The translations under genes were made by a program, and so were the position numbers. The notes beneath the pieces were generated by a model. That model searched no databases. It worked only from the letters and a program-made list of their open reading frames with translations, and was not told where the DNA came from. From assembly GCA_002839375.1 (NCBI GenBank), contig PGXY01000010.1, positions 62,001-126,000 of the forward strand: a stretch of DNA of 64,000 nt, in the 5' to 3' direction. Within the stretch, counting starts at the first letter, position 1, and each line of letters begins with the position of its first letter. Shown here in pieces: positions 1 through 64,000 of the stretch. The DNA is from Spirochaetae bacterium HGW-Spirochaetae-1 (GTDB lineage: Bacteria > Spirochaetota > UBA4802 > UBA5550).

Positions 1-46
1 ATGTACTGAGAATAATAAAGAATGCTATAAGAAAATACTTTTTCAT
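1..46 (-). CDS. 5' end of a secreted or membrane protein gene (partial)
   Basis: The reverse strand reads ATG at 46-44 and stays open to the window edge. It encodes MKKYFLIAFFIILST, a basic start followed by a hydrophobic run, as in a signal peptide. A strong AGGAGG (52-57) sits five bases upstream of the ATG, and a good sigma70 promoter lies at 79-106. Only 15 residues are visible, so nothing can be said about function. It is divergent from the peptide transporter genes. Confidence 0.6.
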   Translation of the reverse strand, partial: MKKYFLIAFFIILST

Positions 47-78
47 TTGTTCCTCCTGAAATTAGTAAAATTGTAGAA

Positions 79-106
79 GATATATATTTATTACTGTATT
101 TGTCAA
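79..106 (-). promoter_or_regulatory. Sigma70-type promoter for the leftward gene at the left edge
   Basis: On the minus strand TTGACA (106-101) is followed after 16 bases by TATATC (84-79). It lies about 35 bases upstream of the start codon at 46, in the right place to drive that gene. Confidence 0.55.
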
Positions 107-342
107 GTAAATAACACTAGAAAAGCGCATTGTTGTTATGTCAATAGTTTTGGTCATTACGCCGGGAAAAGTAGTTTTCTCAAAAGGGGCTCATAAGAGC
201 AAAGGGGAAAGAGGATTATGTACCTCGGTCGATGTGCTGATTCATTTCATGGATATTCTTTTGGCTACCTGTAAACTCAATTCTCCATGAGAACATCGAT
301 TTGATAAGCCCATGACTCAGTCCCATATCCGTCCATAAATAG

Positions 343-371
343 TTGACAGCACCTCTTTGAATCTGTATTAT
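343..371 (+). promoter_or_regulatory. Sigma70-type promoter of the peptide transporter operon
   Basis: A consensus -35 TTGACA (343-348), a 17-base spacer and TATTAT (366-371) stand about 55 bases upstream of the binding-protein start. Match and spacing are close to ideal. Confidence 0.75.
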
Positions 372-425
372 GTCATATCAAAAATCGACGGGTTTTCGAC
401 CCAATTTCCCAAAAGGCATGTCTGA

Positions 426-2045
426 ATGACCATGAGAATGACAATGTACCGTAAATCCTTTGCCGTCATCTTCCCGCTTATGCTGGTCATGTCCCTCACG
501 ACCTGCACCGACGGCGCGTCAGGCAGGGACCCCGGCACGCTCTACACGCTTCTGGGTGCAGAACCGGGAACGCTCAATCCTGTTATCGCCAGCGACGCCT
601 ATGAGGCCGCCATTAACGGCCATATCTATGAAACGCTCCTGGACATGAACCGCGACACCCTGGAGATGGAGCCCGACCTGGCCGAGCGCTGGGATATTTC
701 ACCCGATAAAAGGCGTTTCCGCTTTTACCTTAAAAAGAACGTGGTCTGGAGCGACGGCGTGCCTTTCACGGCCGACGATGTGGTCTATTCCTTTAAGGTG
801 ATCATGGACCCCAAAACAGCCAATGCGCACCGCAAGGTCAATTACATTGAAATCGAAGCGGTGAACAAAGTCAACTCCCATACCGTGGATTTCATCTATA
901 AAAAGCAGTATTTCCTGGCCCTGCGCATCTGCGGCGGCATGACCATTATCCCGAAACATATCTTCGATGACGGCACCGATATCAACACTCACAAAAATAA
1001 CCGCCATCCCGTGGGTACGGGTCCCTACGTGTTCAGCAACTGGGTCACGGGGAGCAGGATAGTGCTGGCAGTCAATGAACGGTTCCGGGATAAAAAGCCC
1101 GAGATAAAACGTATCGTGTACCGTGTTATTCCCGAGGTGAACGTGGCCCTGCAGATGGCGAAGAAAGGGGAACTGGACCTCATGGCCGTGCGGCCCATAC
1201 AGTGGGTGCGCCAGACCGATTCGGAAAAGTTCAATAAGGAATTCTATAAACTGAAATATTACACGCCCAACTACAGCTATATAGCCTGGAACACGCGTTT
1301 CGGGCCCTTCAGCGACCGGCGCGTCCGCCAGGCCTTCGGCTATCTCATCAACCGGGACGCCATCCTGGAAAAGCTGCTCTTCGGTCTGGGGGAGCGCGTC
1401 ACCGGTACCTTTTATAAGAACGGCAGGTATTATAATAAGAACCTGGTCCCCCGGGAATATAATCCGGCAAAGGGCAGGGATCTGCTCAAGGCGGCGGGCT
1501 GGACCGACAGCGACAATGACGGCATCCTGGACCGGAAGGGCGAAAAGTTCTCTTTCACCTTCACCATTTCCTCCGGGAGCAAGTTCGCCGAACGCCTGGC
1601 CAGCATCCTTAAGGAAGACTTTTCCAAGGCCGGCATAGAAATGAATATCAACCGCTATGAATGGGCCGTTTTCGTCACCAAGCTCACGAAGCGCGATTTC
1701 GAGGCCGTGACCCTGAGCTGGAGCCTGGGATATAATGAAGATCCCTACGATCTCTGGCACTCGTCGCAGATGAAGGAAGGCTTTAATTTTACGGGATTCC
1801 ACAATGCCGAGGCCGACAGGATCATGGAAGAGGGGCGCAAGGAGTTCAATGCGGAGCGGAGAACGGTACTTTTCCGGAGGCTGGGCGAGATTCTCTACGA
1901 GGAACAGCCCTACACCTTCATGTTCTGCTCCCCTGACCTGGTGATAGCGAGTCGTCGTTTCGGCAATGTGAAGGTCCATCAGGCCGGGCTGAACATGGAG
2001 GAATGGACCGTCGCCGACGATTCGGGCCGGGGGAATGACAAATGA
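426..2045 (+). CDS. Peptide ABC transporter substrate-binding lipoprotein
   Basis: A 539-residue protein of the SBP_bac_5 (OppA/DppA) family, which captures peptides outside the inner membrane and delivers them to a permease pair. The N terminus has a basic, hydrophobic signal ending LTTC (Cys27), a relaxed lipobox of the kind seen in spirochaetes. Family features follow in order: GTLNPVIASDA near residue 50, the W-S-D-G-V-P-F-TADDVVYSF block near 110, GTGPY near 195, and the D-rich DSDNDGILD loop near 360. Start 426 has AAAAGG nine bases upstream; an in-frame ATG at 447 is an alternative. It overlaps the first permease gene by four bases, so the three genes form an operon. The substrate cannot be deduced. 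Confidence 0.93.
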   Translation: MTMRMTMYRKSFAVIFPLMLVMSLTTCTDGASGRDPGTLYTLLGAEPGTLNPVIASDAYEAAINGHIYETLLDMNRDTLEMEPDLAERWDISPDKRRFRFYLKKNVVWSDGVPFTADDVVYSFKVIMDPKTANAHRKVNYIEIEAVNKVNSHTVDFIYKKQYFLALRICGGMTIIPKHIFDDGTDINTHKNNRHPVGTGPYVFSNWVTGSRIVLAVNERFRDKKPEIKRIVYRVIPEVNVALQMAKKGELDLMAVRPIQWVRQTDSEKFNKEFYKLKYYTPNYSYIAWNTRFGPFSDRRVRQAFGYLINRDAILEKLLFGLGERVTGTFYKNGRYYNKNLVPREYNPAKGRDLLKAAGWTDSDNDGILDRKGEKFSFTFTISSGSKFAERLASILKEDFSKAGIEMNINRYEWAVFVTKLTKRDFEAVTLSWSLGYNEDPYDLWHSSQMKEGFNFTGFHNAEADRIMEEGRKEFNAERRTVLFRRLGEILYEEQPYTFMFCSPDLVIASRRFGNVKVHQAGLNMEEWTVADDSGRGNDK

Positions 2046-3043
2046 CAAAATATATAGTGAAACGACTGCTTCTCCTCATACCCACATTCATCGGCATAAC
2101 CCTGGTGACGTACATGATCGTGCGGTTTACGCCCGGCGATTATACCAGCCTGCGCCTGGATATGCAGGGGGCATTGAAGACTTCGGCCGCGTCAAAGGAA
2201 ATACTGGAACAGGAACGAAAGCTGTACGGCCTGGACAGGCCCGTTGTCGTGGGATACGCTATCTGGCTGAAAAAATTCGTCGTTCTCGATATGGGCACGT
2301 CACGCAAGGACGGGAGGCCCGTGGCGGACCGCATAGCCGACGCCCTGCCCATAACGCTGACCCTGAACATCATCACCATGCTCATCGTGTATATTATTTC
2401 CATTCCCCTGGGCATCATATCATCGGTAAAGAAAGACTCTCTTTTTGACCGGGTCACGAGCCTGGCCCTGTTTATATTATACTCGCTCCCCACGTTCTGG
2501 ATCGGGCTTTTGCTGCTCATGTTTCTCAGCGGCGGGGAATACATGAATCTCTTTCCCCTGGGAGGGATTAGTACCGAGGGCCTGGAAGCGGCGGGTTTTT
2601 TCACCAGGGCCGGTGATTTTATGTGGCATCTGGTCCTGCCCGTGGTAACCCTGACCTATGGCAGCTTCGCCTTTCTATCGCGGTATACCCGGGCCAACAT
2701 GCTGGAGGTGATAAACCAGCAGTATATCACCACGGCGCGCGCCAAGGGGTTATCGGAGCGGCGCGTGATCTTTGTTCACGCCTTCCGTAATTCCCTTATT
2801 CCGCTCATTACGCTCATGGCCACTCTGCTTCCCGGGCTCCTGGGCGGCAGCGTAATCGTGGAACAGATATTCACCATTCCCGGCATGGGTCTCCTGGCCT
2901 TCGAGGCCATCCTGGCCAGGGACATCCCCGTTATCATGGCCATTGCCGCCATATCGGCCTTTCTCACCATGATGGGAATACTCGTGGCGGACCTCCTGTA
3001 TGCCGTGGTTGATCCCCGCATCAGACTGGAGGGCCGGCTATGA
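2042..3043 (+). CDS. Peptide ABC transporter permease, OppB/DppB type
   Basis: A 333-residue inner-membrane protein beginning with the typical KYIVKRLLLLIPTFIGIT helix. It has about six hydrophobic segments and the cytoplasmic coupling (EAA) loop TARAKGLSERRVIFVHAFRN near residues 228-247, which docks the ATPase. It pairs with the downstream OppC-type permease to form the channel. Start and stop overlap its neighbours as ATGA on both sides, indicating translational coupling. Confidence 0.94.
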   Translation: MTKYIVKRLLLLIPTFIGITLVTYMIVRFTPGDYTSLRLDMQGALKTSAASKEILEQERKLYGLDRPVVVGYAIWLKKFVVLDMGTSRKDGRPVADRIADALPITLTLNIITMLIVYIISIPLGIISSVKKDSLFDRVTSLALFILYSLPTFWIGLLLLMFLSGGEYMNLFPLGGISTEGLEAAGFFTRAGDFMWHLVLPVVTLTYGSFAFLSRYTRANMLEVINQQYITTARAKGLSERRVIFVHAFRNSLIPLITLMATLLPGLLGGSVIVEQIFTIPGMGLLAFEAILARDIPVIMAIAAISAFLTMMGILVADLLYAVVDPRIRLEGRL

Positions 3044-4017
3044 GAAAGGGATACTGGAACAGCGTGTGGCGCGAATTCAAAAAGAACCGGCTGGCCCTGG
3101 CGGGACTCATCATTGTGTTATGCCTTTTTGCCATGGCCCTCATGGCCCCGCTCCTGGCCGGCGACAGGCCCTATGTGTACGCGGACCGGGGCAAGGTCTA
3201 CTTCCCCCTGTTTTTTGACTATCCCGAACTGCGCAACATGGACCTGCGCAAGGATATATACGCGGGCTTTAAAGTGTTTCCCCCTGTGCCCTACAGCCCG
3301 TCGGAATATGATCTTGATTCAATCGTTGTCGCCCCTTCGGCGAAACACTTCCTGGGCACCGATGAGCAGGGCAGGGACCTGGCATCGCGCATGATACACG
3401 GCACCAGGGTGTCCATTTTTATCGGTTTCATCGCTGTTTTCATGTATGTTGCCATAGGCATCATTGTCGGCGCCATTGCGGGCTACTATGGCGGAAAGGT
3501 GGATATGATCATCTCGCGCGTCATTGAGATCGTCATGTGTTTCCCCACTTTTTTTCTCATACTCACCATCCTGGCCCTGTGGGGGCCCAGCCTGGCCAGC
3601 GTCATGGTGGTCATCGGCATTACGGGATGGACCGGCATCGCCCGGATCGTGCGCGGGGAATTCATGAAGCTCCGGGAACTGGATTATGTTACGGCATCAC
3701 GGGCCGCCGGCGCGCGGGACAGCTGGATAATCATCAGGCATATCCTTCCCAATGCCATGGCCCCGGTGCTTGTTTCGGCCACCTTCGGCATCGCGTCGAC
3801 CATACTGGTGGAATCGTCCTTGAGCTTTCTCGGTTTCGGTGTACAGCCGCCCACGCCGAGCTGGGGCGATATTCTTTCGCAGTCCCGGGATTTCATGGAT
3901 TTTGCCTGGTGGCTGACACTGATCCCGGGTTTTGCCATTTTTATCACCATCACGGCCTATAACCTCGTGGGTGAGGGACTTCAGGACGCCCTGGACCCCA
4001 AGGCAATCAGCAAATAA
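3040..4017 (+). CDS. Peptide ABC transporter permease, OppC/DppC type
   Basis: A 325-residue inner-membrane permease. The OppC_N helix at residues 15-38 is followed by an extracytoplasmic stretch of about 70 residues, then five more helices. The EAA coupling loop is TASRAAGARDSWIIIRHILP near residue 220, and the end LVGEGLQDALDP is the family's C-terminal signature. It overlaps the preceding permease by four bases. No OppD or OppF ATPase follows, so the ATP-hydrolysing subunits must be encoded elsewhere or shared. Confidence 0.94.
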   Translation: MRKGYWNSVWREFKKNRLALAGLIIVLCLFAMALMAPLLAGDRPYVYADRGKVYFPLFFDYPELRNMDLRKDIYAGFKVFPPVPYSPSEYDLDSIVVAPSAKHFLGTDEQGRDLASRMIHGTRVSIFIGFIAVFMYVAIGIIVGAIAGYYGGKVDMIISRVIEIVMCFPTFFLILTILALWGPSLASVMVVIGITGWTGIARIVRGEFMKLRELDYVTASRAAGARDSWIIIRHILPNAMAPVLVSATFGIASTILVESSLSFLGFGVQPPTPSWGDILSQSRDFMDFAWWLTLIPGFAIFITITAYNLVGEGLQDALDPKAISK

Positions 4018-4063
4018 TGCCATTAGCATAGATACCGGTACCGGAATTAACTATATTGTATCC

Positions 4064-4969
4064 ATGAAACGTGAAATAATCATAACCATATGTTTTCTCC
4101 TCGGCACGGGCTGCATGCTCTCCCGGAAGAACAACGCTTCCACGGCGGATTTTCTGCCCCGTGAAATCGAGGTTCCCGGATGGGAGCTGGCCGAAACCAT
4201 GGCTATTCCGCGGCCTGAACTTTTTACGGGAGAGATTATGAACCGGAACAGGGGTTTGATCAGGGCAGGGGCCTGGGCCCGGTTCCGCGCCTATTCCGGC
4301 CAGGACCGCCTCGTTACGGTGGACCTTCTTCAGTGCGTTTCGGTGCTGGAGGCCTACGGACTCTATTCCCAGGAGAGGGACAGCGCCGGGGAGACGAGAC
4401 CCCTGGGACCCGAAGCCTGGTCCTGCGAAAGGGGGATATTCGCCCGCCGGGGTCAGTGGTATATCCGTATTGAAACATCGTCTCCTGCAGATGTTCAGAC
4501 AAAGGATCTGGCGGTATTTCTCGATGTGGTGCGGCAGAAATTGAAAGGTCATTACAGCCGTGATCCCCTGCCCGAGGATGTGCATCTCTTTGATGACGTT
4601 GTCAATGCCCTTCCCGCGGTTTTTTATATGCAGGGACATCCCGATCTGCCCCAGGTACGCCCCTGCTATGTCAGGAAGATGAAGCTGCAGGAGGGGGATA
4701 AACATATATTTTATTCCAGGCACAAAACCATCAGTGATGCCACGTCGCTTTTTAATACCATCCTGTCCGGTAGAGTGGGGGGATTCATCCTTGTCGGCGG
4801 TGACAATGAAACGGCGGCCGTTAAAAAGCGTGATGATGGGCAATTTATTATAGTATCACTCCATAAACAGTGGATTTTTGGCATCCTGGATGCCGATGAT
4901 ATACATAGAGGGAATACTGTAATTAATGATTTGAGAAAAAAGCTGTCCCCTACGACCCCGGTCCGTTAG
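4064..4969 (+). CDS. DUF6599-like lipoprotein
   Basis: About 301 residues. MKREIIITICFLLGTGC is a lipoprotein signal with Cys17 as the likely lipidated residue. The reading frame extends upstream to 3932, but that part overlaps the permease gene and the signal peptide fixes the start at 4064. The block VDLLQCVSVLEAYGLYSQER near residue 85 resembles the pattern of DUF6599 proteins (VDI, then AYGIFSxER), an uncharacterised secreted family; this is from memory of the family. It is only 46 bases from the transporter genes and may be cotranscribed. Function unknown. Confidence 0.7.
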   Translation: MKREIIITICFLLGTGCMLSRKNNASTADFLPREIEVPGWELAETMAIPRPELFTGEIMNRNRGLIRAGAWARFRAYSGQDRLVTVDLLQCVSVLEAYGLYSQERDSAGETRPLGPEAWSCERGIFARRGQWYIRIETSSPADVQTKDLAVFLDVVRQKLKGHYSRDPLPEDVHLFDDVVNALPAVFYMQGHPDLPQVRPCYVRKMKLQEGDKHIFYSRHKTISDATSLFNTILSGRVGGFILVGGDNETAAVKKRDDGQFIIVSLHKQWIFGILDADDIHRGNTVINDLRKKLSPTTPVR

Positions 4970-5005
4970 GGAACGGGCGGTATTACGGAGTGTGTCTGAT
5001 ATTCC

Positions 5006-6109
5006 ATGAGCATTGACATTGAACAACTGGTTTTAAATGCCCTGAAAAAGATTTCGGAAGAAAATTCCTTCAGACGGGCCACGCTGTTGAATATTCTGCA
5101 CCTGAATATCGACCTGCTTTTGCAGAACGCCTTTCTATGGTTCAAGGACGATATTCCCGAGGATTACCGGAAGGTCATCAATTCCCTCATGACGCTCACC
5201 ACCTCCTTCCTGGAAGAAGAATGGGACATGGAGGACAGAATCTTTGAAAATACGCCTGAAATAGTCGATGTGGCCGCCATTCTCAATGCTATCGCCAATG
5301 AAATAAACGTACTTTTCGGTTTTGCCGATTCACGCATATCCCTCGAGGCCGATAAAAATTTCCAGGTACTGGCACCCAGGAAAGAAGTTACCAGGGCCAT
5401 TTACAGTATCATCCTGGCCCATCATCCCTATATGACCGAGGATTCACGGTGCCGCATATCCGTTGCCGAGGATGTATCCAATATCGTTGTCTCCCTGGAA
5501 TTTTCCGGCCTTGACACCAACTTTCCCGGTATGGACAAGATCCAGAAGTCCTTCTATACCTACCAGTCCGGGGAGAGCAACAAAATCGGTATGGGAATCG
5601 ACGCGGCCATAAGCTCGCTCAGGGATATGGGTGCCCTGACAAAGGTGAAGCAAATGAAGGGAGGGAATCATTACTGTATTACTATTTCCTTTCCCTCCAT
5701 GGCTTTTCTCAGGACTATCGACGAGATAAGAAAGACCCAGCCGGCCTTTGATAAAAAGGAAAATCCCGGCGATATTATTGTTGTTGTGGAAGACTTGATA
5801 ACCGAGATGGTCCTGGGGGAGCTCTTCAAGGACCGGGGCTATGGCGTCATCTTCTGCGATGTAAACAAGATGAAATCCCTTTCGCAGCAGCAGGAATATG
5901 AGGGACTTATCATCGACTGCGCTTTTGTACAAAAGGAATTCGAGCCCATGGAAGATTTCGGCGAAATCATGGGCAGGTTTGCAAAGACCGTATTTATATA
6001 CAACGACATCTGTCCGGAACAGATTCGCACATTCAGAAAGAGAAACCTTCTTCTTCTGAAAAAACCCATTGAAATAGACAGAATTATACGGCATATTGAA
6101 ATGGACTGA
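5006..6109 (+). CDS. Degenerate histidine-kinase-like protein with a receiver-like domain
   Basis: 367 residues, no membrane segment. Residues 1-85 are helical, 90-235 resemble a GHKL ATPase fold, and 250-367 look like a response-regulator receiver. Only a weak G2-like box (NKIGMGIDAAISSL) is visible in the ATPase part; no clear H-box or N-box asparagine is present. The receiver part begins DIIVVVED, has an Asp at the end of the third strand (GLIIDC) and a KKP near the end, matching acidic pocket, phosphorylation site and Lys-Pro. It is probably a signalling protein whose kinase half does not phosphorylate. The partner is unknown. Confidence 0.55.
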   Translation: MSIDIEQLVLNALKKISEENSFRRATLLNILHLNIDLLLQNAFLWFKDDIPEDYRKVINSLMTLTTSFLEEEWDMEDRIFENTPEIVDVAAILNAIANEINVLFGFADSRISLEADKNFQVLAPRKEVTRAIYSIILAHHPYMTEDSRCRISVAEDVSNIVVSLEFSGLDTNFPGMDKIQKSFYTYQSGESNKIGMGIDAAISSLRDMGALTKVKQMKGGNHYCITISFPSMAFLRTIDEIRKTQPAFDKKENPGDIIVVVEDLITEMVLGELFKDRGYGVIFCDVNKMKSLSQQQEYEGLIIDCAFVQKEFEPMEDFGEIMGRFAKTVFIYNDICPEQIRTFRKRNLLLLKKPIEIDRIIRHIEMD

Positions 6110-6134
6110 CCTGAACGGTTAATGCGCGGCTGAA

Positions 6135-6788
6135 ATGTATTATTTAATCGGTGATATACATGGCAACCTGGAAGAATTGATGAGTCTTGTGCACAAGGTT
6201 AAACTGGATTACCAGGAAGGGGACACAGTTATTTTTCTGGGAGATTATATTGATCGCGGGAATTTTTCCTTCGAGGTGGTGGAATATCTCATCGCCCTGG
6301 CGAAGAAACTTAATGTCGTGTTTCTCAAGGGGAACCATGAGGATATGCTGGAAAAATATCTGAAGGGCGATGAAGGCGGAGAAGCCTGGCTGTATAACGG
6401 GGGCGAGGCAACTATCCGGAGTTATACTAAAAATTATGGATCTTTTAAACTGCCTCCTTCCCATGCTGATTTTTTCCGTGATCTCGGCATGTACTATGAA
6501 GGTGATGATTTTATTGCCGTTCATGCCGGGCTGAATCCCGAGGAGGAGGATATATATCTGCAGCGGGAGCGTGATCTTTTATGGATCAGGGAAAAGTTTT
6601 TCCGGTCCGGGAAAAAATGGGATAAGACCGTCATTTTCGGTCATACGCCCACAACGCTTTTCAGCAGAAAGGAGGGCATCATGATCGACGAGGAACGGAA
6701 CATCATAGCCCTTGATAACGGTATTATTTTCGGCAATCCACTGGCCGGCCTGCGCTGGCCCGATAAAAAGATATATTATAGCGATTGA
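6135..6788 (+). CDS. Serine/threonine-type metallophosphatase (calcineurin-like)
   Basis: A 217-residue cytoplasmic phosphoesterase with the complete two-metal signature: GDIHG (residues 7-11), GDYIDRG near 35, GNHE near 66, HAGL near 125 and GHTP near 165. These are the metal and phosphate ligands of the PPP family. The length is typical of bacterial PrpE/PrpA-like single-domain phosphatases. Substrates may be phosphoproteins or a nucleotide such as Ap4A; the sequence does not decide. It lies in a run of signalling genes with 25-base gaps. Confidence 0.88.
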   Translation: MYYLIGDIHGNLEELMSLVHKVKLDYQEGDTVIFLGDYIDRGNFSFEVVEYLIALAKKLNVVFLKGNHEDMLEKYLKGDEGGEAWLYNGGEATIRSYTKNYGSFKLPPSHADFFRDLGMYYEGDDFIAVHAGLNPEEEDIYLQRERDLLWIREKFFRSGKKWDKTVIFGHTPTTLFSRKEGIMIDEERNIIALDNGIIFGNPLAGLRWPDKKIYYSD

Positions 6789-6804
6789 AGAGTTAACGGT
6801 CATC

Positions 6805-7992
6805 ATGAAAAGGAAATATCATTTAATACTGACATATGTTCTTCTCCTTGCCGTTGTGAAGGGGCATGACCTCTTTCCCGTGGAATACGAGGTTTTTGCC
6901 GAAATTGAATCAATACGGAAGGGCTCCCTCGTGACCCTGTCATTCCCTCATCGGCCGGAATATAAAAACTATTTCATCCTCGACGACGGGAAGGTTATCG
7001 GCACGGCTGAAATCAAGTCCTGTGTTCCCGTCCATAATTCCCGAAACATGTACCGGGTAGTTGCCTATTATACCCTGGAAAAAGAAAGCTTCAGACCGCT
7101 GCTTGTCGCGGGCAACCGCATCGCCCTGGCGAAGATGCGGGAACCCTACCGGAGGGACTTTCCCGAAGCATATCACACTGAAACGATACTGTATAAGCCG
7201 GGTATAGTCGGTAAAACCGACCGGCGTGAGATGATCCTGGTCCCCGGCGGCAAATTCGTTTTCGGTTCCAATACGGGAGACAGGGACGAGTATCCCCAGC
7301 AGTGGCTATACATCGGCGATTTTTACATAGACAAATATGAGGTGTCGAACCGTGACTACGGTGCATATATGGATGACACCAGCGTCGGTCCCCCCCTGTC
7401 ATGGGAAAGCCCGTCTTATGGTCCTGACAGGGCCGATCTCCCCGTATTGGTGACCTATCATGAGGCGGAAAACTACGCCCGCTGGGCAGGGAAGCGCCTT
7501 CCCACGGAAGAGGAGTGGGAAAAAGCGGCACGCGGAGCAGGGACTATAGACGGCGAAAATCTTTCTTCCATAGAATATCCCTGGGGAATGGAGTTCCATC
7601 CCGACAGGGTAAATTCCCTGGAGTTCTGGGCTGACGCGGCTGTCGGTGAAGAAATAAAAAAGGCTCTGAAGGACCTGGAGCCGTCACCTCTGCCAATAAC
7701 AATTTTCAGCCGGACAGGGGCATCACCCTATGGCGCGGTCAACATGAGCGGAAACGCCATGGAATGGACCAGCAGCTGGTATATGCCCTATAAAAATAAC
7801 CATTACAAGAACAGGAAATACGGAAAGCAGTACAAGGTAATACGGGGAGGCGCCTGGTTCAGCAAAAAGGACGCTCTTCGGGTGACCCGCCGTCAGATCG
7901 GAGGAATTCCCAACCTGTACAGGGATAATATCGCCGGGTTTCGTTGTGTGAAAAATCCTGCTCCTCTGGACCAGGTGGAAAAAATTGAGTGA
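6805..7992 (+). CDS. Secreted FGE/SUMF1-fold protein without the catalytic cysteines
   Basis: 395 residues. MKRKYHLILTYVLLLAVVKG is a signal peptide; the frame continues upstream to 6712 but overlaps the phosphatase, so 6805 is preferred. Residues 30-135 are a domain I do not recognise. Residues 142-390 are a formylglycine-generating-enzyme-sulfatase domain: MILVPGGKFVFGSN, DKYEVSNRDYGAYM, RLPTEEEWEKAARG, GNAMEWTSSWY and VIRGGAWF. True FGEs carry two cysteines near the RGGS motif; none is here, so it is probably a binding or structural member of the fold rather than a sulfatase activator. Confidence 0.8.
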   Translation: MKRKYHLILTYVLLLAVVKGHDLFPVEYEVFAEIESIRKGSLVTLSFPHRPEYKNYFILDDGKVIGTAEIKSCVPVHNSRNMYRVVAYYTLEKESFRPLLVAGNRIALAKMREPYRRDFPEAYHTETILYKPGIVGKTDRREMILVPGGKFVFGSNTGDRDEYPQQWLYIGDFYIDKYEVSNRDYGAYMDDTSVGPPLSWESPSYGPDRADLPVLVTYHEAENYARWAGKRLPTEEEWEKAARGAGTIDGENLSSIEYPWGMEFHPDRVNSLEFWADAAVGEEIKKALKDLEPSPLPITIFSRTGASPYGAVNMSGNAMEWTSSWYMPYKNNHYKNRKYGKQYKVIRGGAWFSKKDALRVTRRQIGGIPNLYRDNIAGFRCVKNPAPLDQVEKIE

Positions 7993-8035
7993 CTAAATAT
8001 ACAATGCTGAAAAAAATGTAAAAAAAGGAAAAGCC

Positions 8036-10261
8036 ATGAGATTCTTCTATTTTTTAGCCAGAAACATCAGTTATACCTTTGCGGTATCCTTTTTCACCGT
8101 TCTAATAGCCTGGATTGTCGCGACTTTCGGATTCTTTCTGGGCATATCCTTTGTCACTTATTCTTTTGATAAACTCTATGTATATTTTATCAGGCTGCTT
8201 CCCGTGGCCGTTATAATTGTAACCATAATGCATTACGTACAGTTCGGATTTCTTACCCCGCTGAAAATACCGGCTGTCCTCCAGTCCCACCGCCGCATCA
8301 ACAAAGCCTTTAAAGCGAATTTTGAAGTGGCCGACGAGGAAGTGCACAGGCTGTACAGATATTTTACCGAGCTGCCCGTGCAGAATACCATGACATCGGT
8401 ATTGTACGCGGCCATAGTGGGAATCATCATCATCGGGAGCGCCCTGTACGAGTACAAGGTCACGGGGATGATGACGCTTAACGAAGTCAAACTGATAAAC
8501 AAGATCATCGCCCTCTCAGTTGTAATAACCATGATACTCTATGGCATGTCAACGTACCTCCTTACGGAATCACTGACGTCCAATGAGCGGGCTCTGCTCT
8601 ACAACCAGATAATTAAAACCGGGGAGAAAAAACGTCCCGGGGCCCTCATCGGCATACGCATAAAGTTTGTATTTTTTATCGTTCTCATGATCATAACCCT
8701 GTTAACCTTTGCGTCCCTCATGGAAAAGAGCCGCTATGAAAATACCTATGAGCCCTGGGTGATTATCTCCTATTTCGTTATTTCTCTTTTCGCCGGTTTC
8801 TACCTCATGCAGGTAAATATTTCCTCCATCACCAGGGTGCTCGTGGACATGCAGCGCGTGACCAGGGAGATTGCCTCGGGAGGCCGGGCCGGTTTTGATA
8901 TCCTGTCCCTGGAACACGAGATTTCGACGATCCAGTATTCCCTCATGGAGATGGCCTGGGAGATCGACGATCACCGGAAAAACCTTGAAGGCATGGTGGA
9001 ACAGAGAACGCAGGAGCTCCAGGAGGCTCTCACGGACCTGAAGGGGCGGGATACGCAGATTCAGAAACAGCTCGACATGGCCAGCGTTATCCAGCGCAGT
9101 ATCCTGCCGGGGAAAATCGACGACTGGAATGAACTTAAATTTGTTGTCCGGTATGTGGCCATGGAGAAGATAGGCGGTGACTTTTACGACATTCATCAGC
9201 TCAAGGATGACAAGCTGGGAATCATGATAGCCGACGTTTCGGGGCACGGTATTCCGGCAGCCCTTGTCACCACCATGGCGAAGATTTCTTTCGGTAATGC
9301 CGGCAGCAGGTCCGATTCCCCGAAGAATATTTTCCAGGAGGTCAACCAGAACATCCTGGACCACGTGAAGACCCAGGATTACATGACCTGCTTCATGGTA
9401 TCCATCGACGATAATTACAACGTTGTATACTCCAATGCCAGCCATCAGAAGGCCATATTGCTGAGAACAAACCGGGGCGAGATTGAACTTCTCGATACCA
9501 ACGGACTTTTCATCGGCGCCCTTGAGGATGCCCGCGATACGTACGATGAAAAAACAACGAAACTTGAATACGGAGACCGCATCATTCTCTATACCGACGG
9601 TATCCCCGAGGCTCTCAACGAGGAAAGGAAGGAGTATTCCAACAGGCGTCTCGAAGAAGTCATTGTGCGAAATCGTGTTATGCCGCTGGAGGAATTCGCC
9701 GATTTCATCCTTGAAGACGTGCAGCATTATATCGGCAATGCCGCGCTTGAGGATGATATTACCCTGCTGGTCATCGAACTTGCCCGTGATGAGGCCGTTG
9801 ATATCATCAAGAATTCCAAGAAGCTCATAAATTCCCATGAGTACTATGAGGCCATTGAACTCCTGGAAAAAGGGCTGGAAAAATTTTCCGATAACCAGAA
9901 AATCCTTTACAATCTGGCCAAAAATTATTTCAGGGTTAATAATTACAGTAAATGCATCGAGATAGCTGAAAAATACCTCGAGCATGACAAGCGCAACAAG
10001 TACGCCTTTTATATCTGCGGGGCGGCCTATTACCAGATGCTTGATTACCAGTCTTCGATCCGCTATCTTGAGCGGGCCGTTGAGATTGATTCGCACTTCA
10101 TGAATGCTCTTTTCGCCCTGGGTATGAGTTTTAAAAAACAGGGAGATATGGAAAAAGCTGAAAAGACATTCAATAATGTAATAGACATCGATTCTGACAA
10201 TAAAATGGCCCTTTTTGAGCTGAAACTGATTAAAGAAGAACATGGGAAAGTACATAGTTAA
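8036..10261 (+). CDS. Membrane SpoIIE-type PP2C phosphatase with C-terminal TPRs
   Basis: 741 residues. About six membrane helices lie within residues 1-262, followed by a HAMP-like stretch (Q-V-N-I-S-S-I-T-R-V-L) and a coiled coil near 315-345. The SpoIIE domain follows: QRSILPGK, GGDFYDIHQL, ADVSGHGIPAALVT and LEDDITLLVIE carry the acidic metal ligands. Residues 590-735 contain three to four TPR units. Such proteins usually dephosphorylate anti-sigma antagonists in partner-switching systems, and TPRs may recruit the target. No STAS or RsbW partner is seen here. It overlaps rlmN by 20 bases. Confidence 0.88.
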   Translation: MRFFYFLARNISYTFAVSFFTVLIAWIVATFGFFLGISFVTYSFDKLYVYFIRLLPVAVIIVTIMHYVQFGFLTPLKIPAVLQSHRRINKAFKANFEVADEEVHRLYRYFTELPVQNTMTSVLYAAIVGIIIIGSALYEYKVTGMMTLNEVKLINKIIALSVVITMILYGMSTYLLTESLTSNERALLYNQIIKTGEKKRPGALIGIRIKFVFFIVLMIITLLTFASLMEKSRYENTYEPWVIISYFVISLFAGFYLMQVNISSITRVLVDMQRVTREIASGGRAGFDILSLEHEISTIQYSLMEMAWEIDDHRKNLEGMVEQRTQELQEALTDLKGRDTQIQKQLDMASVIQRSILPGKIDDWNELKFVVRYVAMEKIGGDFYDIHQLKDDKLGIMIADVSGHGIPAALVTTMAKISFGNAGSRSDSPKNIFQEVNQNILDHVKTQDYMTCFMVSIDDNYNVVYSNASHQKAILLRTNRGEIELLDTNGLFIGALEDARDTYDEKTTKLEYGDRIILYTDGIPEALNEERKEYSNRRLEEVIVRNRVMPLEEFADFILEDVQHYIGNAALEDDITLLVIELARDEAVDIIKNSKKLINSHEYYEAIELLEKGLEKFSDNQKILYNLAKNYFRVNNYSKCIEIAEKYLEHDKRNKYAFYICGAAYYQMLDYQSSIRYLERAVEIDSHFMNALFALGMSFKKQGDMEKAEKTFNNVIDIDSDNKMALFELKLIKEEHGKVHS

Positions 10262-11333
10262 AAATTATTCTCTTGCTGAAATGGAAGAATATTTTGCCTC
10301 CCTGGGAGAAAAGGAATACCGGGCAAAGCAGCTCTTTAACTGGCTCTACGAAAGAAACGTGGAATCCTTCCACGAGATGACGAATTTTTCCAAGGAGCTG
10401 CGCCGGAAACTTGACGAGGCCTATACTGTCTCGCCCCTGGCCTGCGTTGACCGGGAAATATCGAAGGTTGACGGAACGGAAAAATATCTCTTTAAAACCA
10501 TGGATGACCATTACATTGAATCGGTTCTCATAAAAAGCGAGGGATCCGACGATGGCAGGCTGACGGTATGCATTTCCAGCCAGGTGGGCTGCGCCATGAA
10601 CTGCTCGTTCTGCCATACCGGCATGCTGGGCTTCACGCGGAACCTGGAGACGGGAGAGATACTGGACCAGCTGAACCAGGTACGTAGGATATCGGGCCTT
10701 AAAAACAATAATATCGTTTTCATGGGAATGGGCGAGCCCTTTCTTAATTACGATAATGTGCTGAAGGCCGCCGATATCATGAATTATTCCTTCGGCTTTC
10801 ACATCTCGGTGCGGAAAATCACCATTTCCACATGCGGCATAAGGGACGGCATCGAACGTTTTATCGATGAGGAACGGCCATACAACCTGGCTCTTTCCCT
10901 CAACGATACGCTGCCGGAAAAGCGGCGGGAGAACATGCCCATTGAAAAGAAATATCCATTTCAGGACATTGCCGACATGCTGGAGAGGAAATTTCCCGTT
11001 TCGCGCAACAGGCTGACCATTGAATACGTGATGCGCCGCGACAACATTTCAAAGGATGACGCCCGAAGACTGAAGAAGATGTTCCGGTCTTCAAGGGTCA
11101 AACTGAATCTCATTCCGCTGAACAGCGGTGAACACGGTATCGATGTTCCCGGTCAGGATGAAATCAACGCCTTCATCGGGGAGCTGGAGATCATGAATGT
11201 ACCCGTATCGGTGCGGAAAAGCGCCGGCAGCGATATATCCGGGGCATGCGGGCAGCTCTCGGGGAAGCGGTACGGAACAAAGGGAGGAGTACCGGGCGGT
11301 GGTTCCACGGGGAACGAAAAATGCAGTGCCTGA
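10242..11333 (+). CDS. rlmN: 23S rRNA (adenine-C2)-methyltransferase RlmN
   Basis: 363 residues. A radical SAM enzyme that methylates C2 of A2503 in 23S rRNA and A37 in some tRNAs. The cluster motif is CAMNCSFC (Cys117, 121, 124). Cys110, seven residues before the cluster, and Cys336 in SGACGQL match the two catalytic cysteines of the family. GMGEPFLNY and the SLNDTLPEKR block are also typical. The C-terminal 20 residues after GQL are a Gly-rich extension. The start lies inside the preceding phosphatase gene, suggesting translational coupling. Confidence 0.95.
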   Translation: MGKYIVKNYSLAEMEEYFASLGEKEYRAKQLFNWLYERNVESFHEMTNFSKELRRKLDEAYTVSPLACVDREISKVDGTEKYLFKTMDDHYIESVLIKSEGSDDGRLTVCISSQVGCAMNCSFCHTGMLGFTRNLETGEILDQLNQVRRISGLKNNNIVFMGMGEPFLNYDNVLKAADIMNYSFGFHISVRKITISTCGIRDGIERFIDEERPYNLALSLNDTLPEKRRENMPIEKKYPFQDIADMLERKFPVSRNRLTIEYVMRRDNISKDDARRLKKMFRSSRVKLNLIPLNSGEHGIDVPGQDEINAFIGELEIMNVPVSVRKSAGSDISGACGQLSGKRYGTKGGVPGGGSTGNEKCSA

Positions 11334-11359
11334 AAATTTAACGGGGTGACGGAAATTTC

Positions 11360-13639
11360 ATGAAAATACTGAAAGCTCTCGTGGGATGGATTTTATCTCA
11401 CAAAAAACTGGTATTCATCTATATTCCATTTATCATTATCTTCGTGGTGATATCCTATTCGGCCGTCATCTATGTCAGCTGGCTCGGTAACCGCCAGGAA
11501 GCCCTGGATAAGCTGGCCCGGTACAAGCAGCTCATTGACCGCACCGAGGAAATGCATCAGGGGTATACCTACAGCTACAGTGATATTGACCTGTCGGCCA
11601 AGGTAGTGGACATTCCAACTCGGATCTATGACCGGAATAATGAAATCATCGGTGAGTTTTTCGAACAGAAAAGGGAGATTGTTCCCTATGGCTCAATTCC
11701 CGAGTGGATAGTGAAGGGGGTCATTGCCAGCGAGGACCGCGACTTTTATTCCCATCACGGGCTCAATTACCTGGGGATATTCAGGGCTTTTATCATAAAC
11801 ATGGTCAACTTCAGTGTTGTCCAGGGCGGCAGCACCATAACCCAGCAGCTCGCGAAGGTGCTCTTTACCGACATGGAGAGAAGTTTCAAACGCAAGATAT
11901 ACGAGGCTTTCTGCGCCCTGGAAATCGAGAAACAGTATGACAAGCAGGATATCATATCCATGTATCTCAATCTCATCTATTTCGGCAACGGCGCCTATGG
12001 CGTGGAATCCACATCGAAGATGTTTTTCGGGAAAAGCGTGAAGGATATCAATGAAGTGGAGTGCGCCATGATCGTGGCCACCATTTCCAGTCCGCGTACC
12101 TATTCACCCATATCCAACCTCGATAACTCCATTAAAAAAACCAGGCGTATCCTCAAATCCCTGGTGGATGCCGGTTATTCACGAAAGGAACGAGCTGATT
12201 ATCAGTACGGCCAGTTTCTGAAAAAATGGGATGTGGTGTTCGAGAACGACAGGGCCATATCCTCGCTCATCGGCAATTTTATTTACAGTTCGTACCGGGT
12301 AAACAGGTGTCCCTTTTTTAACGAACAGATACGGCGCCTCCTGGTGGAAAAGTTTGGCGACGATGTGGTGAAAAAGGGCGGTCTGAGCGTATACACCACT
12401 ATTGATGCCGTAAGGCAGGACGTGGCACTGGAAAGCCTCAGGAGCGGAATAAAAAAGCAGCGCGAGTACCATATGAACATTGCACGCCGGACGGGAAGGC
12501 AAAAGATCCGTGAGGCGGAAACTGAAAAAGCTGAAAATATCGAGGGGGCCCTGGTGGCCGTAAATCCCGTGACGGGGGAAATACTGAGTTATGTGGGCGG
12601 ATATGAGTTCTCTGTAAAGAACCAGAACGATAATGTAAACCAGATAGTCCGGCAGCCCGGTTCTTCGTTCAAACCGATCATCTATGCCGCAGCTCTGATG
12701 AACGGGGATATAACTCCCTCCACGGTGATGATGGACGAGAAAACGGTCTATGACAAGGGATACTCGCCGGAAAATTATAGCCGGACATACGAAGGGAAAG
12801 TAACGATTCGCGAGGCCCTGAGGCGGTCGATCAATACAATAGCTGTAAAAGTGCTTGCCAAAACGGGGTATAGTACGATATTTTCTATTGTCCAGAAAGC
12901 CCTGGACGTTCCCCGGGGAGACCTGAATAAACGTTTCGGAAAGACCCTGTCGCTGGCTCTGGGTACCTATGAGTTGTCACCCCTGGAAAACTGCGTTCTA
13001 CATGCAACCCTGGTAAACGGCGGCGATTTCATCAAGGCTTATGGAATAAAATATGTTAAAGACTATAACGGAAATATAGTATGGAACTATGAGGAAGAAG
13101 TACTCAGGGAGATAGAGGAAAAAAGAAACTCCAGGGGGAAAATTATTGACCCTGTCGCGGCGGCTGTTACCGTATCCATGCTGAAAGGCGTTTTTGAGAA
13201 GGGTGGCACGGCATATTATGTCGGCAAGGGTTTGAATGCAGTATTTCCCGTTGCCGGAAAAACCGGCACCAGCACTAATTATAATGACGCCTGGTTTGTG
13301 GGTTATACGGCTGACCTGGTGACGGCCGTGTGGATCGGCAACAAACAGGGGGCCATCTCACTCGGTCCGGGCAGGGCCGGAGGCGTTGTATCGGCTCCCG
13401 TATGGGCTGAATTTATCGCCAGGACCTACGTGGACAAAAATCCAGGCGATTTTAAAATACCGGAAAAGGGTGTTTCCGAGGAAGTGATTTGTAATCTCTC
13501 CGGGCAGGTGGCCTTAAGGGACGGCAGCTGTCCCGAAACGGCAAAGCAATTATTTTATTCGGGAACCGAGCCAGGGGAGTTCTGCACCATGCATCGTCGT
13601 GCTGAAGGCGAAGAAGAAGTAAAATCTGAGAATAAATAA
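11360..13639 (+). CDS. Bifunctional penicillin-binding protein 1A
   Basis: 759 residues, anchored by one helix near residues 17-38. The GT51 glycosyltransferase domain has EDRDFYSHHG with catalytic Glu125, and QGGSTITQQLAK. The transpeptidase has SSFK (Ser435 nucleophile, Lys438), SIN at 490-492 and KTGT at 634-637. It polymerises and cross-links peptidoglycan outside the inner membrane. The tail after residue 720 is short and charged. The next gene is an M23 peptidase-like protein 12 bases away, giving a cell-wall gene pair. Confidence 0.95.
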   Translation: MKILKALVGWILSHKKLVFIYIPFIIIFVVISYSAVIYVSWLGNRQEALDKLARYKQLIDRTEEMHQGYTYSYSDIDLSAKVVDIPTRIYDRNNEIIGEFFEQKREIVPYGSIPEWIVKGVIASEDRDFYSHHGLNYLGIFRAFIINMVNFSVVQGGSTITQQLAKVLFTDMERSFKRKIYEAFCALEIEKQYDKQDIISMYLNLIYFGNGAYGVESTSKMFFGKSVKDINEVECAMIVATISSPRTYSPISNLDNSIKKTRRILKSLVDAGYSRKERADYQYGQFLKKWDVVFENDRAISSLIGNFIYSSYRVNRCPFFNEQIRRLLVEKFGDDVVKKGGLSVYTTIDAVRQDVALESLRSGIKKQREYHMNIARRTGRQKIREAETEKAENIEGALVAVNPVTGEILSYVGGYEFSVKNQNDNVNQIVRQPGSSFKPIIYAAALMNGDITPSTVMMDEKTVYDKGYSPENYSRTYEGKVTIREALRRSINTIAVKVLAKTGYSTIFSIVQKALDVPRGDLNKRFGKTLSLALGTYELSPLENCVLHATLVNGGDFIKAYGIKYVKDYNGNIVWNYEEEVLREIEEKRNSRGKIIDPVAAAVTVSMLKGVFEKGGTAYYVGKGLNAVFPVAGKTGTSTNYNDAWFVGYTADLVTAVWIGNKQGAISLGPGRAGGVVSAPVWAEFIARTYVDKNPGDFKIPEKGVSEEVICNLSGQVALRDGSCPETAKQLFYSGTEPGEFCTMHRRAEGEEEVKSENK

Positions 13640-13650
13640 AAGGTGATATT

Positions 13651-14508
13651 GTGAAGCAAAGGATGAGTTTTTATCTGTCGGTAATGCTGCTGCTGGCCAG
13701 CATGCTGTCCTTCCGCTGGCCCGTGGACGAGGGCCGCATCACCTCCACGTTCGGCGAGTCACGGGGGGATCACTTCCATGATGGTGTTGATGTAGTATGC
13801 AAAGATGACAAGGTATATCCCGTGGCAAAGGGAAAACTTCTTTATTATTGGGATAAGACGATATTTCCTCTTGAGAATGAACCGGGGGGAGGCAATTTCA
13901 GAATACTGCAGCACGGCGAAAAACTCCGCTCCATCTATATGCATCTTGAGGGAGCTGTTCCTCCACAATCCGTTTATGAAGAAAAGGATGTAGTGGGGAT
14001 AGTGGGGAACTCCGGACACAGTTTCTCGAAGCACCTTCACCTTTCGATTTTAAATATGGATCGTCAATCGGTAAATCCTCTTACCATTCTTCCCGCTACC
14101 GTCGATACCATGGCTCCACGCATTGAGGATATGTACCTGAAAATCGATGACCGCTACATGAAAATCCGGAACGGATCGGATATACGTCTTACCCGGCATT
14201 ATCCTCTTCTTGTCAGGATATCGGACAGCATAACAGGGCGTGAAAACCTGGGAGTCAATAAACTCAAGGCCGTCTTCAATGAAAAGACTGTCTGCGACGT
14301 GGAATTCAGTTCTATCGATTTCACATCTTCCGGTCTTTCCGTGAAAAAGAAAAACTTTGATGAATTGTTTGATGATGAAGGCTACTACAAAATCGGTAAC
14401 ATCACATACCGGGACGGTTTAAATACCCTTAAAATTATCACTTCGGATTTTGCAGGGAACACAACGGAAAAAGAATTTAGTTGTTCCGTAACTCTTGATA
14501 TGCAGTAG
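13651..14508 (+). CDS. Secreted M23 (LytM-type) peptidase-family protein
   Basis: 285 residues from a GTG start. A hydrophobic segment (residues 6-20) acts as signal or anchor. The LytM zinc site is intact: H43 and D47 in HDGVD, and H128/H130 in KHLHLSI. The domain lies very close to the N terminus, and residues 140-285 form an extra beta-rich domain of unknown type. M23 enzymes cut peptide cross-links in peptidoglycan, and with the zinc ligands present it is probably active. It directly follows the PBP1A gene. Confidence 0.85.
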   Translation: MKQRMSFYLSVMLLLASMLSFRWPVDEGRITSTFGESRGDHFHDGVDVVCKDDKVYPVAKGKLLYYWDKTIFPLENEPGGGNFRILQHGEKLRSIYMHLEGAVPPQSVYEEKDVVGIVGNSGHSFSKHLHLSILNMDRQSVNPLTILPATVDTMAPRIEDMYLKIDDRYMKIRNGSDIRLTRHYPLLVRISDSITGRENLGVNKLKAVFNEKTVCDVEFSSIDFTSSGLSVKKKNFDELFDDEGYYKIGNITYRDGLNTLKIITSDFAGNTTEKEFSCSVTLDMQ

Positions 14509-14533
14509 CCCGGGAGTCACAGGAGGATATTTT

Positions 14534-14953
14534 TTGGAAAACATGATTCCCCATATCAGGCGGGAGAAAAAAGTCAAACAGGTCGATCTTGCCAGGGCGC
14601 TGGACGTATCTCCCTCGTATCTATGTAAAATTGAAAAGGGCCTCCAGGAACCGACGGAAAAATTTATCAACGGGTGCGCCGAATTTTTTAATGTATCCGT
14701 GGAGGAACTGTTTCCCCTGAGAAAAAAAAAGGAAAGTTTAAAAAAGATAAATGAAAAGTTTACCAACAGGCTGTGGAGCACGCGTACGGAAAAAGGGATC
14801 AAGCAGTATGAGCTGGCGAAAGTGTTGAACTGTTCGCCGTCATACCTTTCCAAGGTGGAAAAGGGGCTGCAGCAGCCTAACAATAAATTTCGAAAAAAAT
14901 GTGCCCGGATACTGAAAGTCAAAGAAACTGAACTTTTCCCTGACGGCAAGTAG
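14534..14953 (+). CDS. Regulator with two tandem XRE (Cro/C1) helix-turn-helix domains
   Basis: 139 residues. The TTG at 14534 is chosen because AGGAGG (14521-14526) stands seven bases upstream; an ATG at 14543 is the alternative. Two near-identical HTH_3 domains follow each other: SPSYLCKIEKGLQEP in the first and SPSYLSKVEKGLQQP in the second, each ending in ELFP. The whole protein is the duplication, with no effector domain. It should bind DNA as a covalent pseudo-dimer. It sits between cell-wall and CorC-like genes; its targets are unknown. Confidence 0.85.
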   Translation: MENMIPHIRREKKVKQVDLARALDVSPSYLCKIEKGLQEPTEKFINGCAEFFNVSVEELFPLRKKKESLKKINEKFTNRLWSTRTEKGIKQYELAKVLNCSPSYLSKVEKGLQQPNNKFRKKCARILKVKETELFPDGK

Positions 14954-14962
14954 CAGGCAGCT

Positions 14963-16234
14963 ATGGAAATTCATTACCTGGAACTATTTGTCCTTATCGC
15001 GGCATTCATCCTTTCCGCCTTTTTTTCAGGCGCCGAGACGACTTTCTTTTCTCTCAGGAAAGCGGACCTTCACCGGTTTTCCCATTCAGAGAGTGCGAGA
15101 GAACGATCCATTCACCGCGTTATGACCGAACCGGAAAAAATTCTGGTCACGGTGCTGGTGGGGAATCTCTTCGCGAATATCATAATAGCCTCCATTTCCA
15201 CCCGTCTGCTCCTTCTCCGGTGGCCCGCTTACGGGCATCTGGTATCAACGGCAATTGTTACGCCCGTGATGATCCTTTTTTGTGAAATATCTCCGAAGGT
15301 CATCGCCATGAGCGCTTATGAATACCTTTCACGTAAAATTTTCCCTGTCATGAATTTTTTCCATGTGGTGCTTTACCCCATACGGCGGATCATGCTCCTT
15401 GTCACGGATTTAATCATCAGGATCTTTAATCTGAAAATGGCGCACAGCAGCATCACCGAAGATGAACTTGACCATGCCGTTCATCGAGGAGCCGAAGAGG
15501 GAATCATCGGGCGGGAAGAGGGAGCCTTCATTCGGAATATAATGCTTTTCGCCAGGAAGGAGGCCTCGAATATCATGTTCCCCCGGAACAGGGCCGTATT
15601 CATCCCCTTCGGCGCTTCAGTCAAAGAGGCCATGGAAATCATAATAAAATACAATGCCATCCGTGTTCCGGTGTACAAAGACGACCTGGACCATGTCGTG
15701 GGATTTGTCAATTCCAAGGAATTGCTCCCCTATCACCTGGGGTATAAAAAGGCGAAAAATATAAATAAATTCATCCAGGACATTGATTTTTTTCCCTCCA
15801 CCCGCGAATTGATGGATTTGCTGAATGATTTTATAGCGAAGCGGTTGCAGATAGCCGTACTGGTCGATGAATACGGCGGAACAGCCGGTGTGGTTACTCT
15901 CAACCGAATTCTGTCGGAACTCATGGGCAAGGAGTTCACAAAATGGGAAATTGACGGGAAGGGAACAGCAAGGAAGTCATCGGGAAACGTTGCCATAATT
16001 AATGGCAACATGCAGATTGCCGACTTCAATTACACGTTTAATGATTCCATTATGACGACGGAATCGGATACGGTGGGTGGATATATAACCGAGAGACTGG
16101 CTCATTTCCCCGGGCGGGGGGAAGAAATCCGGACTGACTCATACGTACTGCGGGTAAAAAAAGTACGTAAAAATATAATTGAATCGGTAGAAGTGATTGG
16201 ACTTCATGACAATAAGGAGAGCGTTCATGGGTAG
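14963..16234 (+). CDS. CNNM/CorC-family membrane protein (DUF21-CBS-CorC_HlyC), first copy
   Basis: 423 residues. The N-terminal DUF21 region has four hydrophobic segments and begins with the family signature FFSGAETTFFSLR. Two CBS domains lie near residues 205-325 (FPRNRAVFIPFG; VDEYGGTAGVVTLNRILSEL) and a CorC_HlyC domain near 340-415. The family is tied to Mg2+/Co2+ efflux, with CBS domains sensing ATP-Mg. It overlaps its paralogue by eight bases. Confidence 0.9.
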   Translation: MEIHYLELFVLIAAFILSAFFSGAETTFFSLRKADLHRFSHSESARERSIHRVMTEPEKILVTVLVGNLFANIIIASISTRLLLLRWPAYGHLVSTAIVTPVMILFCEISPKVIAMSAYEYLSRKIFPVMNFFHVVLYPIRRIMLLVTDLIIRIFNLKMAHSSITEDELDHAVHRGAEEGIIGREEGAFIRNIMLFARKEASNIMFPRNRAVFIPFGASVKEAMEIIIKYNAIRVPVYKDDLDHVVGFVNSKELLPYHLGYKKAKNINKFIQDIDFFPSTRELMDLLNDFIAKRLQIAVLVDEYGGTAGVVTLNRILSELMGKEFTKWEIDGKGTARKSSGNVAIINGNMQIADFNYTFNDSIMTTESDTVGGYITERLAHFPGRGEEIRTDSYVLRVKKVRKNIIESVEVIGLHDNKESVHG

Positions 16235-17492
16235 GGATGCTTTCCTGGTATATGAAATACTTATTTTTGTTTTCATATTATTCTCGGCATTTTTCTCCGG
16301 TGCGGAGACCGCCATAATTTCGTCCCGCAGAATAGCTATTGAAACCAGTGCCAAAAAAGGGAAGAAGAGCGCCCGGAGGGCCCTGTATATTCTCGATAAT
16401 ATGGAAGACGCCATAGGTATGATTCTCATTGGTAACAATATTGCCAATGTTACAGCCACGGCCTTCATTACCTATATAGCAACGGCATCCTACATGCTCA
16501 ATGACCGCGGCATTTTTGCCGTAACGGCAGTGCAGACCCTGTTTTTTCTGCTCTGTTGCGAAATTTTTCCGAAGATTATAGCCCGGGCCCGGGCCGAATC
16601 CTTCCTCAATTTATTTTCACTTCCAATTAAAGGCCTCACAGTCGTATTCAGGCCCGTGAACCGTGTTTCGCTTGCCTTTACTTCGGTGCTCAAAAAAATA
16701 CTCGGGATAAGAAGAACAGGGAACAGCCTGGTCAGATCCCGGGAGGAGCTGAACATCCTTTTCAAGATCGGTGAGAAGGAAGGGGTTATCGACGGGGAGC
16801 ACCTGATGTACGTTTCAGAAATACTTTCCTTTAAGGAAATGACGGCCCATGAGATTATGACTCCAACAATCGATATAGTTTCCATTGAACTGCAAAGCAG
16901 TGTACGGCAGCTCGTCGGTCTCATCGAATCAACGAGGTTTTCCCGCATACCGGTATTTGATAAACGGGTCGACAACATTGTCGGATATATTTTTTTCAGG
17001 GACATTTTCAAGCGTGAAAAAGTAAATAATATCGCCGAAATAATGATTCCCGCATCCTATGTGCCTTCAACCAAGAATATTTTTGAGCTCTATATTGAGA
17101 TGCAGGACCGGAAAATCCCCCTCGTTTTTGTTGTTAATGAATACGGGGCTGTCATCGGGATGGTTTCACACGAGGATATAGCCGAGGAAGTGGTGGGAGA
17201 AATCCAGTCCATGGATCACACCGACGAGGACCTGATTGTTCAGGTCAGCGAACGCGAGTTCCTGATCAGCGGCGATCTGGACATAGAACACTTTCAGAAA
17301 CTATTTTCCCTGGAACTTGAGAAGAGAGGATTTGAAACGATAGCCGGATTTGTCATGTCCAGGATGGGGAAGATACCGGTCAAGGGTGAGAAATTTGTCT
17401 ATAACAAGTTTACCTTTATCGTGGAAGAGGCCACGGACCGGTCAGTGGAAAAAATTATTCTCAGGAGCAGCGGTAAAATAAAACTGAAATGA
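16227..17492 (+). CDS. CNNM/CorC-family membrane protein, second copy
   Basis: 421 residues. The ATG at 16227 with AAGGAGA just upstream is preferred to an earlier in-frame start at 16197. It has the same architecture as its neighbour: DUF21 with AFFSGAETAIISSRR, CBS pair (EIMTPTIDIVSIE; VNEYGAVIGMVSHEDIAEEV), CorC_HlyC end. The two proteins are clearly related but divergent, so the duplication is old. They may form a heterodimer. The gene converges on the HIT gene. Confidence 0.9.
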   Translation: MGRDAFLVYEILIFVFILFSAFFSGAETAIISSRRIAIETSAKKGKKSARRALYILDNMEDAIGMILIGNNIANVTATAFITYIATASYMLNDRGIFAVTAVQTLFFLLCCEIFPKIIARARAESFLNLFSLPIKGLTVVFRPVNRVSLAFTSVLKKILGIRRTGNSLVRSREELNILFKIGEKEGVIDGEHLMYVSEILSFKEMTAHEIMTPTIDIVSIELQSSVRQLVGLIESTRFSRIPVFDKRVDNIVGYIFFRDIFKREKVNNIAEIMIPASYVPSTKNIFELYIEMQDRKIPLVFVVNEYGAVIGMVSHEDIAEEVVGEIQSMDHTDEDLIVQVSEREFLISGDLDIEHFQKLFSLELEKRGFETIAGFVMSRMGKIPVKGEKFVYNKFTFIVEEATDRSVEKIILRSSGKIKLK

Positions 17493-17502
17493 CCGTTCCG
17501 TG

Positions 17503-17850
17503 TTACCGGGCCAGCATGGGTCCCATGGAATCCTTCCCGCCCATGACGTGAATGTGCATATGAAAAACCTCTTGTCCGCCGGCCCTTCCGTTATTTAAAA
17601 TAACCCGGTATCCCTTTTGCGTGATCCCTTTCAAACGTGCCACTTCCTGTACTGCCATGAAAAGGTCGCCCATGATTTTTTTGTTGTCATCGGTCAGGTT
17701 TTCAATATCGGCAATATGGATTTTGGGTACCACAAGCACGTGGGCCGGGGCCTTGGGATCGATGTCGTTGAAGGCGAGGATCGTATCGTTTTCGTATACT
17801 TTCGATGCCGGGATGTCTCCGGCAATTATTTTACAGAATATGCAATCCAT
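17503..17850 (-). CDS. HIT-family (HINT-like) nucleotide hydrolase
   Basis: 115 residues, the usual length of HinT. It begins CIFCKIIAGDIP and carries the triad HMHIHVMGG (His97, 99, 101; the central one of these forms the nucleotidyl intermediate). Such enzymes hydrolyse AMP-linked amines. Cys3 and Cys6 in CIFC resemble the zinc-binding cysteines found in many members. It is a single-gene unit convergent with the CorC pair. Confidence 0.93.
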   Translation of the reverse strand: MDCIFCKIIAGDIPASKVYENDTILAFNDIDPKAPAHVLVVPKIHIADIENLTDDNKKIMGDLFMAVQEVARLKGITQKGYRVILNNGRAGGQEVFHMHIHVMGGKDSMGPMLAR

Positions 17851-18032
17851 GGTATGCTCCTTAACCGAAATTTTGAGGCCGATGCGTATTCTCTGCTGAG
17901 CCGGTATGCATACCGGCTTGGGACAGATTCAGGAATAATTGTACGCCACTCCGTACGGGAGTCAAGAAATATTCTTGATAAATAGTTCTTTACAGTTTTC
18001 TTTGCACAGGCTGAAGTTTTTATATTACGCGG

Positions 18033-19154
18033 ATGGAATTTACCATGGTCACTATTGACGGAATCAAAATAATCATTTATGATAAAACCGAAAAGGAAAC
18101 GAATATCGTCCGAAATTTTCTCGGGTTGACGAACAGGGAATTATTCGCATATGAGGATGAAGATGAACTGGGCAGGATCATATCTCACCTGAAGGAACGG
18201 GGGGTGAAGTCCAAGGAAGTGATCATATTAAAAAAATTTCTCGGGCGTATGTACCAGAAATGTCCCGGGTCAAAGAATATGATCTGCTGTAATTACCGGC
18301 TTCTCAACACCTGTTTCGATTGTTTTTATAATTGTACATACTGTTTTCTTAATTCATACCTGAATGCCTATGGGATTACCCAGTTTACCAACCTGGAAAA
18401 CCTGGCCGATGAAATTATCGCGGAGCTGGACGGCAGTAATGACCTTGTATACCGCATCGGGACCGGAGAGTTCACCGATTCGCTGATGATGGATGAAGTT
18501 ACCGGTATCGCGGCGGGGCTCATGAAGCGCCTGAGCCGGTATGACAATGTGATGCTGGAGTTTAAAACGAAGTCGGCCAACATCGATCATCTTCTTTCGG
18601 TGGAGGAAAAGGGAAACGCTGTTCTTGCCTGGAGTCTCAATACTGAACGGAATATCAGTCTCTACGAGGAAGGAGCGGCAACCCTGGATGAACGGATCGC
18701 GGCCGCGGAAAAAGCCCGGTGTGCCGGATATTTCTGCGCTTTTCATTTTGATCCCATCATATTTTATGACGGATGCATGGAGGAGTATGGTGAGGTTCTG
18801 GATCGTCTTTTCAGCAGGATTGATCCGGACGGTGTGGTATGGATATCACTGGGGACCTTCCGTCACAGCCCTGGATTTAAAGAGATTATCATGGACAAAT
18901 TTCCCCATGAGCAGCTGACGACGGGTGAGATGTTCCCGGGGACCGATGGTAAAATGAGATATCTCAAACATAAAAGAATTGCCCTGTACCGGTACATGAA
19001 GGAGCGCATAGAGTCCTGGTCCGGTAAACCCTTTGTGTATCTATGCATGGAGACCGGTGACATATGGGAGTCCGTATTCCATGTCAGGTATGGAAACAGT
19101 GAAGAACTTGAACGGGATTTCAGCCGGCATTTAAAAGAAAATTTTCTTAAATGA
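18033..19154 (+). CDS. SPL-like radical SAM protein (spore photoproduct lyase family)
   Basis: 373 residues. The cluster motif is CFYNCTYC (Cys97, 101, 104), with LYHK/HKRIALYRYMKE and YLCMETGDIWE near the end, typical of the SplB family. The catalytic cysteine of Bacillus SplB lies about 44 residues after the cluster; here that region reads RIGTGEFTDSL, with no cysteine. This is the pattern of the SPL-like group in non-spore-formers, whose substrate is unknown, so DNA repair activity should not be assumed. The upstream ribosome site is weak; ATG 18045 is an alternative start. Confidence 0.8.
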   Translation: MEFTMVTIDGIKIIIYDKTEKETNIVRNFLGLTNRELFAYEDEDELGRIISHLKERGVKSKEVIILKKFLGRMYQKCPGSKNMICCNYRLLNTCFDCFYNCTYCFLNSYLNAYGITQFTNLENLADEIIAELDGSNDLVYRIGTGEFTDSLMMDEVTGIAAGLMKRLSRYDNVMLEFKTKSANIDHLLSVEEKGNAVLAWSLNTERNISLYEEGAATLDERIAAAEKARCAGYFCAFHFDPIIFYDGCMEEYGEVLDRLFSRIDPDGVVWISLGTFRHSPGFKEIIMDKFPHEQLTTGEMFPGTDGKMRYLKHKRIALYRYMKERIESWSGKPFVYLCMETGDIWESVFHVRYGNSEELERDFSRHLKENFLK

Positions 19155-19211
19155 AACTGAAGACATAAAAGAATTGACCGGAATCCAAGGTTGATGCTTT
19201 ATTAGAAAAGG

Positions 19212-19246
19212 AGCAGGCGACAGCAGTCTGACTGGCCTGCTTTTAT
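19212..19246 (+). terminator. Hairpin terminator or attenuator ahead of prfB
   Basis: GCAGGC (19213-19218) pairs with GCCTGC (19235-19240), with a small internal CAG/CTG stem, followed by TTTTATAAT. It lies between the SPL-like gene and prfB, 35 bases before the prfB start. It may end the upstream transcript or attenuate read-through into prfB. Confidence 0.5.
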
Positions 19247-19279
19247 AATCAATACTATCGAAAAAGGAGTTGTTTCGAC

Positions 19280-20395
19280 TTGGATGAGAAAGATTACAGG
19301 GAAGCACAGCGGGAACTGGAGAGCCTCCTTGAGAAAATAAATGAGCTGTACAATACCATAGGTATTGATGGACTTAAAGCGAGACTTGTTGAGCTTGAAA
19401 GAGAAACACAGAAGGATGATTTCTGGAAAAACAAGGAACGCTTTGCCGTGGTCAACCAGGATATCAGCAAATTAAAAAGAAAGGCAGAGCCCTGGATCGT
19501 TCTCATGCGGCAGACCAAAGAGGCCAGCGAGCTTATGGAGATGGCGATGCTCGAGAGTGACGAGGGAATTCTGAATGAGATCACTGTTACGATCGGGAAT
19601 CTCTCCAAACGTTTCAATGAGCTGGAAACACGGGAGCTCCTTGCCGGTGAAGATGACGGTAATAATGCTTTCATCACCATACATCCCGGTGCCGGGGGCA
19701 CGGAATCGCAGGACTGGGCGAGCATGCTTTTCAGAATGTATTTCCGCTGGGCTGAAAAAAATGAGTATGAAGTTGATGTCTTTGATTACACCCCGGGCGA
19801 TGAAGCCGGAATTAAGAGTTCAACGATGCTGATACGCGGTGAATACGCCTTCGGCATGCTGAAGGGTGAAATGGGTGTGCACCGTCTGGTGAGGATTTCT
19901 CCCTTTGATGCCAATAAGAGACGTCATACGTCATTCGCATCCGTGGAAGTAATGCCTGAATTGACCGAGGATGTTGAAGTTGAAATAAACGAGAGTGACC
20001 TGCGTATCGATACATACCGTGCCTCAGGAGCGGGAGGACAGCACGTCAACAGGACCGATTCCGCCGTGCGCATAACACATATACCCACGGGAATAATAGC
20101 ACAGTGCCAGAATGAGAGGTCACAGCACAAGAATAAGTCCTTTGCCATGAAGGTCCTGAAATCAAGGATTTATGAATTGCAGAAAATGCAGCAGGAGGAA
20201 CGCAAACAGGAGAAGATGGGAGAGAAAAAGGATATCTCCTGGGGAAACCAGATCCGATCCTATGTGTTTCAACCCTATACTCTGGTAAAGGATCACCGCA
20301 CAGGAGAGGAAACCGGTAGTGTGGACCATGTATTCGATGGCGAAATCGACCGCTTCATTTACGCTTGCTTAAAAATGAGGAAGTCCGAGTCATAG
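19280..20395 (+). CDS. prfB: Peptide chain release factor 2
   Basis: 371 residues. It recognises UGA/UAA stop codons and triggers peptide release. The SPF tripeptide (207-209) marks RF2 rather than RF1, and GGQ (252-254) is the catalytic motif. The reading frame is continuous from a TTG start at 19280, with AAGGAG ten bases upstream. The programmed CTTTGA frameshift site that autoregulates RF2 in most bacteria is absent from the first 40 codons. Confidence 0.95.
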   Translation: MDEKDYREAQRELESLLEKINELYNTIGIDGLKARLVELERETQKDDFWKNKERFAVVNQDISKLKRKAEPWIVLMRQTKEASELMEMAMLESDEGILNEITVTIGNLSKRFNELETRELLAGEDDGNNAFITIHPGAGGTESQDWASMLFRMYFRWAEKNEYEVDVFDYTPGDEAGIKSSTMLIRGEYAFGMLKGEMGVHRLVRISPFDANKRRHTSFASVEVMPELTEDVEVEINESDLRIDTYRASGAGGQHVNRTDSAVRITHIPTGIIAQCQNERSQHKNKSFAMKVLKSRIYELQKMQQEERKQEKMGEKKDISWGNQIRSYVFQPYTLVKDHRTGEETGSVDHVFDGEIDRFIYACLKMRKSES

Positions 20396-20426
20396 CTATA
20401 GCGGGATGAATTATTTTTACGAATAT

Positions 20427-20454
20427 TTGCAGGGATACATCGGCTTTGTATTAT
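20427..20454 (+). promoter_or_regulatory. Possible sigma70 promoter for the 20491 gene
   Basis: TTGCAG (20427-20432), 16 bases, TATTAT (20449-20454), about 36 bases upstream of the next start codon. The -10 is good and the -35 poor. Confidence 0.38.
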
Positions 20455-20490
20455 TTTTATGTATGATTACCGGGAATAGGAGCGCAGATC

Positions 20491-21402
20491 ATGAAATTCA
20501 AAACGAACAAACTTAAGAATTTCCAACCCCTTGAACTGGGCAATATCCTCGGTGGAGATTTGGGGGCCATTGATTTCAGCGATGCCCTGGGAAATATGCC
20601 GGGATCGAAGAAGGATGTTCTTTTCCTTGGACGTTTCTCTGAAAGTGATCTGATGAACATTATTTCATCGATTGGAATGTCGGACCACCTCAATGCGAAG
20701 GGATTCAATGAATTAAATATATCCATCAACAGGGACGATGCCAGTGTCCATTATTTTAAACTCTACGATGGCAAAAAAAATCCAAGCAACCTGCTCATGG
20801 ATCTCCGGGTCACGGAATCAAAATTTCTTCCCGAGGCCTCCTTCTTCGAGGAGGACAGATCAGTGCCGGTGTATGACATGGTGGTCATTGAATGGCTGTC
20901 GGCCCACAGTCCCAAGCGGTCCTTTGATTCGGGGAAACCCCAGTTGCCCGGACAATCTAAACCGGGACTCGGTATCTTAAGATACTGTTTCGATATGATG
21001 TATTCCGTCGCCCGGGAGGTTACCAAGGACGGGTTCATGGACGTTCCCGATCATATGCACGGCGCCATCATGTATTCCAAGAAATTCAGGTTTTTCGATC
21101 CTGTCCATGAAGCTATCCTTCATGCCATCATGAGGGACCTGAAGGAGTATTCACTGGTGGATATATCCTGGGGAATGATTACCCAGTCAATCATAGACAT
21201 TTACAAGAATATTCCCCAGGTCTATGACCCATCGGAGCAGATTTTCTCCGTTTCCAACAGGATGAAGCGTTATTTCAGTTCAAATAAATACAAGTCCATA
21301 TATAACAATTATTACAAAAAGAAGAAGTATCGGCTTGATTATGATTCCATGGTGAAAAAGCGGGAGCAGATTCTGAAGAATAAGAGTATTGTGGATTTAT
21401 GA
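20491..21402 (+). CDS. Conserved-looking cytoplasmic protein of unknown function
   Basis: 303 residues, soluble, no signal peptide. I do not recognise a domain. The N-terminal half looks alpha/beta (DVLFLGRFSESDLMNII; VYDMVVIEWLSAHSP) and the C-terminal 70 residues are strongly basic with a Tyr/Lys-rich run (YKSIYNNYYKKKKY), which could bind nucleic acid or acidic lipid. AGGAG precedes the ATG by ten bases. The 3' end overlaps the convergent FlgN-like gene by six bases. Confidence 0.6.
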   Translation: MKFKTNKLKNFQPLELGNILGGDLGAIDFSDALGNMPGSKKDVLFLGRFSESDLMNIISSIGMSDHLNAKGFNELNISINRDDASVHYFKLYDGKKNPSNLLMDLRVTESKFLPEASFFEEDRSVPVYDMVVIEWLSAHSPKRSFDSGKPQLPGQSKPGLGILRYCFDMMYSVAREVTKDGFMDVPDHMHGAIMYSKKFRFFDPVHEAILHAIMRDLKEYSLVDISWGMITQSIIDIYKNIPQVYDPSEQIFSVSNRMKRYFSSNKYKSIYNNYYKKKKYRLDYDSMVKKREQILKNKSIVDL

Positions 21403-21891
21403 CAGCGGTGGTTTCTCGTTCTTTTTAAGATTTATCCTGCGTATTTTTTTCAGCTCATCGGCGTCTTTCAGCAACAGTGCCGCAGCCTTTTCCATGTCGA
21501 GAAAAATTTCATTCCGGTCCGCCAATATCACCTGCAGGCGGGCCAGATATGTCGTCCTGAGGGTGAGGCATTCCATGACCTCGGGCTCATCACTGTGGGA
21601 GAGAAAGTGTTCCAGCGCGGAAGTATCCATGCCTGCAATATCCCCGATGCGTCGGGTCACCTGCGCAATCTCGAAATCAATCCCGTCGATTTCATCGAGC
21701 ATGGACTGGCCTTCAATGACCGCGTCGAGCAGTTCATCCATGTTTCCCGTTTTCAGGAGATACCTGTTGTGAATGTCCTTCTGGCGAAGGGATTGAAGAA
21801 TGTCGATTTTTTTAATGTAATGGGCTTTCAGTTCAGATAATAATTGGCGGACATCATCCCTCAACACTGAAGCTCCCCTTGGATCCGACAT
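21397..21891 (-). CDS. FlgN/FliT-like flagellar chaperone (probable)
   Basis: 164 residues, almost entirely helical with charged heptads, the size and character of FlgN-type export chaperones, which guard hook-associated proteins. No strict motif defines the family, so the call rests on composition and on its position: it starts 38 bases inside the fliS gene and is read in the same direction. It is probably translated with fliS. Confidence 0.55.
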   Translation of the reverse strand: MSDPRGASVLRDDVRQLLSELKAHYIKKIDILQSLRQKDIHNRYLLKTGNMDELLDAVIEGQSMLDEIDGIDFEIAQVTRRIGDIAGMDTSALEHFLSHSDEPEVMECLTLRTTYLARLQVILADRNEIFLDMEKAAALLLKDADELKKIRRINLKKNEKPPLS

Positions 21892-22297
21892 TGCCTATTT
21901 TATCGCTTTTTGCTTCGTTGGCGGAAATCTGTTCCCAGGCCTCTCTCAGGGATTTTATCATGGTCAGAACGGGTTTGAGTACTTCGGAGTCTTTTTTAAT
22001 GTTGGCTTCAAGAAGCTGTTTTTTGAAATACATATAGAGGTTGAAAAGGTTCTGGGATATTTCTCCTCCCTCCTTCATGTTAAGGGAGATGAGAAGCTCC
22101 GTAATAATATCCTGCGCTTTAATAATATTATTGTTGGCGATATCAAAAGTTTTCGGTGAATCCATGTTTTCAATGGCGATGTTGAGAAATTTAATAGCGC
22201 CATCGTAGAGCATTACAATGAGTTTACCCTGATTTGCCGTGGCTACCTGTGTCTCTTTGTACTGATTGTACGGATTTTTTTCTTTTGGCAATGCCAT
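21854..22297 (-). CDS. fliS: Flagellar secretion chaperone FliS
   Basis: 147 residues. NPYNQYKETQVATANQGKLI near the start, then VMLYDGAIKFLNIA and the conserved later helices (LNMKEGGEISQNLFNLYMYF) are the FliS pattern. FliS binds the C terminus of flagellin, prevents premature polymerisation and delivers it to the export gate. GGGGGAAG precedes the ATG and a good promoter lies at 22330-22358. The last 20 residues are an unconserved tail. No flagellin or FliD gene is nearby. Confidence 0.9.
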   Translation of the reverse strand: MALPKEKNPYNQYKETQVATANQGKLIVMLYDGAIKFLNIAIENMDSPKTFDIANNNIIKAQDIITELLISLNMKEGGEISQNLFNLYMYFKKQLLEANIKKDSEVLKPVLTMIKSLREAWEQISANEAKSDKIGNVGSKGSFSVEG

Positions 22298-22329
22298 AAA
22301 CTTCCCCCGTGCGATCTGAATAAACTTGG

Positions 22330-22358
22330 ATAATAGACAATACTAGTAATTTTGTCAG
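22330..22358 (-). promoter_or_regulatory. Sigma70-type promoter of fliS and its neighbour
   Basis: On the minus strand CTGACA (22358-22353), a 17-base spacer and TATTAT (22335-22330). It sits about 33 bases upstream of the fliS ATG. It is not a sigma28 flagellar promoter by sequence. Confidence 0.62.
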
Positions 22359-22460
22359 AAATCAGGACTAACTCATACCTAATCTATTATCGTATGTAAA
22401 ATATCCGAACTTTACTGAATTATGAGTCCTCCGATGTTTTTATTGAAGCCGGGAGAAGTG

Positions 22461-23345
22461 TTATACCGTCGATAACTTCTTCAGGATTTCTTCATATTTC
22501 TCTTTTGTCCTTTCCACGATCTCGTCGGGGAGGGGTGGAGGAGGTGAATTTTTATCCCATGTCGTAGTTTCCAGGTAATCCCTGATGAACTGCTTGTCAT
22601 AACTTACCGGCGAGCTCCCCACTGCATACTGGCTTTTATCCCAGAACCGTGAACTGTCGGGGGTCAGAACCTCGTCTATGAGGATTATTTCATTTCCCAG
22701 GTAACCGAACTCAAATTTGGTGTCGGCAAGGATGATGCCCAGGGGATCCATGACATCACGGGCGAATTCATATATTCTCAGTGTCAGATCGGCCAGGGTC
22801 TCGGCAGCGACGGTTCCCATCTCATTTTTCATCACTTCGATTGATACATTTTCATCGTGGCCCGTTTCAGCCTTAACTGCCGGCGTGAAAAGGGGAGACT
22901 CCAGTTTTTCCGCCAACCGAAGGCCCGCCGGCAGGGTGATGCCGCAGACTTTACCGGTTTTCTGGTAATCCTTCCAGCCCGTGCCTATGATATAGCCCCG
23001 CGATACACATTCGAAATCGATCCTTTTTGTTTTTTTCACAATGACGGAACGGTCTTTGAGCAGTTCGGGAAAATCGCAGAAGGGTTTAGGGAAATTGTTG
23101 AAATTCTTTTCCACGATATGGTTTTTTACGAACCTTATTTTATTGAACCACATATTGGAGATGGTGTTGAGAATTATTCCTTTTCCCGGGATACCGTTGG
23201 GGAATATATGGTCAAAGGCTGAAACGCGGTCCGTGGCCACTATAAGCATGTGTTCATCATCAACCTTGTAAAGATCCCGCACCTTTCCGCTGTACTGTTT
23301 TCTTAATCCCGGCAGTTTGATCTCTGTTAATGCTTTCATTCTCAT
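22461..23345 (-). CDS. purC: SAICAR synthetase (phosphoribosylaminoimidazole-succinocarboxamide synthase)
   Basis: 294 residues, the longer type of PurC. It joins aspartate to CAIR in purine synthesis. Visible motifs: GKVRDLY for phosphate binding, DRVSAFDH, ECVSRGYIIGTGWKDYQKTG, DTKFEFG and LIDEVLTPDSSRFW. The start is either MRMKAL at 23345 or the second Met six bases later. It lies eight bases downstream of gatB and is probably cotranscribed with it. Confidence 0.96.
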   Translation of the reverse strand: MRMKALTEIKLPGLRKQYSGKVRDLYKVDDEHMLIVATDRVSAFDHIFPNGIPGKGIILNTISNMWFNKIRFVKNHIVEKNFNNFPKPFCDFPELLKDRSVIVKKTKRIDFECVSRGYIIGTGWKDYQKTGKVCGITLPAGLRLAEKLESPLFTPAVKAETGHDENVSIEVMKNEMGTVAAETLADLTLRIYEFARDVMDPLGIILADTKFEFGYLGNEIILIDEVLTPDSSRFWDKSQYAVGSSPVSYDKQFIRDYLETTTWDKNSPPPPLPDEIVERTKEKYEEILKKLSTV

Positions 23346-23352
23346 TCCCCCT

Positions 23353-24789
23353 TCAACTCATTTTTTCCCGCAGCAGCTGGTTTACTATCTGGGGATTTGC
23401 TTTCCCCTTTGTTTCTTTCATGGCCTGTCCCACCAGGAAGCCCAGGGCCTTTTCCTTGCCGTTCCTGTAGTCCTCAACGGACTGGGGGTTCTCCCGTATA
23501 ATTCTTTCAATAACGGGTTCGATTTCCGAGAGGTCAGTAACCTGCTTCATTCCTTTTTCTTCAACAATTTTTTCAGGATCATCACCGGTTTTAATCATTT
23601 CATCGAAGATATTCTTGGCGATTTTTCCGCTGATCGTGTCGTTGTCAATGAGCTTAAGCAGCCTGGCCATGTGTGAAGGCGTGACAATATACCGGTCAAG
23701 TGACTCGGGGTCATCGATCCTGGCCAGGAGTTCACTCAGTATCCAGTTGGATGTCCTTTTTGCCGTGGCTCCTTCTTTGATGACGGCCTCGAAATAGTCG
23801 GCCAGCTGGCGGGTGGAAACAAGGATTGCCGCATCGACATCGGACAATTCGTACTGGTCAATGAAACGTCTTTTCTTCTCCGCCGGGAGTTCCGGCAGGC
23901 TTTTTCGCAGTGTTTCAATGTAGTCTTCAGCGATGATAATGGGAGGCAGGTCAGGATCGGGAAAATACCGGTAGTCATGGGCATCCTCCTTGGAGCGCAT
24001 GCTGTAGGTTACCATTCTGTCGGCGTCCCAGAGACGGGTTTCCTGGACGATGGCGCTTTTTTCCCCTTCCTCAAGGAGTTTTTTCTGGCGCTCGATCTCA
24101 TAATTGATAGCGGCCTTGACGGCCTTAAATGAATTGAGATTCTTGATTTCCACCTTTTCGCCAAAGGGTTCCGTTCCTGCCTCGCGGAGCGATATGTTTA
24201 CATCACAGCGGAGGCTTCCTTCCTCCATGTTGACATCGGAAACACCGATGTACTTCATGATGGTCTTCAGGTTCTGCAGATATTCATAGGCCTCATCGGC
24301 GGAGCGGATATCGGGTTCCGATACTATTTCCGCCAGGGGCACGCCGGTTCTGTTAAGGTCCACGTAAGATATGTTTTTTTTCGGATCCTCGGAGTGAATT
24401 GATTTTCCTGCATCCTCCTCGAGATGGAGTCTTGTTATGCCGATCCTCTTGCCTCCGGGAGGGGTATTGATTTCGATGTAGCCGCCCTCGCATATGGGAC
24501 GGTCATACTGGGATATCTGGTATGCCTTGGGAAGGTCGGGATAGAAATAGTTTTTCCTGTCGAATTTGCTGTACCCGGCCACGGTGCTGTTGATTGCCAG
24601 ACCGGCAAGAATACCTTTTTTAAGGACTTCTTCATTAAGGACGGGCAGTACTCCCGGCTGTCCCTGGCATACCGGGCATGTCTGGGTGTTGGCTCCGGCG
24701 CCGAATTTCGTGGAGCACCGGCAGAAAATTTTTGTAGCTGTATTCAGCTGGACGTGAACTTCCAGGCCTATTACGGGTTCATATGTCAT
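23353..24789 (-). CDS. gatB: Aspartyl/glutamyl-tRNA amidotransferase subunit B
   Basis: 478 residues, full length. It is the kinase/transamidation subunit that turns Glu-tRNA(Gln) and Asp-tRNA(Asn) into the amidated forms. The start PVIGLEVHVQLNTATKIFC, the zinc cysteines of CRCS and CPVCQG, DLPKAYQISQYD, and the C-terminal YqeY-like tail domain (from about 330) ending in GQAMKETKGKANPQIVN are all present. The initial ATG has GAGG five bases upstream. gatA and gatC are not in the window. Confidence 0.96.
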   Translation of the reverse strand: MTYEPVIGLEVHVQLNTATKIFCRCSTKFGAGANTQTCPVCQGQPGVLPVLNEEVLKKGILAGLAINSTVAGYSKFDRKNYFYPDLPKAYQISQYDRPICEGGYIEINTPPGGKRIGITRLHLEEDAGKSIHSEDPKKNISYVDLNRTGVPLAEIVSEPDIRSADEAYEYLQNLKTIMKYIGVSDVNMEEGSLRCDVNISLREAGTEPFGEKVEIKNLNSFKAVKAAINYEIERQKKLLEEGEKSAIVQETRLWDADRMVTYSMRSKEDAHDYRYFPDPDLPPIIIAEDYIETLRKSLPELPAEKKRRFIDQYELSDVDAAILVSTRQLADYFEAVIKEGATAKRTSNWILSELLARIDDPESLDRYIVTPSHMARLLKLIDNDTISGKIAKNIFDEMIKTGDDPEKIVEEKGMKQVTDLSEIEPVIERIIRENPQSVEDYRNGKEKALGFLVGQAMKETKGKANPQIVNQLLREKMS

Positions 24790-24866
24790 AGGGACCTCAT
24801 TTTATGCTTGATTTATTAACCGGGAAAAAGAGAAATTTAACAATCGAATCATCACACTGATATAAA

Positions 24867-24895
24867 TACAATTACCGCGAGGAAATATTTGTCAA
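24867..24895 (-). promoter_or_regulatory. Possible promoter for gatB-purC
   Basis: On the minus strand TTGACA (24895-24890) is followed after about 18 bases by TTGTAT, in an A/T-rich gap some 80 bases upstream of gatB. The -35 is perfect and the -10 imprecise. Confidence 0.42.
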
Positions 24896-25043
24896 GGAAA
24901 ATGGTCCTGATGCAGGGAGATGGATCAGTATTTTTACATATTTGGAAAAATTGCCGGTTATGTTGCCAATTCCCCTGAAACCGGCCTGCCGGTTGACTTA
25001 AAAACAGCAACCTATTGTGAGAATAGAGGGGTTCATCAGTGTA

Positions 25044-25547
25044 ATGAAAGGTTTTTTAAAGCATAAGCGTTTTACCATGATAATGGCTGCTGCGGCAGTC
25101 ATCCTGATGTTGACAGGTTATTGCCTGGGGAAAATATCGGGGAGAAGCCTCATACGGGGATTCATCCTGGAAAGAAGCCGCTATGTCATGTTCCTTTTTA
25201 CACCGGCCCGGCAGTATTTCCAAATGCTGGTCCTGGTTAATTCCGATGATGAATTGCAGAGGATCGCCGGATATTATGCCCTGCTGGATAACGATCTCAT
25301 TGATGAGGATTTTCTTCGTGAACGCTTCCAGAAGGAGTCCTCCCTGGCGGCGAAAAGGACTATTCTCTGGGTGTTGGGGCAGGCCGGTAACCGTAAAAAA
25401 ATACTGGAAATTTATGCCGGTGTATATTCCGCAAGCGGCAATGAACTCCGGATGGAAATACTGAGGTCCATGGAAAGGCTGGATGAGTACTTTTACCTGG
25501 AGTTTATAAAGAAAAACAGGATAGACCCGGGAATGCTGAAAGAATAG
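25044..25547 (+). CDS. Small membrane-anchored helical-repeat protein
   Basis: 167 residues from ATG 25044; a GTG at 25017 is also in frame but neither has a strong ribosome site (GAGGGG lies 12 bases before the ATG). One membrane helix (MIMAAAAVILMLTGYCLG) is followed by about 130 residues of helical pairs resembling HEAT-type repeats (RIAGYYALLDNDLIDEDFL; AAKRTILWVLGQAGN). It may be a scaffold exposed to the periplasm. No specific function is recognised. Confidence 0.6.
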   Translation: MKGFLKHKRFTMIMAAAAVILMLTGYCLGKISGRSLIRGFILERSRYVMFLFTPARQYFQMLVLVNSDDELQRIAGYYALLDNDLIDEDFLRERFQKESSLAAKRTILWVLGQAGNRKKILEIYAGVYSASGNELRMEILRSMERLDEYFYLEFIKKNRIDPGMLKE

Positions 25548-25640
25548 CGGTATGAATGAGAGAATACTCTGTAAATTTTTCTTGTCAAATAAAGGGTTGT
25601 GAGACAGACAGTCTCAATAAAGGCACACCGGGAGGGGATC

Positions 25641-26891
25641 ATGGACGACAGGCAATATATTGAAGATCTTTGTATCAAGGCAAAAAAGGCCTCTACTTTT
25701 ATAGCCAGGCGCACAACCAGTGAAAAAAATAATATCCTGCTGCGTATCGCATCGCTGCTGCGCGAGAAAAGTGATTATATCATAGCGGAGAACGAAAAGG
25801 ATATAAACACGGCCCGGGCTGCCGGATTGAGCAGTGCGATGATAGACCGTCTCGTTCTCAACAGGGACCGGATTATGTCTATGTCCGTGTCCGTCGAGGA
25901 AATCGCGGCGTTGGAAGATCCCGTGGGCCGCATCGAAAATATGCGCGTCAGACCTTCCGGTATCCGTGTAGGACAGATGCGTGTCCCCATCGGAGTAGTC
26001 GCGGTCATTTACGAATCGCGTCCGAATGTCACCACTGATATTGCAGCTCTCTGTATAAAGTCCGGTAACGCCTCCATACTCAGGGGGGGCAGGGAATCGA
26101 TTCATTCCAACACGGCCCTGTATGGCGTGGTAAAAACGGCCCTGGCAGGGTTTGGATATCCCGAGGAGATCGTGACTCTCATCACCAGGACCGACCGAGA
26201 ACTGGTATCGTTGCTGCTGAAGAAAAATGACTATATCGATATAGTCATCCCCCGTGGAGGGGAGGGACTCATCAGGCGTGTAACTGAAGAGTCCACCATC
26301 CCTGTCATAAAACACGACAAGGGAGTTTGTCATACCTTCATAGATGCCGGTGCGGTAGAGGAAATGGCCAACCGGATCGCGGTAAACGCAAAGGTGCAGC
26401 GGCCCGGTGTTTGCAATTCCATGGAAACCCTGCTTATTCACCGCGATTATCCACGCAAGGAATCGCTTCTTCAATCGCTGCTCGACAACAAGGTGGAACT
26501 CCGGGGATGCAGAAGAACCGTGGCCCTGATGCCTGCCTCGGTAAAGCCCGCTCTCGAAGACGACTGGGCCATGGAATATCTTGATCTGATCCTGTCAGTT
26601 CGCATTGTTGACACCATGGAAGAGGCTATGGATCATATAGCCCGGTACGGTTCAGGACATTCCGAATCAATCGTTACAAATGATTATTTTAATGCCGAGA
26701 GGTTTTTAAAAGAGGTGGATTCCTCGGCCGTTTTTGTCAATGCTTCAACCAGGTTTCACGACGGCGGTGAGTTCGGTCTCGGCGCAGAAGTGGGAATATC
26801 CACGCAGAAGCTGCATGCCAGGGGTGCCATGGGAGTGGAAGGATTGACGACCCAGAAATATGTTGTTTACGGCAGTGGAGAGATTCGTTAG
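25641..26891 (+). CDS. proA: Gamma-glutamyl phosphate reductase
   Basis: 416 residues. It makes glutamate-5-semialdehyde in proline synthesis. Family blocks: GVVAVIYESRPNVTTDIAALC, GNASILRGGRES, and the region with the catalytic cysteine, VNAKVQRPGVCNSMETLLIH. The end GGEFGLGAEVGISTQKLHARG is the NADPH-site signature. ATG 25641 is chosen because GGGAGGGG stands just upstream; a GTG at 25599 is in frame. It is separated by about 14 kb from proB, next to which it usually lies. Confidence 0.96.
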   Translation: MDDRQYIEDLCIKAKKASTFIARRTTSEKNNILLRIASLLREKSDYIIAENEKDINTARAAGLSSAMIDRLVLNRDRIMSMSVSVEEIAALEDPVGRIENMRVRPSGIRVGQMRVPIGVVAVIYESRPNVTTDIAALCIKSGNASILRGGRESIHSNTALYGVVKTALAGFGYPEEIVTLITRTDRELVSLLLKKNDYIDIVIPRGGEGLIRRVTEESTIPVIKHDKGVCHTFIDAGAVEEMANRIAVNAKVQRPGVCNSMETLLIHRDYPRKESLLQSLLDNKVELRGCRRTVALMPASVKPALEDDWAMEYLDLILSVRIVDTMEEAMDHIARYGSGHSESIVTNDYFNAERFLKEVDSSAVFVNASTRFHDGGEFGLGAEVGISTQKLHARGAMGVEGLTTQKYVVYGSGEIR

Positions 26892-26933
26892 GTATATATT
26901 GAAAATTTTCCGAACCAAGGAGTTGTTGATACA

Positions 26934-28037
26934 TTGAAAAACAGGATTTTTATCGTGGGTTCCATACTGCTGCTTGTGCTGGCGGTGCTGGCGGGAATTT
27001 ATTTTTACCAGATTAAAACAAGAAATGCCGTTGAGCAGCTGGCGGAAGAAAAGAAGATGATTAATATTCTTCTGGCCGGGAGTAATGAGTACAGGGAACG
27101 GACATTCAGTTTTTACGCCATCGTGAGCATTAACCCGGAAAACGGCAATATAGGCATTACGTTCATTCCTCCTGATTTCAAGGTGAAACTCGATGACGAG
27201 GGAAAAAAGATTGCGAAGATAAAGGACATGGACCTCATTTATTTTGAAAAGGTGAGGAAGTCATTGTGGCGTGACCTGAAGATGAATGTTCCTTTCTATT
27301 TTGAAATATATTCCCCCGATGTTATACGAATCGTTGATATGCTTGAAGGAATAGAATTATTCTTTCTTGATCAGCAATTGAATATGAAAAATGTTTCCTT
27401 CGGTATTAATTATTTTGACGGCAGAAAGGTGGTGCAGTATATAAACAGTGTTGAACAGAATTCCATATATTTAAAATATGACAGGATACAGGATCTTCTG
27501 CTGACGCTCTACTATAACAGGGAAGGAAAAAAGAAATTTTTTAATGTTGAGTTCATGACGGAGATACTCAGGTCCCTGCAGACGAACCTGCTTCCCCAGG
27601 AGCTCATGTCACTGGGTTCATATATATTTAAAGGAGGAAATGTCTTCAGCACGATCGTTCCCGGAGGCATCGAACAGGGGTATTATGTTGTCGATGACAT
27701 TACCTATAAAATTTATGAAAAAGAATTCTTGACCCCCCTCGTAATCGGCGAGGAAGGGGATCCGGTTATCAAGATAAAAATACTGAACGGCACTGATATT
27801 CCCGGACTTGCCAGGAAGGTGCGGAATACTCTGAACCGTGACGGATTGAACGTGGTGGAATTCGGCACTTCCCCGTTCAGGAAAATGGATCATTCGCTGA
27901 TCATCAGCCGTAAGGGGGACCTGGACGCCGTGCGCAAGGTGTCGGAGCTTACCGGTATCAATAGTATTCATTACATCATTGACAATTCACTGCTGCATAA
28001 TATTTTAATTATACTCGGCGAGGATATGGCTAAATGA
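26934..28037 (+). CDS. LCP-like/LytR_C-domain membrane protein
   Basis: 367 residues from a TTG start with AAGGAG 11 bases upstream. One N-terminal membrane helix (residues 8-26) leads to an LCP-like domain (INILLAGSNEYRERTFSFYAIVSINPENGNIGITFIP) and a C-terminal LytR_C domain from about 280 (IKILNGTDIPGLARKVRNTL). LCP enzymes transfer wall polymers to peptidoglycan using arginines and Asp; the R-x-D pattern is not clear here, so the domain may be degenerate. It overlaps rsfS by four bases. Confidence 0.75.
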   Translation: MKNRIFIVGSILLLVLAVLAGIYFYQIKTRNAVEQLAEEKKMINILLAGSNEYRERTFSFYAIVSINPENGNIGITFIPPDFKVKLDDEGKKIAKIKDMDLIYFEKVRKSLWRDLKMNVPFYFEIYSPDVIRIVDMLEGIELFFLDQQLNMKNVSFGINYFDGRKVVQYINSVEQNSIYLKYDRIQDLLLTLYYNREGKKKFFNVEFMTEILRSLQTNLLPQELMSLGSYIFKGGNVFSTIVPGGIEQGYYVVDDITYKIYEKEFLTPLVIGEEGDPVIKIKILNGTDIPGLARKVRNTLNRDGLNVVEFGTSPFRKMDHSLIISRKGDLDAVRKVSELTGINSIHYIIDNSLLHNILIILGEDMAK

Positions 28038-28396
28038 CCATTGAGGACCAGCGGAACAATATAGACATAACGGCTGTTTTAAAAAAATGCGGCCAGGCCC
28101 TTGACGATAAAAAGGCCGAGGAAACGGTCATCGTCAATATAAGCAAAGTCAATCCCTACTTTGATTATTTCATCATAACCACGGGAAGCAGTGTTGTGCA
28201 CTGCAAGGCACTGGCGCGTGAAGTTCGGCAGTGCCTTTATTCTCAGGGCGTCAAGGAACGAGGCAAGCCCGATCTTAATTCGGGATGGATCGTATTGGAT
28301 TTTAACGACATCGTTATCCATATCTTTACCGAAGAGATGCGGGCCTACTATAAGCTGGAAAAACTGTGGGCCGACGGTGACCGGGTAAAACTGTAA
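28034..28396 (+). CDS. rsfS: Ribosomal silencing factor RsfS
   Basis: 120 residues. RsfS binds protein L14 and blocks joining of ribosomal subunits when nutrients are scarce. Blocks seen: NPYFDYFIITTGSSVVHCKALA, then WIVLDFNDIVIHIFTEEMRAYYKLEKLW, which is the family's core. It is coupled to the LCP/LytR_C gene by an ATGA overlap. In many bacteria it sits downstream of obgE-proBA-nadD; here proA is upstream but nadD is missing. Confidence 0.95.
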   Translation: MTIEDQRNNIDITAVLKKCGQALDDKKAEETVIVNISKVNPYFDYFIITTGSSVVHCKALAREVRQCLYSQGVKERGKPDLNSGWIVLDFNDIVIHIFTEEMRAYYKLEKLWADGDRVKL

Positions 28397-28546
28397 AAAA
28401 TACTTGACTTCCGCCCCTGTCATGCCTTTCAAATCATTTTTATAAAAAAAATAATATACTTTATTGTGAATAGTTCAGAGCAACATTCCCGGTGATTGCC
28501 TGCTCATCTTTTTTAATTATTTTAACCCGGGGCTTGGGGAGGGGAA

Positions 28547-28807
28547 GTGCAAATACTGCTGACACTGCGCTCTTCAAATGAAATTATGATGGCCCAGAAA
28601 GACCTGTTGAAGGCAGGTATACGGATATCCATCATTGGCATGCCCAGGGATATTTCACATGAGTGCGGCGTTGCTATCGCATTCAGTGATGCCGATCTGG
28701 AAAGAGTCCGGACGGTTATAGGCGAGCATGTGTACGGTAACGCCGAATTTTTCCGGCATGGTGAAAACTGTTATGAAAAAATTCATGGGGAATCGCATGG
28801 GGCATAA
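28547..28807 (+). CDS. DUF3343 (Se/S carrier-like) protein
   Basis: 86 residues from GTG 28547, with GGGAGGGG just upstream. The pattern LLTLRSSNEIMMAQKDLLKAGIRISIIGMPRDIS, then CGVAIAFSDADLERV, is that of DUF3343, a small family named for possible selenium or sulfur transfer, with one conserved cysteine (Cys39 or so, in HECGVA). It stands alone between rsfS and eno with gaps on both sides. No selenium genes are nearby. Confidence 0.78.
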   Translation: MQILLTLRSSNEIMMAQKDLLKAGIRISIIGMPRDISHECGVAIAFSDADLERVRTVIGEHVYGNAEFFRHGENCYEKIHGESHGA

Positions 28808-28835
28808 CGTGCAGGGGAAACATGATAAATTTTTC

Positions 28836-28863
28836 TTGCAAATTATTTTTATTGGGGTAAAAT
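28836..28863 (+). promoter_or_regulatory. Probable promoter of the eno operon
   Basis: TTGCAA (28836-28841), 16 bases, TAAAAT (28858-28863), about 120 bases upstream of eno. The leader that follows is long and T-rich. Confidence 0.5.
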
Positions 28864-28964
28864 GAAGATTCCCCTTTCAACAGGGCTGTATCCTTCTCGC
28901 CTCAGCAAGGCAGGAAGTGATGTTTTTTTAATAAAGTTTAACACAATATGATTTATCAATGTAA

Positions 28965-30694
<1,730 letters not shown>

Positions 30695-30705
<11 letters not shown>

Positions 30706-31273
30706 CAGGGATTTCAGCACTCACGATGTAGATGTGCTCCAGAGGCAGTTACGGAGTAAGAATGTGCATATTGCCGGAATCCTCCAGCGCTGTCCCCACG
30801 GTTATCCCGCAATTGTTATACTGAATCCTGAAAAAACCGAAAAAGACGGCGAAAACCATCAAAAAGAATTAAATTTTACCTCAATTTCCACACCCCTCTG
30901 GTTGACATGTCCCCATCTCAATGATAGAATTCATATATTAGAGTCGGGGGGTTTCGTGAAGAAAATCGAAAAATACATGCAGAATGATTCGGAAATGGGC
31001 TCCTTCATGATCAGGGCCCATGTTCATTATGCTATTTTGAGAAAGAACATTTATAAGCAGTTTTCACGGTATAGCCCTTTGGTGGAAAAATATGGATATG
31101 TGTTCAACGCAGGAATCGGCGGCATACGGGAAAAAAGTTCAGTGAAATGCCTTCATCTCCATGTTGCACATTTTGCCGCGTGTGAGGACAATGTTGTGGG
31201 AAAAATTACCCTTGATTTGCTTGAGGGTGATAAATTTTGCAAGGAGGTGAAATGTAAAAAATGTATTCGATAA
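30695..31273 (+). CDS. DUF501 family protein
   Basis: 192 residues from ATG 30695, overlapping the previous gene by 11 bases. Conserved elements of DUF501: QLRSKNVHIAGILQRCPHGYPAIVI near the start, STPLWLTCPHLNDRIHILES in the middle, MIRAHVHYAILR, and SSVKCLHLHVAHFAACEDN near the end. The family is uncharacterised but is often found between ftsB and a phosphatase gene downstream of eno, an order reproduced here except that a Sua5-like gene follows. Confidence 0.85.
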
Positions 31274-31896
31274 CTAAAGAAGTTATTCCTGTTAAGCGGG
31301 TTAAAAAAGACGGGTCTCTCGACAGAGAGATTGTAGAAAGAATTGCTGCTCAGTTGCGGGACGGAAAGATGGCCGCCATGCCTGTTGATTCCGTCTTTGG
31401 CATAATAGGCAAATTCGGCGAAATAAATGAAAGAAGGATAGCGTCACTGTACTGTGAAAAAAGTGATAATGTCGTTTACATGATATCCTCCTTTAAAATG
31501 CTCGACGAACTGGCAGACATAGATAAAACAGAGTTTGATTTTCTCCACAGGGTGTGGCCCGGTGAGGTGGTAGTCAAGCTGAAGCGGAAAAATCCTGTGA
31601 AGGCAAATCCTATCATATCAGTACGCTATCCTAAAAACAAGTTTGTCCAGGATATAATCAGCAGAGTCGATGCGCCCTGCATTTTTACGGCCTGTCTGCG
31701 GTTCAGGAATAAAAGAATATTCAAGACCACAGATATTTTTGAAAAATACAAGAAGGCCAATATCATCCTCCTCATTGAAGAGTTCTGCAAAAAGCATCCT
31801 TCACCTACCATAATTGATGTTGCACGGGGAGAACTGGTAATTGAGAATGAAGGAAGGATTCCGGCCGAGGAGATCAAGTCGCTCTATTTTTTGTAA
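31261..31896 (+). CDS. Divergent Sua5/YrdC-family protein
   Basis: 211 residues. The fold pattern of threonylcarbamoyl-AMP synthase is visible: AAMPVDSVFGIIGKF (usual PTDTVYGL), FLHRVWPGEVVVKLKRK, SVRYPKNKFVQDII, and PSPTIIDVARGELVI. The KxRP-like substrate motif that normally follows the first block is replaced by YCEKSDNVVYMISS, and the TSAN block by TACLRFRNK. It may not make t6A precursor, or may act on another ligand. It overlaps the DUF501 gene by 13 bases. Confidence 0.65.
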   Translation: MYSITKEVIPVKRVKKDGSLDREIVERIAAQLRDGKMAAMPVDSVFGIIGKFGEINERRIASLYCEKSDNVVYMISSFKMLDELADIDKTEFDFLHRVWPGEVVVKLKRKNPVKANPIISVRYPKNKFVQDIISRVDAPCIFTACLRFRNKRIFKTTDIFEKYKKANIILLIEEFCKKHPSPTIIDVARGELVIENEGRIPAEEIKSLYFL

Positions 31897-32188
31897 AAGA
31901 TGCAGAAGAGAAGGACCGTCCTGTCTGAAAGGACCCGCTTTATTTCAGAAGGTGATGGGCAAAAACTTCCCGGTGTGATGAGAGCATGATCATGCCCGTT
32001 TGTTGTGAGATCCCCATGCCGCGTTAATATCCAGCCCCGGCTTATTTTTTTAGACACTGTTTCCGCCCCTGCGTATTCATTCCGTAGAGAATTTCTTTTT
32101 TTTATTTTTGAATTAAAAATCTGTAGACGCCTCGTATATTACGGGCACAATGTTGCCGTGTGATGAAAGAAGGATTGTCCGTGTTTAC

Positions 32189-35059
32189 ATGCCGATGAAA
32201 AAATTACTGATTACATCTCTGTTTGTTATCTTGTTCCATGCCGCTGTATTTCCTTTCGGGAAAAACAAGGTTGATTACGAGGTATTCCGCTGGAGCATCA
32301 TCAAGACGATACACTTTGATATTTACTATCCCGGGGACATGCATGAGCTGGCCCTCGAATCGGCCAGGATTGCCGAAGAGGGTTATCTGCGGATTGCCGA
32401 CTACCTCAACCATGAACTTACCGATGTGATTCCCATCATCATCTATCCGTCGCATATCGCCTTTCAGAATAACAATATAATACCCTATCTCATCGGTGAA
32501 GGGACGGGAGGCTTTACCGAGGCCCTGAAGAACAGGGTAGTTGTTCCATTTACCGGCTCCTATGATGAACTGCGCCATGTCCTGACACATGAACTGGTCC
32601 ACGCCTTTCAGTTTAACATGCTTTTTGCCGATTCCTCGGGCGATCTCATGAGCAGGTTCGGTTTTGGGAGAATTCCCCTGTGGTTCGTGGAAGGCATGTC
32701 GGAATATCTCTCCATCGGGTTTGATGAAAGCGCAGACATGGTGATGCGGGATGCACTTTTCAATGAAAATTACGCGTCTCTCATTGATCTCACCATGATG
32801 CGCATCAGGTCCCCTTATCTTCTATACAAGGAGGGCCAGGCCTTTTTTTATTTTCTCGAGGTGAAATACGGAAAGGCAACGGCCGGGGAGCTGTTCAGGG
32901 ATCTGCGTGACATGAAGGATATTAAGGATGTCTTCAAGGCCCATACCGGAAAGGACCTGGTTGAATTGGATACAGAATGGATACGTTTTTACAAAAAACG
33001 ATATTTTCATCTTGTCAGCGATAAAAACTTCCACGATGAAGAGGGCGAGCAGATTACTTTTCATGAAAAAACCTATTCTGCCATGAATGTTTTCCCGGCG
33101 GTTTCGCCTGACGGAAAAAAAGTCGCCTATCTTTCCGACAGGGATATTTATACAAGGATAGTCATCAAATACCTGGGAAAGAAAAAAGACAGGGAAGATA
33201 AAGTCGTGAAGGTTGTTCTCGAGGGCGACAATACCTCCTCCTTTGAGGGAATGCATCTTCTCGACAACAACCTGAGCTGGAGCGGTGACGGGAAAACACT
33301 GCTGTTCGTCGCTCAGGCCAGGGGAAGGGATGTCCTCTATATTATTGATCCCGGGAAAGGAGATGTCCTGGAGAAGATTATTCTTCCCATGCGTTCCATC
33401 AAGCATCCTTCTCTTTCAAGGGATGGCAAACAACTGGTTTTCACCGGTGTTGCCGGCGGCTATTCCGATATTTACCTATATGACCGGCCTTCAAAAAAAC
33501 TCATGCGTCTTACCGATGATCTCTTTACCGATATAAATCCCGTCATAAGTCCCGACAACAGGTCCGTTTACTATTCCTCGAACCGGAGTGAGGGCGGCAG
33601 CCCGTTTAACCGGAATTATGATATACATGTGATCAATCTCATTACCGGGGAAACGAAAGCCGTTGTAGCCGCTGAAGGTAATGATATGCAGCCCGCCATA
33701 AGCGACGATGGAGGGAGACTGCTCTTTGTTTCCAACAGGTCCGGCATCTACAATGTCTACAGTCATGATATCGCCGCGGGAAAGACCGTCAAGCTGACGG
33801 ACATGCTCTGCGGGGCCTTCCATCCCACGTGGTTTCCCGACGGCAAAAAAATTGCCATGGTGGCCTACCAGAACCTGGGGTATGACATACTGCTGAAAGA
33901 TATCGAGAACAGTACCGGATATGCGGATAATATAAAAAAGGATACGGAATATGTGGATGTCGCTTTCGGGCCCTCTTATTTTAATCTCGGTGATGCCGCC
34001 TTTACGGGCTACGAGCCCCGGTTCAGCAGCGACTGGCTTTTCCTGGGAGTAACGGGGACCGTCAATTATGGATTTGCCGGATTCATCCAGATGGCCATGT
34101 CGGACAACCTGGGGAACCATCGTATGGTCCTCACGGGAAACTACATCCGTCAGAACAGCAACAATGACCTCAATTTCGATGCCGCCTATTTTTACCTGAA
34201 GAACAGGCTCGACCTGGGCATCGGCGCCTTCAGTCAGACAAATCCCTTCCTTATTTATTCCATTGCCGACATCAACGATCTCATTCACAATGTGAACTTC
34301 GGGACCCTGTATATGCGCCATTACGGGGGATATGCGATTGCCAGTTATCCCTTTCACCGGTTTCTGCGTATGGATATGAAGGCCACTGTCGCCAGGTATG
34401 AGCGGGATTACTCCGTATATGATTCACGGCCCGATGTCTACGCCAACCTCAATCAGCTGGCAGTATCGCTCAGCTATGACAATGTTCTGTGGGGGCCCAT
34501 GGTACCGGCCGATGGATTCCGGGGCAGCATATCCTTTGAGCAGGCCTTTAATCTGAGCGGGCAGGATTTCACCTTCTCAAGTTTTGACGCGGACCTGAGA
34601 AAATATTTCCTCATTAATAAAAGGCACATAATCGCCCTGCGGGGCGTGTACGGAAAAATATTCGGTCCGGACAGCGATTCCTTTAAGTACTATATGGGCG
34701 GTTTCAGTACCCTGCGCGGGCATCCCTTCCTGGCCTATAACGGCAAGAACATGGTCCTTTTCAATGCCGAGTTCCGTTTTACGGCACTGGAAGGGATGAA
34801 GCTGGGATGGCCGCTGTACCTGGGCATCGGCCAGATTGGCGGTGTTCTTTTTACCGATATTGGTTCGGTCTGGGACGGTGATTATGAATTTATTGATAAG
34901 GAAACCGGGCAGTTCGCTGATTTTAAGACCGATATGGGATTTGGCCTGCGTTTCGCACTATATCCTATTATAATTTTAAAACTTGACTTCGCCTGGCCCT
35001 TTTATAAAACAGGGTTCGGTAATATGGATATTATTTTCAGCCTCGGATTCGAATACTAG
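32189..35059 (+). CDS. Secreted HExxH peptidase - TolB-like propeller - Omp85-like barrel protein
   Basis: About 956 residues. A signal peptide (MKKLLITSLFVILFHAAVFPFG) follows; the frame opens at 32150 but MPMKK at 32189 suits a signal better, and no start has a good ribosome site. Next, a gluzincin-like domain has HELVH (His134, Glu135, His138) and a downstream WFVEGMSEY glutamate near 168. Residues 300-600 hold PD40/TolB-type propeller repeats (SPDGKKVAYLSD; SRDGKQLVFTG; SPDNRSVYYSSN). Residues 640-956 look like a surface-antigen barrel with LRGHPF, ending in an aromatic Tyr. It probably sits in the outer membrane with the protease and propeller periplasmic. Confidence 0.78.
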   Translation: MPMKKLLITSLFVILFHAAVFPFGKNKVDYEVFRWSIIKTIHFDIYYPGDMHELALESARIAEEGYLRIADYLNHELTDVIPIIIYPSHIAFQNNNIIPYLIGEGTGGFTEALKNRVVVPFTGSYDELRHVLTHELVHAFQFNMLFADSSGDLMSRFGFGRIPLWFVEGMSEYLSIGFDESADMVMRDALFNENYASLIDLTMMRIRSPYLLYKEGQAFFYFLEVKYGKATAGELFRDLRDMKDIKDVFKAHTGKDLVELDTEWIRFYKKRYFHLVSDKNFHDEEGEQITFHEKTYSAMNVFPAVSPDGKKVAYLSDRDIYTRIVIKYLGKKKDREDKVVKVVLEGDNTSSFEGMHLLDNNLSWSGDGKTLLFVAQARGRDVLYIIDPGKGDVLEKIILPMRSIKHPSLSRDGKQLVFTGVAGGYSDIYLYDRPSKKLMRLTDDLFTDINPVISPDNRSVYYSSNRSEGGSPFNRNYDIHVINLITGETKAVVAAEGNDMQPAISDDGGRLLFVSNRSGIYNVYSHDIAAGKTVKLTDMLCGAFHPTWFPDGKKIAMVAYQNLGYDILLKDIENSTGYADNIKKDTEYVDVAFGPSYFNLGDAAFTGYEPRFSSDWLFLGVTGTVNYGFAGFIQMAMSDNLGNHRMVLTGNYIRQNSNNDLNFDAAYFYLKNRLDLGIGAFSQTNPFLIYSIADINDLIHNVNFGTLYMRHYGGYAIASYPFHRFLRMDMKATVARYERDYSVYDSRPDVYANLNQLAVSLSYDNVLWGPMVPADGFRGSISFEQAFNLSGQDFTFSSFDADLRKYFLINKRHIIALRGVYGKIFGPDSDSFKYYMGGFSTLRGHPFLAYNGKNMVLFNAEFRFTALEGMKLGWPLYLGIGQIGGVLFTDIGSVWDGDYEFIDKETGQFADFKTDMGFGLRFALYPIIILKLDFAWPFYKTGFGNMDIIFSLGFEY

Positions 35060-35331
35060 GCTGTGCCTGCTTAATTTTTCTATTAAAAAAATTAATGATT
35101 ATGTCTTCCTGTTATTCTTGTGTACATTAATACCATGTCTCCTGTATGTTTTGAATGAAAAAACAGTGTCTTCAATTTTATATAATTGTGAATTATTGCT
35201 GGATTTTTATTCTATATTTCTTCATAAGGGATATGCCCTGACGATAATGGGAGTGTATGTTGAAGTCATTATTACAATAGCGGTGTTTATATGGACAGGC
35301 TGTTGCATCTATAGAGCATGAAGGGAGAGCA

Positions 35332-35922
35332 ATGACAAGGAAATCTGAGTTTAAAAGAAAGACAAAAGAGACAGATATCTCCGTAGACCTGGAGCTCATG
35401 AGCCTGAAAGAGGCACGGATAAACAGCGGCGTGCCTTTTTTTGATCACATGCTTGCCTCCTTTGCAAGGCATGGCAGATTATTTATTGATCTTCAGTGCC
35501 GGGGCGATAATGATATCGACGATCACCACACCGTTGAAGATATAGGTATTTGCCTGGGAACCGCTTTCCAGAAAGCCCTGGGAGACAAGGCCGGCATAAC
35601 CCGTTTCGGTGATGCCGTTGTACCCATGGATGATGCCCTTACCATGGTGGCCGTTGATCTTTCCGGCCGTCCCTATTTTTCTCACCGGGGAATTGAACTG
35701 AAGGGCTACATCAACCGGTTTAGCGAGGAACTGACCCTGGAATTTCTGCGCTCCTTTGCGGGGAATGCAGGCATCAATCTCCATATCAATGTCCTCTATG
35801 GAGAGAACAGGCACCATATTCATGAATCCATATTCAAGGCCATGGGCGTGGCCCTCTATAAGGCCGTGTCGCTTGATCCTTTTCTGGCGGGATCAGTGCT
35901 TTCTACAAAGGGGACAATTTAA
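35332..35922 (+). CDS. hisB: Imidazoleglycerol-phosphate dehydratase
   Basis: 196 residues, the monofunctional HisB. It dehydrates IGP in histidine synthesis. The paired metal motifs DDHHTVEDIGICLG and ENRHHIHESIFKAMG are complete, as is SGVPFFDHMLASFARHG. It is first in a hisB-hisH-hisA operon and its TAA overlaps the hisH ATG. A possible promoter, TTGTGA-16-TATTCT, lies at 35186-35213, about 120 bases upstream; it is not strong. Confidence 0.97.
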   Translation: MTRKSEFKRKTKETDISVDLELMSLKEARINSGVPFFDHMLASFARHGRLFIDLQCRGDNDIDDHHTVEDIGICLGTAFQKALGDKAGITRFGDAVVPMDDALTMVAVDLSGRPYFSHRGIELKGYINRFSEELTLEFLRSFAGNAGINLHINVLYGENRHHIHESIFKAMGVALYKAVSLDPFLAGSVLSTKGTI

Positions 35923-36530
35923 TGATCACCGTAATCGATTACGGCATGGGGAACCTGCGTTCCGTCGTGAAGGCTGTGGAACTGTATACCGACAGGGTGC
36001 GGGTGAGCAGCGATCCGGCAGTCATAAAAGAATCCGATGCCCTCATCATGCCCGGTGACGGAGCCTTTGCCATGGCCATGAAACACCTCCATGAAATGGG
36101 CTGGATAGATCCGTTGCGGGAGTTCATTGCCGGTGGCGGACTTTTTTTTGGCATCTGCCTGGGATATCAGCTGCTCTTTTCCTCCAGCGAGGAATTCGGA
36201 TTTACGAAGGGCATGGATATCGTTCCCGGTGAAGTGGTGAAGTTCAGTGATGCGGACATGAAGGTCCCCCATATGGGCTGGAACTCTGTTTCATTCGTAT
36301 CCGATTCGCCCTTTCTCAGGGGCCTGGAAAACGAAAGTTATTTTTATTTCATACATTCATTCTATCCCGAGGTGAGGGACCGGAGCTGGGTTGTCGGCGA
36401 GGTAAGTTATGGAAAAACTTTTCCCTGCATAGTAGGGAAGGGCAATCTCATCGCGACGCAGTTCCATCCCGAAAAAAGCCATACCTGCGGGCTCAGGATA
36501 ATCGAAAATTTTGTGAGGGCTGCATGCTGA
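35922..36530 (+). CDS. hisH: Imidazole glycerol phosphate synthase subunit HisH
   Basis: 202 residues. The glutaminase subunit, which makes ammonia for HisF. Its nucleophile sits in GICLGYQLLF and the His-Glu pair in QFHPEKSH. VIDYGMGNLRSV at the N terminus is diagnostic. The gene starts in the hisB stop codon and overlaps hisA by seven bases. The partner hisF is not in this window. Confidence 0.97.
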   Translation: MITVIDYGMGNLRSVVKAVELYTDRVRVSSDPAVIKESDALIMPGDGAFAMAMKHLHEMGWIDPLREFIAGGGLFFGICLGYQLLFSSSEEFGFTKGMDIVPGEVVKFSDADMKVPHMGWNSVSFVSDSPFLRGLENESYFYFIHSFYPEVRDRSWVVGEVSYGKTFPCIVGKGNLIATQFHPEKSHTCGLRIIENFVRAAC

Positions 36531-37243
36531 TCATACCCGCTATAGACCTGAAAAACGGCAACTGTGTCCGCCTTCTCCAGGGCGATCCCGAGAAGGAAAC
36601 GGTTTATTCCACGAATCCGCGCGAAATGGCAAAGAGTTTCGAAGATATGGGCGCGCAGCTCATTCATGTGGTTGACCTGGACGGCGCTTTCGAAGGGCGT
36701 CCCGTCAATTTTGACCTGGTCGCATCCATAGCGCGTGCGGTGAAAATTCCCATTGAAATAGGCGGCGGTATCCGCAGCGGCGAAACGGTGCGTCGGTATC
36801 TCGATGCGGGCATAGGGCGCATAATCCTGGGCTCCGTCATTCTGGAAGACGAGTTCGATAATCTCCTGGCCGACCATAAAGAAAGCCTGGTTGCCGGCAT
36901 CGATGCGAAGAACTCCATGGTGGCCGTAAAGGGATGGAAAGACGTCACTTCCGTGAGCGCCGATGAAATAATTACCAAGGTAATGGACCGGGGAATCGGT
37001 GAAATAATTTATACGGATATTTCCACCGATGGCATGCTCAGCGGGCCTAACATGGGAGCATACGAACATATCCTTGAAACATTTCCCGGTATCCGTCTTA
37101 TCGCCTCAGGCGGTGTATCCTGTCTCGAAGACCTGGCAGCGCTATCCCGTCTTGAAGAAAAGGGGCTCAGGGGAGCCATCGTGGGCAAGGCGATTTACGA
37201 CGGACGTATCGATCTTCGCCGGGCTCTGAAGGAGATACATTGA
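36524..37243 (+). CDS. hisA: ProFAR isomerase HisA
   Basis: 239 residues. It opens the ribose ring of ProFAR in histidine synthesis. The beta/alpha-barrel signatures are clear: IIPAIDLKNGNCVRL with the first catalytic Asp, EIGGGIRSGETVRRYLDAG, YTDISTDGMLSGPN with the second catalytic Asp, and ASGGVSCLEDL. Overlap with hisH indicates one operon. Confidence 0.97.
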   Translation: MLIIPAIDLKNGNCVRLLQGDPEKETVYSTNPREMAKSFEDMGAQLIHVVDLDGAFEGRPVNFDLVASIARAVKIPIEIGGGIRSGETVRRYLDAGIGRIILGSVILEDEFDNLLADHKESLVAGIDAKNSMVAVKGWKDVTSVSADEIITKVMDRGIGEIIYTDISTDGMLSGPNMGAYEHILETFPGIRLIASGGVSCLEDLAALSRLEEKGLRGAIVGKAIYDGRIDLRRALKEIH

Positions 37244-37305
37244 TTTCTGTATTGAAAAAGAATATACGGGAAAAATCTTCATGCATGAGCAGCTGGATTT
37301 AAGAG

Positions 37306-38346
37306 ATGGACATGGAAATAACCTGGCCAATAGAAATTGAACAATACGAGCGCAAGATTTATGATCTGAAGCAGCTCATTGAGATAAGCAAGGGGCTTAA
37401 TTCCACCCTTGATTATAACACCCTCATCGAGTCAATATTGTTGACCTGTATGGGGCAGATGCAGCTTTTAAAAGCCGGTATTTTTCTCAAACGCGGTATC
37501 GGTTCTGATAATTTTGTCCTGCACCGCAACTATAAGGGCTTTGAAATAGACCACTCCCAGGAGTATGAATTTTCCTACGAAGATTCAATGACAGGACTCA
37601 TGGAATCATTCTCGCGCTGTTACACCATGCCGGAATTAAAAATACATGGTTTTCAATCATCGGCCCTTGAAGTGCTCCATCGGCTTGATCCCAGCCTGGT
37701 GGTCCCTCTTGTAGGGAAGGGACATATGAACGGAATCATAATACTGGGCGAACGGATCAACCAGGGTGGGTTCAGTGAAGTGGAGAAGGAATATCTGCTT
37801 AATATTGCATCCCTGGCCAGCATAGCCATTCATAATGCCAGCCTCTATGAGATGGCCACCACGGACATGATGACTAAGCTGAAAATACATCACTACTTCC
37901 ATTCAGCCATGGAGGAGGAATTTGAACGCACAGTGAGGTTCAACCGGCCTCTGTCTCTCATCATGGCCGATATCGATCATTTTAAACAGTTTAACGATAC
38001 CTATGGACACTCCGCCGGAGACCACGTACTCAAGGTCGTGGCCAATCTCCTGAAGGAAAATATCCGTCCCATGGACATAGCGGCCCGGTACGGGGGGGAG
38101 GAGTTTGCCATTATCCTGCCCAAGACCGATATGACCGAGGCCCTTATCGTGGCGGAACGGATACGGCAGAATATCAGCACCGAAATTATCCGGTACGAGG
38201 ACAAGCACCTCAATGTCACCATTTCCGTGGGGCTCACCCAGATGGATATTGACAGTGATAAAAGCAAAAAAGATGTCATCACCCGGGCTGACAAGGCGCT
38301 CTACATGTCGAAGAACAGCGGCCGCAACACGGTTTCGTTCATGTAA
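37306..38346 (+). CDS. GAF-GGDEF diguanylate cyclase
   Basis: 346 residues, cytoplasmic. A short coiled N terminus and a GAF domain (about 20-185) precede a GGDEF domain (190-346). The active site is GGEEF, the metal-binding DIDHFKQFNDTYGHSAGD is intact, and RPMD five residues before GGEEF is the inhibitory I-site, so c-di-GMP feedback is expected. GAF may bind a small ligand. It stands 60 bases after hisA and may be a separate unit. Confidence 0.93.
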   Translation: MDMEITWPIEIEQYERKIYDLKQLIEISKGLNSTLDYNTLIESILLTCMGQMQLLKAGIFLKRGIGSDNFVLHRNYKGFEIDHSQEYEFSYEDSMTGLMESFSRCYTMPELKIHGFQSSALEVLHRLDPSLVVPLVGKGHMNGIIILGERINQGGFSEVEKEYLLNIASLASIAIHNASLYEMATTDMMTKLKIHHYFHSAMEEEFERTVRFNRPLSLIMADIDHFKQFNDTYGHSAGDHVLKVVANLLKENIRPMDIAARYGGEEFAIILPKTDMTEALIVAERIRQNISTEIIRYEDKHLNVTISVGLTQMDIDSDKSKKDVITRADKALYMSKNSGRNTVSFM

Positions 38347-38408
38347 GAAAAAAAACGTATTATGTCGCATAAAACCCCGGAATGGGCCCGTATTTATCAT
38401 TTATTTTG

Positions 38409-38438
38409 TTGACATATTCCCGCATCGCGTACTATATG
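38409..38438 (+). promoter_or_regulatory. Sigma70 promoter of the tRNA (and probably rplU)
   Basis: TTGACA (38409-38414), 18 bases, TATATG (38433-38438), about 18 bases before the tRNA 5' end. No terminator is seen between the tRNA and rplU. Confidence 0.7.
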
Positions 38439-38455
38439 ACATCTTGTTTGCTTCA

Positions 38456-38529
38456 GGGCCCATAGCTCAGTCGGTTAGAGCGGCTGACTCATAATCAGTA
38501 GGTCCGGGGTTCGAATCCCTGTGGGCCCA
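38456..38529 (+). tRNA. tRNA with CAT anticodon, probably elongator Met
   Basis: A complete 74-base cloverleaf. Acceptor GGGCCCA pairs with TGGGCCC and the discriminator is A. The D arm is GCTC/GAGC. The anticodon stem GCTGA/TCAGT encloses CTCATAA, anticodon CAT. The T arm carries GGTTCGAAT. CCA is not encoded. A CAT anticodon can be Met or the lysidine-modified Ile2; the ACTCATAAT loop context leans to elongator Met but does not prove it. It does not look like an initiator, since the first pair G-C is formed. Confidence 0.92.
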
Positions 38530-38574
38530 GATATGGGGGAAAAACCCCACATTATATAGAGAGGAAGTGATAAA

Positions 38575-38889
38575 ATGTACGCCATAGTTGAAATTGCCGG
38601 AAAACAGTATAAGGTTGAGAAGGATATCACCATTGAAGTTGATAAACTTGACAGACAGGAAAATGAGGATTTTGATATTGATAAAGTTATTCTTTTTGCC
38701 AATGGCGATGATGTACAAGTCGGCCAGCCCTATCTCGCGGGTGTCAAGGTGAAGGTTCAGTTCATCAAGAATATCAAAAGTAAAAAAGTCCGCGGAGTAA
38801 AATTCAAGAAGAGAAAAAATTATACACGGACTCTGGGACATCGACAAAATTATTCTCAGTTGAAGATCAAAGATCTGGTGGTGAGCTGA
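38575..38889 (+). CDS. rplU: 50S ribosomal protein L21
   Basis: 104 residues. MYAIVEIAGKQYKVEKD at the start and KKRKNYTRTLGHRQNYSQLKI near the end are diagnostic of L21, which binds domain VI of 23S rRNA. GAGGAAG precedes the ATG. It opens the rplU-prp-rpmA-obgE-proB series and lies 45 bases downstream of a tRNA gene with no visible terminator. Confidence 0.98.
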   Translation: MYAIVEIAGKQYKVEKDITIEVDKLDRQENEDFDIDKVILFANGDDVQVGQPYLAGVKVKVQFIKNIKSKKVRGVKFKKRKNYTRTLGHRQNYSQLKIKDLVVS

Positions 38890-38894
38890 ATAGT

Positions 38895-39266
38895 TTGATA
38901 CGGATTACGTTATCAAATATAGCATATGATGATCGAGTAGTACTGGAGGATGACAGTCGGAAAAAGGTAATGGTCCAGGTAGAAGGACACGCAGGCGCGG
39001 GAGTAAAGGGAAATGATCCTGTGTGCGCGGCGGTGTCTGTCCTGGCAGGGACCCTGGTAATCGGTATAAGCAGAATAGCGGGAATTCCCCAGAAAGTGGA
39101 TCAGCGGGAAGGATTTCTCCGGACAGAGATTGAACTTGGAGAATCCCTGCCGGAAAAACTGGAAATACTTTTTACCATGCTCAATTTTTTTATCATTGGA
39201 ATTCTCGAAATCAAGAGAACGGCCGATGAAGCACTGACTGTGATTTTTGAATCCAACGAAATATGA
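38895..39266 (+). CDS. Prp (YsxB-like) cysteine protease
   Basis: 123 residues, TTG start. Located between L21 and L27 as in Firmicutes. [20 protein letters not shown] carries the catalytic pair His32 and Cys44, with the same 12-residue spacing as in Staphylococcus Prp. There the enzyme trims an N-terminal extension from L27, but L27 of this window has no such extension. Its substrate here is therefore unclear. Confidence 0.9.
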
Positions 39267-39296
39267 TAATAGTCTGATATAAGGAAGGAGAAGAAA

Positions 39297-39557
39297 ATGG
39301 CACACAAGAAAGGCGGCGGATCAACAAGAAACGGACGCGACTCCCAATCCAAGAGACTGGGCGTTAAAAGATACGGCGGGCAGGTTGTCACCGGCGGTAC
39401 CATCCTGGTACGGCAGCGCGGGACGAAAATTCATCCCGGCAACAACGTGGGCCGCGGCGGTGACGATACACTTTTTGCGAAAATTGACGGTGTTGTGACT
39501 TTTGAGCGATATGATAAAAAAAGGAAAATGGTTTCCATCTATCCCGTTGCTCAGTAG
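39297..39557 (+). CDS. rpmA: 50S ribosomal protein L27
   Basis: 86 residues. [20 protein letters not shown] is the mature bacterial L27 start, whose tail reaches the peptidyl transferase centre. AAGGAAGGAG precedes the ATG. Reading upstream in frame meets a TAG after eight codons and no start codon, so a Prp-cleavable extension is ruled out. Confidence 0.98.
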
Positions 39558-39595
39558 TCTTATTTTTGAATACAACTCGTAATAATATACCGCGG

Positions 39596-39634
39596 ATCGC
39601 GTATGGATACTTCTGTACGCGATTTGTTATTTAT
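39596..39634 (+). terminator. Hairpin between rpmA and obgE
   Basis: ATCGCGTA (39596-39603) pairs perfectly with TACGCGAT (39616-39623), loop 12 bases, followed by TTGTTATTTAT. It resembles a weak intrinsic terminator. It would let the ribosomal genes be expressed above obgE-proB. Confidence 0.5.
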
Positions 39635-39646
39635 GGACAATGATAT

Positions 39647-40651
39647 ATGCCCAGGTTTACCGATACAATTGAAATACATGTGAAAGCCGGCGACGGCGGA
39701 GCGGGAGCGCTTTCCTTCCGGCGGGAGAAGTACGCTCCCAAGGGCGGGCCTGACGGCGGCGACGGCGGGAAGGGCGGTTGCGTGTATATCCAGGCGGACC
39801 GCCGGTATTACAACCTTTCACATTTTTTTAAAAACAAATTGTACCAGGCGCAGAGGGGGCACCAGGGCTCGAGCCAGAACAGGCACGGTGCCGACGGAGA
39901 AAATCTGACCATCTCCGTACCGCCGGGAACACAGGTTATCAATGCAGAAACCGATGAAGAGATCATAGACCTGGTCAATGACGGGGATATCTGCATGGTG
40001 GCTGAGGGAGGCATCGGCGGCAAGGGAAACGCGTTTTTTAAATCATCGACACACCAGACACCGCGTATGTCGCAGCCGGGAATGCCCGGCGAAGAGGTGA
40101 CGCTTCACCTCAATCTCAAGCTCATCGCCGACATCGGTCTCATCGGTCTGCCCAATGCGGGAAAGTCCACGCTTCTCTCGGTGTTGACTAACGCAAAACC
40201 GAAAATTGGCGATTACCCCTTCACCACCCTGATCCCCAACCTGGGGATCGTGGAACGGGGAGATATAGTGTACAGTATTGCCGATATTCCCGGTATAATC
40301 GAAGGCGCGCACATGGGGCACGGACTGGGACTGTCATTTCTGCAGCACATTGACCGGGTTCGGGCCCTGCTGTATCTCATTGACTGCACGGGAGAAAACC
40401 TCAAATACAACCTGGAATTGCTGAAGGCCGAACTGAAGACTTACAATGAAAATCTCCTTGAACGGCCCGCCTATATTCTGCTCACCAAAATAGATCTTAT
40501 CGATGAAACTGAACTCGCTGAAAAAATCAGCGAGCTGGAGCCGGAAATAGTGATCCCCATTTCATCTCTGGAAGGGGAGAATATCGATACTCTTTTAAAA
40601 ATTCTTGATGGTCTGATGGAAGAATACAATGCCACGCAGGGAACTGATTAA
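39647..40651 (+). CDS. obgE: GTPase Obg (CgtA)
   Basis: 334 residues. Assists 50S assembly and stress signalling. The glycine-rich Obg domain (GDGGAGALSFRREKYAPKGGPDGGDGG) occupies residues 1-158. The G domain has GLPNAGKSTLL (G1), DIPGIIEGAHMGHGLG (G3) and TKIDLID (G4). It stops soon after the G domain, so the C-terminal OCT domain of Bacillus is missing, as in many bacteria. It overlaps proB by 23 bases. Confidence 0.97.
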   Translation: MPRFTDTIEIHVKAGDGGAGALSFRREKYAPKGGPDGGDGGKGGCVYIQADRRYYNLSHFFKNKLYQAQRGHQGSSQNRHGADGENLTISVPPGTQVINAETDEEIIDLVNDGDICMVAEGGIGGKGNAFFKSSTHQTPRMSQPGMPGEEVTLHLNLKLIADIGLIGLPNAGKSTLLSVLTNAKPKIGDYPFTTLIPNLGIVERGDIVYSIADIPGIIEGAHMGHGLGLSFLQHIDRVRALLYLIDCTGENLKYNLELLKAELKTYNENLLERPAYILLTKIDLIDETELAEKISELEPEIVIPISSLEGENIDTLLKILDGLMEEYNATQGTD

Positions 40652-41735
40652 AAACGTCCGCCGTATTGTAGTGAAAATCGGCACATCCTCTCTCACCGAA
40701 GGGGGGAAAATCTCCGGTGATAAGATATCCCGCTTTGTCAGTGATATCGCCGCAGTGAAAAAACAGGGCTACCAGGTGATCATAGTTTCTTCGGGAGCCA
40801 TAACGGCCGGTGCCGGCCAGATCAATAAAAAGCGCGAAACCCTCAGCATTCCGGAAAAACAGGCCATGGCAGCCGTGGGGCAGGTCATCCTCATAAACGA
40901 ATACCGCAAACATTTCATAAAAAAGGGATACAACGTGGGGCAGATACTCCTCACCGAGGATGATGTGAAACACCGACGGCGTTTCCTCAACGCCCGGCAT
41001 ACCATGGAGGCCCTGCTGGAACTCGATGTTATCCCCATTGTAAACGAAAATGATACGGTCGTGGTCAAGGAAATAAAGTTCGGCGATAATGATACGCTCT
41101 CGGCCCATGTGGCGAGCCTGATCGATGCCGATCTCCTGGTTCTCCTGTCTGACGTGGACGGTTTCTTCTGGGACCTGGCGGATGCGAAACCCGTTGAGGA
41201 AATCAGGAAGATCACCCCGGAGATACTGGAGCGCGCCGGTGGGTCGGGGTCCGCTGACGGCACGGGCGGGATGATGACCAAGATACGGGCCGCCGAGATG
41301 ATCATTCATTTTGGTGAGAAGATGATCATCGCCAACGGCTGTGAGGAGAAGGCCGTACAGAGAATAATGAAGGGTGAAAATATCGGCACCATTTTCATCG
41401 GCAACGAGAAGCGTCTTTCCAGCAGGAAGAAATGGGTGGCCCTGCGCAAGGCCCGGGGAACGCTGGTATTGGATGACGGGGCTGTGGACGCCCTGGTGAA
41501 CAAGAAAAAGTCCCTCCTGGCCTCGGGAATACTCACTGTGGACGGAACCTTTGATATGGGAATGGCCGTTGATCTCGCCGACAAAAACGGCGCTGTTGTG
41601 GGTAAAGGTATCGTGAACTATAACAGTGGAGAACTGGACCGCATAAAGGGAAAGAATACAAGGCATATCCGGGAAATCCTGGGAAGTACCTACTTCGAAG
41701 AAGTCATCAACCGCGATGATATGATAATATTTTGA
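40629..41735 (+). CDS. proB: Glutamate 5-kinase with PUA domain
   Basis: 368 residues. First step of proline synthesis. Residues 1-255 are the amino-acid-kinase domain (VVKIGTSSLTEGG; VSSGAITAG; VNENDTVV; LLSDVDGFF; GTGGMMTKIRAAEM). Residues 275-365 are a PUA domain, common in feedback-inhibited forms. The obgE overlap suggests coupled translation. proA is about 14 kb upstream instead of adjacent. Confidence 0.97.
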   Translation: MPRRELIKNVRRIVVKIGTSSLTEGGKISGDKISRFVSDIAAVKKQGYQVIIVSSGAITAGAGQINKKRETLSIPEKQAMAAVGQVILINEYRKHFIKKGYNVGQILLTEDDVKHRRRFLNARHTMEALLELDVIPIVNENDTVVVKEIKFGDNDTLSAHVASLIDADLLVLLSDVDGFFWDLADAKPVEEIRKITPEILERAGGSGSADGTGGMMTKIRAAEMIIHFGEKMIIANGCEEKAVQRIMKGENIGTIFIGNEKRLSSRKKWVALRKARGTLVLDDGAVDALVNKKKSLLASGILTVDGTFDMGMAVDLADKNGAVVGKGIVNYNSGELDRIKGKNTRHIREILGSTYFEEVINRDDMIIF

Positions 41736-41780
41736 TTACCCCGGCAAAAGAATTCCAGCCATATATTAACTGCCCTTGCC

Positions 41781-41835
41781 ACCCCTGGCAGGGGTTAAAG
41801 TATCAGATCCTTTTTTTTAAGCCCCCTTCGGGGGC
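41781..41835 (+). repeat. Two short inverted repeats in the proB-proS gap
   Basis: ACCCCTGGCAGGGGT (41781-41795) and GCCCCCTTCGGGGGC (41821-41835) each fold into a compact hairpin. A run of eight Ts stands between them and no T-run follows the second, so neither is a standard intrinsic terminator. The first could stop transcription at the T-run 14 bases later only weakly. Confidence 0.5.
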
Positions 41836-41951
41836 GGCGGAATTTCATTTATAAAAAGCGGCAGATTTCTCCGCCGGGGGACCATAGAACCATCGTGTCT
41901 CTGTGCCCCTGTGGTTGATTTTTTCTTCGCTATATTACTTGATAAAATGAA

Positions 41952-41979
41952 TTGACACAAAAAAGTGCCCCTTTACAAG
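41952..41979 (+). promoter_or_regulatory. Probable proS promoter
   Basis: TTGACA (41952-41957), 16 bases, TACAAG (41974-41979), about 30 bases ahead of the proS start. Confidence 0.45.
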
Positions 41980-42009
41980 TGATTTGATTATCTCAGAAAA
42001 GGAGTCACT

Positions 42010-43707
42010 ATGAAACTGTCACGATATATGGTCCCCACCCTGAAAGAGGACCCCTCCGATGCCGTGGTCACGAGCCATCGGCTTATGATGCGCGCCGGGC
42101 TCATCCGCAAGGAATCGGCCGGCATGTATGTCTATCTGCCCATGGGGTTCCGCGTTTTACGAAAAATCATGAACATCGTCCGTGAGGAGATGGACCGCAC
42201 CGGCGCCCTGGAATTCCTTATGCCCGAAATGACCAGTGCCGATCTCTGGAAGCAGTCGGGGCGATGGGATACCATGGGGCCCGAGATGTTTCGCATAAAG
42301 GACCGCAACGGCATGGAATACGCACTTGCTCCCACGCACGAAGAGGCCTTCACCAGCGTGGTAAATTCAATCATATCGTCATACCGTGACCTTCCCGTCA
42401 CTGTGTACCAGATCAATACCAAGTTCCGCGACGAGATACGTCCCCGCTTCGGCGTCATACGCAGCAAGGAATTCATCATGAAGGACGCCTATTCCTTTGA
42501 CCTGAACGACGAGGGGCTGGAGAAATCATACCAGTCCATGCGCCAGGCATACAGGAAAATATTCGAGCGCTGCGGCCTGGATACCATCCCCGTTGAGGCC
42601 GATACGGGCTCCATGGGGGGAAGCAACTCCGAGGAGTTCATGGTGGCTTCGGAGGTAGGCGAGGAATACCTGCTTCTCTGTGACAGCTGTGGATACCGTG
42701 CGAACCAGGAAAAGGCTGAGTATAAAAGGAAAGAAACGGCCGGTTCCGCAGGGGAATTGCAGGAGCTGAAGATTGTTGATACACCGGCGGTGCGCACCAT
42801 CGATGAGCTGGTGGACTTCTTCAAGGCCTCGGCGGGCATATTTATGAAAAGCATTATCTATCTTGCCGACGGCAAGCCAATCATGGCCGTGGTTCCCGGC
42901 GACCGGGAAATAAATGAGCATAAACTGAAAAATGTCCTGGGAGCCGCTGAACTGGAACTGGCCCCGGACACTGTCGTGGAGGAAGTGACGGGAGCACCCG
43001 TGGGATTTGCCGGACCGGTGAAAGGACCGAAGGTCCGCACGGTTTATGATATCGCCGTGAAGGATATTTCAAACGGTATAACCGGCGCCAATGCCCGTGA
43101 TAAACATTTTGCCGGCGTCAACCCGGGAAGGGATCTGCAGATTAAAGAGGCCTTTGATATAACCTCGGCCGTTGCGGGCGATGCCTGTCCGCGATGCAGT
43201 GCGGCCATGTATGTAAAAAAGGGCATCGAGGTAGGTCACATATTCAAGCTTGGATACAAGTATACAAAATCCATGGATGTATCGGTCCTGGACGAATCGG
43301 GAAAAGCTGTGATGCCCATCATGGGCTGTTACGGTATCGGTGTAAACAGGACCATGGCAGCCGTTGTTGAACAGCATTATGATGAGAGGGGGATAGTCTG
43401 GCCGCAGTCCATAAGCCCCTTTGATGTTCACCTCGTGGGCCTGGCCAAAAATGACGATGAGATTAACCGGGTGGAGGAGATTTATTCGCTCCTCCTGGAC
43501 AACGGCATCGATGTGCTTTACGATGACCGGAAGGCAAGTCCGGGTTTCAAATTCGCCGACGCTGATCTCATGGGTATTCCTGTTCGTATTACCGTGGGAA
43601 AAAGCTTTTTTCAGGACGGGGATATAGAAATCAAACTCAGGACTTCAAAAGATCTGGAAAAAATCAAATCCAATACCCTCGTGGAGAAGATAAAAACGCT
43701 GATTTAA
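42010..43707 (+). CDS. proS: Prolyl-tRNA synthetase (bacterial type with editing domain)
   Basis: 565 residues. Class II aminoacyl-tRNA synthetase. Motif 1 region LRKIMNIVREEMDRTGALEFLMP, motif 2 FRDEIRPRFGVIRSKEFIMKDAYSF, and motif 3 PIMGCYGIGVNRTMAAVVEQ are complete. Residues 225-400 contain the YbaK-like insertion that edits Ala-tRNA(Pro) (KSIIYLADGKPIMAVVPGDREINEHKL). The C-terminal anticodon-binding domain follows. AAAAGGAG precedes the ATG. Confidence 0.98.
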   Translation: MKLSRYMVPTLKEDPSDAVVTSHRLMMRAGLIRKESAGMYVYLPMGFRVLRKIMNIVREEMDRTGALEFLMPEMTSADLWKQSGRWDTMGPEMFRIKDRNGMEYALAPTHEEAFTSVVNSIISSYRDLPVTVYQINTKFRDEIRPRFGVIRSKEFIMKDAYSFDLNDEGLEKSYQSMRQAYRKIFERCGLDTIPVEADTGSMGGSNSEEFMVASEVGEEYLLLCDSCGYRANQEKAEYKRKETAGSAGELQELKIVDTPAVRTIDELVDFFKASAGIFMKSIIYLADGKPIMAVVPGDREINEHKLKNVLGAAELELAPDTVVEEVTGAPVGFAGPVKGPKVRTVYDIAVKDISNGITGANARDKHFAGVNPGRDLQIKEAFDITSAVAGDACPRCSAAMYVKKGIEVGHIFKLGYKYTKSMDVSVLDESGKAVMPIMGCYGIGVNRTMAAVVEQHYDERGIVWPQSISPFDVHLVGLAKNDDEINRVEEIYSLLLDNGIDVLYDDRKASPGFKFADADLMGIPVRITVGKSFFQDGDIEIKLRTSKDLEKIKSNTLVEKIKTLI

Positions 43708-43795
43708 GAGGAGAATAGTGCAAAGAAAACCCGGTGAACTCTCTTATACTATAAATTTGTTTGTCTAAAAAATTACAGATAGAAGTCGATTAATA

Positions 43796-43830
43796 TTGAC
43801 ATTTATTTATCGCTTATAAGAATTGTATAA
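43796..43830 (+). promoter_or_regulatory. A/T-rich region likely holding the etfBA promoter
   Basis: TTGACA (43796-43801) is followed by A/T-rich sequence with TATAAG at 43815 and 43826. No -10 lies at the ideal distance, so the exact promoter is unclear. Confidence 0.35.
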
Positions 43831-43878
43831 GGACTCATTGTAATTGTTTATAAAAACTAAACGTAAGGGAGTATAACG

Positions 43879-44649
43879 ATGAAGATTGTTGTTTGTCTGA
43901 AACAGGTTCCAGATATGGAATCAAAATTCAAGATCATTGACGACAGCAAAGTTGACGAGTCACAAATAGCGTTCAAAATCAATGATTTTGACAACTATGC
44001 TGTTGAAGCTGCTCTTCAGTTAAGAGAAAAAGCTGGTGGAGAAGTTATTATCGTCACTGCTGGTCCTGAAAGGGCTGCAAAAGACATCAGACAGGCCTTT
44101 GCTATGGGAGCTGACTGGGGAATTCATATCAACGACCCGGCGGTTTTCGAAGGCGACAATTTTGTCATTGCATCAGCTCTGACAAAAGCAATTGAAAGCA
44201 TTGGCGGTGTTGATCTGGTTCTTACCGGTGTTCAGGCCGAAGATGATCAGTCAGCTGTTACCGGTGTTATGATTTCCGAAATGCTGAACCAGCCCAGTGT
44301 TACTAACGTAGTTAAACTGGTCATGGAGGGAACCGACATGACAGTTAACCGTGAGCTCGAAGGTGGACTGAATGAAGTAATCGGTCTTTCCGCTCCGGCT
44401 GTTCTTTCAATTCAATCAGGTATCAATGAGCCCCGATATCCGACCCTTCCTGGAATCATGAAAGCCAAGAAGAAAAGACTGGATGCTAAATCAGGCGGCG
44501 ACCTTGGCGTGAGTGCCTCGGCAAAAACAGAGTTTGTTAAAATGTACTTTCCTGTTTCCGAGCACAAGGCTGAAATCCTCACGGGTGATCCTGCAACTGC
44601 AGCGGCAACTCTCGTTGACAAACTGAAAAACGTAGCTAAGGTGATATAA
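43879..44649 (+). CDS. etfB: Electron transfer flavoprotein, beta subunit
   Basis: 256 residues. KIVVCLKQVPDME at the start and the adenine-nucleotide region VLTGVQAEDDQSAVTGVMISEML are typical. With EtfA it carries electrons from acyl-CoA or similar dehydrogenases. Codons are richer in GCT, GTT, GGT and GAA than in neighbours, as expected of a highly expressed gene. No dehydrogenase or ETF:quinone oxidoreductase gene is nearby. Confidence 0.96.
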   Translation: MKIVVCLKQVPDMESKFKIIDDSKVDESQIAFKINDFDNYAVEAALQLREKAGGEVIIVTAGPERAAKDIRQAFAMGADWGIHINDPAVFEGDNFVIASALTKAIESIGGVDLVLTGVQAEDDQSAVTGVMISEMLNQPSVTNVVKLVMEGTDMTVNRELEGGLNEVIGLSAPAVLSIQSGINEPRYPTLPGIMKAKKKRLDAKSGGDLGVSASAKTEFVKMYFPVSEHKAEILTGDPATAAATLVDKLKNVAKVI

Positions 44650-44662
44650 GGGGGTATTTGAT

Positions 44663-45610
44663 ATGGCTAAAATAGTAGTTATTGCAGAGCATAGAAGTGG
44701 TAAATTAGCCGACAGCACGCTGGAATTGTGCAAAGCGGCGAAACAACTCGCCTCCGAACTCGGATGCACGGCCGCGGCTGCGGTTTTCGGTAAAGATGAC
44801 AGTATTGCGCAGGAAGTGGCAAAATATATTCCTGAAGTTCTTTCAGTGACCGATGGGGCTCTGGAAAAATATACGTCTGACGCATATGTTCAGGCAGCAA
44901 AGGCCGTTGCGGCCCAGGATGTGAAAGGATTTCTCATAGCCCAGAGCTATGACGGTGTTGACTTCGCAGCGAAAGTTGCCATGGCCATCGACGGTGCCAT
45001 CATTTCCAACTGTGTCAATGTCAAGGGTGAAGGCGGAGCGGTCATTGTAACCCGTAACGTATTCAACGGCAAAATCCAGGAAGTTAAGAAAGTTAAAACC
45101 GATAAATTTGTTTTTACCTTCGAAAAAGGCGCATATGATATGGAAGCTGCAGGCGGAGCAGGATCTGTTACTGCAGTTTCAGCCTCAATCAGCGGTGTAA
45201 GAACAACGGTTAAAGAAATCGTGGCCACCATGGCCGGTTCTGTAGATATCTCCCAGGCAAAAATCATAGTTGCCGGCGGCCGCGGCTGCAAAGACGGAGA
45301 TAAATACAAGGACGTCATCATTCCCCTGGCAAAGAAACTGGGCGGCGAATATGCTGCATCACGTCCCGTTGTTGACTCGGGTTGGACAGAAGCCGCCCGT
45401 CAGGTCGGTCAGTCAGGTAAAGTTGTTGCTCCGGACCTGTACATCGCAGCAGGTATCTCGGGCGCCATCCAACACGTAGCCGGTATGAAAGGATCTCAGT
45501 GTATAGTTGCTATCAATAAAGACCCTGAAGCTCCTATTTTCAACCTGGCCACCTATGGTATCGTGGGAGATCTTTTCGAGGTTATCCCTGCCATGATGGA
45601 TAAACTGTAA
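44663..45610 (+). CDS. etfA: Electron transfer flavoprotein, alpha subunit
   Basis: 315 residues. The C-terminal FAD domain has ASRPVVDSGWTEAARQVGQSGKVV, ApDLYIAAGISGAIQHVAGM and VAINKDPEAPIFNLATYGIVGDLFEVIP. IVAGGRGCKDGDKY opens that domain. It follows etfB by 13 bases and is closed by a strong hairpin terminator. The short C terminus and domain content fit an ordinary, not a clearly bifurcating, ETF, though sequence alone cannot settle this. Confidence 0.97.
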   Translation: MAKIVVIAEHRSGKLADSTLELCKAAKQLASELGCTAAAAVFGKDDSIAQEVAKYIPEVLSVTDGALEKYTSDAYVQAAKAVAAQDVKGFLIAQSYDGVDFAAKVAMAIDGAIISNCVNVKGEGGAVIVTRNVFNGKIQEVKKVKTDKFVFTFEKGAYDMEAAGGAGSVTAVSASISGVRTTVKEIVATMAGSVDISQAKIIVAGGRGCKDGDKYKDVIIPLAKKLGGEYAASRPVVDSGWTEAARQVGQSGKVVAPDLYIAAGISGAIQHVAGMKGSQCIVAINKDPEAPIFNLATYGIVGDLFEVIPAMMDKL

Positions 45611-45632
45611 GAAAATTCAGACTGAAAATATA

Positions 45633-45669
45633 AAAGCCGTCCTGGAATAATCCGGGGCGGCTTTTTTTA
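45633..45669. terminator. Intrinsic terminator after etfA, probably bidirectional
   Basis: AAAGCCGTCCTGGA pairs with TCCGGGGCGGCTTT (two G-U pairs) around an ATAA loop, followed by seven Ts. On the opposite strand the stem is followed by TTTTATATTTT, so it can also stop the leftward barrel-protein gene. Confidence 0.88.
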
Positions 45670-45686
45670 TTGTTCTGTAAGCAGGC

Positions 45687-46379
45687 TTATTTTCTTTTCA
45701 TCATGGGGAAGATATCGGTGCGGAACATGACTCCTGAGATGACCCTTCCGCTGTAGACATAGCTCATATCATCGCCATGTGTATCCCGCAGCATTTCGAG
45801 GCAGTTGAAATCACCGAGAATACCGATAAAAAAATCACTGAACTGGGAAACGTGAAATTTAATGTTAAAACCGGCTGTTACGGCAACGTTGACATAGTTG
45901 AGGTAGTGCAGTACATCGGAGGAGTGATCCACGTTTGTGGAATCGGTATACCGCATATGGGAATAGATAAAATGGTTGAGGGTGAAGCCCGACAGGAGGT
46001 TCAGTGACACCTTTTTTGCATTGAATGAAAAAATAAACAATGCCGGTACGGATACGGACATGAAGTCGAAGGCCGCATCGGGTATGGTTCCGCTGGTGTC
46101 AGTCATGTCAAAGGAGATGGTTCCATAGGTAAACCAAAAACCGGTGTGGATGCCGTACCGGTTGGAGAACATTTTCTCCATGATGAGGCCGCCCTGGTAT
46201 CCGAAGTCGGGATGATACTTCATACCATCGCCTTTTACGGCAAGAGCGTTGTATACACCGAAGGAACCGCCCAGGCCAAAGGCCAGGTCAGGGCCGATGG
46301 GGATTTTTGAGGCAAAAACAGATGTGGAAAAATAGCAGACGATAAATAATGCAAAGATTCCTTTCAGGGTACGTTTCAT
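45687..46379 (-). CDS. Outer-membrane beta-barrel protein (PorT/OmpW-like fold)
   Basis: 230 residues with signal peptide MKRTLKGIFALFIVCYFSTSVFA. The rest alternates hydrophobic strands and polar turns (DLAFGLGGSFGVYN; YGIHTGFWFTYGTISFDM; VSLNLLSGFTLNHF; VNVAVTAGFNIKFHV), the pattern of a small eight-strand barrel. No enzyme motif is seen. It is 11 bases downstream of the bactofilin gene and shares its promoter. Role unknown. Confidence 0.72.
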   Translation of the reverse strand: MKRTLKGIFALFIVCYFSTSVFASKIPIGPDLAFGLGGSFGVYNALAVKGDGMKYHPDFGYQGGLIMEKMFSNRYGIHTGFWFTYGTISFDMTDTSGTIPDAAFDFMSVSVPALFIFSFNAKKVSLNLLSGFTLNHFIYSHMRYTDSTNVDHSSDVLHYLNYVNVAVTAGFNIKFHVSQFSDFFIGILGDFNCLEMLRDTHGDDMSYVYSGRVISGVMFRTDIFPMMKRK

Positions 46380-46390
46380 GGTGTATCCTG

Positions 46391-46753
46391 TTATTGTTTT
46401 TCTTCCATAATTATAGTTCCATTGAATACAGATCCGCTCTCAATGGACAGATCGGGGGCGATCATATCGCAGCCGCTTCTGCTCTTTTTAAAGAGTTCCA
46501 CTTTCTGGGAGGCCCGTATTTTGCCATTGACGATACCGCTCACGGAAACAATCCTGGCGTTTATATCGGCACTGACCGTTGCTTCTCTTCCCACGATGAG
46601 GTGCCCGTCCGTCTCGATTTTTCCCTCAAAGATTCCCTTGATTTTCAGGGAATTCTTGAATTTCAGGCTGCCCCGGAAATGAATGTCATCGGCAATAACC
46701 GTATCTATTTTATTTTCGTCCTCTACTATCTCTTTTTCTTTTATATCAGCCAT
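46391..46753 (-). CDS. Bactofilin
   Basis: 120 residues. The right-handed beta-helix repeat is evident: IADDIHFRGSLKFKNSLKIKG, IFEGKIETDGHLIVGREATVSADI, VSGIVNGKIRASQKVELFK. Bactofilins polymerise without nucleotide into filaments that shape cells or locate wall enzymes. The ATG at 46753 has GGAG six bases upstream, and the promoter at 46800-46828 places the transcript start below the longer possible start at 46828, confirming the shorter form. Confidence 0.9.
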   Translation of the reverse strand: MADIKEKEIVEDENKIDTVIADDIHFRGSLKFKNSLKIKGIFEGKIETDGHLIVGREATVSADINARIVSVSGIVNGKIRASQKVELFKKSRSGCDMIAPDLSIESGSVFNGTIIMEEKQ

Positions 46754-46799
46754 TTCTTTCTCCGTCAGATTCTTTCCCGGATATAACCGGTTTCCGTAT

Positions 46800-46828
46800 A
46801 CAATAGAATTGTTGTCGCCATATGTCAA
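46800..46828 (-). promoter_or_regulatory. Sigma70 promoter of bactofilin and barrel genes
   Basis: Minus strand TTGACA (46828-46823), 17 bases, TATTGT (46805-46800). Ideal spacing, about 40 bases from the bactofilin ATG. Confidence 0.7.
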
Positions 46829-46876
46829 ACAAAAAGGGATTCTGCCTCGAAGGAATAAACATTTTTAAATATGTTC

Positions 46877-46905
46877 TTGATTCGGATACGGGGAGCAGGT
46901 AAACT
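46877..46905 (+). promoter_or_regulatory. Possible promoter of the YlbF-like gene
   Basis: TTGATT (46877-46882), 17 bases, TAAACT (46900-46905), some 35 bases before the GTG start. Confidence 0.5.
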
Positions 46906-46940
46906 GATCGACACGATGCTTTTTCAATCGGGAGGGGAGA

Positions 46941-47276
46941 GTGGATGATATTTTAAAAACAGCCAATGAACTGGGAATCATGATTCAGGATACTGAAGTG
47001 TATAAAAACTTCCAGAGGATGCTCCTGAAGCTTGATAAAAATGAAGATGCCGTGCGTACGCTGGAATCATACACTTCATATGCCGAAGAACTGCAGGTGC
47101 GCCGGAAGAATGGCGACATTATAGAAACATATGAAGAGGAGAGGATGAACGAATTGAAAAAAGAGGTCCGGGATTCCGAATTGCTGATGCAGTTCATCGG
47201 GACCCGCGATGCCTATATGGGCCTGCTTCTGCAGATCCATACGGCTATCGAACAGGGCGAAGACGGGAACGAGTGA
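46941..47276 (+). CDS. YlbF/YmcA-family protein
   Basis: 111 residues, GTG start with GGAGGGGAG upstream. Two long helices with the family pattern ANELGIMIQDTEVYKNFQRM, then LKKEVRDSELLMQFI. In Bacillus, YlbF and YmcA form a complex with YaaT that controls RNase Y and development; other members are uncharacterised. It is a lone gene between divergent and convergent neighbours. Confidence 0.75.
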   Translation: MDDILKTANELGIMIQDTEVYKNFQRMLLKLDKNEDAVRTLESYTSYAEELQVRRKNGDIIETYEEERMNELKKEVRDSELLMQFIGTRDAYMGLLLQIHTAIEQGEDGNE

Positions 47277-47289
47277 AATTTCCGTGGGA

Positions 47290-47937
47290 TTATTTTCCGT
47301 CGGGTGCAGTCCAGTCGATCTTTTCGTTGATAACTCCTGCCAGGGATTCCACTCCCGCATCATCGTGGTAATGCATGCCGGGATTCCGGTCAACGGTGAT
47401 TTTCCCTTTTCTGTCTCTGGTGAATCGGCGTGCCGTATGGTGGGAAGCCGAAACGGTTTCCCCGTTCCCGGTCAGGGAGTCGGCGAGATCAATTGATCCG
47501 TTGCAGACGCAGAAATAGGTATTGGCCGTATCCTCAACTTTTGCGCAGTATGATGTGCCGCGGATGCTGGCTGTAATCGTCGGGCTTTGAATAAGATATC
47601 GGGCCTGCCGGGTAAATGCCTTGCGGGTCACTCCGCTGAACCAGCCTTTCTCCAGCAGCAATATGTTTTTTTCCTGTGATATATTGAAAACCAGCGATGA
47701 ATTGGCCCCCAGGCGGAAGATATTTTTATCCCCCACAAGAATAGTACAGAAGGATTTATCTCCCGTCTCCACACGGTCTCCGAATATTACGGGAATGCCG
47801 CTTCCCATGACTGGAATTTTATTTACGGTGACCCTGCCGGAATAGGCATTGATCAACGCCTCAATCCTGCTCCTTTTTGTGCAGGCAAAAGAAAAAGAAA
47901 CCAATAAGAGCAAAAGAAAAATCGATATTTTTTTCAT
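47290..47937 (-). CDS. FecR-domain lipoprotein
   Basis: 215 residues. MKKISIFLLLLLVSFSFAC is a lipoprotein signal with Cys19. The body is a FecR domain: GDRVETGDKSFCTILVGDKNIFRLGANSSLVF, then IQSPTITASIRGTSYCAKV, the usual TPxAxxxxRGT block. Free FecR domains of this kind are common in spirochaetes and may bind surface polymers rather than regulate iron. The promoter at 48000-48027 starts transcription below the longer frame's start, so 47937 is the true start (AGGAGA nine bases upstream). Confidence 0.85.
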   Translation of the reverse strand: MKKISIFLLLLLVSFSFACTKRSRIEALINAYSGRVTVNKIPVMGSGIPVIFGDRVETGDKSFCTILVGDKNIFRLGANSSLVFNISQEKNILLLEKGWFSGVTRKAFTRQARYLIQSPTITASIRGTSYCAKVEDTANTYFCVCNGSIDLADSLTGNGETVSASHHTARRFTRDRKGKITVDRNPGMHYHDDAGVESLAGVINEKIDWTAPDGK

Positions 47938-47999
47938 AACTAAAACTCTCCTGATGGACCTAATAGTATAATTGCTTCGGTTAATCCTCACATACGTAT

Positions 48000-48027
48000 A
48001 GAATAGCATTTTTATTAGAAATGTCAA
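48000..48027 (-). promoter_or_regulatory. Sigma70 promoter of the FecR gene
   Basis: Minus strand TTGACA (48027-48022), 16 bases, TATTCT (48005-48000). Confidence 0.7.
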
Positions 48028-48103
48028 GTATGACTGGAAGGTATATCATATGCCATTTTAAAAACTATTAACGCATTGAGGGAGATAATTTTGAGTTATT
48101 ATC

Positions 48104-48132
48104 TTGACTTTTTATTTTGCGTGAGGTATAAA
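48104..48132 (+). promoter_or_regulatory. Sigma70 promoter of the SPFH/DUF4178/polyamine operon
   Basis: TTGACT (48104-48109), 17 bases, TATAAA (48127-48132). One of the best promoters in the window. The first start codon follows after a leader of about 115 bases. Confidence 0.78.
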
Positions 48133-48252
48133 ATAACAGTCTGTTTGACCGGCGGATTGTACGTGCTGTACCTTCACTAAAACTTTACAGAGATGCAGGA
48201 CCAAATGCATTTACGATTGATACAACTATCATAAATAAGGGAGAAAACAGAC

Positions 48253-48780
48253 ATGAAACCCGATCTGGACAAGCTCAAGGAGAGAATTTCGGCCAACAGG
48301 GACCTGGTGGACAGGATCACCCGTCAGCTGCCGGGATACGAAGGCTATGTAGAAAAAACTGAAATGTACAATGCCGACAGGATTGTACGGGAATACAGCG
48401 CAGGCCAGTTGAAAAAGCTTAAAGATGAGCTTGAAAGTCATTCAGCCGAAATGTTTCGTGAGAAGAGGACGGCAATTCTGGCTGACCTGGAGCCGCTGAC
48501 ACTGCTCATTGAGAAAGTCTATAAAAAATGTCTTCACGCCGATTATGGCTCCACGGCGTCGCTCAGCAGGATCAAGCTTGGCCCCGATGACATGAACAGG
48601 CTCCTGGAGTACGACTGGCGGCTCGTGGACCGCCTGGCCGCAGTTGGCGGAATTGCCGGTTCCCTGGAATCGCTCGCCGATGATGAACTGAAAAAGAAAT
48701 ACGGAGAAATTAAAAATATGATCAGGGATTTTGACAAGGCCCTTGATGACCGCAAAGACGTAATAATGGAGGTAATATAA
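48253..48780 (+). CDS. Helical protein of unknown function, first gene of the SPFH/DUF4178 operon
   Basis: 175 residues, soluble, nearly all helix. The N-terminal block LPGYEGYVEKTEMYNADRIVRE (residues 25-46) looks like a family signature; I recall similar PGYxGY...ADxxvR segments in uncharacterised proteins beside SPFH genes, but cannot verify this. The rest is charged coiled helix. AAATAAGGGAG precedes the ATG. Its stop codon directly abuts the SPFH ATG, so the two are probably made together. It could be a partner of the SPFH protein; it has no amphipathic N-terminal helix typical of PspA. Confidence 0.65.
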   Translation: MKPDLDKLKERISANRDLVDRITRQLPGYEGYVEKTEMYNADRIVREYSAGQLKKLKDELESHSAEMFREKRTAILADLEPLTLLIEKVYKKCLHADYGSTASLSRIKLGPDDMNRLLEYDWRLVDRLAAVGGIAGSLESLADDELKKKYGEIKNMIRDFDKALDDRKDVIMEVI

Positions 48781-49908
48781 ATGGCGTTGATAGATGTTGT
48801 TGAGTGGAAGAATAAAAAGGATGAAGTCATTTTCCGTTTCCAGGAAGGGGCCATATCCCTGGGCGCCCAGCTCATTGTCATGGAGAACCAGGAGGCAATT
48901 CTTTTCAAGGAAGGGCAAGCCCTGGATTCCTTCGGGCCGGGACGACACACGCTAAAGACCGGAAATATCCCCATCCTGGAGAAGCTTATAAATCTGCCCT
49001 TTGGCGGAAAGACCCCTTTCCCGGCCGAGATATACTTCATCAATAAAACCGAAATTCCTAACCTGAAGTGGGGAACAAAGCAGGCAATGCAGATCATGGA
49101 CCGGAAATTCAATGTGCCGATTCCGGTCCGGGCCTTCGGCAATTATTCCATAAGGATCAGGGATATCAAGCCGTTCCTGATCATGGCTATCGGTACCTGG
49201 CAGGCCTTCAACACCGACGCTATCGGCACGGCCCTGCGGGATCAGATCATCCTGCCCAAGCTGCAGGACCTCATCGCCGAGTTTATGATAAAGCAGAACG
49301 TGATGATATTTGACATCGTGGCATATTATGATGAAATCGGAACAGCGGGAAAAGCGAAGATCGTCGAGGATTTTAACAGCTTCGGCGTGGAGCTGGTCCG
49401 CTTCGCCTTGGAATCCATCAATATCCCCGACGATGACGAGAATGTAATACGGCTGAAAAAGGCCTTGTCTGACAAGGCCGAGATCAATATTATGGGTGAA
49501 GATTACAAGACGAAACGTACCTTCGATACCATGGAAAAAGCCGCTTCCAATGAGGGAATGGCCGGAGGCATGATGGGAGCGGGAATGGGTTTCGGCATGG
49601 GAAACCAGATGGGACAGATGATGAACCAGACCATGGGAGGCGCACAGCAGACCCAGGGACAGCAGGGACAGGTGGCATGTCCGGCCTGCAATACACCCAA
49701 TACAGCCGGTGCCAAATTCTGTGCATCGTGCGGCAAACCCATGGTAGTTGAAAAGGCCTGCCCGGCATGCAAGGCGAAGATGCCGGCCGATGCCAAGTTC
49801 TGTCCCTCGTGCGGCGCCAATACGATGGAAGCGGCATGCGTGAAGTGCGGGGCGAAGCTCAAGCCCGGGGCGAAATTCTGTCCCGAATGCGGATCAAAAC
49901 AGGAATAG
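48781..49908 (+). CDS. SPFH-domain protein with three C-terminal zinc ribbons
   Basis: 375 residues. Residues 1-235 form an SPFH (band 7) domain of the YdjI / 'virion core protein' type: VMENQEAILFKEGQALDSFGPGRHTLKTGNIP and GNYSIRIRDIKPFL. There is no membrane helix; the protein probably binds membrane through the SPFH domain. A Gly/Met/Gln-rich linker (about 260-295) leads to three zinc ribbons, each with paired CxxC motifs (CPACN..CASCG, CPACK..CPSCG, CVKCG..CPECG). Known relatives assemble into large membrane-bound oligomers; the Zn ribbons may recruit the neighbouring zinc-ribbon proteins. Confidence 0.88.
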   Translation: MALIDVVEWKNKKDEVIFRFQEGAISLGAQLIVMENQEAILFKEGQALDSFGPGRHTLKTGNIPILEKLINLPFGGKTPFPAEIYFINKTEIPNLKWGTKQAMQIMDRKFNVPIPVRAFGNYSIRIRDIKPFLIMAIGTWQAFNTDAIGTALRDQIILPKLQDLIAEFMIKQNVMIFDIVAYYDEIGTAGKAKIVEDFNSFGVELVRFALESINIPDDDENVIRLKKALSDKAEINIMGEDYKTKRTFDTMEKAASNEGMAGGMMGAGMGFGMGNQMGQMMNQTMGGAQQTQGQQGQVACPACNTPNTAGAKFCASCGKPMVVEKACPACKAKMPADAKFCPSCGANTMEAACVKCGAKLKPGAKFCPECGSKQE

Positions 49909-49918
49909 GAGTACAGGC

Positions 49919-50524
49919 ATGGCATCACTCAATTGCACGTCATGCGGGGCTCCCGTGGAAATCAACAACAGGTTCAGCAAGGTCCTGGTATGCAACTACT
50001 GCGGCACTCACCTGAAGATAGAAGGAGAAGGGAGTCTCAGCGAATCGGGCAAATTCCCGAAACTGGCTGATTTCCCTTCGATCCTTTCCGTAGGATGCAG
50101 CGGAACCATCCTGGGAAAGCCCTTTTCTGCCCTGGGCAGGATGCAGTACAAGGGTGACTGGGGCCGCTATAACGAATGGTTTATAGAACACGACGGCGAA
50201 ACGGCCTGGCTCACCGAGGATGAAGGAGCCTTCACTCTTTTCAGCGAAATGTACGATGCCGCCGATATCCCCGATGTGGCTACCCTGCGTGCCGGGCAGA
50301 ATATCAACGTGGCCGGTAAAAAGATCATGGTGAAGGAAATCGGCAAGGCCTTTGTAGAAGGCGGTGAGGGTGAGCTCTATTACTATGTTGAACCGGGAAC
50401 GGAGGTTACCTTTATCGACGGTGTGGGAGAAGGGAAAAAGGTATCCATAGAATATTCTGAAAATGAAGTGGAGCTTTTCACCGGAAGGCCGTTGTTGAAA
50501 AGGGATATCGTTGTTGGTGCGTGA
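49919..50524 (+). CDS. DUF4178 protein with N-terminal zinc ribbon, soluble
   Basis: 201 residues. Cys6, Cys9, Cys25 and Cys28 make a zinc ribbon (CTSCG, CNYCG). A single DUF4178 domain follows, with GTILGKPFSALGRMQYKG and the YNEWFIEHDGETAWLTEDEG block that marks the family. DUF4178 proteins occur with spermidine synthase and DUF350 genes in many bacteria; their function is unknown. AGGAGT lies just upstream of the ATG, ten bases after the SPFH gene. Confidence 0.85.
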   Translation: MASLNCTSCGAPVEINNRFSKVLVCNYCGTHLKIEGEGSLSESGKFPKLADFPSILSVGCSGTILGKPFSALGRMQYKGDWGRYNEWFIEHDGETAWLTEDEGAFTLFSEMYDAADIPDVATLRAGQNINVAGKKIMVKEIGKAFVEGGEGELYYYVEPGTEVTFIDGVGEGKKVSIEYSENEVELFTGRPLLKRDIVVGA

Positions 50525-50593
50525 TGTACCGGCTGCGGCTATCGGAATGTTTTTAGCTGTTATGCTGAATATGAATAGGGATAGAGGTTGATC

Positions 50594-51991
50594 ATGGGCG
50601 ATGAACAGGAAAAACTGAAAGCCTTGAAATGCCATGATTGCGGCGGAGATATAGTTAAAAGCTATCGCGTCGAAGGCGATGATGAGGACGAGGAGCAGAT
50701 ACCCATCGCCAGGTGTCTTTCCTGCGGCAGGGAATACGATCAGCACACCCAGGAATATTACGCATATTTTGCCGATAGCTTCATCACCGACAAGGACAAG
50801 TCGGTTTTTAAACTGGGCCTCAAGGGGACACTGAACGGCGTGGAATACGAGATAATCGGCCGACTCAGGTACCAGGATGAGGATGAGTATGAACTGGATA
50901 CCTGGGACGAGTGGCTAGCCATCACTGCCGAGGGGGCCTACCATTATTTTGTTGAAGAAGACGGCGACGTCCACTCCTATGAGGAATATATCCCCGAAAC
51001 GATCGATCTCGAGAGCAGCGGCAGCAGCATCGAGTTTGAAGGAAAAAAAATATCGAAGAGCGAGGCCTATATCGGGAGGATCGTTTACGCCGAGGGTGAA
51101 CTGCCCTGGAGTCCGGAAATCGGCGAGGCCGTCACTCTTTACGATTTTAAAAAAGACGGCTGCAATTATACCATAGAACAATCCGATGAAGAGGTTTCGA
51201 TTACCAAGGGTGAACGCATTCCCTATAAACAGATAATCGATGCCTTTGGCGGCGATCAGTATAAAGAAATGTATGACGCCACCATAAAGAAAAGAAAAGA
51301 ATTCACGTGGAAATCCCGGGTGTATCTGGCAGTCATGCTGGTGTCCCTGGTGATGGCTCTTTACAAGTGCTCATCTGGCAGCGCCATAGAGAATATAATG
51401 GCCATGACAAAAGTGATTTCCACCAATGTCTACATGCAGGATGAGGGCGGGGCAAATTATTTCAGCCAGGTATTGTACGGCCCCTTTGAGATCCCCGAAC
51501 CCGACAGGCTCTATGAATTCAGCGTATCCATCGACGAGGCGGTGCAGCCCCTCAGCCAGGAATGGGAATCCTTCAGGCTCATGCTTATACAGGAAGACCG
51601 GCTCAACCAGGTCACGGATAATATGACCGATTTTAATGAACTGAAGGAGATGCTCACGGAGATAGACGCTCAGAAGGAGCCCGTGGAATCCTATGTCGTA
51701 AACGGGGATTTCTGGGACGAGGAAGGATACGACAGCGATGGCCGCTGGCATGAAAACGACCTGTCCGCATCGTCGAGCTTTGTTCTCGATGAGGCAGGGA
51801 GGTATTTTGCCTATCTGGAGCTTTACAGCAAGAATGCCCGGAATGTCGATTCGGTAAAGATCGCCCTGAGCAGCGCCGGGAGTGTTCGGTATTTTATAAT
51901 TCTTTTTGTGATATTTTTTATTCTTTTCATGCTGAACAGGTCGAAGGCCGCCACTTACAATGCGCTTCCTTTCGAGGTGGGAAGTGATTGA
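50594..51991 (+). CDS. DUF4178 protein with zinc ribbon, two membrane helices and an outer domain
   Basis: 465 residues. Zinc ribbon Cys13/16/41/44 with an acidic loop between the pairs. A DUF4178 domain (70-205) repeats the W-D-E-W...Y-H-Y-F-V-E-E-D-G pattern. Helices near 243-258 and 432-450 flank a domain of about 170 residues that should lie outside the inner membrane (FSQVLYGPFEIPEPDRLYEFSV; SSFVLDEAGRYFAYLELYS), beta-rich. It could sense something in the periplasm and signal to the cytoplasmic zinc-ribbon/DUF4178 part. ATG 50594 is favoured over TTG 50588. Confidence 0.82.
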   Translation: MGDEQEKLKALKCHDCGGDIVKSYRVEGDDEDEEQIPIARCLSCGREYDQHTQEYYAYFADSFITDKDKSVFKLGLKGTLNGVEYEIIGRLRYQDEDEYELDTWDEWLAITAEGAYHYFVEEDGDVHSYEEYIPETIDLESSGSSIEFEGKKISKSEAYIGRIVYAEGELPWSPEIGEAVTLYDFKKDGCNYTIEQSDEEVSITKGERIPYKQIIDAFGGDQYKEMYDATIKKRKEFTWKSRVYLAVMLVSLVMALYKCSSGSAIENIMAMTKVISTNVYMQDEGGANYFSQVLYGPFEIPEPDRLYEFSVSIDEAVQPLSQEWESFRLMLIQEDRLNQVTDNMTDFNELKEMLTEIDAQKEPVESYVVNGDFWDEEGYDSDGRWHENDLSASSSFVLDEAGRYFAYLELYSKNARNVDSVKIALSSAGSVRYFIILFVIFFILFMLNRSKAATYNALPFEVGSD

Positions 51992-52042
51992 TATTTGATT
52001 ATTTGTTAAACCGGTTATATAGTCCGGAAAGGGGTAGGGGTG

Positions 52043-52237
52043 ATGATAAAAAGTGTAGCTTTGGCATTGGTGCTCTTGTCGGGGGGATTTGCCCTGTCGC
52101 ATTTTTATGTGGGATATCCCAGGGCAGGAAAATACTATATTTCCAAACACCGTGAGCAGCGCAAATCCCTGCGGATGGGGAGCGGCTACTACGGAACGCG
52201 CATGGGTTCCGGAAGTTTTCGCGGCGGCGGGAAGTAG
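52043..52237 (+). CDS. Tiny secreted or membrane protein with an RGGGK tail
   Basis: 64 residues. A hydrophobic N terminus (MIKSVALALVLLSGGFALSHFYVG) is followed by a basic stretch and a Gly/Ser/Tyr tail ending FRGGGK. In related operons a DUF4247 protein often occupies this spot and I recall similar Gly-rich Arg-Lys tails in it; this is only a weak resemblance. GGGGTAGGGG precedes the start; GTG 52040 is an alternative. Real gene status is supported by position and spacing. Confidence 0.55.
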   Translation: MIKSVALALVLLSGGFALSHFYVGYPRAGKYYISKHREQRKSLRMGSGYYGTRMGSGSFRGGGK

Positions 52238-52297
52238 TTGGTCCACCGGCAAGAATTTTTTGCAGAGCAATCATATTAAATCAGGAGGATAGTATTA

Positions 52298-52576
52298 ATG
52301 GAATGGGGACAATATCTTTACGGCATTCTCGATACGGTGGTGTATTCTTTTATCGGGCTTATAATAATGGGGATCGGCTTTCTGCTTATAACACTTTTCT
52401 CTCCCTTTTCAATCAAGAAGGAAATTGAGGATGATCAGAATATCGCCCTGGGGCTTATTATCGGTTCCGTCATCATTGGGATTTCCATTATCATTGCGTC
52501 CGTTATTGCAACGCCGTCGGGCTCCAACCCGGTGAAAAAGGCGCCGGCGCAGGTTGAAATGAAGACCGATAAGTAG
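52298..52576 (+). CDS. DUF350 small membrane protein
   Basis: 92 residues with two membrane helices (VVYSFIGLIIMGIGFLLITLF; IALGLIIGSVIIGISIIIASVIA), the DUF350/YjfL pattern. The polar C terminus (SNPVKKAPAQVEMKTDK) is probably cytoplasmic. In Escherichia coli, DUF350 YjfL is in an operon with a PspA paralogue and a glutathionylspermidine-synthase-like gene; here it precedes a spermidine-synthase-like gene. AGGAGG precedes the ATG and its stop shares one base with the next start. Confidence 0.88.
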   Translation: MEWGQYLYGILDTVVYSFIGLIIMGIGFLLITLFSPFSIKKEIEDDQNIALGLIIGSVIIGISIIIASVIATPSGSNPVKKAPAQVEMKTDK

Positions 52577-54102
52577 TGAAAGACAATTTTTCCCTTTCAC
52601 AGCAGAGGATCCTTCTTTTCTCGATCTTTGTCCTTTCTCTCTGCGGCATAACGTATGAACTGGTTCTGGGTTCACTGGCGACTTATCTGCTGGGGAACCC
52701 GGTGCAGCAGTATTCCATCACCATCGGTGTCTTTCTCAGTTCCATGGGGCTGGGTTCCTGGCTTTCACGGTACGTGCTGAAGAATATCCTGAGGAACTTC
52801 ATATGGATAGAGGTGACCCTGGGACTCGTGGGCGGCGTCTCGGTCATCATACTCAATTACCTGTTCAGCTTTTCGCCGTCCTTTTATCTTCTCCATGTCT
52901 TTCTGCTTTCTTTCATCGGGATGCTCGTGGGCCTGGAGATTCCACTGCTGACGAGGATTCTCCGCGGCTACGGCTCTCTTAAGGATGTTCTTTCCAACGT
53001 GCTCACCCTGGACTATATGGGCGGCCTTGCCGGATCGCTGCTTTTCCCCCTGGTTCTCTTTCCCTTCCTGGGGAGGATCATGACGTCCCTGGTCATCGGT
53101 ATAGCCAATGCGGCGGTGGCCGTGATTATTGTCACGCGGATTAAATATTCCGGGAAACGGCGCATCGATTATATTTATCCTCTCGTTGTCGTTGGTATCC
53201 TGACGGTGCTGGTGCTTCAGTCGGGTGTCGTGACCGATATTCTGGAGAAAAGGCTTTACTATGATGATATCGTATTCTCACGGAGGTCCACGTACCAGGA
53301 GATAGTGCTGACCCGGAACGGCGACGATTTCAGGCTTTACCTCGACGGATCGCTGCAGTTTTCAACATACGATGAATACCGTTATCACGAGATGCTGGTA
53401 TATCCTCCCCTGGCGTTCAACGGAAAGGGCGATAAACAGGTTCTGGTCATGGGTGGCGGTGACGGCCTGGCGTTGCGGGAGCTCGTCAAGCAGGACGATG
53501 TACGCTCCGTGACCCTGGTGGAACTGGACCCCATGATGCTCGACCTGGCCCGGAACAATTCAAGCCTGAAAAGAATTAACGGGAATTCCCTGGTCCACCC
53601 AAAGGTGAATGTCGTGGCGGGCGATGCCTATGATTTTCTTGTGAAAAGCGGACGGACCTTTGATATTATAATTGCTGATTTCCCCGATCCCCATGATGAG
53701 ACCATTTCAAAGCTCTATACGGTACAGTTTTTCAAGCTGGTGAAGCGTTCCATGGCCCCGGGGGCCATTTTCGTCTCCCAGTCCACGTCGCCTCTCTTTG
53801 CCCGCGAGGCCTTCTGGTGCATTCACAACACTATGAAAAAGGTCTTTCCCCATGTAGTTCCCTATCACGTTTTTGTTCCCACCTTCGGTGACTGGGGGTA
53901 TAACATGGCTTCCTTCTCGGAAATAAAACCGAAAGATGCCGATGTTTCGCGGCAGGGACTCCGGTTTTTTACGAGGGAGACGTTTGTCCAGTCACAGCAC
54001 TTTCCACCCGACTGTGGAGAAATATCAACGGAAATTAATACCTTTAACCGGCCGGTCCTCTATACCTATTATATCAAGGGCTGGAAGAACGTTGACTATT
54101 GA
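52576..54102 (+). CDS. Membrane-embedded spermidine-synthase-like aminopropyltransferase
   Basis: 508 residues from GTG. Residues 1-220 contain about seven membrane helices; 225-460 are a spermidine-synthase domain. Conserved parts: LDGSLQFSTYDEYRYHEMLVYPPL with His271-Glu272, GGGDGLALRE (293-302), VTLVELDP and ADFPDP (Asp368, Asp371), matching the putrescine and decarboxy-SAM sites. The enzyme should transfer an aminopropyl group to putrescine or a related acceptor, perhaps at the membrane face. Its membrane part is not present in classical SpeE and may move the amine or anchor it. Confidence 0.88.
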   Translation: MKDNFSLSQQRILLFSIFVLSLCGITYELVLGSLATYLLGNPVQQYSITIGVFLSSMGLGSWLSRYVLKNILRNFIWIEVTLGLVGGVSVIILNYLFSFSPSFYLLHVFLLSFIGMLVGLEIPLLTRILRGYGSLKDVLSNVLTLDYMGGLAGSLLFPLVLFPFLGRIMTSLVIGIANAAVAVIIVTRIKYSGKRRIDYIYPLVVVGILTVLVLQSGVVTDILEKRLYYDDIVFSRRSTYQEIVLTRNGDDFRLYLDGSLQFSTYDEYRYHEMLVYPPLAFNGKGDKQVLVMGGGDGLALRELVKQDDVRSVTLVELDPMMLDLARNNSSLKRINGNSLVHPKVNVVAGDAYDFLVKSGRTFDIIIADFPDPHDETISKLYTVQFFKLVKRSMAPGAIFVSQSTSPLFAREAFWCIHNTMKKVFPHVVPYHVFVPTFGDWGYNMASFSEIKPKDADVSRQGLRFFTRETFVQSQHFPPDCGEISTEINTFNRPVLYTYYIKGWKNVDY

Positions 54103-54113
54103 TTGATGGGATG

Positions 54114-54524
54114 ATGAAGATACAGGGAATCAGTCATATTACTTTCATCGTCCGGGATCTGGAGAGATCGGCACATCTTTTCACTTATCTTTTCGGCGCC
54201 AGGGAAGTTTATTCCAGCGGTGACAGGTATCATTCTCTCACACGGGAAAAATTTCTGATGATAGGTGAACTATGGATAGCCCTGATGGAAGGTGATCCCG
54301 TGGCGGAGAAGACGTATAATCATATTGCATTCCGGGTTTCCAGCGATGATCTTCCCCGCTATCATGATATGGTTGAAGAATTGAAACTTGAAATCATGCA
54401 GTCCCGTCCCAGAGTACCCGGCGAGGGGGAGTCGCTGTATTTTTATGACTACGACAATCATCTGTTTGAACTGCATGCGGGCGATTGTAACGAGAGGGTG
54501 GAAGCCTATGTCCAGCCTGGATAA
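54114..54524 (+). CDS. fosX: FosX-type fosfomycin hydrolase
   Basis: 136 residues, the size of FosX. The vicinal oxygen chelate metal ligands His8, His70 and Glu119 are in ISHITF, YNHIAF and HLFELH, and Glu45 in TREKF matches the catalytic base that activates water in FosX. Long stretches agree with the Listeria type: VYSSGD, LWIALMEGD, RPRVPGEG, YFYDYDNHLFELHAG. It probably opens the fosfomycin epoxide with Mn2+. It starts 11 bases after the aminopropyltransferase; ATG 54111 is an alternative start. Confidence 0.85.
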   Translation: MKIQGISHITFIVRDLERSAHLFTYLFGAREVYSSGDRYHSLTREKFLMIGELWIALMEGDPVAEKTYNHIAFRVSSDDLPRYHDMVEELKLEIMQSRPRVPGEGESLYFYDYDNHLFELHAGDCNERVEAYVQPG

Positions 54525-54572
54525 AACAAATTACTGCCGTTTCAGGAATGGGAAAGCTTCCCGCAGGTTATC

Positions 54573-55640
54573 ATGCTCACGCATATCGGCATAGAGATTA
54601 CATTCTTCGGTTTCGGCCTCTGCCTCCTTCGGGCTTTTGAGTCGATACTGTCTTCAAAGAAAATTATTTCCATGCCGGTCCTGTTTTATGTTTTCAACAG
54701 TTTCATCCTTCTCGGTACCGGGCTTGTCGCTCTTGGTCTGCCGCTGGAATATCCATCGTCAATATTTCTCTTTCCCTCTTCGCTGCTCATCATTGGGCCG
54801 CTGAATCTTTTCTACTACCACTACCTGCTGTATCCGGGGCAGCCAGTTCTCTACCGGACGCACCTGCACCTGGTTCCCTTTTTCCTGTGCCTGTTCGTCG
54901 AGATATTTTTTCAGGTCCAGCCCTTTGCTTTTAAACATGAATTGCTCACGGCATTTTTCAACGGGCGGGACGGACATTTTCTGATTGTGCCTTTTGCGTT
55001 CATTTCTCTCCATGTGCTGGTATACATGTTAATTATTCTGAAGGTATTCCTCCTCGACACGGGTTTTAAAAAAAACCAGAGAGAATTTCATTTTATCGGG
55101 TCTATCGCGCTTGTTGTTTTTCTCATAGTCGCCATGTTGTTTTTCGGCTTTGTTTTTGATATTCCCGGTCTGTTTATCGGCGGCAGTGTGCTGAATGTAT
55201 GCGTACATATCTACATCTACCTGGGATTGCGTATAGTTCCGCAGTTTTTCAATTCTCTGAAAATGGAGATCAGAAAAAAACGCTATGAGAAATCAATGCT
55301 CAGTGGCATCGACACTGCCGCAATCCATGAAGGCCTGGACAATCTTATGAGGGAGGATAAGCTTTTTCTCGATTGCGAGATTTCCCTGTCTTCCGTGGCC
55401 CGAAGGTTATCCCTGACACCGCACCAGTTATCGGAATTCCTCAATGAACATAAGGGTTCCGGTTTTCATGACTGCATCAACAGGTACCGCATTGAAGAGG
55501 CTCAGAAACTTCTCATGGAGCACAGGGAAGCCAGCGTCACCTCGATCTGTTACCGGGTCGGATTCAATTCCAAATCATCCTTTAACACGGCATTTAAAAA
55601 AATAACCGGTAAAACCCCAACGGAATTCCGCCAGCGCTGA
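54573..55640 (+). CDS. Membrane-anchored AraC-family regulator
   Basis: 355 residues. Residues 1-215 have about seven hydrophobic helices; 255-355 are an AraC double helix-turn-helix (LSSVARRLSLTPHQLSEFLNEHKG and VTSICYRVGFNSKSSFNTAFKKITGKTP). The membrane part should sense a signal in the membrane or periplasm and position the DNA-binding domain inside. It stands between fosX and the metabolic cluster and could control either. An inverted repeat GTTC-N10-GAAC lies just after it at 55660-55677. Confidence 0.88.
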   Translation: MLTHIGIEITFFGFGLCLLRAFESILSSKKIISMPVLFYVFNSFILLGTGLVALGLPLEYPSSIFLFPSSLLIIGPLNLFYYHYLLYPGQPVLYRTHLHLVPFFLCLFVEIFFQVQPFAFKHELLTAFFNGRDGHFLIVPFAFISLHVLVYMLIILKVFLLDTGFKKNQREFHFIGSIALVVFLIVAMLFFGFVFDIPGLFIGGSVLNVCVHIYIYLGLRIVPQFFNSLKMEIRKKRYEKSMLSGIDTAAIHEGLDNLMREDKLFLDCEISLSSVARRLSLTPHQLSEFLNEHKGSGFHDCINRYRIEEAQKLLMEHREASVTSICYRVGFNSKSSFNTAFKKITGKTPTEFRQR

Positions 55641-55659
55641 AAAATAACTGTCGTTTTAT

Positions 55660-55677
55660 GTTCGAATTTATAAGAAC
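55660..55677. promoter_or_regulatory. Weak inverted repeat between the AraC regulator and the VOC gene
   Basis: GTTC, ten A/T-rich bases, GAAC. Only four bases per arm pair, in the 130-base gap upstream of the metabolic cluster. It might be an operator but the arms are short. Confidence 0.25.
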
Positions 55678-55771
55678 GGTCGACGCGATCATCAGCGCAT
55701 GATAGGTTTTCTACTGTTCATGCCGGGAATTCTTCCGGATCGGAGAACAATATTCTACAGGGGGATTCTCA

Positions 55772-56341
55772 ATGCAATTCAATGAAATTTCCGCCGGGGA
55801 GAGTCATCTGTTGCTCTCCATGGGTCTGCCAGCCATTTCTCAGGTTGGGGTAATAGTCAATGATCTGGATAAGGCCGTCCGGTATTACCGGTCGCTCCTG
55901 AATATTAAAAAATGGTACAGCACCAGGATCAACGGGGAGGAGTGTTTTTATCGGGGCAAACCCGTTGAACAGAGGCTCGATATCGCCGTGGGCTACTGGG
56001 GAAAAACGCAGGTGGAGCTGATACGGCAGGATTGCGGTGAAGAAAATGTGTACAATGCAGTACTGGGTATTGGCGGCCAGGGTTTTCACCATCTGGGAGT
56101 GACCGTGGCTGACCTGGAGAAGAAAGTCGCCTTGTTTAAGAAAGGAGGCATAGAAGCTCTGCAGACCGGAACAATACGTTTCGGCAGGGGTGGAGTGACA
56201 AAATATGCCTATCTCGATACACTGGAGAGAGCCGGTTTCATTCTGGAGCTTATTGAAACCAGGGCATTCGGGATAAACCTGGGGATGCCCCAATGGGTGG
56301 TGAACCTGGGCCGTATCACGGGTGACACTGAATCCATCTGA
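55772..56341 (+). CDS. VOC (glyoxalase/epimerase-like) enzyme
   Basis: 189 residues. Two beta-alpha-beta-beta-beta units of the vicinal oxygen chelate fold: SQVGVIVNDLDKAVRYYRSLL, then QGFHHLGVTVADLEKKVALFKKGG and a glutamate in FILELIET. The layout resembles methylmalonyl-CoA epimerase and Glyoxalase_4 members, whose ligands are His and Glu residues like those seen here. First gene of a six-gene accessory cluster; the substrate is unknown. Confidence 0.78.
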   Translation: MQFNEISAGESHLLLSMGLPAISQVGVIVNDLDKAVRYYRSLLNIKKWYSTRINGEECFYRGKPVEQRLDIAVGYWGKTQVELIRQDCGEENVYNAVLGIGGQGFHHLGVTVADLEKKVALFKKGGIEALQTGTIRFGRGGVTKYAYLDTLERAGFILELIETRAFGINLGMPQWVVNLGRITGDTESI

Positions 56342-56362
56342 TTAGTAATACAGGAAGGGGAT

Positions 56363-57349
56363 ATGAAAGCACTGGTAACGGGGGCAACGGGATTTATCGG
56401 ATCGGTCCTGGTGAGGGAATTGGTCAGGCAGGGCCATGCTGTGCGGGCGCTGGCCATGATCAGTGAGGATACGGGCATGCTGGAGAAAATCGGTGTGGAA
56501 ATCCGGCGGGGAGACCTTACCGGAAAAGAAACCCTGCGTGGTCTCTGCGACGGCATTGATACAATTTTCCACTGCGCCGCGCGTGTCACCGATTGGGGAA
56601 CCGGAAAACAGTTCTACCGGGCCATCTATGATACCACGGCCAATCTGCTGGATGAAGCGGCGGGGAAAGCATCGCGTTTCGTTTATCTCAGCTCAATCGC
56701 CGCCCTGGGAATGGGCCGCCATTTGAAGGGAGCGCTGGAAACGGACGATCCACGGAAATCGGGCGTTCCCTATAACGACGCCAAGGCCGACACAGAAATC
56801 CTGGTGAGGCGCTATCACGCAGAGGGGAGAATCGTGAGCATTATAGTTCGTCCTGCCAATGTTATCGGTCCCGGCAGTGTATGGGTTCGCGACATTCTGG
56901 ACAGGCTTCAAGGTAGGACCGGTGTGCCTCTTCTTGATGGGGGGAAATACAGTTCAAGCTTTGTCTATGTGGACAGCCTGGTGGACGGCATCATACGTGC
57001 AGGCGTATCGCCCGTGGCCGCCGGGAAAACCTATCATTTCCGTGACGACTGGGAAGTGAACTGGAAACGGTATATCGAGGACCTGGGCCGTTATATAGGG
57101 AAGAAACCGAAGGGCAGCATCCCCTTCGGGCTGGCCTGGACAGTTGGGTGGATTATGGAAAAGTTTTTTAACCTGATTCACGCCCGGTCTCCCGTGACCA
57201 GGCTTTCCGTGGGAGTCATGGGAAGGGATAATGACGTTGATACATCACAGGCAAAAAAGGATCTGGGATGGAAAACCGTCGTATCATATGAAGAGGCTAT
57301 GAAAAGGACCGGTGAATGGATCCTTGAAAACTACAGGATTCCCCGGTAG
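56363..57349 (+). CDS. Extended short-chain dehydrogenase (3-beta-HSD/epimerase type)
   Basis: 328 residues. NAD(P) site TGATGFIGSVL (residues 6-16), DTIFHCAARVTDWG, YLSSIAALG, and active-site YNDAK with Tyr and Lys. It belongs to the extended SDR group that includes 3-beta-hydroxysteroid dehydrogenase, dihydroflavonol reductase and sugar epimerases. The hydrophobic stretch GLAWTVGWIMEKFFNL near 260 is like those in 3-beta-HSD-type members acting on lipophilic substrates. AGGAAGGGG precedes the ATG. Confidence 0.85.
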   Translation: MKALVTGATGFIGSVLVRELVRQGHAVRALAMISEDTGMLEKIGVEIRRGDLTGKETLRGLCDGIDTIFHCAARVTDWGTGKQFYRAIYDTTANLLDEAAGKASRFVYLSSIAALGMGRHLKGALETDDPRKSGVPYNDAKADTEILVRRYHAEGRIVSIIVRPANVIGPGSVWVRDILDRLQGRTGVPLLDGGKYSSSFVYVDSLVDGIIRAGVSPVAAGKTYHFRDDWEVNWKRYIEDLGRYIGKKPKGSIPFGLAWTVGWIMEKFFNLIHARSPVTRLSVGVMGRDNDVDTSQAKKDLGWKTVVSYEEAMKRTGEWILENYRIPR

Positions 57350-57389
57350 CTGTCGGCATAACAAGTAAAAATGATAAAAGGAGAACGTC

Positions 57390-57752
57390 ATGAGATTTTC
57401 CATACTTCTTTTTATTCTGTCCCGGATTTTGAAAAGGGCCGCGAAAAAGAAACAGGCCTACCGCAACTATGTGGGCAATATTCATAAGGTCAGGATCATG
57501 ATAAAGACCGGCAAGGGAAAGCAGGGAAGGCTCTTTATCTTCGATCGCGGGACTGTATCATCACTGAGGGGGGCAGGGCATCCCTATGATGCTGCCATTG
57601 TCTGGTCCGATGCGGGAACAGCCTTCAGGGTCATGTCTTCCATGAGCGATGAGGCCGTTTTTCTGGCCGCAGCAGCGGGTAAGATGAAACTGGATGGAAT
57701 GGCATTTTTTGCCCAGTGGTTCAATGATGGAGTAAAACTGGCAATGCAGTAA
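57390..57752 (+). CDS. Small SCP2-like protein
   Basis: 120 residues. The second half (AIVWSDAGTAFRVMSSMSDEAVFLAAAAGKMKLDGMAFFAQWFNDGVK) has the strand-helix layout of sterol-carrier-protein-2 domains, which bind acyl chains or sterols. The first 20 residues are hydrophobic and basic, perhaps a membrane anchor. The match is a pattern impression, not certain. GGAGAA precedes the ATG; it lies between the SDR and ThDP genes. Confidence 0.5.
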   Translation: MRFSILLFILSRILKRAAKKKQAYRNYVGNIHKVRIMIKTGKGKQGRLFIFDRGTVSSLRGAGHPYDAAIVWSDAGTAFRVMSSMSDEAVFLAAAAGKMKLDGMAFFAQWFNDGVKLAMQ

Positions 57753-57799
57753 AGACCACGCTAATCGACAGTTGTTATGAAAATATTACGGAGGAAAAT

Positions 57800-59467
57800 A
57801 TGACGATCATAAACGGCGGACACCTTGTGGGGAAATATCTCAAGGAAGTGGAGAAAACCGAAATTGTTTTCGGTATCTCGGGAGGGCACATCGAGTCTAT
57901 GCTTGACGGTTTCACCGAATACGGCATACGCACCATTGATGTGCGTCATGAACAGGCAGCGGCAATGATGGCCCATGCCTGGTCGGTATATACGGGCAGA
58001 CCGGGAGTGTGCTTTGTAACGGCCGGGCCCGGTTTTACCAATGCAATTACGGGTATTGCCAATGCTTTTCTCGACAATGCTCCTCTCGTGGTTCTGTGCG
58101 GAAGGCATCCACTGCGTGATGATCTGAAAGGCGCCCTGCAGGAGATTAACCAGATCGATATGGTGAGGCCCGTGGTAAAATGGGTAGCCACCTGTTATGA
58201 CATCAGGAGAATTCCCGAATATCTTTCCATAGCCTTCAGACAGGCCGTAGAGGGAAGGCCGGGCCCGGTATTTCTTGAACTGCCTCCCGATATTCTGAAT
58301 ATAAAAATTGAAGAATCAGAGGCTCCCATGCCTGCACGGCCTGCCCGGAAATATACCGTTCATCCCGATGATGCGGAGCTAAGGTCGGCTGCACGAATCA
58401 TCAATGAGGCAAAAAAACCCCTGTTTATCGGCGGTACCGGCGTGGGATTCAGTTCCTGCTCGAAGTGCCTTGGGGAATTTATTGGAAAGTCGGGCATTCC
58501 TTTTCAACTCCTCAATTACGGCAGGGGAGAGCTCCCTGATAATCATCCCCTTTCCCTTTCAGACATCGGCAGTATCGGCCTCATGACTTCCATACAGCAG
58601 GCCGATGTTATCATCGCCGCGGGACTGCGGTTCAACTGGATACTCCAGTCCGGGGCCATAATACCGGCGGGAACAAAGGTGATACGCATTGATATCGATC
58701 CCCACGAGATCGACCGGAACCGTGTTGCCGATGTGGGACTCGTGGGTGATGCCGCTTCGGTCCTGGCCCAGCTGACACCTCTTGTCGAAAAAGGTGATCA
58801 TATATCGTGGGTAACCGCTTTGAAGTCGGCAGGCAGGTCTCTTCTCGATTATGAATTGAGGATGCGTGAAACCGTGTCATCGCCCATTCATCCAATCCGC
58901 CTTGCGGCGCAGATATTCAAATACCTGGGAGATGACGCGCTCTACCTTTCCGACGGTGGAGATACGGTCTACTTCGGGCTCACGGGATTTTCTTCGCGCC
59001 ACCGGGCCGGCGTCATCGGCACTGCCTCGGGGCTCCTGGGATGCCTGGGGACCGGGATTCCCTTTGCCATGGCGGCTAAGCTTGCCCGACCCGATATGAA
59101 GGTGCTTCTCTTGAACGGCGACGGCTCTTTCGGGTTTAACGGTATGGAATTCGACACCATGGTCCGCCATAATATTCCCATTGTATGCGTTATTAACAAC
59201 GATTGCGCCTGGGGAATGATCAAGCACAGCCAGGAACTCTCAATAGGGAAAGACAGGCTTCAGTGTTCAGAACTGGGCATGAGACATTATGAGAAAATGG
59301 TTGAAGGGCTCGGTGGTTACGGAGAGCTGGTGGAGAGGGATGAGGATATAATTCCCGCCCTGGAAAGGGCCTTCGCTTCGGGAAAGCCGGCATGTATAAA
59401 TGTCGTCACTGACCCTACGGTCACGAGCCCGGCGACGCCGCTTTTTTACCAGTCGTTGAAGATGTAA
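57800..59467 (+). CDS. Thiamine-diphosphate-dependent lyase/synthase (acetolactate-synthase-like)
   Basis: 555 residues with the three-domain ThDP layout. The catalytic glutamate is in VRHEQAAAMMAHAWS; the TPP motif is GDGSFGFNGMEFDTMVRHNIPIVCVINND. The middle domain begins AKKPLFIGGTGVGF. Resembles acetolactate synthase, 2-hydroxyacyl-CoA lyase, oxalyl-CoA decarboxylase and related enzymes that make or break C-C bonds next to a carbonyl. No regulatory subunit gene is nearby, so a branched-amino-acid role is unlikely. Confidence 0.85.
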   Translation: MTIINGGHLVGKYLKEVEKTEIVFGISGGHIESMLDGFTEYGIRTIDVRHEQAAAMMAHAWSVYTGRPGVCFVTAGPGFTNAITGIANAFLDNAPLVVLCGRHPLRDDLKGALQEINQIDMVRPVVKWVATCYDIRRIPEYLSIAFRQAVEGRPGPVFLELPPDILNIKIEESEAPMPARPARKYTVHPDDAELRSAARIINEAKKPLFIGGTGVGFSSCSKCLGEFIGKSGIPFQLLNYGRGELPDNHPLSLSDIGSIGLMTSIQQADVIIAAGLRFNWILQSGAIIPAGTKVIRIDIDPHEIDRNRVADVGLVGDAASVLAQLTPLVEKGDHISWVTALKSAGRSLLDYELRMRETVSSPIHPIRLAAQIFKYLGDDALYLSDGGDTVYFGLTGFSSRHRAGVIGTASGLLGCLGTGIPFAMAAKLARPDMKVLLLNGDGSFGFNGMEFDTMVRHNIPIVCVINNDCAWGMIKHSQELSIGKDRLQCSELGMRHYEKMVEGLGGYGELVERDEDIIPALERAFASGKPACINVVTDPTVTSPATPLFYQSLKM

Positions 59468-59506
59468 GGAGCGTACAGGAATGAAAGACTGCATGGAGGA
59501 AATTGT

Positions 59507-60721
59507 ATGAAGGCACTTGTTTTCAAGGCAGAACCGGCCAGGTACGCCGTGCTGCAGGCCCTCAGGCCCGTAAGCAGGAGGTTCTGCTACAGCGGCCCTT
59601 TTGCATCCATCGGGCTTGGCGATATTCCCGATCCCGGTCTTCCTTCGCCGGAATGGGTAAAAATAAAGACCGTTCTGTGCGGTTTCTGCGGCAGTGATCT
59701 AAACCTGATATTGATGAAGGATTCGCCCACGGCAATGCCTTTTACCTCCTTTCCCTGCGTTCCCGGCCACGAGATATGCGGCCGTATCGTGGAAACCGGC
59801 GGTAGTGCCGGGACCTGGAAGAAGGGTCAGATGGTGGTCGTATCTCCCCAGTTGAACTGTGAGACAAGGGGGATATGTCCACCCTGTCAGAGCTGTCAAA
59901 AGGGTAAGACGTCCAATTGTGAGAATTACGCCGAGGGAAGCCTGGCCCCCGGCCTCTTCACGGGGATATGCAGGGATATTAACGGCGGATTCGCACCGTA
60001 CCTGGTCGCTCACCGGAGCCAGCTCTTTGCCGTGCCGGAAGGTGTTTTACCCGAAGAGGCTGTTCTCACGGAGCCCCTGGCCGTGGCTCTCCAGGCCGTT
60101 CTGGACAACATACCGGAGAAGGACGACAAGGTGCTGGTCATCGGCGGGGGAGTAATCGGCGCTCTCATAGTGCGGGTAATGCGCGGTATGGGGCTCCCTT
60201 GTCATGTTACCGTTGCCGATCCTTCATCGTTGGCAGCGGAATATGCCCGGATGAGCGGGGCCGATGATGTCGTTTCAGGGAATATCATCGATGCAGCAGT
60301 GGAAATAACGGGGGGACGGGCCTACAAACCTCTCCTGGGAGAACGCGTCATTATGGGAGGTTTTCACCGTATTTTTGACACGGTGGGATCTAAGGAAACC
60401 CTGTCCCGCTCCATGCGCGTCCTGGCTGCGGGCGGGACACTGTCGGTTCTTGGCATCGGTAATGATGTACGACTGGATATGACGCCCCTGTGGTTAAAGC
60501 TTCAGACGCTGAAGGGATGCTACGCCTATGGATGGAATACATGGAAGGGAATCTCGCGTCCCGTTTTTGGGATCGCCCTTGACATGATCGCCGAGAAAAA
60601 AGTTCTTGTGGGAGATATGCTGACTCATACTTTTTCCCTGGAAAAGTACAAAGAAATGATGGAAGTTAATCTCGCGAAGTCAAAGCACCGGGCCATGAAG
60701 ACGGCCGTACGGTTTGAATAA
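59507..60721 (+). CDS. Zinc-dependent medium-chain alcohol dehydrogenase
   Basis: 404 residues. Catalytic zinc ligands in CGFCGSD and PGHEICG; structural zinc set CPPCQSCQKGKTSNC; Rossmann site VLVIGGGVIGALIV. It probably interconverts an alcohol and aldehyde or ketone, perhaps the product of the lyase upstream. GGAGG precedes the ATG. Last gene of the accessory cluster, convergent with the HPr-kinase-fold gene. Confidence 0.9.
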   Translation: MKALVFKAEPARYAVLQALRPVSRRFCYSGPFASIGLGDIPDPGLPSPEWVKIKTVLCGFCGSDLNLILMKDSPTAMPFTSFPCVPGHEICGRIVETGGSAGTWKKGQMVVVSPQLNCETRGICPPCQSCQKGKTSNCENYAEGSLAPGLFTGICRDINGGFAPYLVAHRSQLFAVPEGVLPEEAVLTEPLAVALQAVLDNIPEKDDKVLVIGGGVIGALIVRVMRGMGLPCHVTVADPSSLAAEYARMSGADDVVSGNIIDAAVEITGGRAYKPLLGERVIMGGFHRIFDTVGSKETLSRSMRVLAAGGTLSVLGIGNDVRLDMTPLWLKLQTLKGCYAYGWNTWKGISRPVFGIALDMIAEKKVLVGDMLTHTFSLEKYKEMMEVNLAKSKHRAMKTAVRFE

Positions 60722-60767
60722 ACTATCCGTATCGGCCGTCAATGACCCGATGTCGTACTGTGCCGCA

Positions 60768-62519
60768 TTACCCGGCAATAACACGGAGGAGCTCCCGTGC
60801 CGCTTCTTCGGGCCCGTTCATTTCAAAACCGGCAATGCCCAGGCGTGTCCTCATCTGTCCCACGAAGAGATTGTTTTTAAAGAAACTCTCAAAATATTTA
60901 GTAGCGATATTCTCGTGGATGTCCCGGTACTGGGGCGGTCCGAAAACGTTGGCAAAGTAGGAGTGTACCAGTCCTGTTGTGGTAGTGGTTCCCTTGCTCA
61001 TAACAGTCCCTTCGCGGAAGACTGAGCAGGCCGTTTCTGCGCTGCTGAAACGTTCAACATGGGGATGATTTTCATCAATTTCCTCATAGTTATTCGCGTA
61101 GAGCACATAGTCGATCGGGAATCCGCGGATGACCGTTTCATATCCTGCAACGGGAAGTACTATCCTGGCATTGACCATGCCGGCGCTCATGATGATGGAT
61201 CGGTCGATCTGTCCGAAGGCATATCCCGGCTTGAGATCATCAATACGGAGAAATGCGCCGATCTCCGTACCATAACCGATGATGTTCCCCCTGCTGTCTA
61301 TCTCAAGTGAGCCCATATCATCGGCAATTATTATAATATCGCTGATGGTGTCGGAACCGATACTGCGGAGGGCCTCCAGGGTCTCGGATTTTCCGGCACC
61401 CGTGTCGCCCATGAGGAGGATAGTTGCATCGTTACCGGTTTTAAAATGCATTTTTACCAGGGCGCCGTGAAAGGGCATGATGCCCCGTTTCATGACAGCG
61501 GCATTGTGAAGTGTCAGGACCATTTTTTTCAGATATCCAAAATAGCCGAATTCATCTCGGTTGGGACAGGCGCCGATGAGGATGTTGTTTTCATTATCAT
61601 CAAAAAATAGCGTGGGATACTCGGATAGCCCGTCCAGTTCATCACCGGGGACGCCGAAGAGAAAGACCGCATCGGGTTTTTCCATCAAGTCACTGTCATC
61701 GGCAAGTTCAAAGAGGTTGCACAGGGTAAAACCCAGTTCAAAGAATTTTTCATGGAAAAAAGCATGAATGAGGAGTTTGCCTACTTTGGCCGGATAACAG
61801 AGCCATTCATCGGGATTGATGTTTATCACCGAAAGGGGATTTACATCGATTTTCATGAATTCACCGGTCCTCTTGTTCATGGTAGGCTCCAGGATGAGCG
61901 GCGGGTTCATGAGTATCTGCCGTATGACGTGCACTGAACGGAGTTTGCCGTAAAGATCACCGGGTAAGGGGATGTGTTTCGGCAGCGATATGGCTGCGAA
62001 TTCCGCACCGGCCTCGACCTGCCGGTAGACCCGCGGATGGGCCCCGGTTATATTTTCCTCGATGTCGCGATATGTTTTGCGTACGATTTCGGCAAGCTCG
62101 CATACCGTATCGTTGAATGTGCGATAGGGCCGCTTGTCCAGGTTGTCTCCCTCGGAGTCGGCAATAACGTAGCGTTCATATCCCCGCCAGTAGTTATAGA
62201 TGTATTCCACAAAATTTCCCAGGAGCGGGATGTCACTGAAAAAATGAGAGGCTTCGGGCAACAGGCGTGCAACCTCGCTACTGGTGTTCCTCGTTAGCTG
62301 GGAAAGAACTCTCAACAGCAGGGCGATATCCGTTTCGGCGGGAGATGTATTGCCGAATATATTGAGCAGGATCGATTTTTTTTCCTTTAATTCACTGACG
62401 GCGCGATGGAGGAGCTCATTGAAAAGGCGGCTTTCAAGGATATCCTCAGGGGTTTCACATAACCGTCCCCGGGTTTTCATGATAATTTTGTTCCTGATGA
62501 TTTTGTAATTGCTCAGCAT
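60768..62519 (-). CDS. Large HPr-kinase/PEPCK-fold protein
   Basis: 583 residues. Residues 345-540 carry a kinase core: MPFHGALVKM, Walker A GDTGAGKSET (371-380) and IIIIADDMGSLEI (399-401 ADD). This motif is closer to HPr kinase (GDSGxGKSET, ADD) than to ATP-type PEPCK (GLSGTGKTT). The preceding 340 residues, partly helical, are unlike HPrK. Some databases may name it phosphoenolpyruvate carboxykinase; the sequence does not support that with confidence. Its substrate could be a protein or a small phosphate compound. AGGAGG lies nine bases upstream. It is leftward and convergent with the dehydrogenase gene. Confidence 0.7.
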   Translation of the reverse strand: MLSNYKIIRNKIIMKTRGRLCETPEDILESRLFNELLHRAVSELKEKKSILLNIFGNTSPAETDIALLLRVLSQLTRNTSSEVARLLPEASHFFSDIPLLGNFVEYIYNYWRGYERYVIADSEGDNLDKRPYRTFNDTVCELAEIVRKTYRDIEENITGAHPRVYRQVEAGAEFAAISLPKHIPLPGDLYGKLRSVHVIRQILMNPPLILEPTMNKRTGEFMKIDVNPLSVININPDEWLCYPAKVGKLLIHAFFHEKFFELGFTLCNLFELADDSDLMEKPDAVFLFGVPGDELDGLSEYPTLFFDDNENNILIGACPNRDEFGYFGYLKKMVLTLHNAAVMKRGIMPFHGALVKMHFKTGNDATILLMGDTGAGKSETLEALRSIGSDTISDIIIIADDMGSLEIDSRGNIIGYGTEIGAFLRIDDLKPGYAFGQIDRSIIMSAGMVNARIVLPVAGYETVIRGFPIDYVLYANNYEEIDENHPHVERFSSAETACSVFREGTVMSKGTTTTTGLVHSYFANVFGPPQYRDIHENIATKYFESFFKNNLFVGQMRTRLGIAGFEMNGPEEAARELLRVIAG

Positions 62520-62551
62520 TCTCTGTTTCCTCCTGGCATTTTTTTTTGTAA

Positions 62552-62584
62552 TAAAAAAGGCGCTCCCTTCGGGAACGCCTTTGC
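62552..62584 (-). terminator. Intrinsic terminator of rpmB
   Basis: On the minus strand AAAGGCG-TTCCC-GAAG-GGGAG-CGCCTTTTTT forms a strong stem followed by Ts. It lies between rpmB and the HPr-kinase-fold gene, so the latter has its own promoter. Confidence 0.85.
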
Positions 62585-62606
62585 TGTTTTCGTATGTTTT
62601 ATTCTT

Positions 62607-62795
62607 CTATACAGCTTTGGCTATTTTTCCCGATTTGATGCACTGTGTGCATACATATTTCCGTGTCACCTTCTTGTTTTCCAGTACACGTATTTTCTTG
62701 ATGTTGGGTTTCCACATCTTTGGTGTCTTTTTATTGGAATGGCTCACATTGTTGCCAAATTGAACCGATTTTCCACAAACTTCACATTTTGCCAT
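62607..62795 (-). CDS. rpmB: 50S ribosomal protein L28 (zinc form)
   Basis: 62 residues. MAKCEVCGKSVQFGNNVSHSNKK at the start and YVCTQCIKSGKI at the end give the two CxxC pairs of the zinc-binding type. The start is 62795 with AAGGAAGGA seven bases upstream; longer frames to 62897 only add unrelated residues. Possible promoter TTGCAA-17-TAGATT lies further upstream on the minus strand. Role in the large ribosomal subunit. Confidence 0.95.
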   Translation of the reverse strand: MAKCEVCGKSVQFGNNVSHSNKKTPKMWKPNIKKIRVLENKKVTRKYVCTQCIKSGKIAKAV

Positions 62796-63007
62796 AACAC
62801 TGTCCTTCCTTCTATACGCTCTGATTCTGTCAGACGTGATTTTCTGTATTTTCCCGGCCGAGGGGGATAAAAATAATGATTTCATGATTGAAAACAATCA
62901 GGTTGGCAATCTAAATATGCTCATTTATTTTTGCAAGCATTTTATATTCATTTTTTCCAATTTTGTTCTATGGAATATGGAAAGCCCGACAGAAACCACT
63001 TTTTTTC

Positions 63008-63035
63008 TTGACAATAAGAATAGTCGTGTTACGAT
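63008..63035 (+). promoter_or_regulatory. Sigma70 promoter of the IclR gene
   Basis: TTGACA (63008-63013), 16 bases, TACGAT (63030-63035). The predicted transcript start is near 63042, just before a perfect palindrome. Confidence 0.6.
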
Positions 63036-63051
63036 TGCATATATGAACAAC

Positions 63052-63067
63052 GTCCGTATATACGGAC
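63052..63067. promoter_or_regulatory. 16-bp perfect palindrome, probable IclR operator
   Basis: GTCCGTATATACGGAC is identical on both strands. It lies between the promoter and the ATG of an IclR-family gene, where it would allow autoregulation by blocking transcription. IclR dimers usually bind such short palindromes. Confidence 0.7.
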
Positions 63068-63083
63068 TTTAGGAAATGGTGTT

Positions 63084-63863
63084 ATGAACAGATCAGTTGA
63101 CCGAGCAATCGACATCATCGAACTTGCCACACAAAACCGGGGAGGAGTAAGCCTCAGGGATATCCTCATTAAAACCGGAATGCCTAAAAGCAGCGCTTTT
63201 GACATTGTCCGCTCCCTGGTGAAACGGAATATTCTCCGGGAGATTCCGGGAAAGACCACCCTCTACGCACCGGGAAGGCAGCTCTATTTCATGGGAAACA
63301 GCTATCCTGAAAGTCTTCCGATCCTGAAGATTCTTATTGATCGTCTTCAGGAGACTGCCGAGGCCACTCATTATAATACATACGCCGGAGTTCTGGAGAA
63401 CGATGAACTGGTTTATGCCTATAAATACAAGCCGAAGAAATCCATTCTCACTGCCGCGGGCCTGGGGGATAAAAAGCCCCTCCATTGCACCGCCCTTGGC
63501 AAGGTTCTGGTTTCATTCCAGAAACCTGATGAGTGCCGTCGCCTCATAGCGAGCCTTCCCCTTTCCCGCCTTACAAACTATACCATCACCGACCGAGAGG
63601 AATTTTCCAGGGAAATACAAGAGTGCTTCGATCGGGGTTATGCCCTTGATATAAGAGAAAACGATGATCATACCTTCTGTGTGAGCGCGCCGGTCCTTAA
63701 TAACGAAGGGGTGGCTGAAATGGCAGTAAGCCTTTCATATATTTATTCTGAAAATATAAGTCTGGAAAAGGAAATAAAGATTATTCGGGACATCGCTCAT
63801 GAGCTTTCCCAGACACTGGGATACAGCGGTCCTCGCCCGGGTAAAAAACAAGGTGAGGAATAA
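63084..63863 (+). CDS. IclR-family transcriptional regulator
   Basis: 259 residues. Residues 1-65 are a winged helix-turn-helix (SVDRAIDIIELATQNRGGVSLRDILIKTGMPKSSAFDIVRSL) and 80-250 the effector-binding IclR domain (KKPLHCTALGKVLVSF; YALDIRENDDHTFCVSAPVLN). The adjacent KDG-kinase-like gene suggests control by a sugar acid or 2-keto-3-deoxygluconate, as for KdgR. ATG has only a weak ribosome site (GGAAATGGTGTT). Confidence 0.93.
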   Translation: MNRSVDRAIDIIELATQNRGGVSLRDILIKTGMPKSSAFDIVRSLVKRNILREIPGKTTLYAPGRQLYFMGNSYPESLPILKILIDRLQETAEATHYNTYAGVLENDELVYAYKYKPKKSILTAAGLGDKKPLHCTALGKVLVSFQKPDECRRLIASLPLSRLTNYTITDREEFSREIQECFDRGYALDIRENDDHTFCVSAPVLNNEGVAEMAVSLSYIYSENISLEKEIKIIRDIAHELSQTLGYSGPRPGKKQGEE

Positions 63864-63866
63864 ACC

Positions 63867-64000
63867 ATGGCGAAAATAATCACTCTGGGGGAGATCATGC
63901 TGCGTCTCTCCACCCGTGAAAACCAGCGCTTTTCTCAGGCCCGGGATTTTTACGCCACCTATGGAGGCGGCGAAGCGAATGTGGCTGCCAGCCTTGCCAA
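63867..64000 (+). CDS. PfkB-family sugar kinase, probably 2-keto-3-deoxygluconate kinase (partial)
   Basis: The gene runs off the right edge. The 44 visible residues, MAKIITLGEIMLRLSTREN at the start and YGGGEANVAASLA at the end, match the N terminus of KDG kinases of the PfkB family, where GGxExNVA binds the sugar. It starts three bases after the IclR gene, with AAGGTGAGG upstream. It would phosphorylate KDG from uronate catabolism. Confidence 0.85.
   Translation, partial: MAKIITLGEIMLRLSTRENQRFSQARDFYATYGGGEANVAASLA

Follow-up and report, generated by a model that had tools for sequence, protein, structure and literature searches.

A candidate membrane-bound protein-aminopropylation system in a seven-gene spirochaete operon

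We analyzed a seven-gene operon within a 64-kb stretch of spirochaete DNA, referred to here as the window (Table 1). Every one of the seven genes was confirmed present. All lie on the plus strand, together spanning 48253-54102, and the gaps from orf1 to orf7 are, in order, 0, 10, 63, 48, 60 and -1 bp, in agreement with the original prediction of seven tightly spaced genes. A promoter-like element precedes orf1; matches of this kind are common in the window (13 observed versus 8.8 expected). The interval originally drawn around the operon (48104-54524) also covers an eighth gene, of the FosX type. Because none of the 16 related stretches compared contains a counterpart of this gene, we ruled it out as an operon member and place it outside the unit.

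Table 1. Features of the operon region, in window coordinates.
Feature	Description	Position	Strand	Basis
Promoter-like element	TTGACT-17-TATAAA, 5' of orf1	48104..48132	+	read from sequence
orf1	175-aa helical protein, distant LIMLP_15305 relative	48253..48780	+	profile match, genome searches
orf2	SPFH (Band_7_1) with three C-terminal zinc ribbons	48781..49908	+	Pfam 159 bits
orf3	soluble zinc-ribbon DUF4178 protein	49919..50524	+	Pfam 41 bits, cut-off 25
orf4	zinc-ribbon DUF4178, two hydrophobic helices flanking another domain	50588..51991	+	Pfam 50 bits, cut-off 25
orf5	65-aa tail protein: one hydrophobic helix, basic tail, end ..SGSFRGGGK	52040..52237	+	proposed acceptor
orf6	short DUF350 membrane protein	52298..52576	+	Pfam 53 bits, about half of profile; alignment
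orf7	membrane-fused aminopropyltransferase	52576..54102	+	NCBIfam PRK03612 573 bits, cut-off 472
Eighth gene	FosX type, 11 bp 3' of orf7	54114-54524		NCBIfam 186 bits, cut-off 170

Order and strand of the seven genes are preserved across 14 relatives, and on this basis their co-arrangement is more than chance. The proposal that they form a conserved unit is thereby upheld; the contrary outcome, no co-occurrence elsewhere, is contradicted by these same relatives. The core of the unit consists of the orf7 aminopropyltransferase, the orf6 DUF350 protein, the two DUF4178 proteins encoded by orf3 and orf4, and the orf5 mini-protein. The SPFH protein encoded by orf2, which shows 66-75% identity in relatives, is a component common to other phyla as well and was found in 18 of 80 loci there. 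orf1 is a lineage-specific component. Whole-genome searches have so far placed its relatives within this phylum only, none of the 80 loci of other phyla contained one, and a pattern scan of public genome contigs returned none.

The domain assignments made for orf2, orf3, orf4, orf6 and orf7 were borne out by the profile scores in Table 1 and, for orf7, by a membrane domain in the structural model. Most operon products are membrane-linked, as had been expected. In alignments, the N-terminal cysteines of orf3 (C6, C9, C25 and C28) and of orf4 (C15, C18, C43 and C46) are invariant among relatives. The zinc ribbons had also been read as a pointer to polyamines, but they carry no information on polyamines.

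The product of orf1 had been described as an unknown helical protein. Its helical character stands, and it is no longer without relatives: residues 7-171 align with the Leptospira LIMLP_15305 family at E 4e-17, with a score of 62.5 bits that falls under the family's curated cut-off of 210 bits. A single-sequence model was of low confidence (pLDDT 65). It matched talin-rod, FAT-type and designed bundles, a common arrangement that would be expected of helical bundles. The idea that orf1 is a hidden PspA was set aside, as no HMM match was found.

The spermidine-synthase domain of orf7 begins at about residue 228, fused behind the N-terminal membrane domain, and was modeled with high confidence (pLDDT 95; best fold match Z 35.4). 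orf7 resembles soluble SpeE in fold (Z 28.8-35.4) and in its dcAdoMet-binding and catalytic residues. Unlike SpeE, it carries a membrane domain in front and the family motif P[ST]FG[DE]WG, and residues 1-25 of E. coli SpeE have no aligned counterpart in orf7. Residues Q261, D266, E267, Y270, D318, D350, D368 and D371 are invariant in 63 relatives, and the GGGDG motif is exact in 61 of the 63. With residue roles (dcAdoMet binding, catalysis) assigned from known structures, the catalytic and dcAdoMet-binding site is intact. The charge distribution favours seven membrane crossings with the enzyme domain outside, whereas the model contains an unbroken helix at 135-188 that suggests six crossings instead.

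We searched the genome for other components of polyamine and PspA pathways. It encodes one SpeD, unlinked to the operon, and no second Spermine_synth protein was detected; orf7 is the only detected aminopropyltransferase of the genome. In one genome, G001, the operon is present and SpeD was not found. PspA had been reported absent from the operon, and this holds for the whole genome at E <= 0.001. No operon protein matched CesT.

The final GK of orf5 is invariant in the 14 relatives. The orf5 sequence lacks a lipobox cysteine, and assignment to the TM2 family was rejected at 19.5 bits against a cut-off of 27.9. How the tail is oriented is ambiguous within the clade of the window itself. We then considered the slots between DUF4178 and DUF350 genes in other phyla, where ORFs were picked by position and length. 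A K-ended tail protein was found in 39 of 39 loci, counts that are not independent because the genomes behind them are related; the tail was the longest ORF in 33 loci, the next ORF in three and fused to the DUF4178 end in three. A K end occurred in 5 of 140 synthase, DUF350 and DUF4178 proteins of those loci and in 77 of 769 long ORFs. Among 87 tail proteins, part of them gathered using K as a criterion and with one locus (L066, tail end FGFGK) left out, the last residue is K in all 87, the residue before it is only G or H, and K is missing from positions -2 to -4. The bodies of these proteins fall into approximately 30 BLAST clusters and include proteins as short as 45 aa as well as 510-aa lipoproteins and fusions. 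The body of the mini-protein diverges beyond recognition while the [GH]K end stays constant, and relatives of the unit across many bacterial phyla carry such a lysine-ended membrane protein.

Some genomes encode the synthase and the tail apart from one another. Among 13 genomes with a lone synthase, DUF4178 is encoded in all 13 and DUF350 in 12, and a [GH]K tail lies beside the unlinked DUF4178 or DUF350 genes in 12 of the 13, which rules out the view that lone synthases are tail-less. In four genomes where the tail operon is an orphan, a full-length membrane synthase is encoded elsewhere. The C-terminus of one lipoprotein was foretold before it was read, and its sequence proved to be SSGK. 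Genome G395 contains the synthase and DUF4178 with no tail found beside it, and none of the neighbouring genes checked for a haloarchaeal relative of the synthase encoded a protein ending in K.

The operon probably encodes a membrane-bound protein-aminopropylation system, in which orf7 would aminopropylate the terminal lysine of orf5. The unlinked SpeD would supply decarboxylated S-adenosylmethionine to the aminopropyltransferase domain of orf7. This domain would pass the aminopropyl group on to orf5 rather than to putrescine, the target being the side-chain amine of the lone lysine at the orf5 C-terminus, behind its Gly. Modified orf5 would then present a short, cationic, polyamine-like terminus at the membrane. 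The products of orf6, orf3, orf4, orf2 and orf1 may assemble, present or regulate the unit for envelope maintenance, and in this lineage orf1 and the SPFH protein may occupy the place taken elsewhere by PspA and the CesT/Tir chaperone. We infer the lysine as acceptor, the aminopropyl number, what the other proteins do and the role in the envelope.

The lysine of orf5 is proposed as the acceptor because K ends every slot tail and few of the neighbouring proteins. The aminopropylation reading is further supported because the tail bodies are diverse, yet the [GH]K end is fixed; because the lone-synthase genomes (12 of 13), the four orphan-tail genomes and the SSGK prediction fit it out of sample; and because the terminal residue tracks the enzyme, with the partner in DUF350 operons containing an ATP-grasp ligase, drawn from plasmids, ending in Gly in 9 of 9 cases. 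The invariant catalytic and dcAdoMet-binding residues, and the presence of a single SpeD in a genome where no Spermine_synth protein besides orf7 was detected, also argue for it. The original prediction had proposed a system making or sensing polyamine. This is not the best reading: the constant element is a tail protein that terminates in one lysine, and the evidence favours its modification over a release of free polyamine.

It is rather unlikely that orf7 makes free polyamine near the membrane, with the tail serving as a small subunit or regulator and its lysine as a recognition or charge element, such as an amine mimic gating the enzyme or DUF350. The catalytic residues of orf7 are those of ordinary aminopropyltransferases, and small amines could therefore be used; bacteria commonly have small membrane subunits with a regulatory role. 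However, a gating element should keep more than its last two residues across bodies of such different lengths, and the terminal residue swaps with the enzyme type in sister operons. Li and colleagues reportedly found in 2019 that membrane synthase fusions do not replace spermidine synthase. We regard as improbable a scheme in which the tail is modified at the carboxylate of its C-terminus, or by a different enzyme (e.g., an FAD amine oxidase), with the lysine as recognition site and the synthase supplying the amine. YgiC and YjfC are reported as peptide-spermidine ligases in a title cited in PMC12568646, such ligases work in sister operons, and an FAD amine oxidoreductase is present in some operons. 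Against this scheme, the window's operon is missing the FAD oxidoreductase, no ligase was detected among its proteins, and no ATP-grasp ligase domain was found in the eight operon-region proteins. The terminal K can hardly be a by-product of composition or of ORF choice: G, S, R, Y and H abound in the tails, and K was a criterion for part of the 87-protein set, but the slot test by position and length gave a K tail at every locus, K frequency is 0 to 5% at positions -2 to -12 versus 100% at -1, and the pattern occurs in just 6 of 3863 reverse-strand ORFs.

The E. coli operons ygiBC and yjfIJKLMC encode DUF350, a DUF1190 protein and a peptide-spermidine ligase. As in the window, DUF350 lies beside an enzyme of polyamine type and an exported protein whose C-terminal end is fixed. 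They differ in having an ATP-grasp ligase in place of the aminopropyltransferase and an end of GG rather than K; orf5 ends in GK, compared with Gly in ligase partners. We tentatively suggest that membrane-fused aminopropyltransferases may in general be protein-modifying enzymes with an extracytoplasmic catalytic domain. dcSAM would cross the membrane, the exposed tail lysine would become a polyamine-like group, and a terminal K or Gly would tell which chemistry, aminopropyl transfer or peptide-spermidine ligation, acts on the same kind of envelope tail.

Membrane-fused spermidine-synthase-like enzymes are said, in 2019 work by Li and colleagues, to be widespread in bacteria, with their acceptor an open question. 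A single invariant residue in an easily overlooked small neighbour provides a concrete and cheaply testable acceptor candidate, and aminopropylation of a C-terminal lysine is predicted as a new protein modification. The proposal would link two polyamine operon families, aminopropyltransferases with K ends and peptide-spermidine ligases with Gly ends, and offers a possible reason for polyamine enzymes travelling with PspA, SPFH and DUF350 in envelope operons.

We compared the operon to two further systems that contain SPFH proteins. The B. subtilis pspA-ydjGHI operon encodes an SPFH protein with a C-terminal zinc ribbon (PMC8581546; domains in PMC11237479). Like the window, it encodes this protein alongside zinc-ribbon membrane partners; the window lacks its PspA and its TPM-domain protein YdjH, and synthase, DUF350 and DUF4178 are not described there. 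A Novosphingobium plasmid (NZ_CP063446) carries six gene types in the window's order (SPFH-DUF4178-DUF4178-tail-DUF350-synthase), with a tail ending GPSHK. It is without orf1, an FAD oxidoreductase and speD come after its synthase, and its SPFH protein has no zinc ribbons at its end in the stretch read.

Operons of a synthase fusion, DUF350 and DUF4178 are already known (Ravi et al. 2024); the new element is the invariant lysine-ended tail partner. PspA-CesT/Tir operons with a 7TM-spermidine-synthase fusion, DUF350, DUF4178 and a lipoprotein form the "second major group" of that study (PMC11237479). The window's operon shares the membrane synthase fusion, DUF350 and DUF4178, all over Pfam/NCBIfam cut-offs. 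Unlike this group, it has no PspA (throughout the genome) and no CesT/Tir in the operon, and it contains SPFH, orf1 and two DUF4178 proteins. The group's lipoprotein is replaced in the window by the 65-aa orf5, with the [GH]K end the same, and the lipoprotein of a group-2-type operon in genome G028 likewise ends in GK.

Seven successive genes on the plus strand (orf1 to orf7) form the operon, spaced 0 to 63 bp apart except for a single overlap of 1 bp. The original prediction's interval also took in an eighth gene of the FosX type, which we place outside the unit; it has no counterpart in the related operons we compared, and it is perhaps cotranscribed with them here by mere chance of position.

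Features of the operon and its immediate surroundings (window positions; family assignments from Pfam/NCBIfam)
Feature	Position	Strand	Assignment	Remarks
Divergent gene	47290-48027	-	FecR-domain lipoprotein-like	weakly similar to Leptospira adhesin family Lsa33 (40 bits, cut-off 420)
Promoter-like TTGACT-17-TATAAA	48104-48132			read from sequence; such matches are frequent in the window
orf1 to orf7	48253-54102	+	operon
orf1		+	175-aa helical protein	distant relative of the Leptospira LIMLP_15305 family
orf2		+	SPFH (Band_7_1)	three zinc ribbons at C terminus
orf3, orf4		+	DUF4178
orf5		+	no family above its cut-off	65 aa, end FRGGGK
orf6		+	short DUF350
orf7		+	membrane-fused polyamine aminopropyltransferase	PRK03612, 573 bits (cut-off 472)
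FosX-type gene	54114-54524		FosX type (NCBIfam)	186 bits (cut-off 170); 11 bp downstream of orf7

Ravi et al. (2024, PMC11237479) have already described operons that combine a synthase fusion with DUF350, DUF4178, a lipoprotein, PspA and CesT/Tir; aminopropylation of other substrates is mentioned there as well. The window's variant differs from these in having orf1 and an SPFH gene and in being free of PspA, an absence that had been read correctly from the sequence. Among genomes of the window's taxonomic order, PspA scored above its cut-off only in genome G028, within that genome's own synthase operon. In Bacillus subtilis, PspA is recruited by the SPFH protein YdjI (PMC8581546). New here are the variant that has orf1 and SPFH but no PspA and, as a candidate acceptor, a small "tail" protein (orf5 type) ending in [GH]K. 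The tail protein is unmentioned in the literature we searched; key subscription papers lay outside that search, so it may have been reported before.

We compared the operon across genomes. With orf1 as query, 17 of 59 whole genomes had a match, the window's own included. Among the other 16 neighbourhoods, 14 keep the window's order and strand for the genes present; 12 have all seven genes complete, and two contigs stop inside the block. L034 and L035, the most distant of the matches, are different loci, and L034 holds only an orf1-SPFH pair. In that pair (L034 7114-8698, genome G049), the SPFH protein has a SHOCT end and its partner is an orf1 relative; the two stand alone, separate from the tail operon of the same genome (L072). 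The window's phylum is probably Spirochaetota, judging by its matches to Leptospira families. Of 393 genomes of this phylum searched for DUF4178, 39 have the domain, and the neighbourhoods read among them mostly show a core of DUF4178, small protein, DUF350 and synthase genes that lacks orf1 and SPFH. We also scanned public genomes with the synthase alignment and took the best 80 matches, 80 loci from many phyla with mechanically called ORFs. SPFH was detected in 18 of these and orf1 in none. A Novosphingobium plasmid is annotated with consecutive genes for SPFH, DUF4178, DUF4178, small protein, DUF350, aminopropyltransferase, FAD oxidoreductase and speD. Thus, synthase, DUF350, DUF4178 and small protein make up the core of the unit, often joined by SPFH, and orf1 is a feature of the window's lineage. 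One family of the phylum has an AsmA-family gene downstream of DUF350, at the synthase position (L080 11211-13316), with the synthase elsewhere in the genome.

Tail bodies are highly divergent. They form about 30 BLAST clusters, most types cannot be aligned, and no column is invariant when 15 types are aligned. Other lineages have lipoproteins of up to 510 aa or, in three Clostridia (L110, L139, L157), a fusion to the end of the DUF4178 protein. Their end is invariant: in 87 proteins, some of them gathered using the terminal K as a criterion, there is a single final K, preceded by Gly (67) or His (20), with no K at -2 to -4. To avoid selecting by the answer, we picked ORFs by position between the last DUF4178 gene and DUF350 in 39 loci. 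The K-ended protein was the longest ORF in 33, the next ORF in three and the DUF4178 fusion in the three Clostridia. A terminal K occurs in 5 of the 140 synthases, DUF350 proteins and DUF4178 proteins encoded at these loci, and in 77 of 769 long ORFs of the 80 best-matching loci. A stricter tail pattern was present in 63 of 66 operon loci vs 6 of 3863 reverse-strand ORFs; the misses were two contigs starting within DUF350 and a tail ending KQYHK that failed the composition rule alone. Because the loci share descent, these counts are not independent trials.

Neither DUF4178 nor DUF350 lies close to the synthase in 14 of the 80 best-matching loci, one of which (L112) has an adjoining tail lipoprotein. 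We reasoned that, if the tail is required, the genomes of the remaining 13 should encode one elsewhere. DUF4178 is encoded in all 13, compared with 39 of 393 in the window's phylum, and DUF350 in 12. A [GH]K tail ORF adjoins these unlinked genes in 12 genomes; the Conchiformibius assembly G395 is the sole exception. Of the unlinked loci that were read, two (L268, L274) run DUF350, SPFH-like protein, DUF4178, tail. In the converse case, a family in which four genomes have a tail operon but no adjoining synthase, all four carry a full-length membrane synthase elsewhere (family motif PSFGEWG). The end of an Alteromonas plasmid lipoprotein, which lay beyond the first stretch read, proved to be GPSSGK, matching the prediction. 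In an Alteromonas plasmid operon, speD and DUF4178 flank a gene annotated "toxic anion resistance protein" (L216 6539-7645). On a haloarchaeal plasmid (L217 2020-6340), a membrane-type spermidine synthase adjoins DUF2617 and a lipoprotein without terminal K, and the K rule may fail in haloarchaea.

The orf7 structure model (mean pLDDT 95) matches aminopropyltransferases from about residue 220 (1uir, Z 35.4, rmsd 2.9, 278 aligned; Foldseek E 3e-16). Its dcAdoMet-binding and catalytic residues, with roles assigned from known spermidine synthase structures, are invariant or almost so across 63 relatives. The sequence of Escherichia coli SpeE ahead of residue 26 has no counterpart in the synthase alignment, and likeness to thermospermine synthase lies in the C-terminal part of orf7. 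The window's genome encodes one AdoMet decarboxylase (SpeD, G000:C6:73841) and no second Spermine_synth protein. By our own count within the window's family, 10 of 11 genomes with the operon have SpeD vs 3 of 9 without. Of the 39 position-tested loci, 26 include SpeD.

The terminal lysine of the tail is best explained as a putative aminopropyl acceptor, because a constant end residue on dissimilar proteins accompanies one enzyme type that transfers aminopropyl groups to amines. The synthase would modify the tail to give an aminopropylated C-terminal lysine, a small membrane-anchored polyamine. Sister systems support this reading, since an ATP-grasp enzyme accompanying DUF350 or its partners has a Gly-ended neighbour protein. 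We found nine such proteins: E. coli YgiB and YjfM, and one plasmid protein each from Vibrio, Rhizobium, Sulfitobacter, Pseudomonas, Acinetobacter, Asticcacaulis and Arthrobacter. According to Pederick et al. (2023, cited in PMC12568646), YgiC and YjfC act as peptide-spermidine ligases. Some ends differ by the final letter alone, as in Acinetobacter ..GFSFGG (ligase) and Nitrospinaceae ..GFSFGK (aminopropyltransferase). The nine ligase-adjacent proteins (L175, L176 and L218-L224) end in GG (eight) or CG (one), often after an RGGFG-like stretch, and a Gly end after such a stretch is likely a ligase substrate signature.

In the synthase membrane domain, each sequence has on average 10.7 Lys+Arg on the N-terminal side vs 1.2 opposite; the bias points the same way in all 63 sequences, which places the N terminus inside. 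Hydropathy of orf7 has seven peaks, and seven crossings would place the catalytic domain outside. The structure model, with a continuous helix at 135-188, suggests six crossings and a cytoplasmic catalytic domain. Among 30 short tail proteins of other phyla, the charge pattern is N-in, C-out in 29 and tied in one, and lipoprotein-type tails have an export signal. Tails of the window's clade are ambiguous (mean net charge +1.9 ahead of the helix, +1.4 behind). In operons of other phyla, an FAD amine oxidoreductase gene lies downstream of the synthase (L117 8512-10122, L213 5442-7058), and the enzyme could act on an aminopropylated product.

What the first reader, a model, noticed from the sequence alone, without database searches (positions are those of the whole stretch)
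48253..48780. Unknown helical protein abutting an SPFH gene
The stop codon touches the SPFH start codon, implying fixed stoichiometry. The LPGYEGY...ADRIVRE block looks conserved but belongs to no family I can name. It may replace PspA in this operon type.
Basis: partly seen in the sequence, partly recalled or inferred. Interest (0 to 1): 0.6.

Follow-up and report, generated by a model that had tools for sequence, protein, structure and literature searches.

The report
Helical partner gene of SPFH scaffold
A small soluble helical protein of unknown function is always encoded directly before a membrane-scaffold (SPFH) gene in one branch of spirochaete bacteria, in the slot that the membrane-repair protein PspA fills in related gene clusters, although it is not itself a PspA.

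Summary
The ORF is real. X (48253-48780, 175 aa) ends directly before an SPFH gene (Band_7_1 plus zinc ribbons). All 15 order-level members, window included (homologues 33-45% identical to it), sit directly upstream of SPFH, mostly in the operon X-SPFH-DUF4178-DUF4178-small membrane protein-DUF350-SpeE. A distant leptospiral-type homologue is also X-SPFH, unlinked to that operon. The PGY..GY..E...AD..VR block is conserved. X's conserved C-terminal '[ML]EV' codons carry the Shine-Dalgarno sequence of SPFH in 15/15, so translation is probably coupled. X is not PspA/ESCRT-III: no sequence match, profile probability 0.6%, predicted short-helix bundle. But two genomes of the phylum have CesT/Tir-PspA in the same kind of operon, so the X-SPFH pair plausibly takes the dyad's place. 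A paralogue, X2, lives away from SPFH. Best reading: dedicated adaptor of the SPFH scaffold in a PSP-related envelope/polyamine operon; function is inferred only. By-catch: all 37 such operons examined encode a membrane or lipoprotein ending in a C-terminal lysine.

The parts
48253..48780 (+). X: 175-aa soluble helical protein, relative of NF047596 (LIMLP_15305 family)
   Evidence: no TM-like segment
48328..48393 (+). conserved block L26-E47 (LPGYEGYVEKTEMYNADRIVRE) of X
   Evidence: P27, E34, A41, D42, R46 invariant in 16 sequences
48767..48773 (+). TGGAGGT, Shine-Dalgarno sequence of SPFH inside the last codons of X (M-E-V)
   Evidence: present in 15/15 homologues; Glu codon GAG in all 14 counted, about 10^-4.3 by chance if sites were independent
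48781..49908 (+). SPFH protein, Band_7_1 plus C-terminal zinc ribbons (YdjI type)
   Evidence: PF13421 E=1.9e-46, DZR E=1.1e-22
49919..50524 (+). zinc-ribbon-like DUF4178 protein
   Evidence: PF13785 E=2.4e-10
50588..51991 (+). DUF4178 protein with membrane segments
   Evidence: PF13785 E=3.7e-13
52043..52237 (+). small 64-aa membrane protein, Gly-rich tail ending in GGGK
   Evidence: TM-like segment
52298..52576 (+). DUF350 membrane protein
   Evidence: PF03994 E=5.2e-14
52576..54102 (+). SpeE-type polyamine aminopropyltransferase with N-terminal membrane segments
   Evidence: NF002956 573 bits, over cut-off 472

Best explanation
X is a dedicated cytosolic adaptor or co-scaffold of the SPFH protein encoded right behind it. 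SHOWN: constant adjacency, an SPFH ribosome-binding site inside X's tail, conservation of the ADR.VR block, no TM segment, a predicted compact helical bundle, and an operon of the PSP-related DUF4178-DUF350-SpeE type. INFERRED: X is made first and translation is coupled to SPFH; X binds the SPFH oligomer at the inner face of the membrane, and the pair serves as the membrane-scaffold module of an envelope-stress/polyamine operon, the role that CesT/Tir-PspA has in sister operons. X would then be a positional analogue of part of that dyad, not a PspA homologue.
For: X lies directly upstream of SPFH in 15/15 order-level members and in one distant genome where the pair is separate from the DUF4178-SpeE genes, so the pair is the unit. 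SPFH's Shine-Dalgarno sequence is inside X's tail in 15/15 and lies in the spacer where the gap is 19 nt. CesT_Tir_1-PspA stands in the corresponding operon in G131 and G075, as published for other bacteria (PMC11237479). The B. subtilis SPFH protein YdjI is required to localise PspA to the membrane (PMC8581546). None of the 16 X genomes has PspA above cut-off.
Against: No interaction or expression data. Two closely related SPFH operons lack X, as do Novosphingobium and Gemmatirosa. X2 paralogues sit with NifX-like and MinD-like genes without SPFH, so SPFH binding is not a property of the whole family. The embedded ribosome-binding site alone could keep the two genes together.
Confidence: 0.5

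Rival explanations
1. X is a functional analogue of PspA/ESCRT-III: it polymerises on or remodels the membrane itself after recruitment by SPFH, without common descent.
For: Same operon position as CesT/Tir-PspA; no PspA in X genomes; SPFH-PspA coupling is established in B. subtilis (PMC8581546).
Against: Predicted bundle of helices of at most 32 residues, not a long hairpin; no similarity to PspA; SPFH-only versions work without any such protein.
Confidence: 0.15
2. X is a chaperone or regulator of SPFH assembly (a CesT/Tir-like job by a different fold): it keeps SPFH soluble or controls its synthesis through translational coupling.
For: Small soluble protein made just before its partner; the partner-first order equals CesT/Tir before PspA; embedded ribosome-binding site.
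Against: No CesT/Tir match; X2 without SPFH; two SPFH operons do without it.
Confidence: 0.2
3. X is a general helical adaptor or ligand sensor whose target differs by context (SPFH for X, NifX/MinD-like Fe-S or metal systems for X2); proximity to SPFH is one of several uses.
For: X and X2 are homologous (profile probability 96.8%, E 2.7e-10) but live in different operons; three genomes carry both.
Against: The SPFH-linked form never departs from SPFH in the genomes seen.
Confidence: 0.15

Closest known systems
NCBIfam NF047596 (LIMLP_15305 family, Leptospira)
   Same: Full-length profile match, same length (175), E=4.4e-17; a leptospiral-type relative (L050, 181 bits) is also X-SPFH
   Different: 62.5 bits against a cut-off of 210; the family has no known function; the relative's SPFH carries SHOCT instead of zinc ribbons and is not in the SpeE operon
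CesT/Tir-PspA operon with DUF4178, DUF350 and SpeE (PSP 'second group', PMC11237479)
   Same: DUF4178, DUF350 and membrane-fused SpeE present together with a small membrane protein; a scaffold module belongs to the operon
   Different: the CesT/Tir-PspA dyad is absent and X-SPFH stands in its place
Bacillus subtilis ydjFGHI (PspA-YdjG-YdjH-YdjI; PMC8581546, PMC11237479)
   Same: SPFH protein with C-terminal zinc ribbons in an operon with a soluble helical partner
   Different: there the partner is PspA with membrane proteins YdjG/H; X is unrelated to PspA by sequence
PspA/IM30/ESCRT-III
   Same: helical, soluble, SPFH-linked position
   Different: no sequence or profile similarity; short-helix bundle predicted

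Membership tests
PspA/ESCRT-III (PF04012) | sequence or profile similarity | tested here: not met
   no Pfam hit; hhalign probability 0.6% against 30 spirochaetal PspAs and no hmmsearch hit
PspA/ESCRT-III (PF04012) | long helical hairpin core | tested here: not met
   AlphaFold2 model has helices of 21, 32, 23, 26 and 31 residues; mean pLDDT 77, so moderate confidence only
PspA/ESCRT-III (PF04012) | fold match to solved members | tested here: inconclusive
   no Foldseek match at E<=0.001; best VIA-align row Z 13.8, 139 residues, 3.1 A, to Chlamydia IncA, near the range of unrelated helical bundles
PspA/ESCRT-III (PF04012) | membrane binding and polymerisation | not testable with these tools
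   needs biochemistry
NF047596 LIMLP_15305 family | score over curated cut-off (210 bits) | tested here: not met
   62.5 bits; no genome of 296 passes it
NF047596 LIMLP_15305 family | full-length homology | tested here: met
   residues 7-171 on profile 6-173 of 175
CesT/Tir chaperone | Pfam CesT/Tir match | tested here: not met
   none for X at E<=1; true CesT_Tir_1 proteins of G131 and G075 score E<1e-44
PSP-type DUF4178-DUF350-SpeE operon | DUF4178, DUF350 and membrane-fused SpeE together | tested here: met
PSP-type DUF4178-DUF350-SpeE operon | CesT/Tir-PspA dyad | tested here: not met
   X-SPFH instead; no PspA above cut-off in the genome

The most novel reading that the evidence does not exclude
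X-SPFH is one of several interchangeable membrane-scaffold front ends (X-SPFH, SPFH alone, CesT/Tir-PspA, none) of a protein-modification system in which the membrane-fused SpeE transfers aminopropyl groups to the invariant C-terminal lysine of the operon's small membrane protein, rather than making free spermidine.
Probability: 0.15. Interest if true: 0.85.

Novelty: new variant of a known kind. Interest (0 to 1): 0.42.

Why it matters
SPFH proteins recruit partners to bacterial membranes, and PspA is the best-known one. A conserved, unrelated partner in the same kind of operon would show that the membrane-scaffold module of PSP-type polyamine operons is exchangeable, and would give a first functional handle on an unannotated family that reaches Leptospira-like bacteria. 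It also shows how a conserved protein terminus can really be the next gene's ribosome-binding site.

Tried and rejected
X as PspA: rejected by sequence, profile and predicted helix lengths. Weak Pfam, PHROG and PADLOC hits of X (Cep57, DUF6279, PbeC, E 0.003 or worse) are coiled-coil noise. Fold search gave no specific relative: the top rows are generic four-helix bundles (IncA, SPECT1, Rx-CC, V-ATPase rotor, designed proteins). Plasmid and viral collections gave no X homologue. The genome-contig scan found only Spirochaetota, but it used one narrow peptide pattern, so absence elsewhere is not shown. Mutual exclusion of X and PspA: 0 observed against about 2.5 expected genomes, not significant and not corrected for kinship. 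Whether the X-less SPFH operons (G071, G158) lost X or never had it could not be decided (p-AU 0.22; the tree is spoilt by one row translated in a wrong frame). The literature on LIMLP_15305 holds only a flanking-gene mention. No Rfam element in 47000-55000.

Full report
Observation. The ORF at 48253-48780 (+) is 175 aa; its TAA is followed without a gap by the ATG of an SPFH gene. The SPFH protein matches Band_7_1 (E 1.9e-46) and carries C-terminal zinc ribbons, i.e. the YdjI type. Downstream follow two DUF4178 proteins, a small membrane protein, DUF350 and a membrane-fused polyamine aminopropyltransferase. No TM-like stretch is seen in X.

It is a gene. A search of 296 genomes of the phylum with the protein found full-length homologues at 33-45% identity in 14 other genomes of the same order, plus weak matches elsewhere. 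Record titles of the matching contigs name uncultured Spirochaetota. Pfam has no family for it. NCBIfam NF047596, the Leptospira LIMLP_15305 family, matches full length at E 4.4e-17 but far below its cut-off (62.5 against 210 bits); the leptospiral-type genome G004 scores 181 bits. The one paper that mentions LIMLP_15305 only lists it as a gene flanking an RNA (PMC7567364).

Neighbourhood. In 15 of 15 order-level members (the window included) X is directly upstream of SPFH, and where the contig allows, the order X-SPFH-DUF4178-DUF4178-(small)-DUF350-SpeE is kept. In G004 the pair X-SPFH stands apart from its DUF4178-SpeE genes, which lie on another contig, and SPFH has a SHOCT domain instead of zinc ribbons. 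So the pair X-SPFH is the constant unit. The reverse does not hold: in G071 and G158 an SPFH 60-61% identical to the window's heads the DUF4178 genes with no X before it, and in Novosphingobium and Gemmatirosa the same kind of operon starts with SPFH alone. A tree of SPFH cannot decide between loss and ancestral absence (p-AU 0.22).

Junction. In all 15 order-level members the last sense codons of X spell TGGAGGT, a near-perfect Shine-Dalgarno sequence 8 nt before the SPFH start. Glu is GAG in every one of the 14 counted although GAG makes up 30-71% of Glu codons elsewhere in the two genes (chance about 10^-4.3 if independent), and the preceding codon always ends in G although it may be ATG, CTG or TTG. 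In G004, with a 19-nt spacer, the purine-rich GAGGAG lies in the spacer and X lacks the 'EV' tail. I infer translational coupling; the conserved C-terminal '[ML]EV' is then a nucleic-acid signal, not necessarily a protein feature. This does not by itself prove a fixed stoichiometry.

PspA question. Two genomes of the phylum, G131 (same order) and G075, have CesT_Tir_1-PspA in an operon with DUF4178, a DUF350-like gene (by inspection) and SpeE, the arrangement reported by the PSP survey as its second group (PMC11237479). X-SPFH thus occupies the place of that dyad. None of the 16 X genomes has PspA above the Pfam cut-off, against 47 of 296 in the sample; with about 2.5 expected this is not significant. 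X is not related to PspA: hhalign probability 0.6% and no hmmsearch hit. An AlphaFold2 model from 24 sequences (mean pLDDT 77, pTM 0.70) gives helices 5-25, 38-69, 73-95, 111-136 and 143-173, a short-helix bundle rather than a long hairpin; Foldseek gives nothing at E<=0.001 and the best VIA-align rows are generic bundles, IncA first (Z 13.8, 139 residues, 3.1 A).

A second subfamily. A profile search of the order found X2, about 155-180 aa, in nine genomes; its profile matches X at 96.8% probability, E 2.7e-10 over 141 columns, sharing G31, R46, D121 and R167. X2 lies near NifX-like (PF02579), DUF5320, metallo-beta-lactamase-fold and MinD/4Fe-4S ATPase genes in most genomes, and next to UPF0047 and an AAA ATPase in G210, never next to SPFH in the stretches read. 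G042, G117 and G127 carry both forms.

Mechanism. Shown: adjacency, coupling signal, conservation, predicted bundle, operon type. Inferred: X binds SPFH and acts as adaptor or co-scaffold at the membrane. The closest experiment is B. subtilis YdjI, an SPFH protein needed to localise PspA to the membrane with YdjG/H (PMC8581546). Confidence 0.5; rivals are a CesT-like chaperone role, convergence on PspA function, and a context-dependent adaptor.

By-catch. In all 37 DUF4178/SpeE operons examined, across Spirochaetota, Gemmatimonadota and Pseudomonadota and whatever scaffold they carry, one membrane-anchored or lipoprotein product ends in GK or HK. Among 188 background ORFs 18 end in K and 3 in GK/HK. 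Caveat: candidates were picked by eye among short ORFs in the right interval, and in L212 by a pattern that required a terminal K. A C-terminal lysine as substrate of the aminopropyltransferase is a testable guess; the PSP survey already raised aminopropylation of other substrates in general terms. The genome also has an AdoMet decarboxylase elsewhere, so ordinary spermidine synthesis remains possible.

Novelty. The operon kind is known; the X-SPFH front end and the X/X2 family have no described function in the sources available here. I rate it a new variant of a known kind.

Noticed in passing
window 52043-52237; L036-L049, L207-L231: Small membrane or lipoprotein in every DUF4178/SpeE operon examined (37/37) ends in GK or HK after a Gly/Ser-rich tail, though otherwise hardly alike; background 18/188 ORFs end in K. 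Possible substrate of the SpeE-type aminopropyltransferase.
   Followed up: partly
L051:4898-5410, L169-L176: X2, a divergent paralogue of X, in clusters with NifX-like, DUF5320, metallo-beta-lactamase and MinD/4Fe-4S ATPase genes of unknown function.
   Followed up: partly
L053:1450-1686 (G117): Fragment resembling the N-terminal half of the genome's own X at a contig edge; looks like a decayed duplicate.
   Followed up: no
L133:8176-9063 (G141): A different 295-aa helical-looking protein overlaps the start of another SPFH gene by 4 nt; possibly an independent SPFH partner.
   Followed up: no
L050:8114-9118 (G004): SPFH partner of the leptospiral-type X carries a C-terminal SHOCT domain (PF09851 E 4e-08) in place of zinc ribbons.
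   Followed up: partly
window 46391-46828 (-) and 47290-48027 (-): Bactofilin (PF04519) and a FecR-domain protein lie just upstream on the other strand.
   Followed up: no
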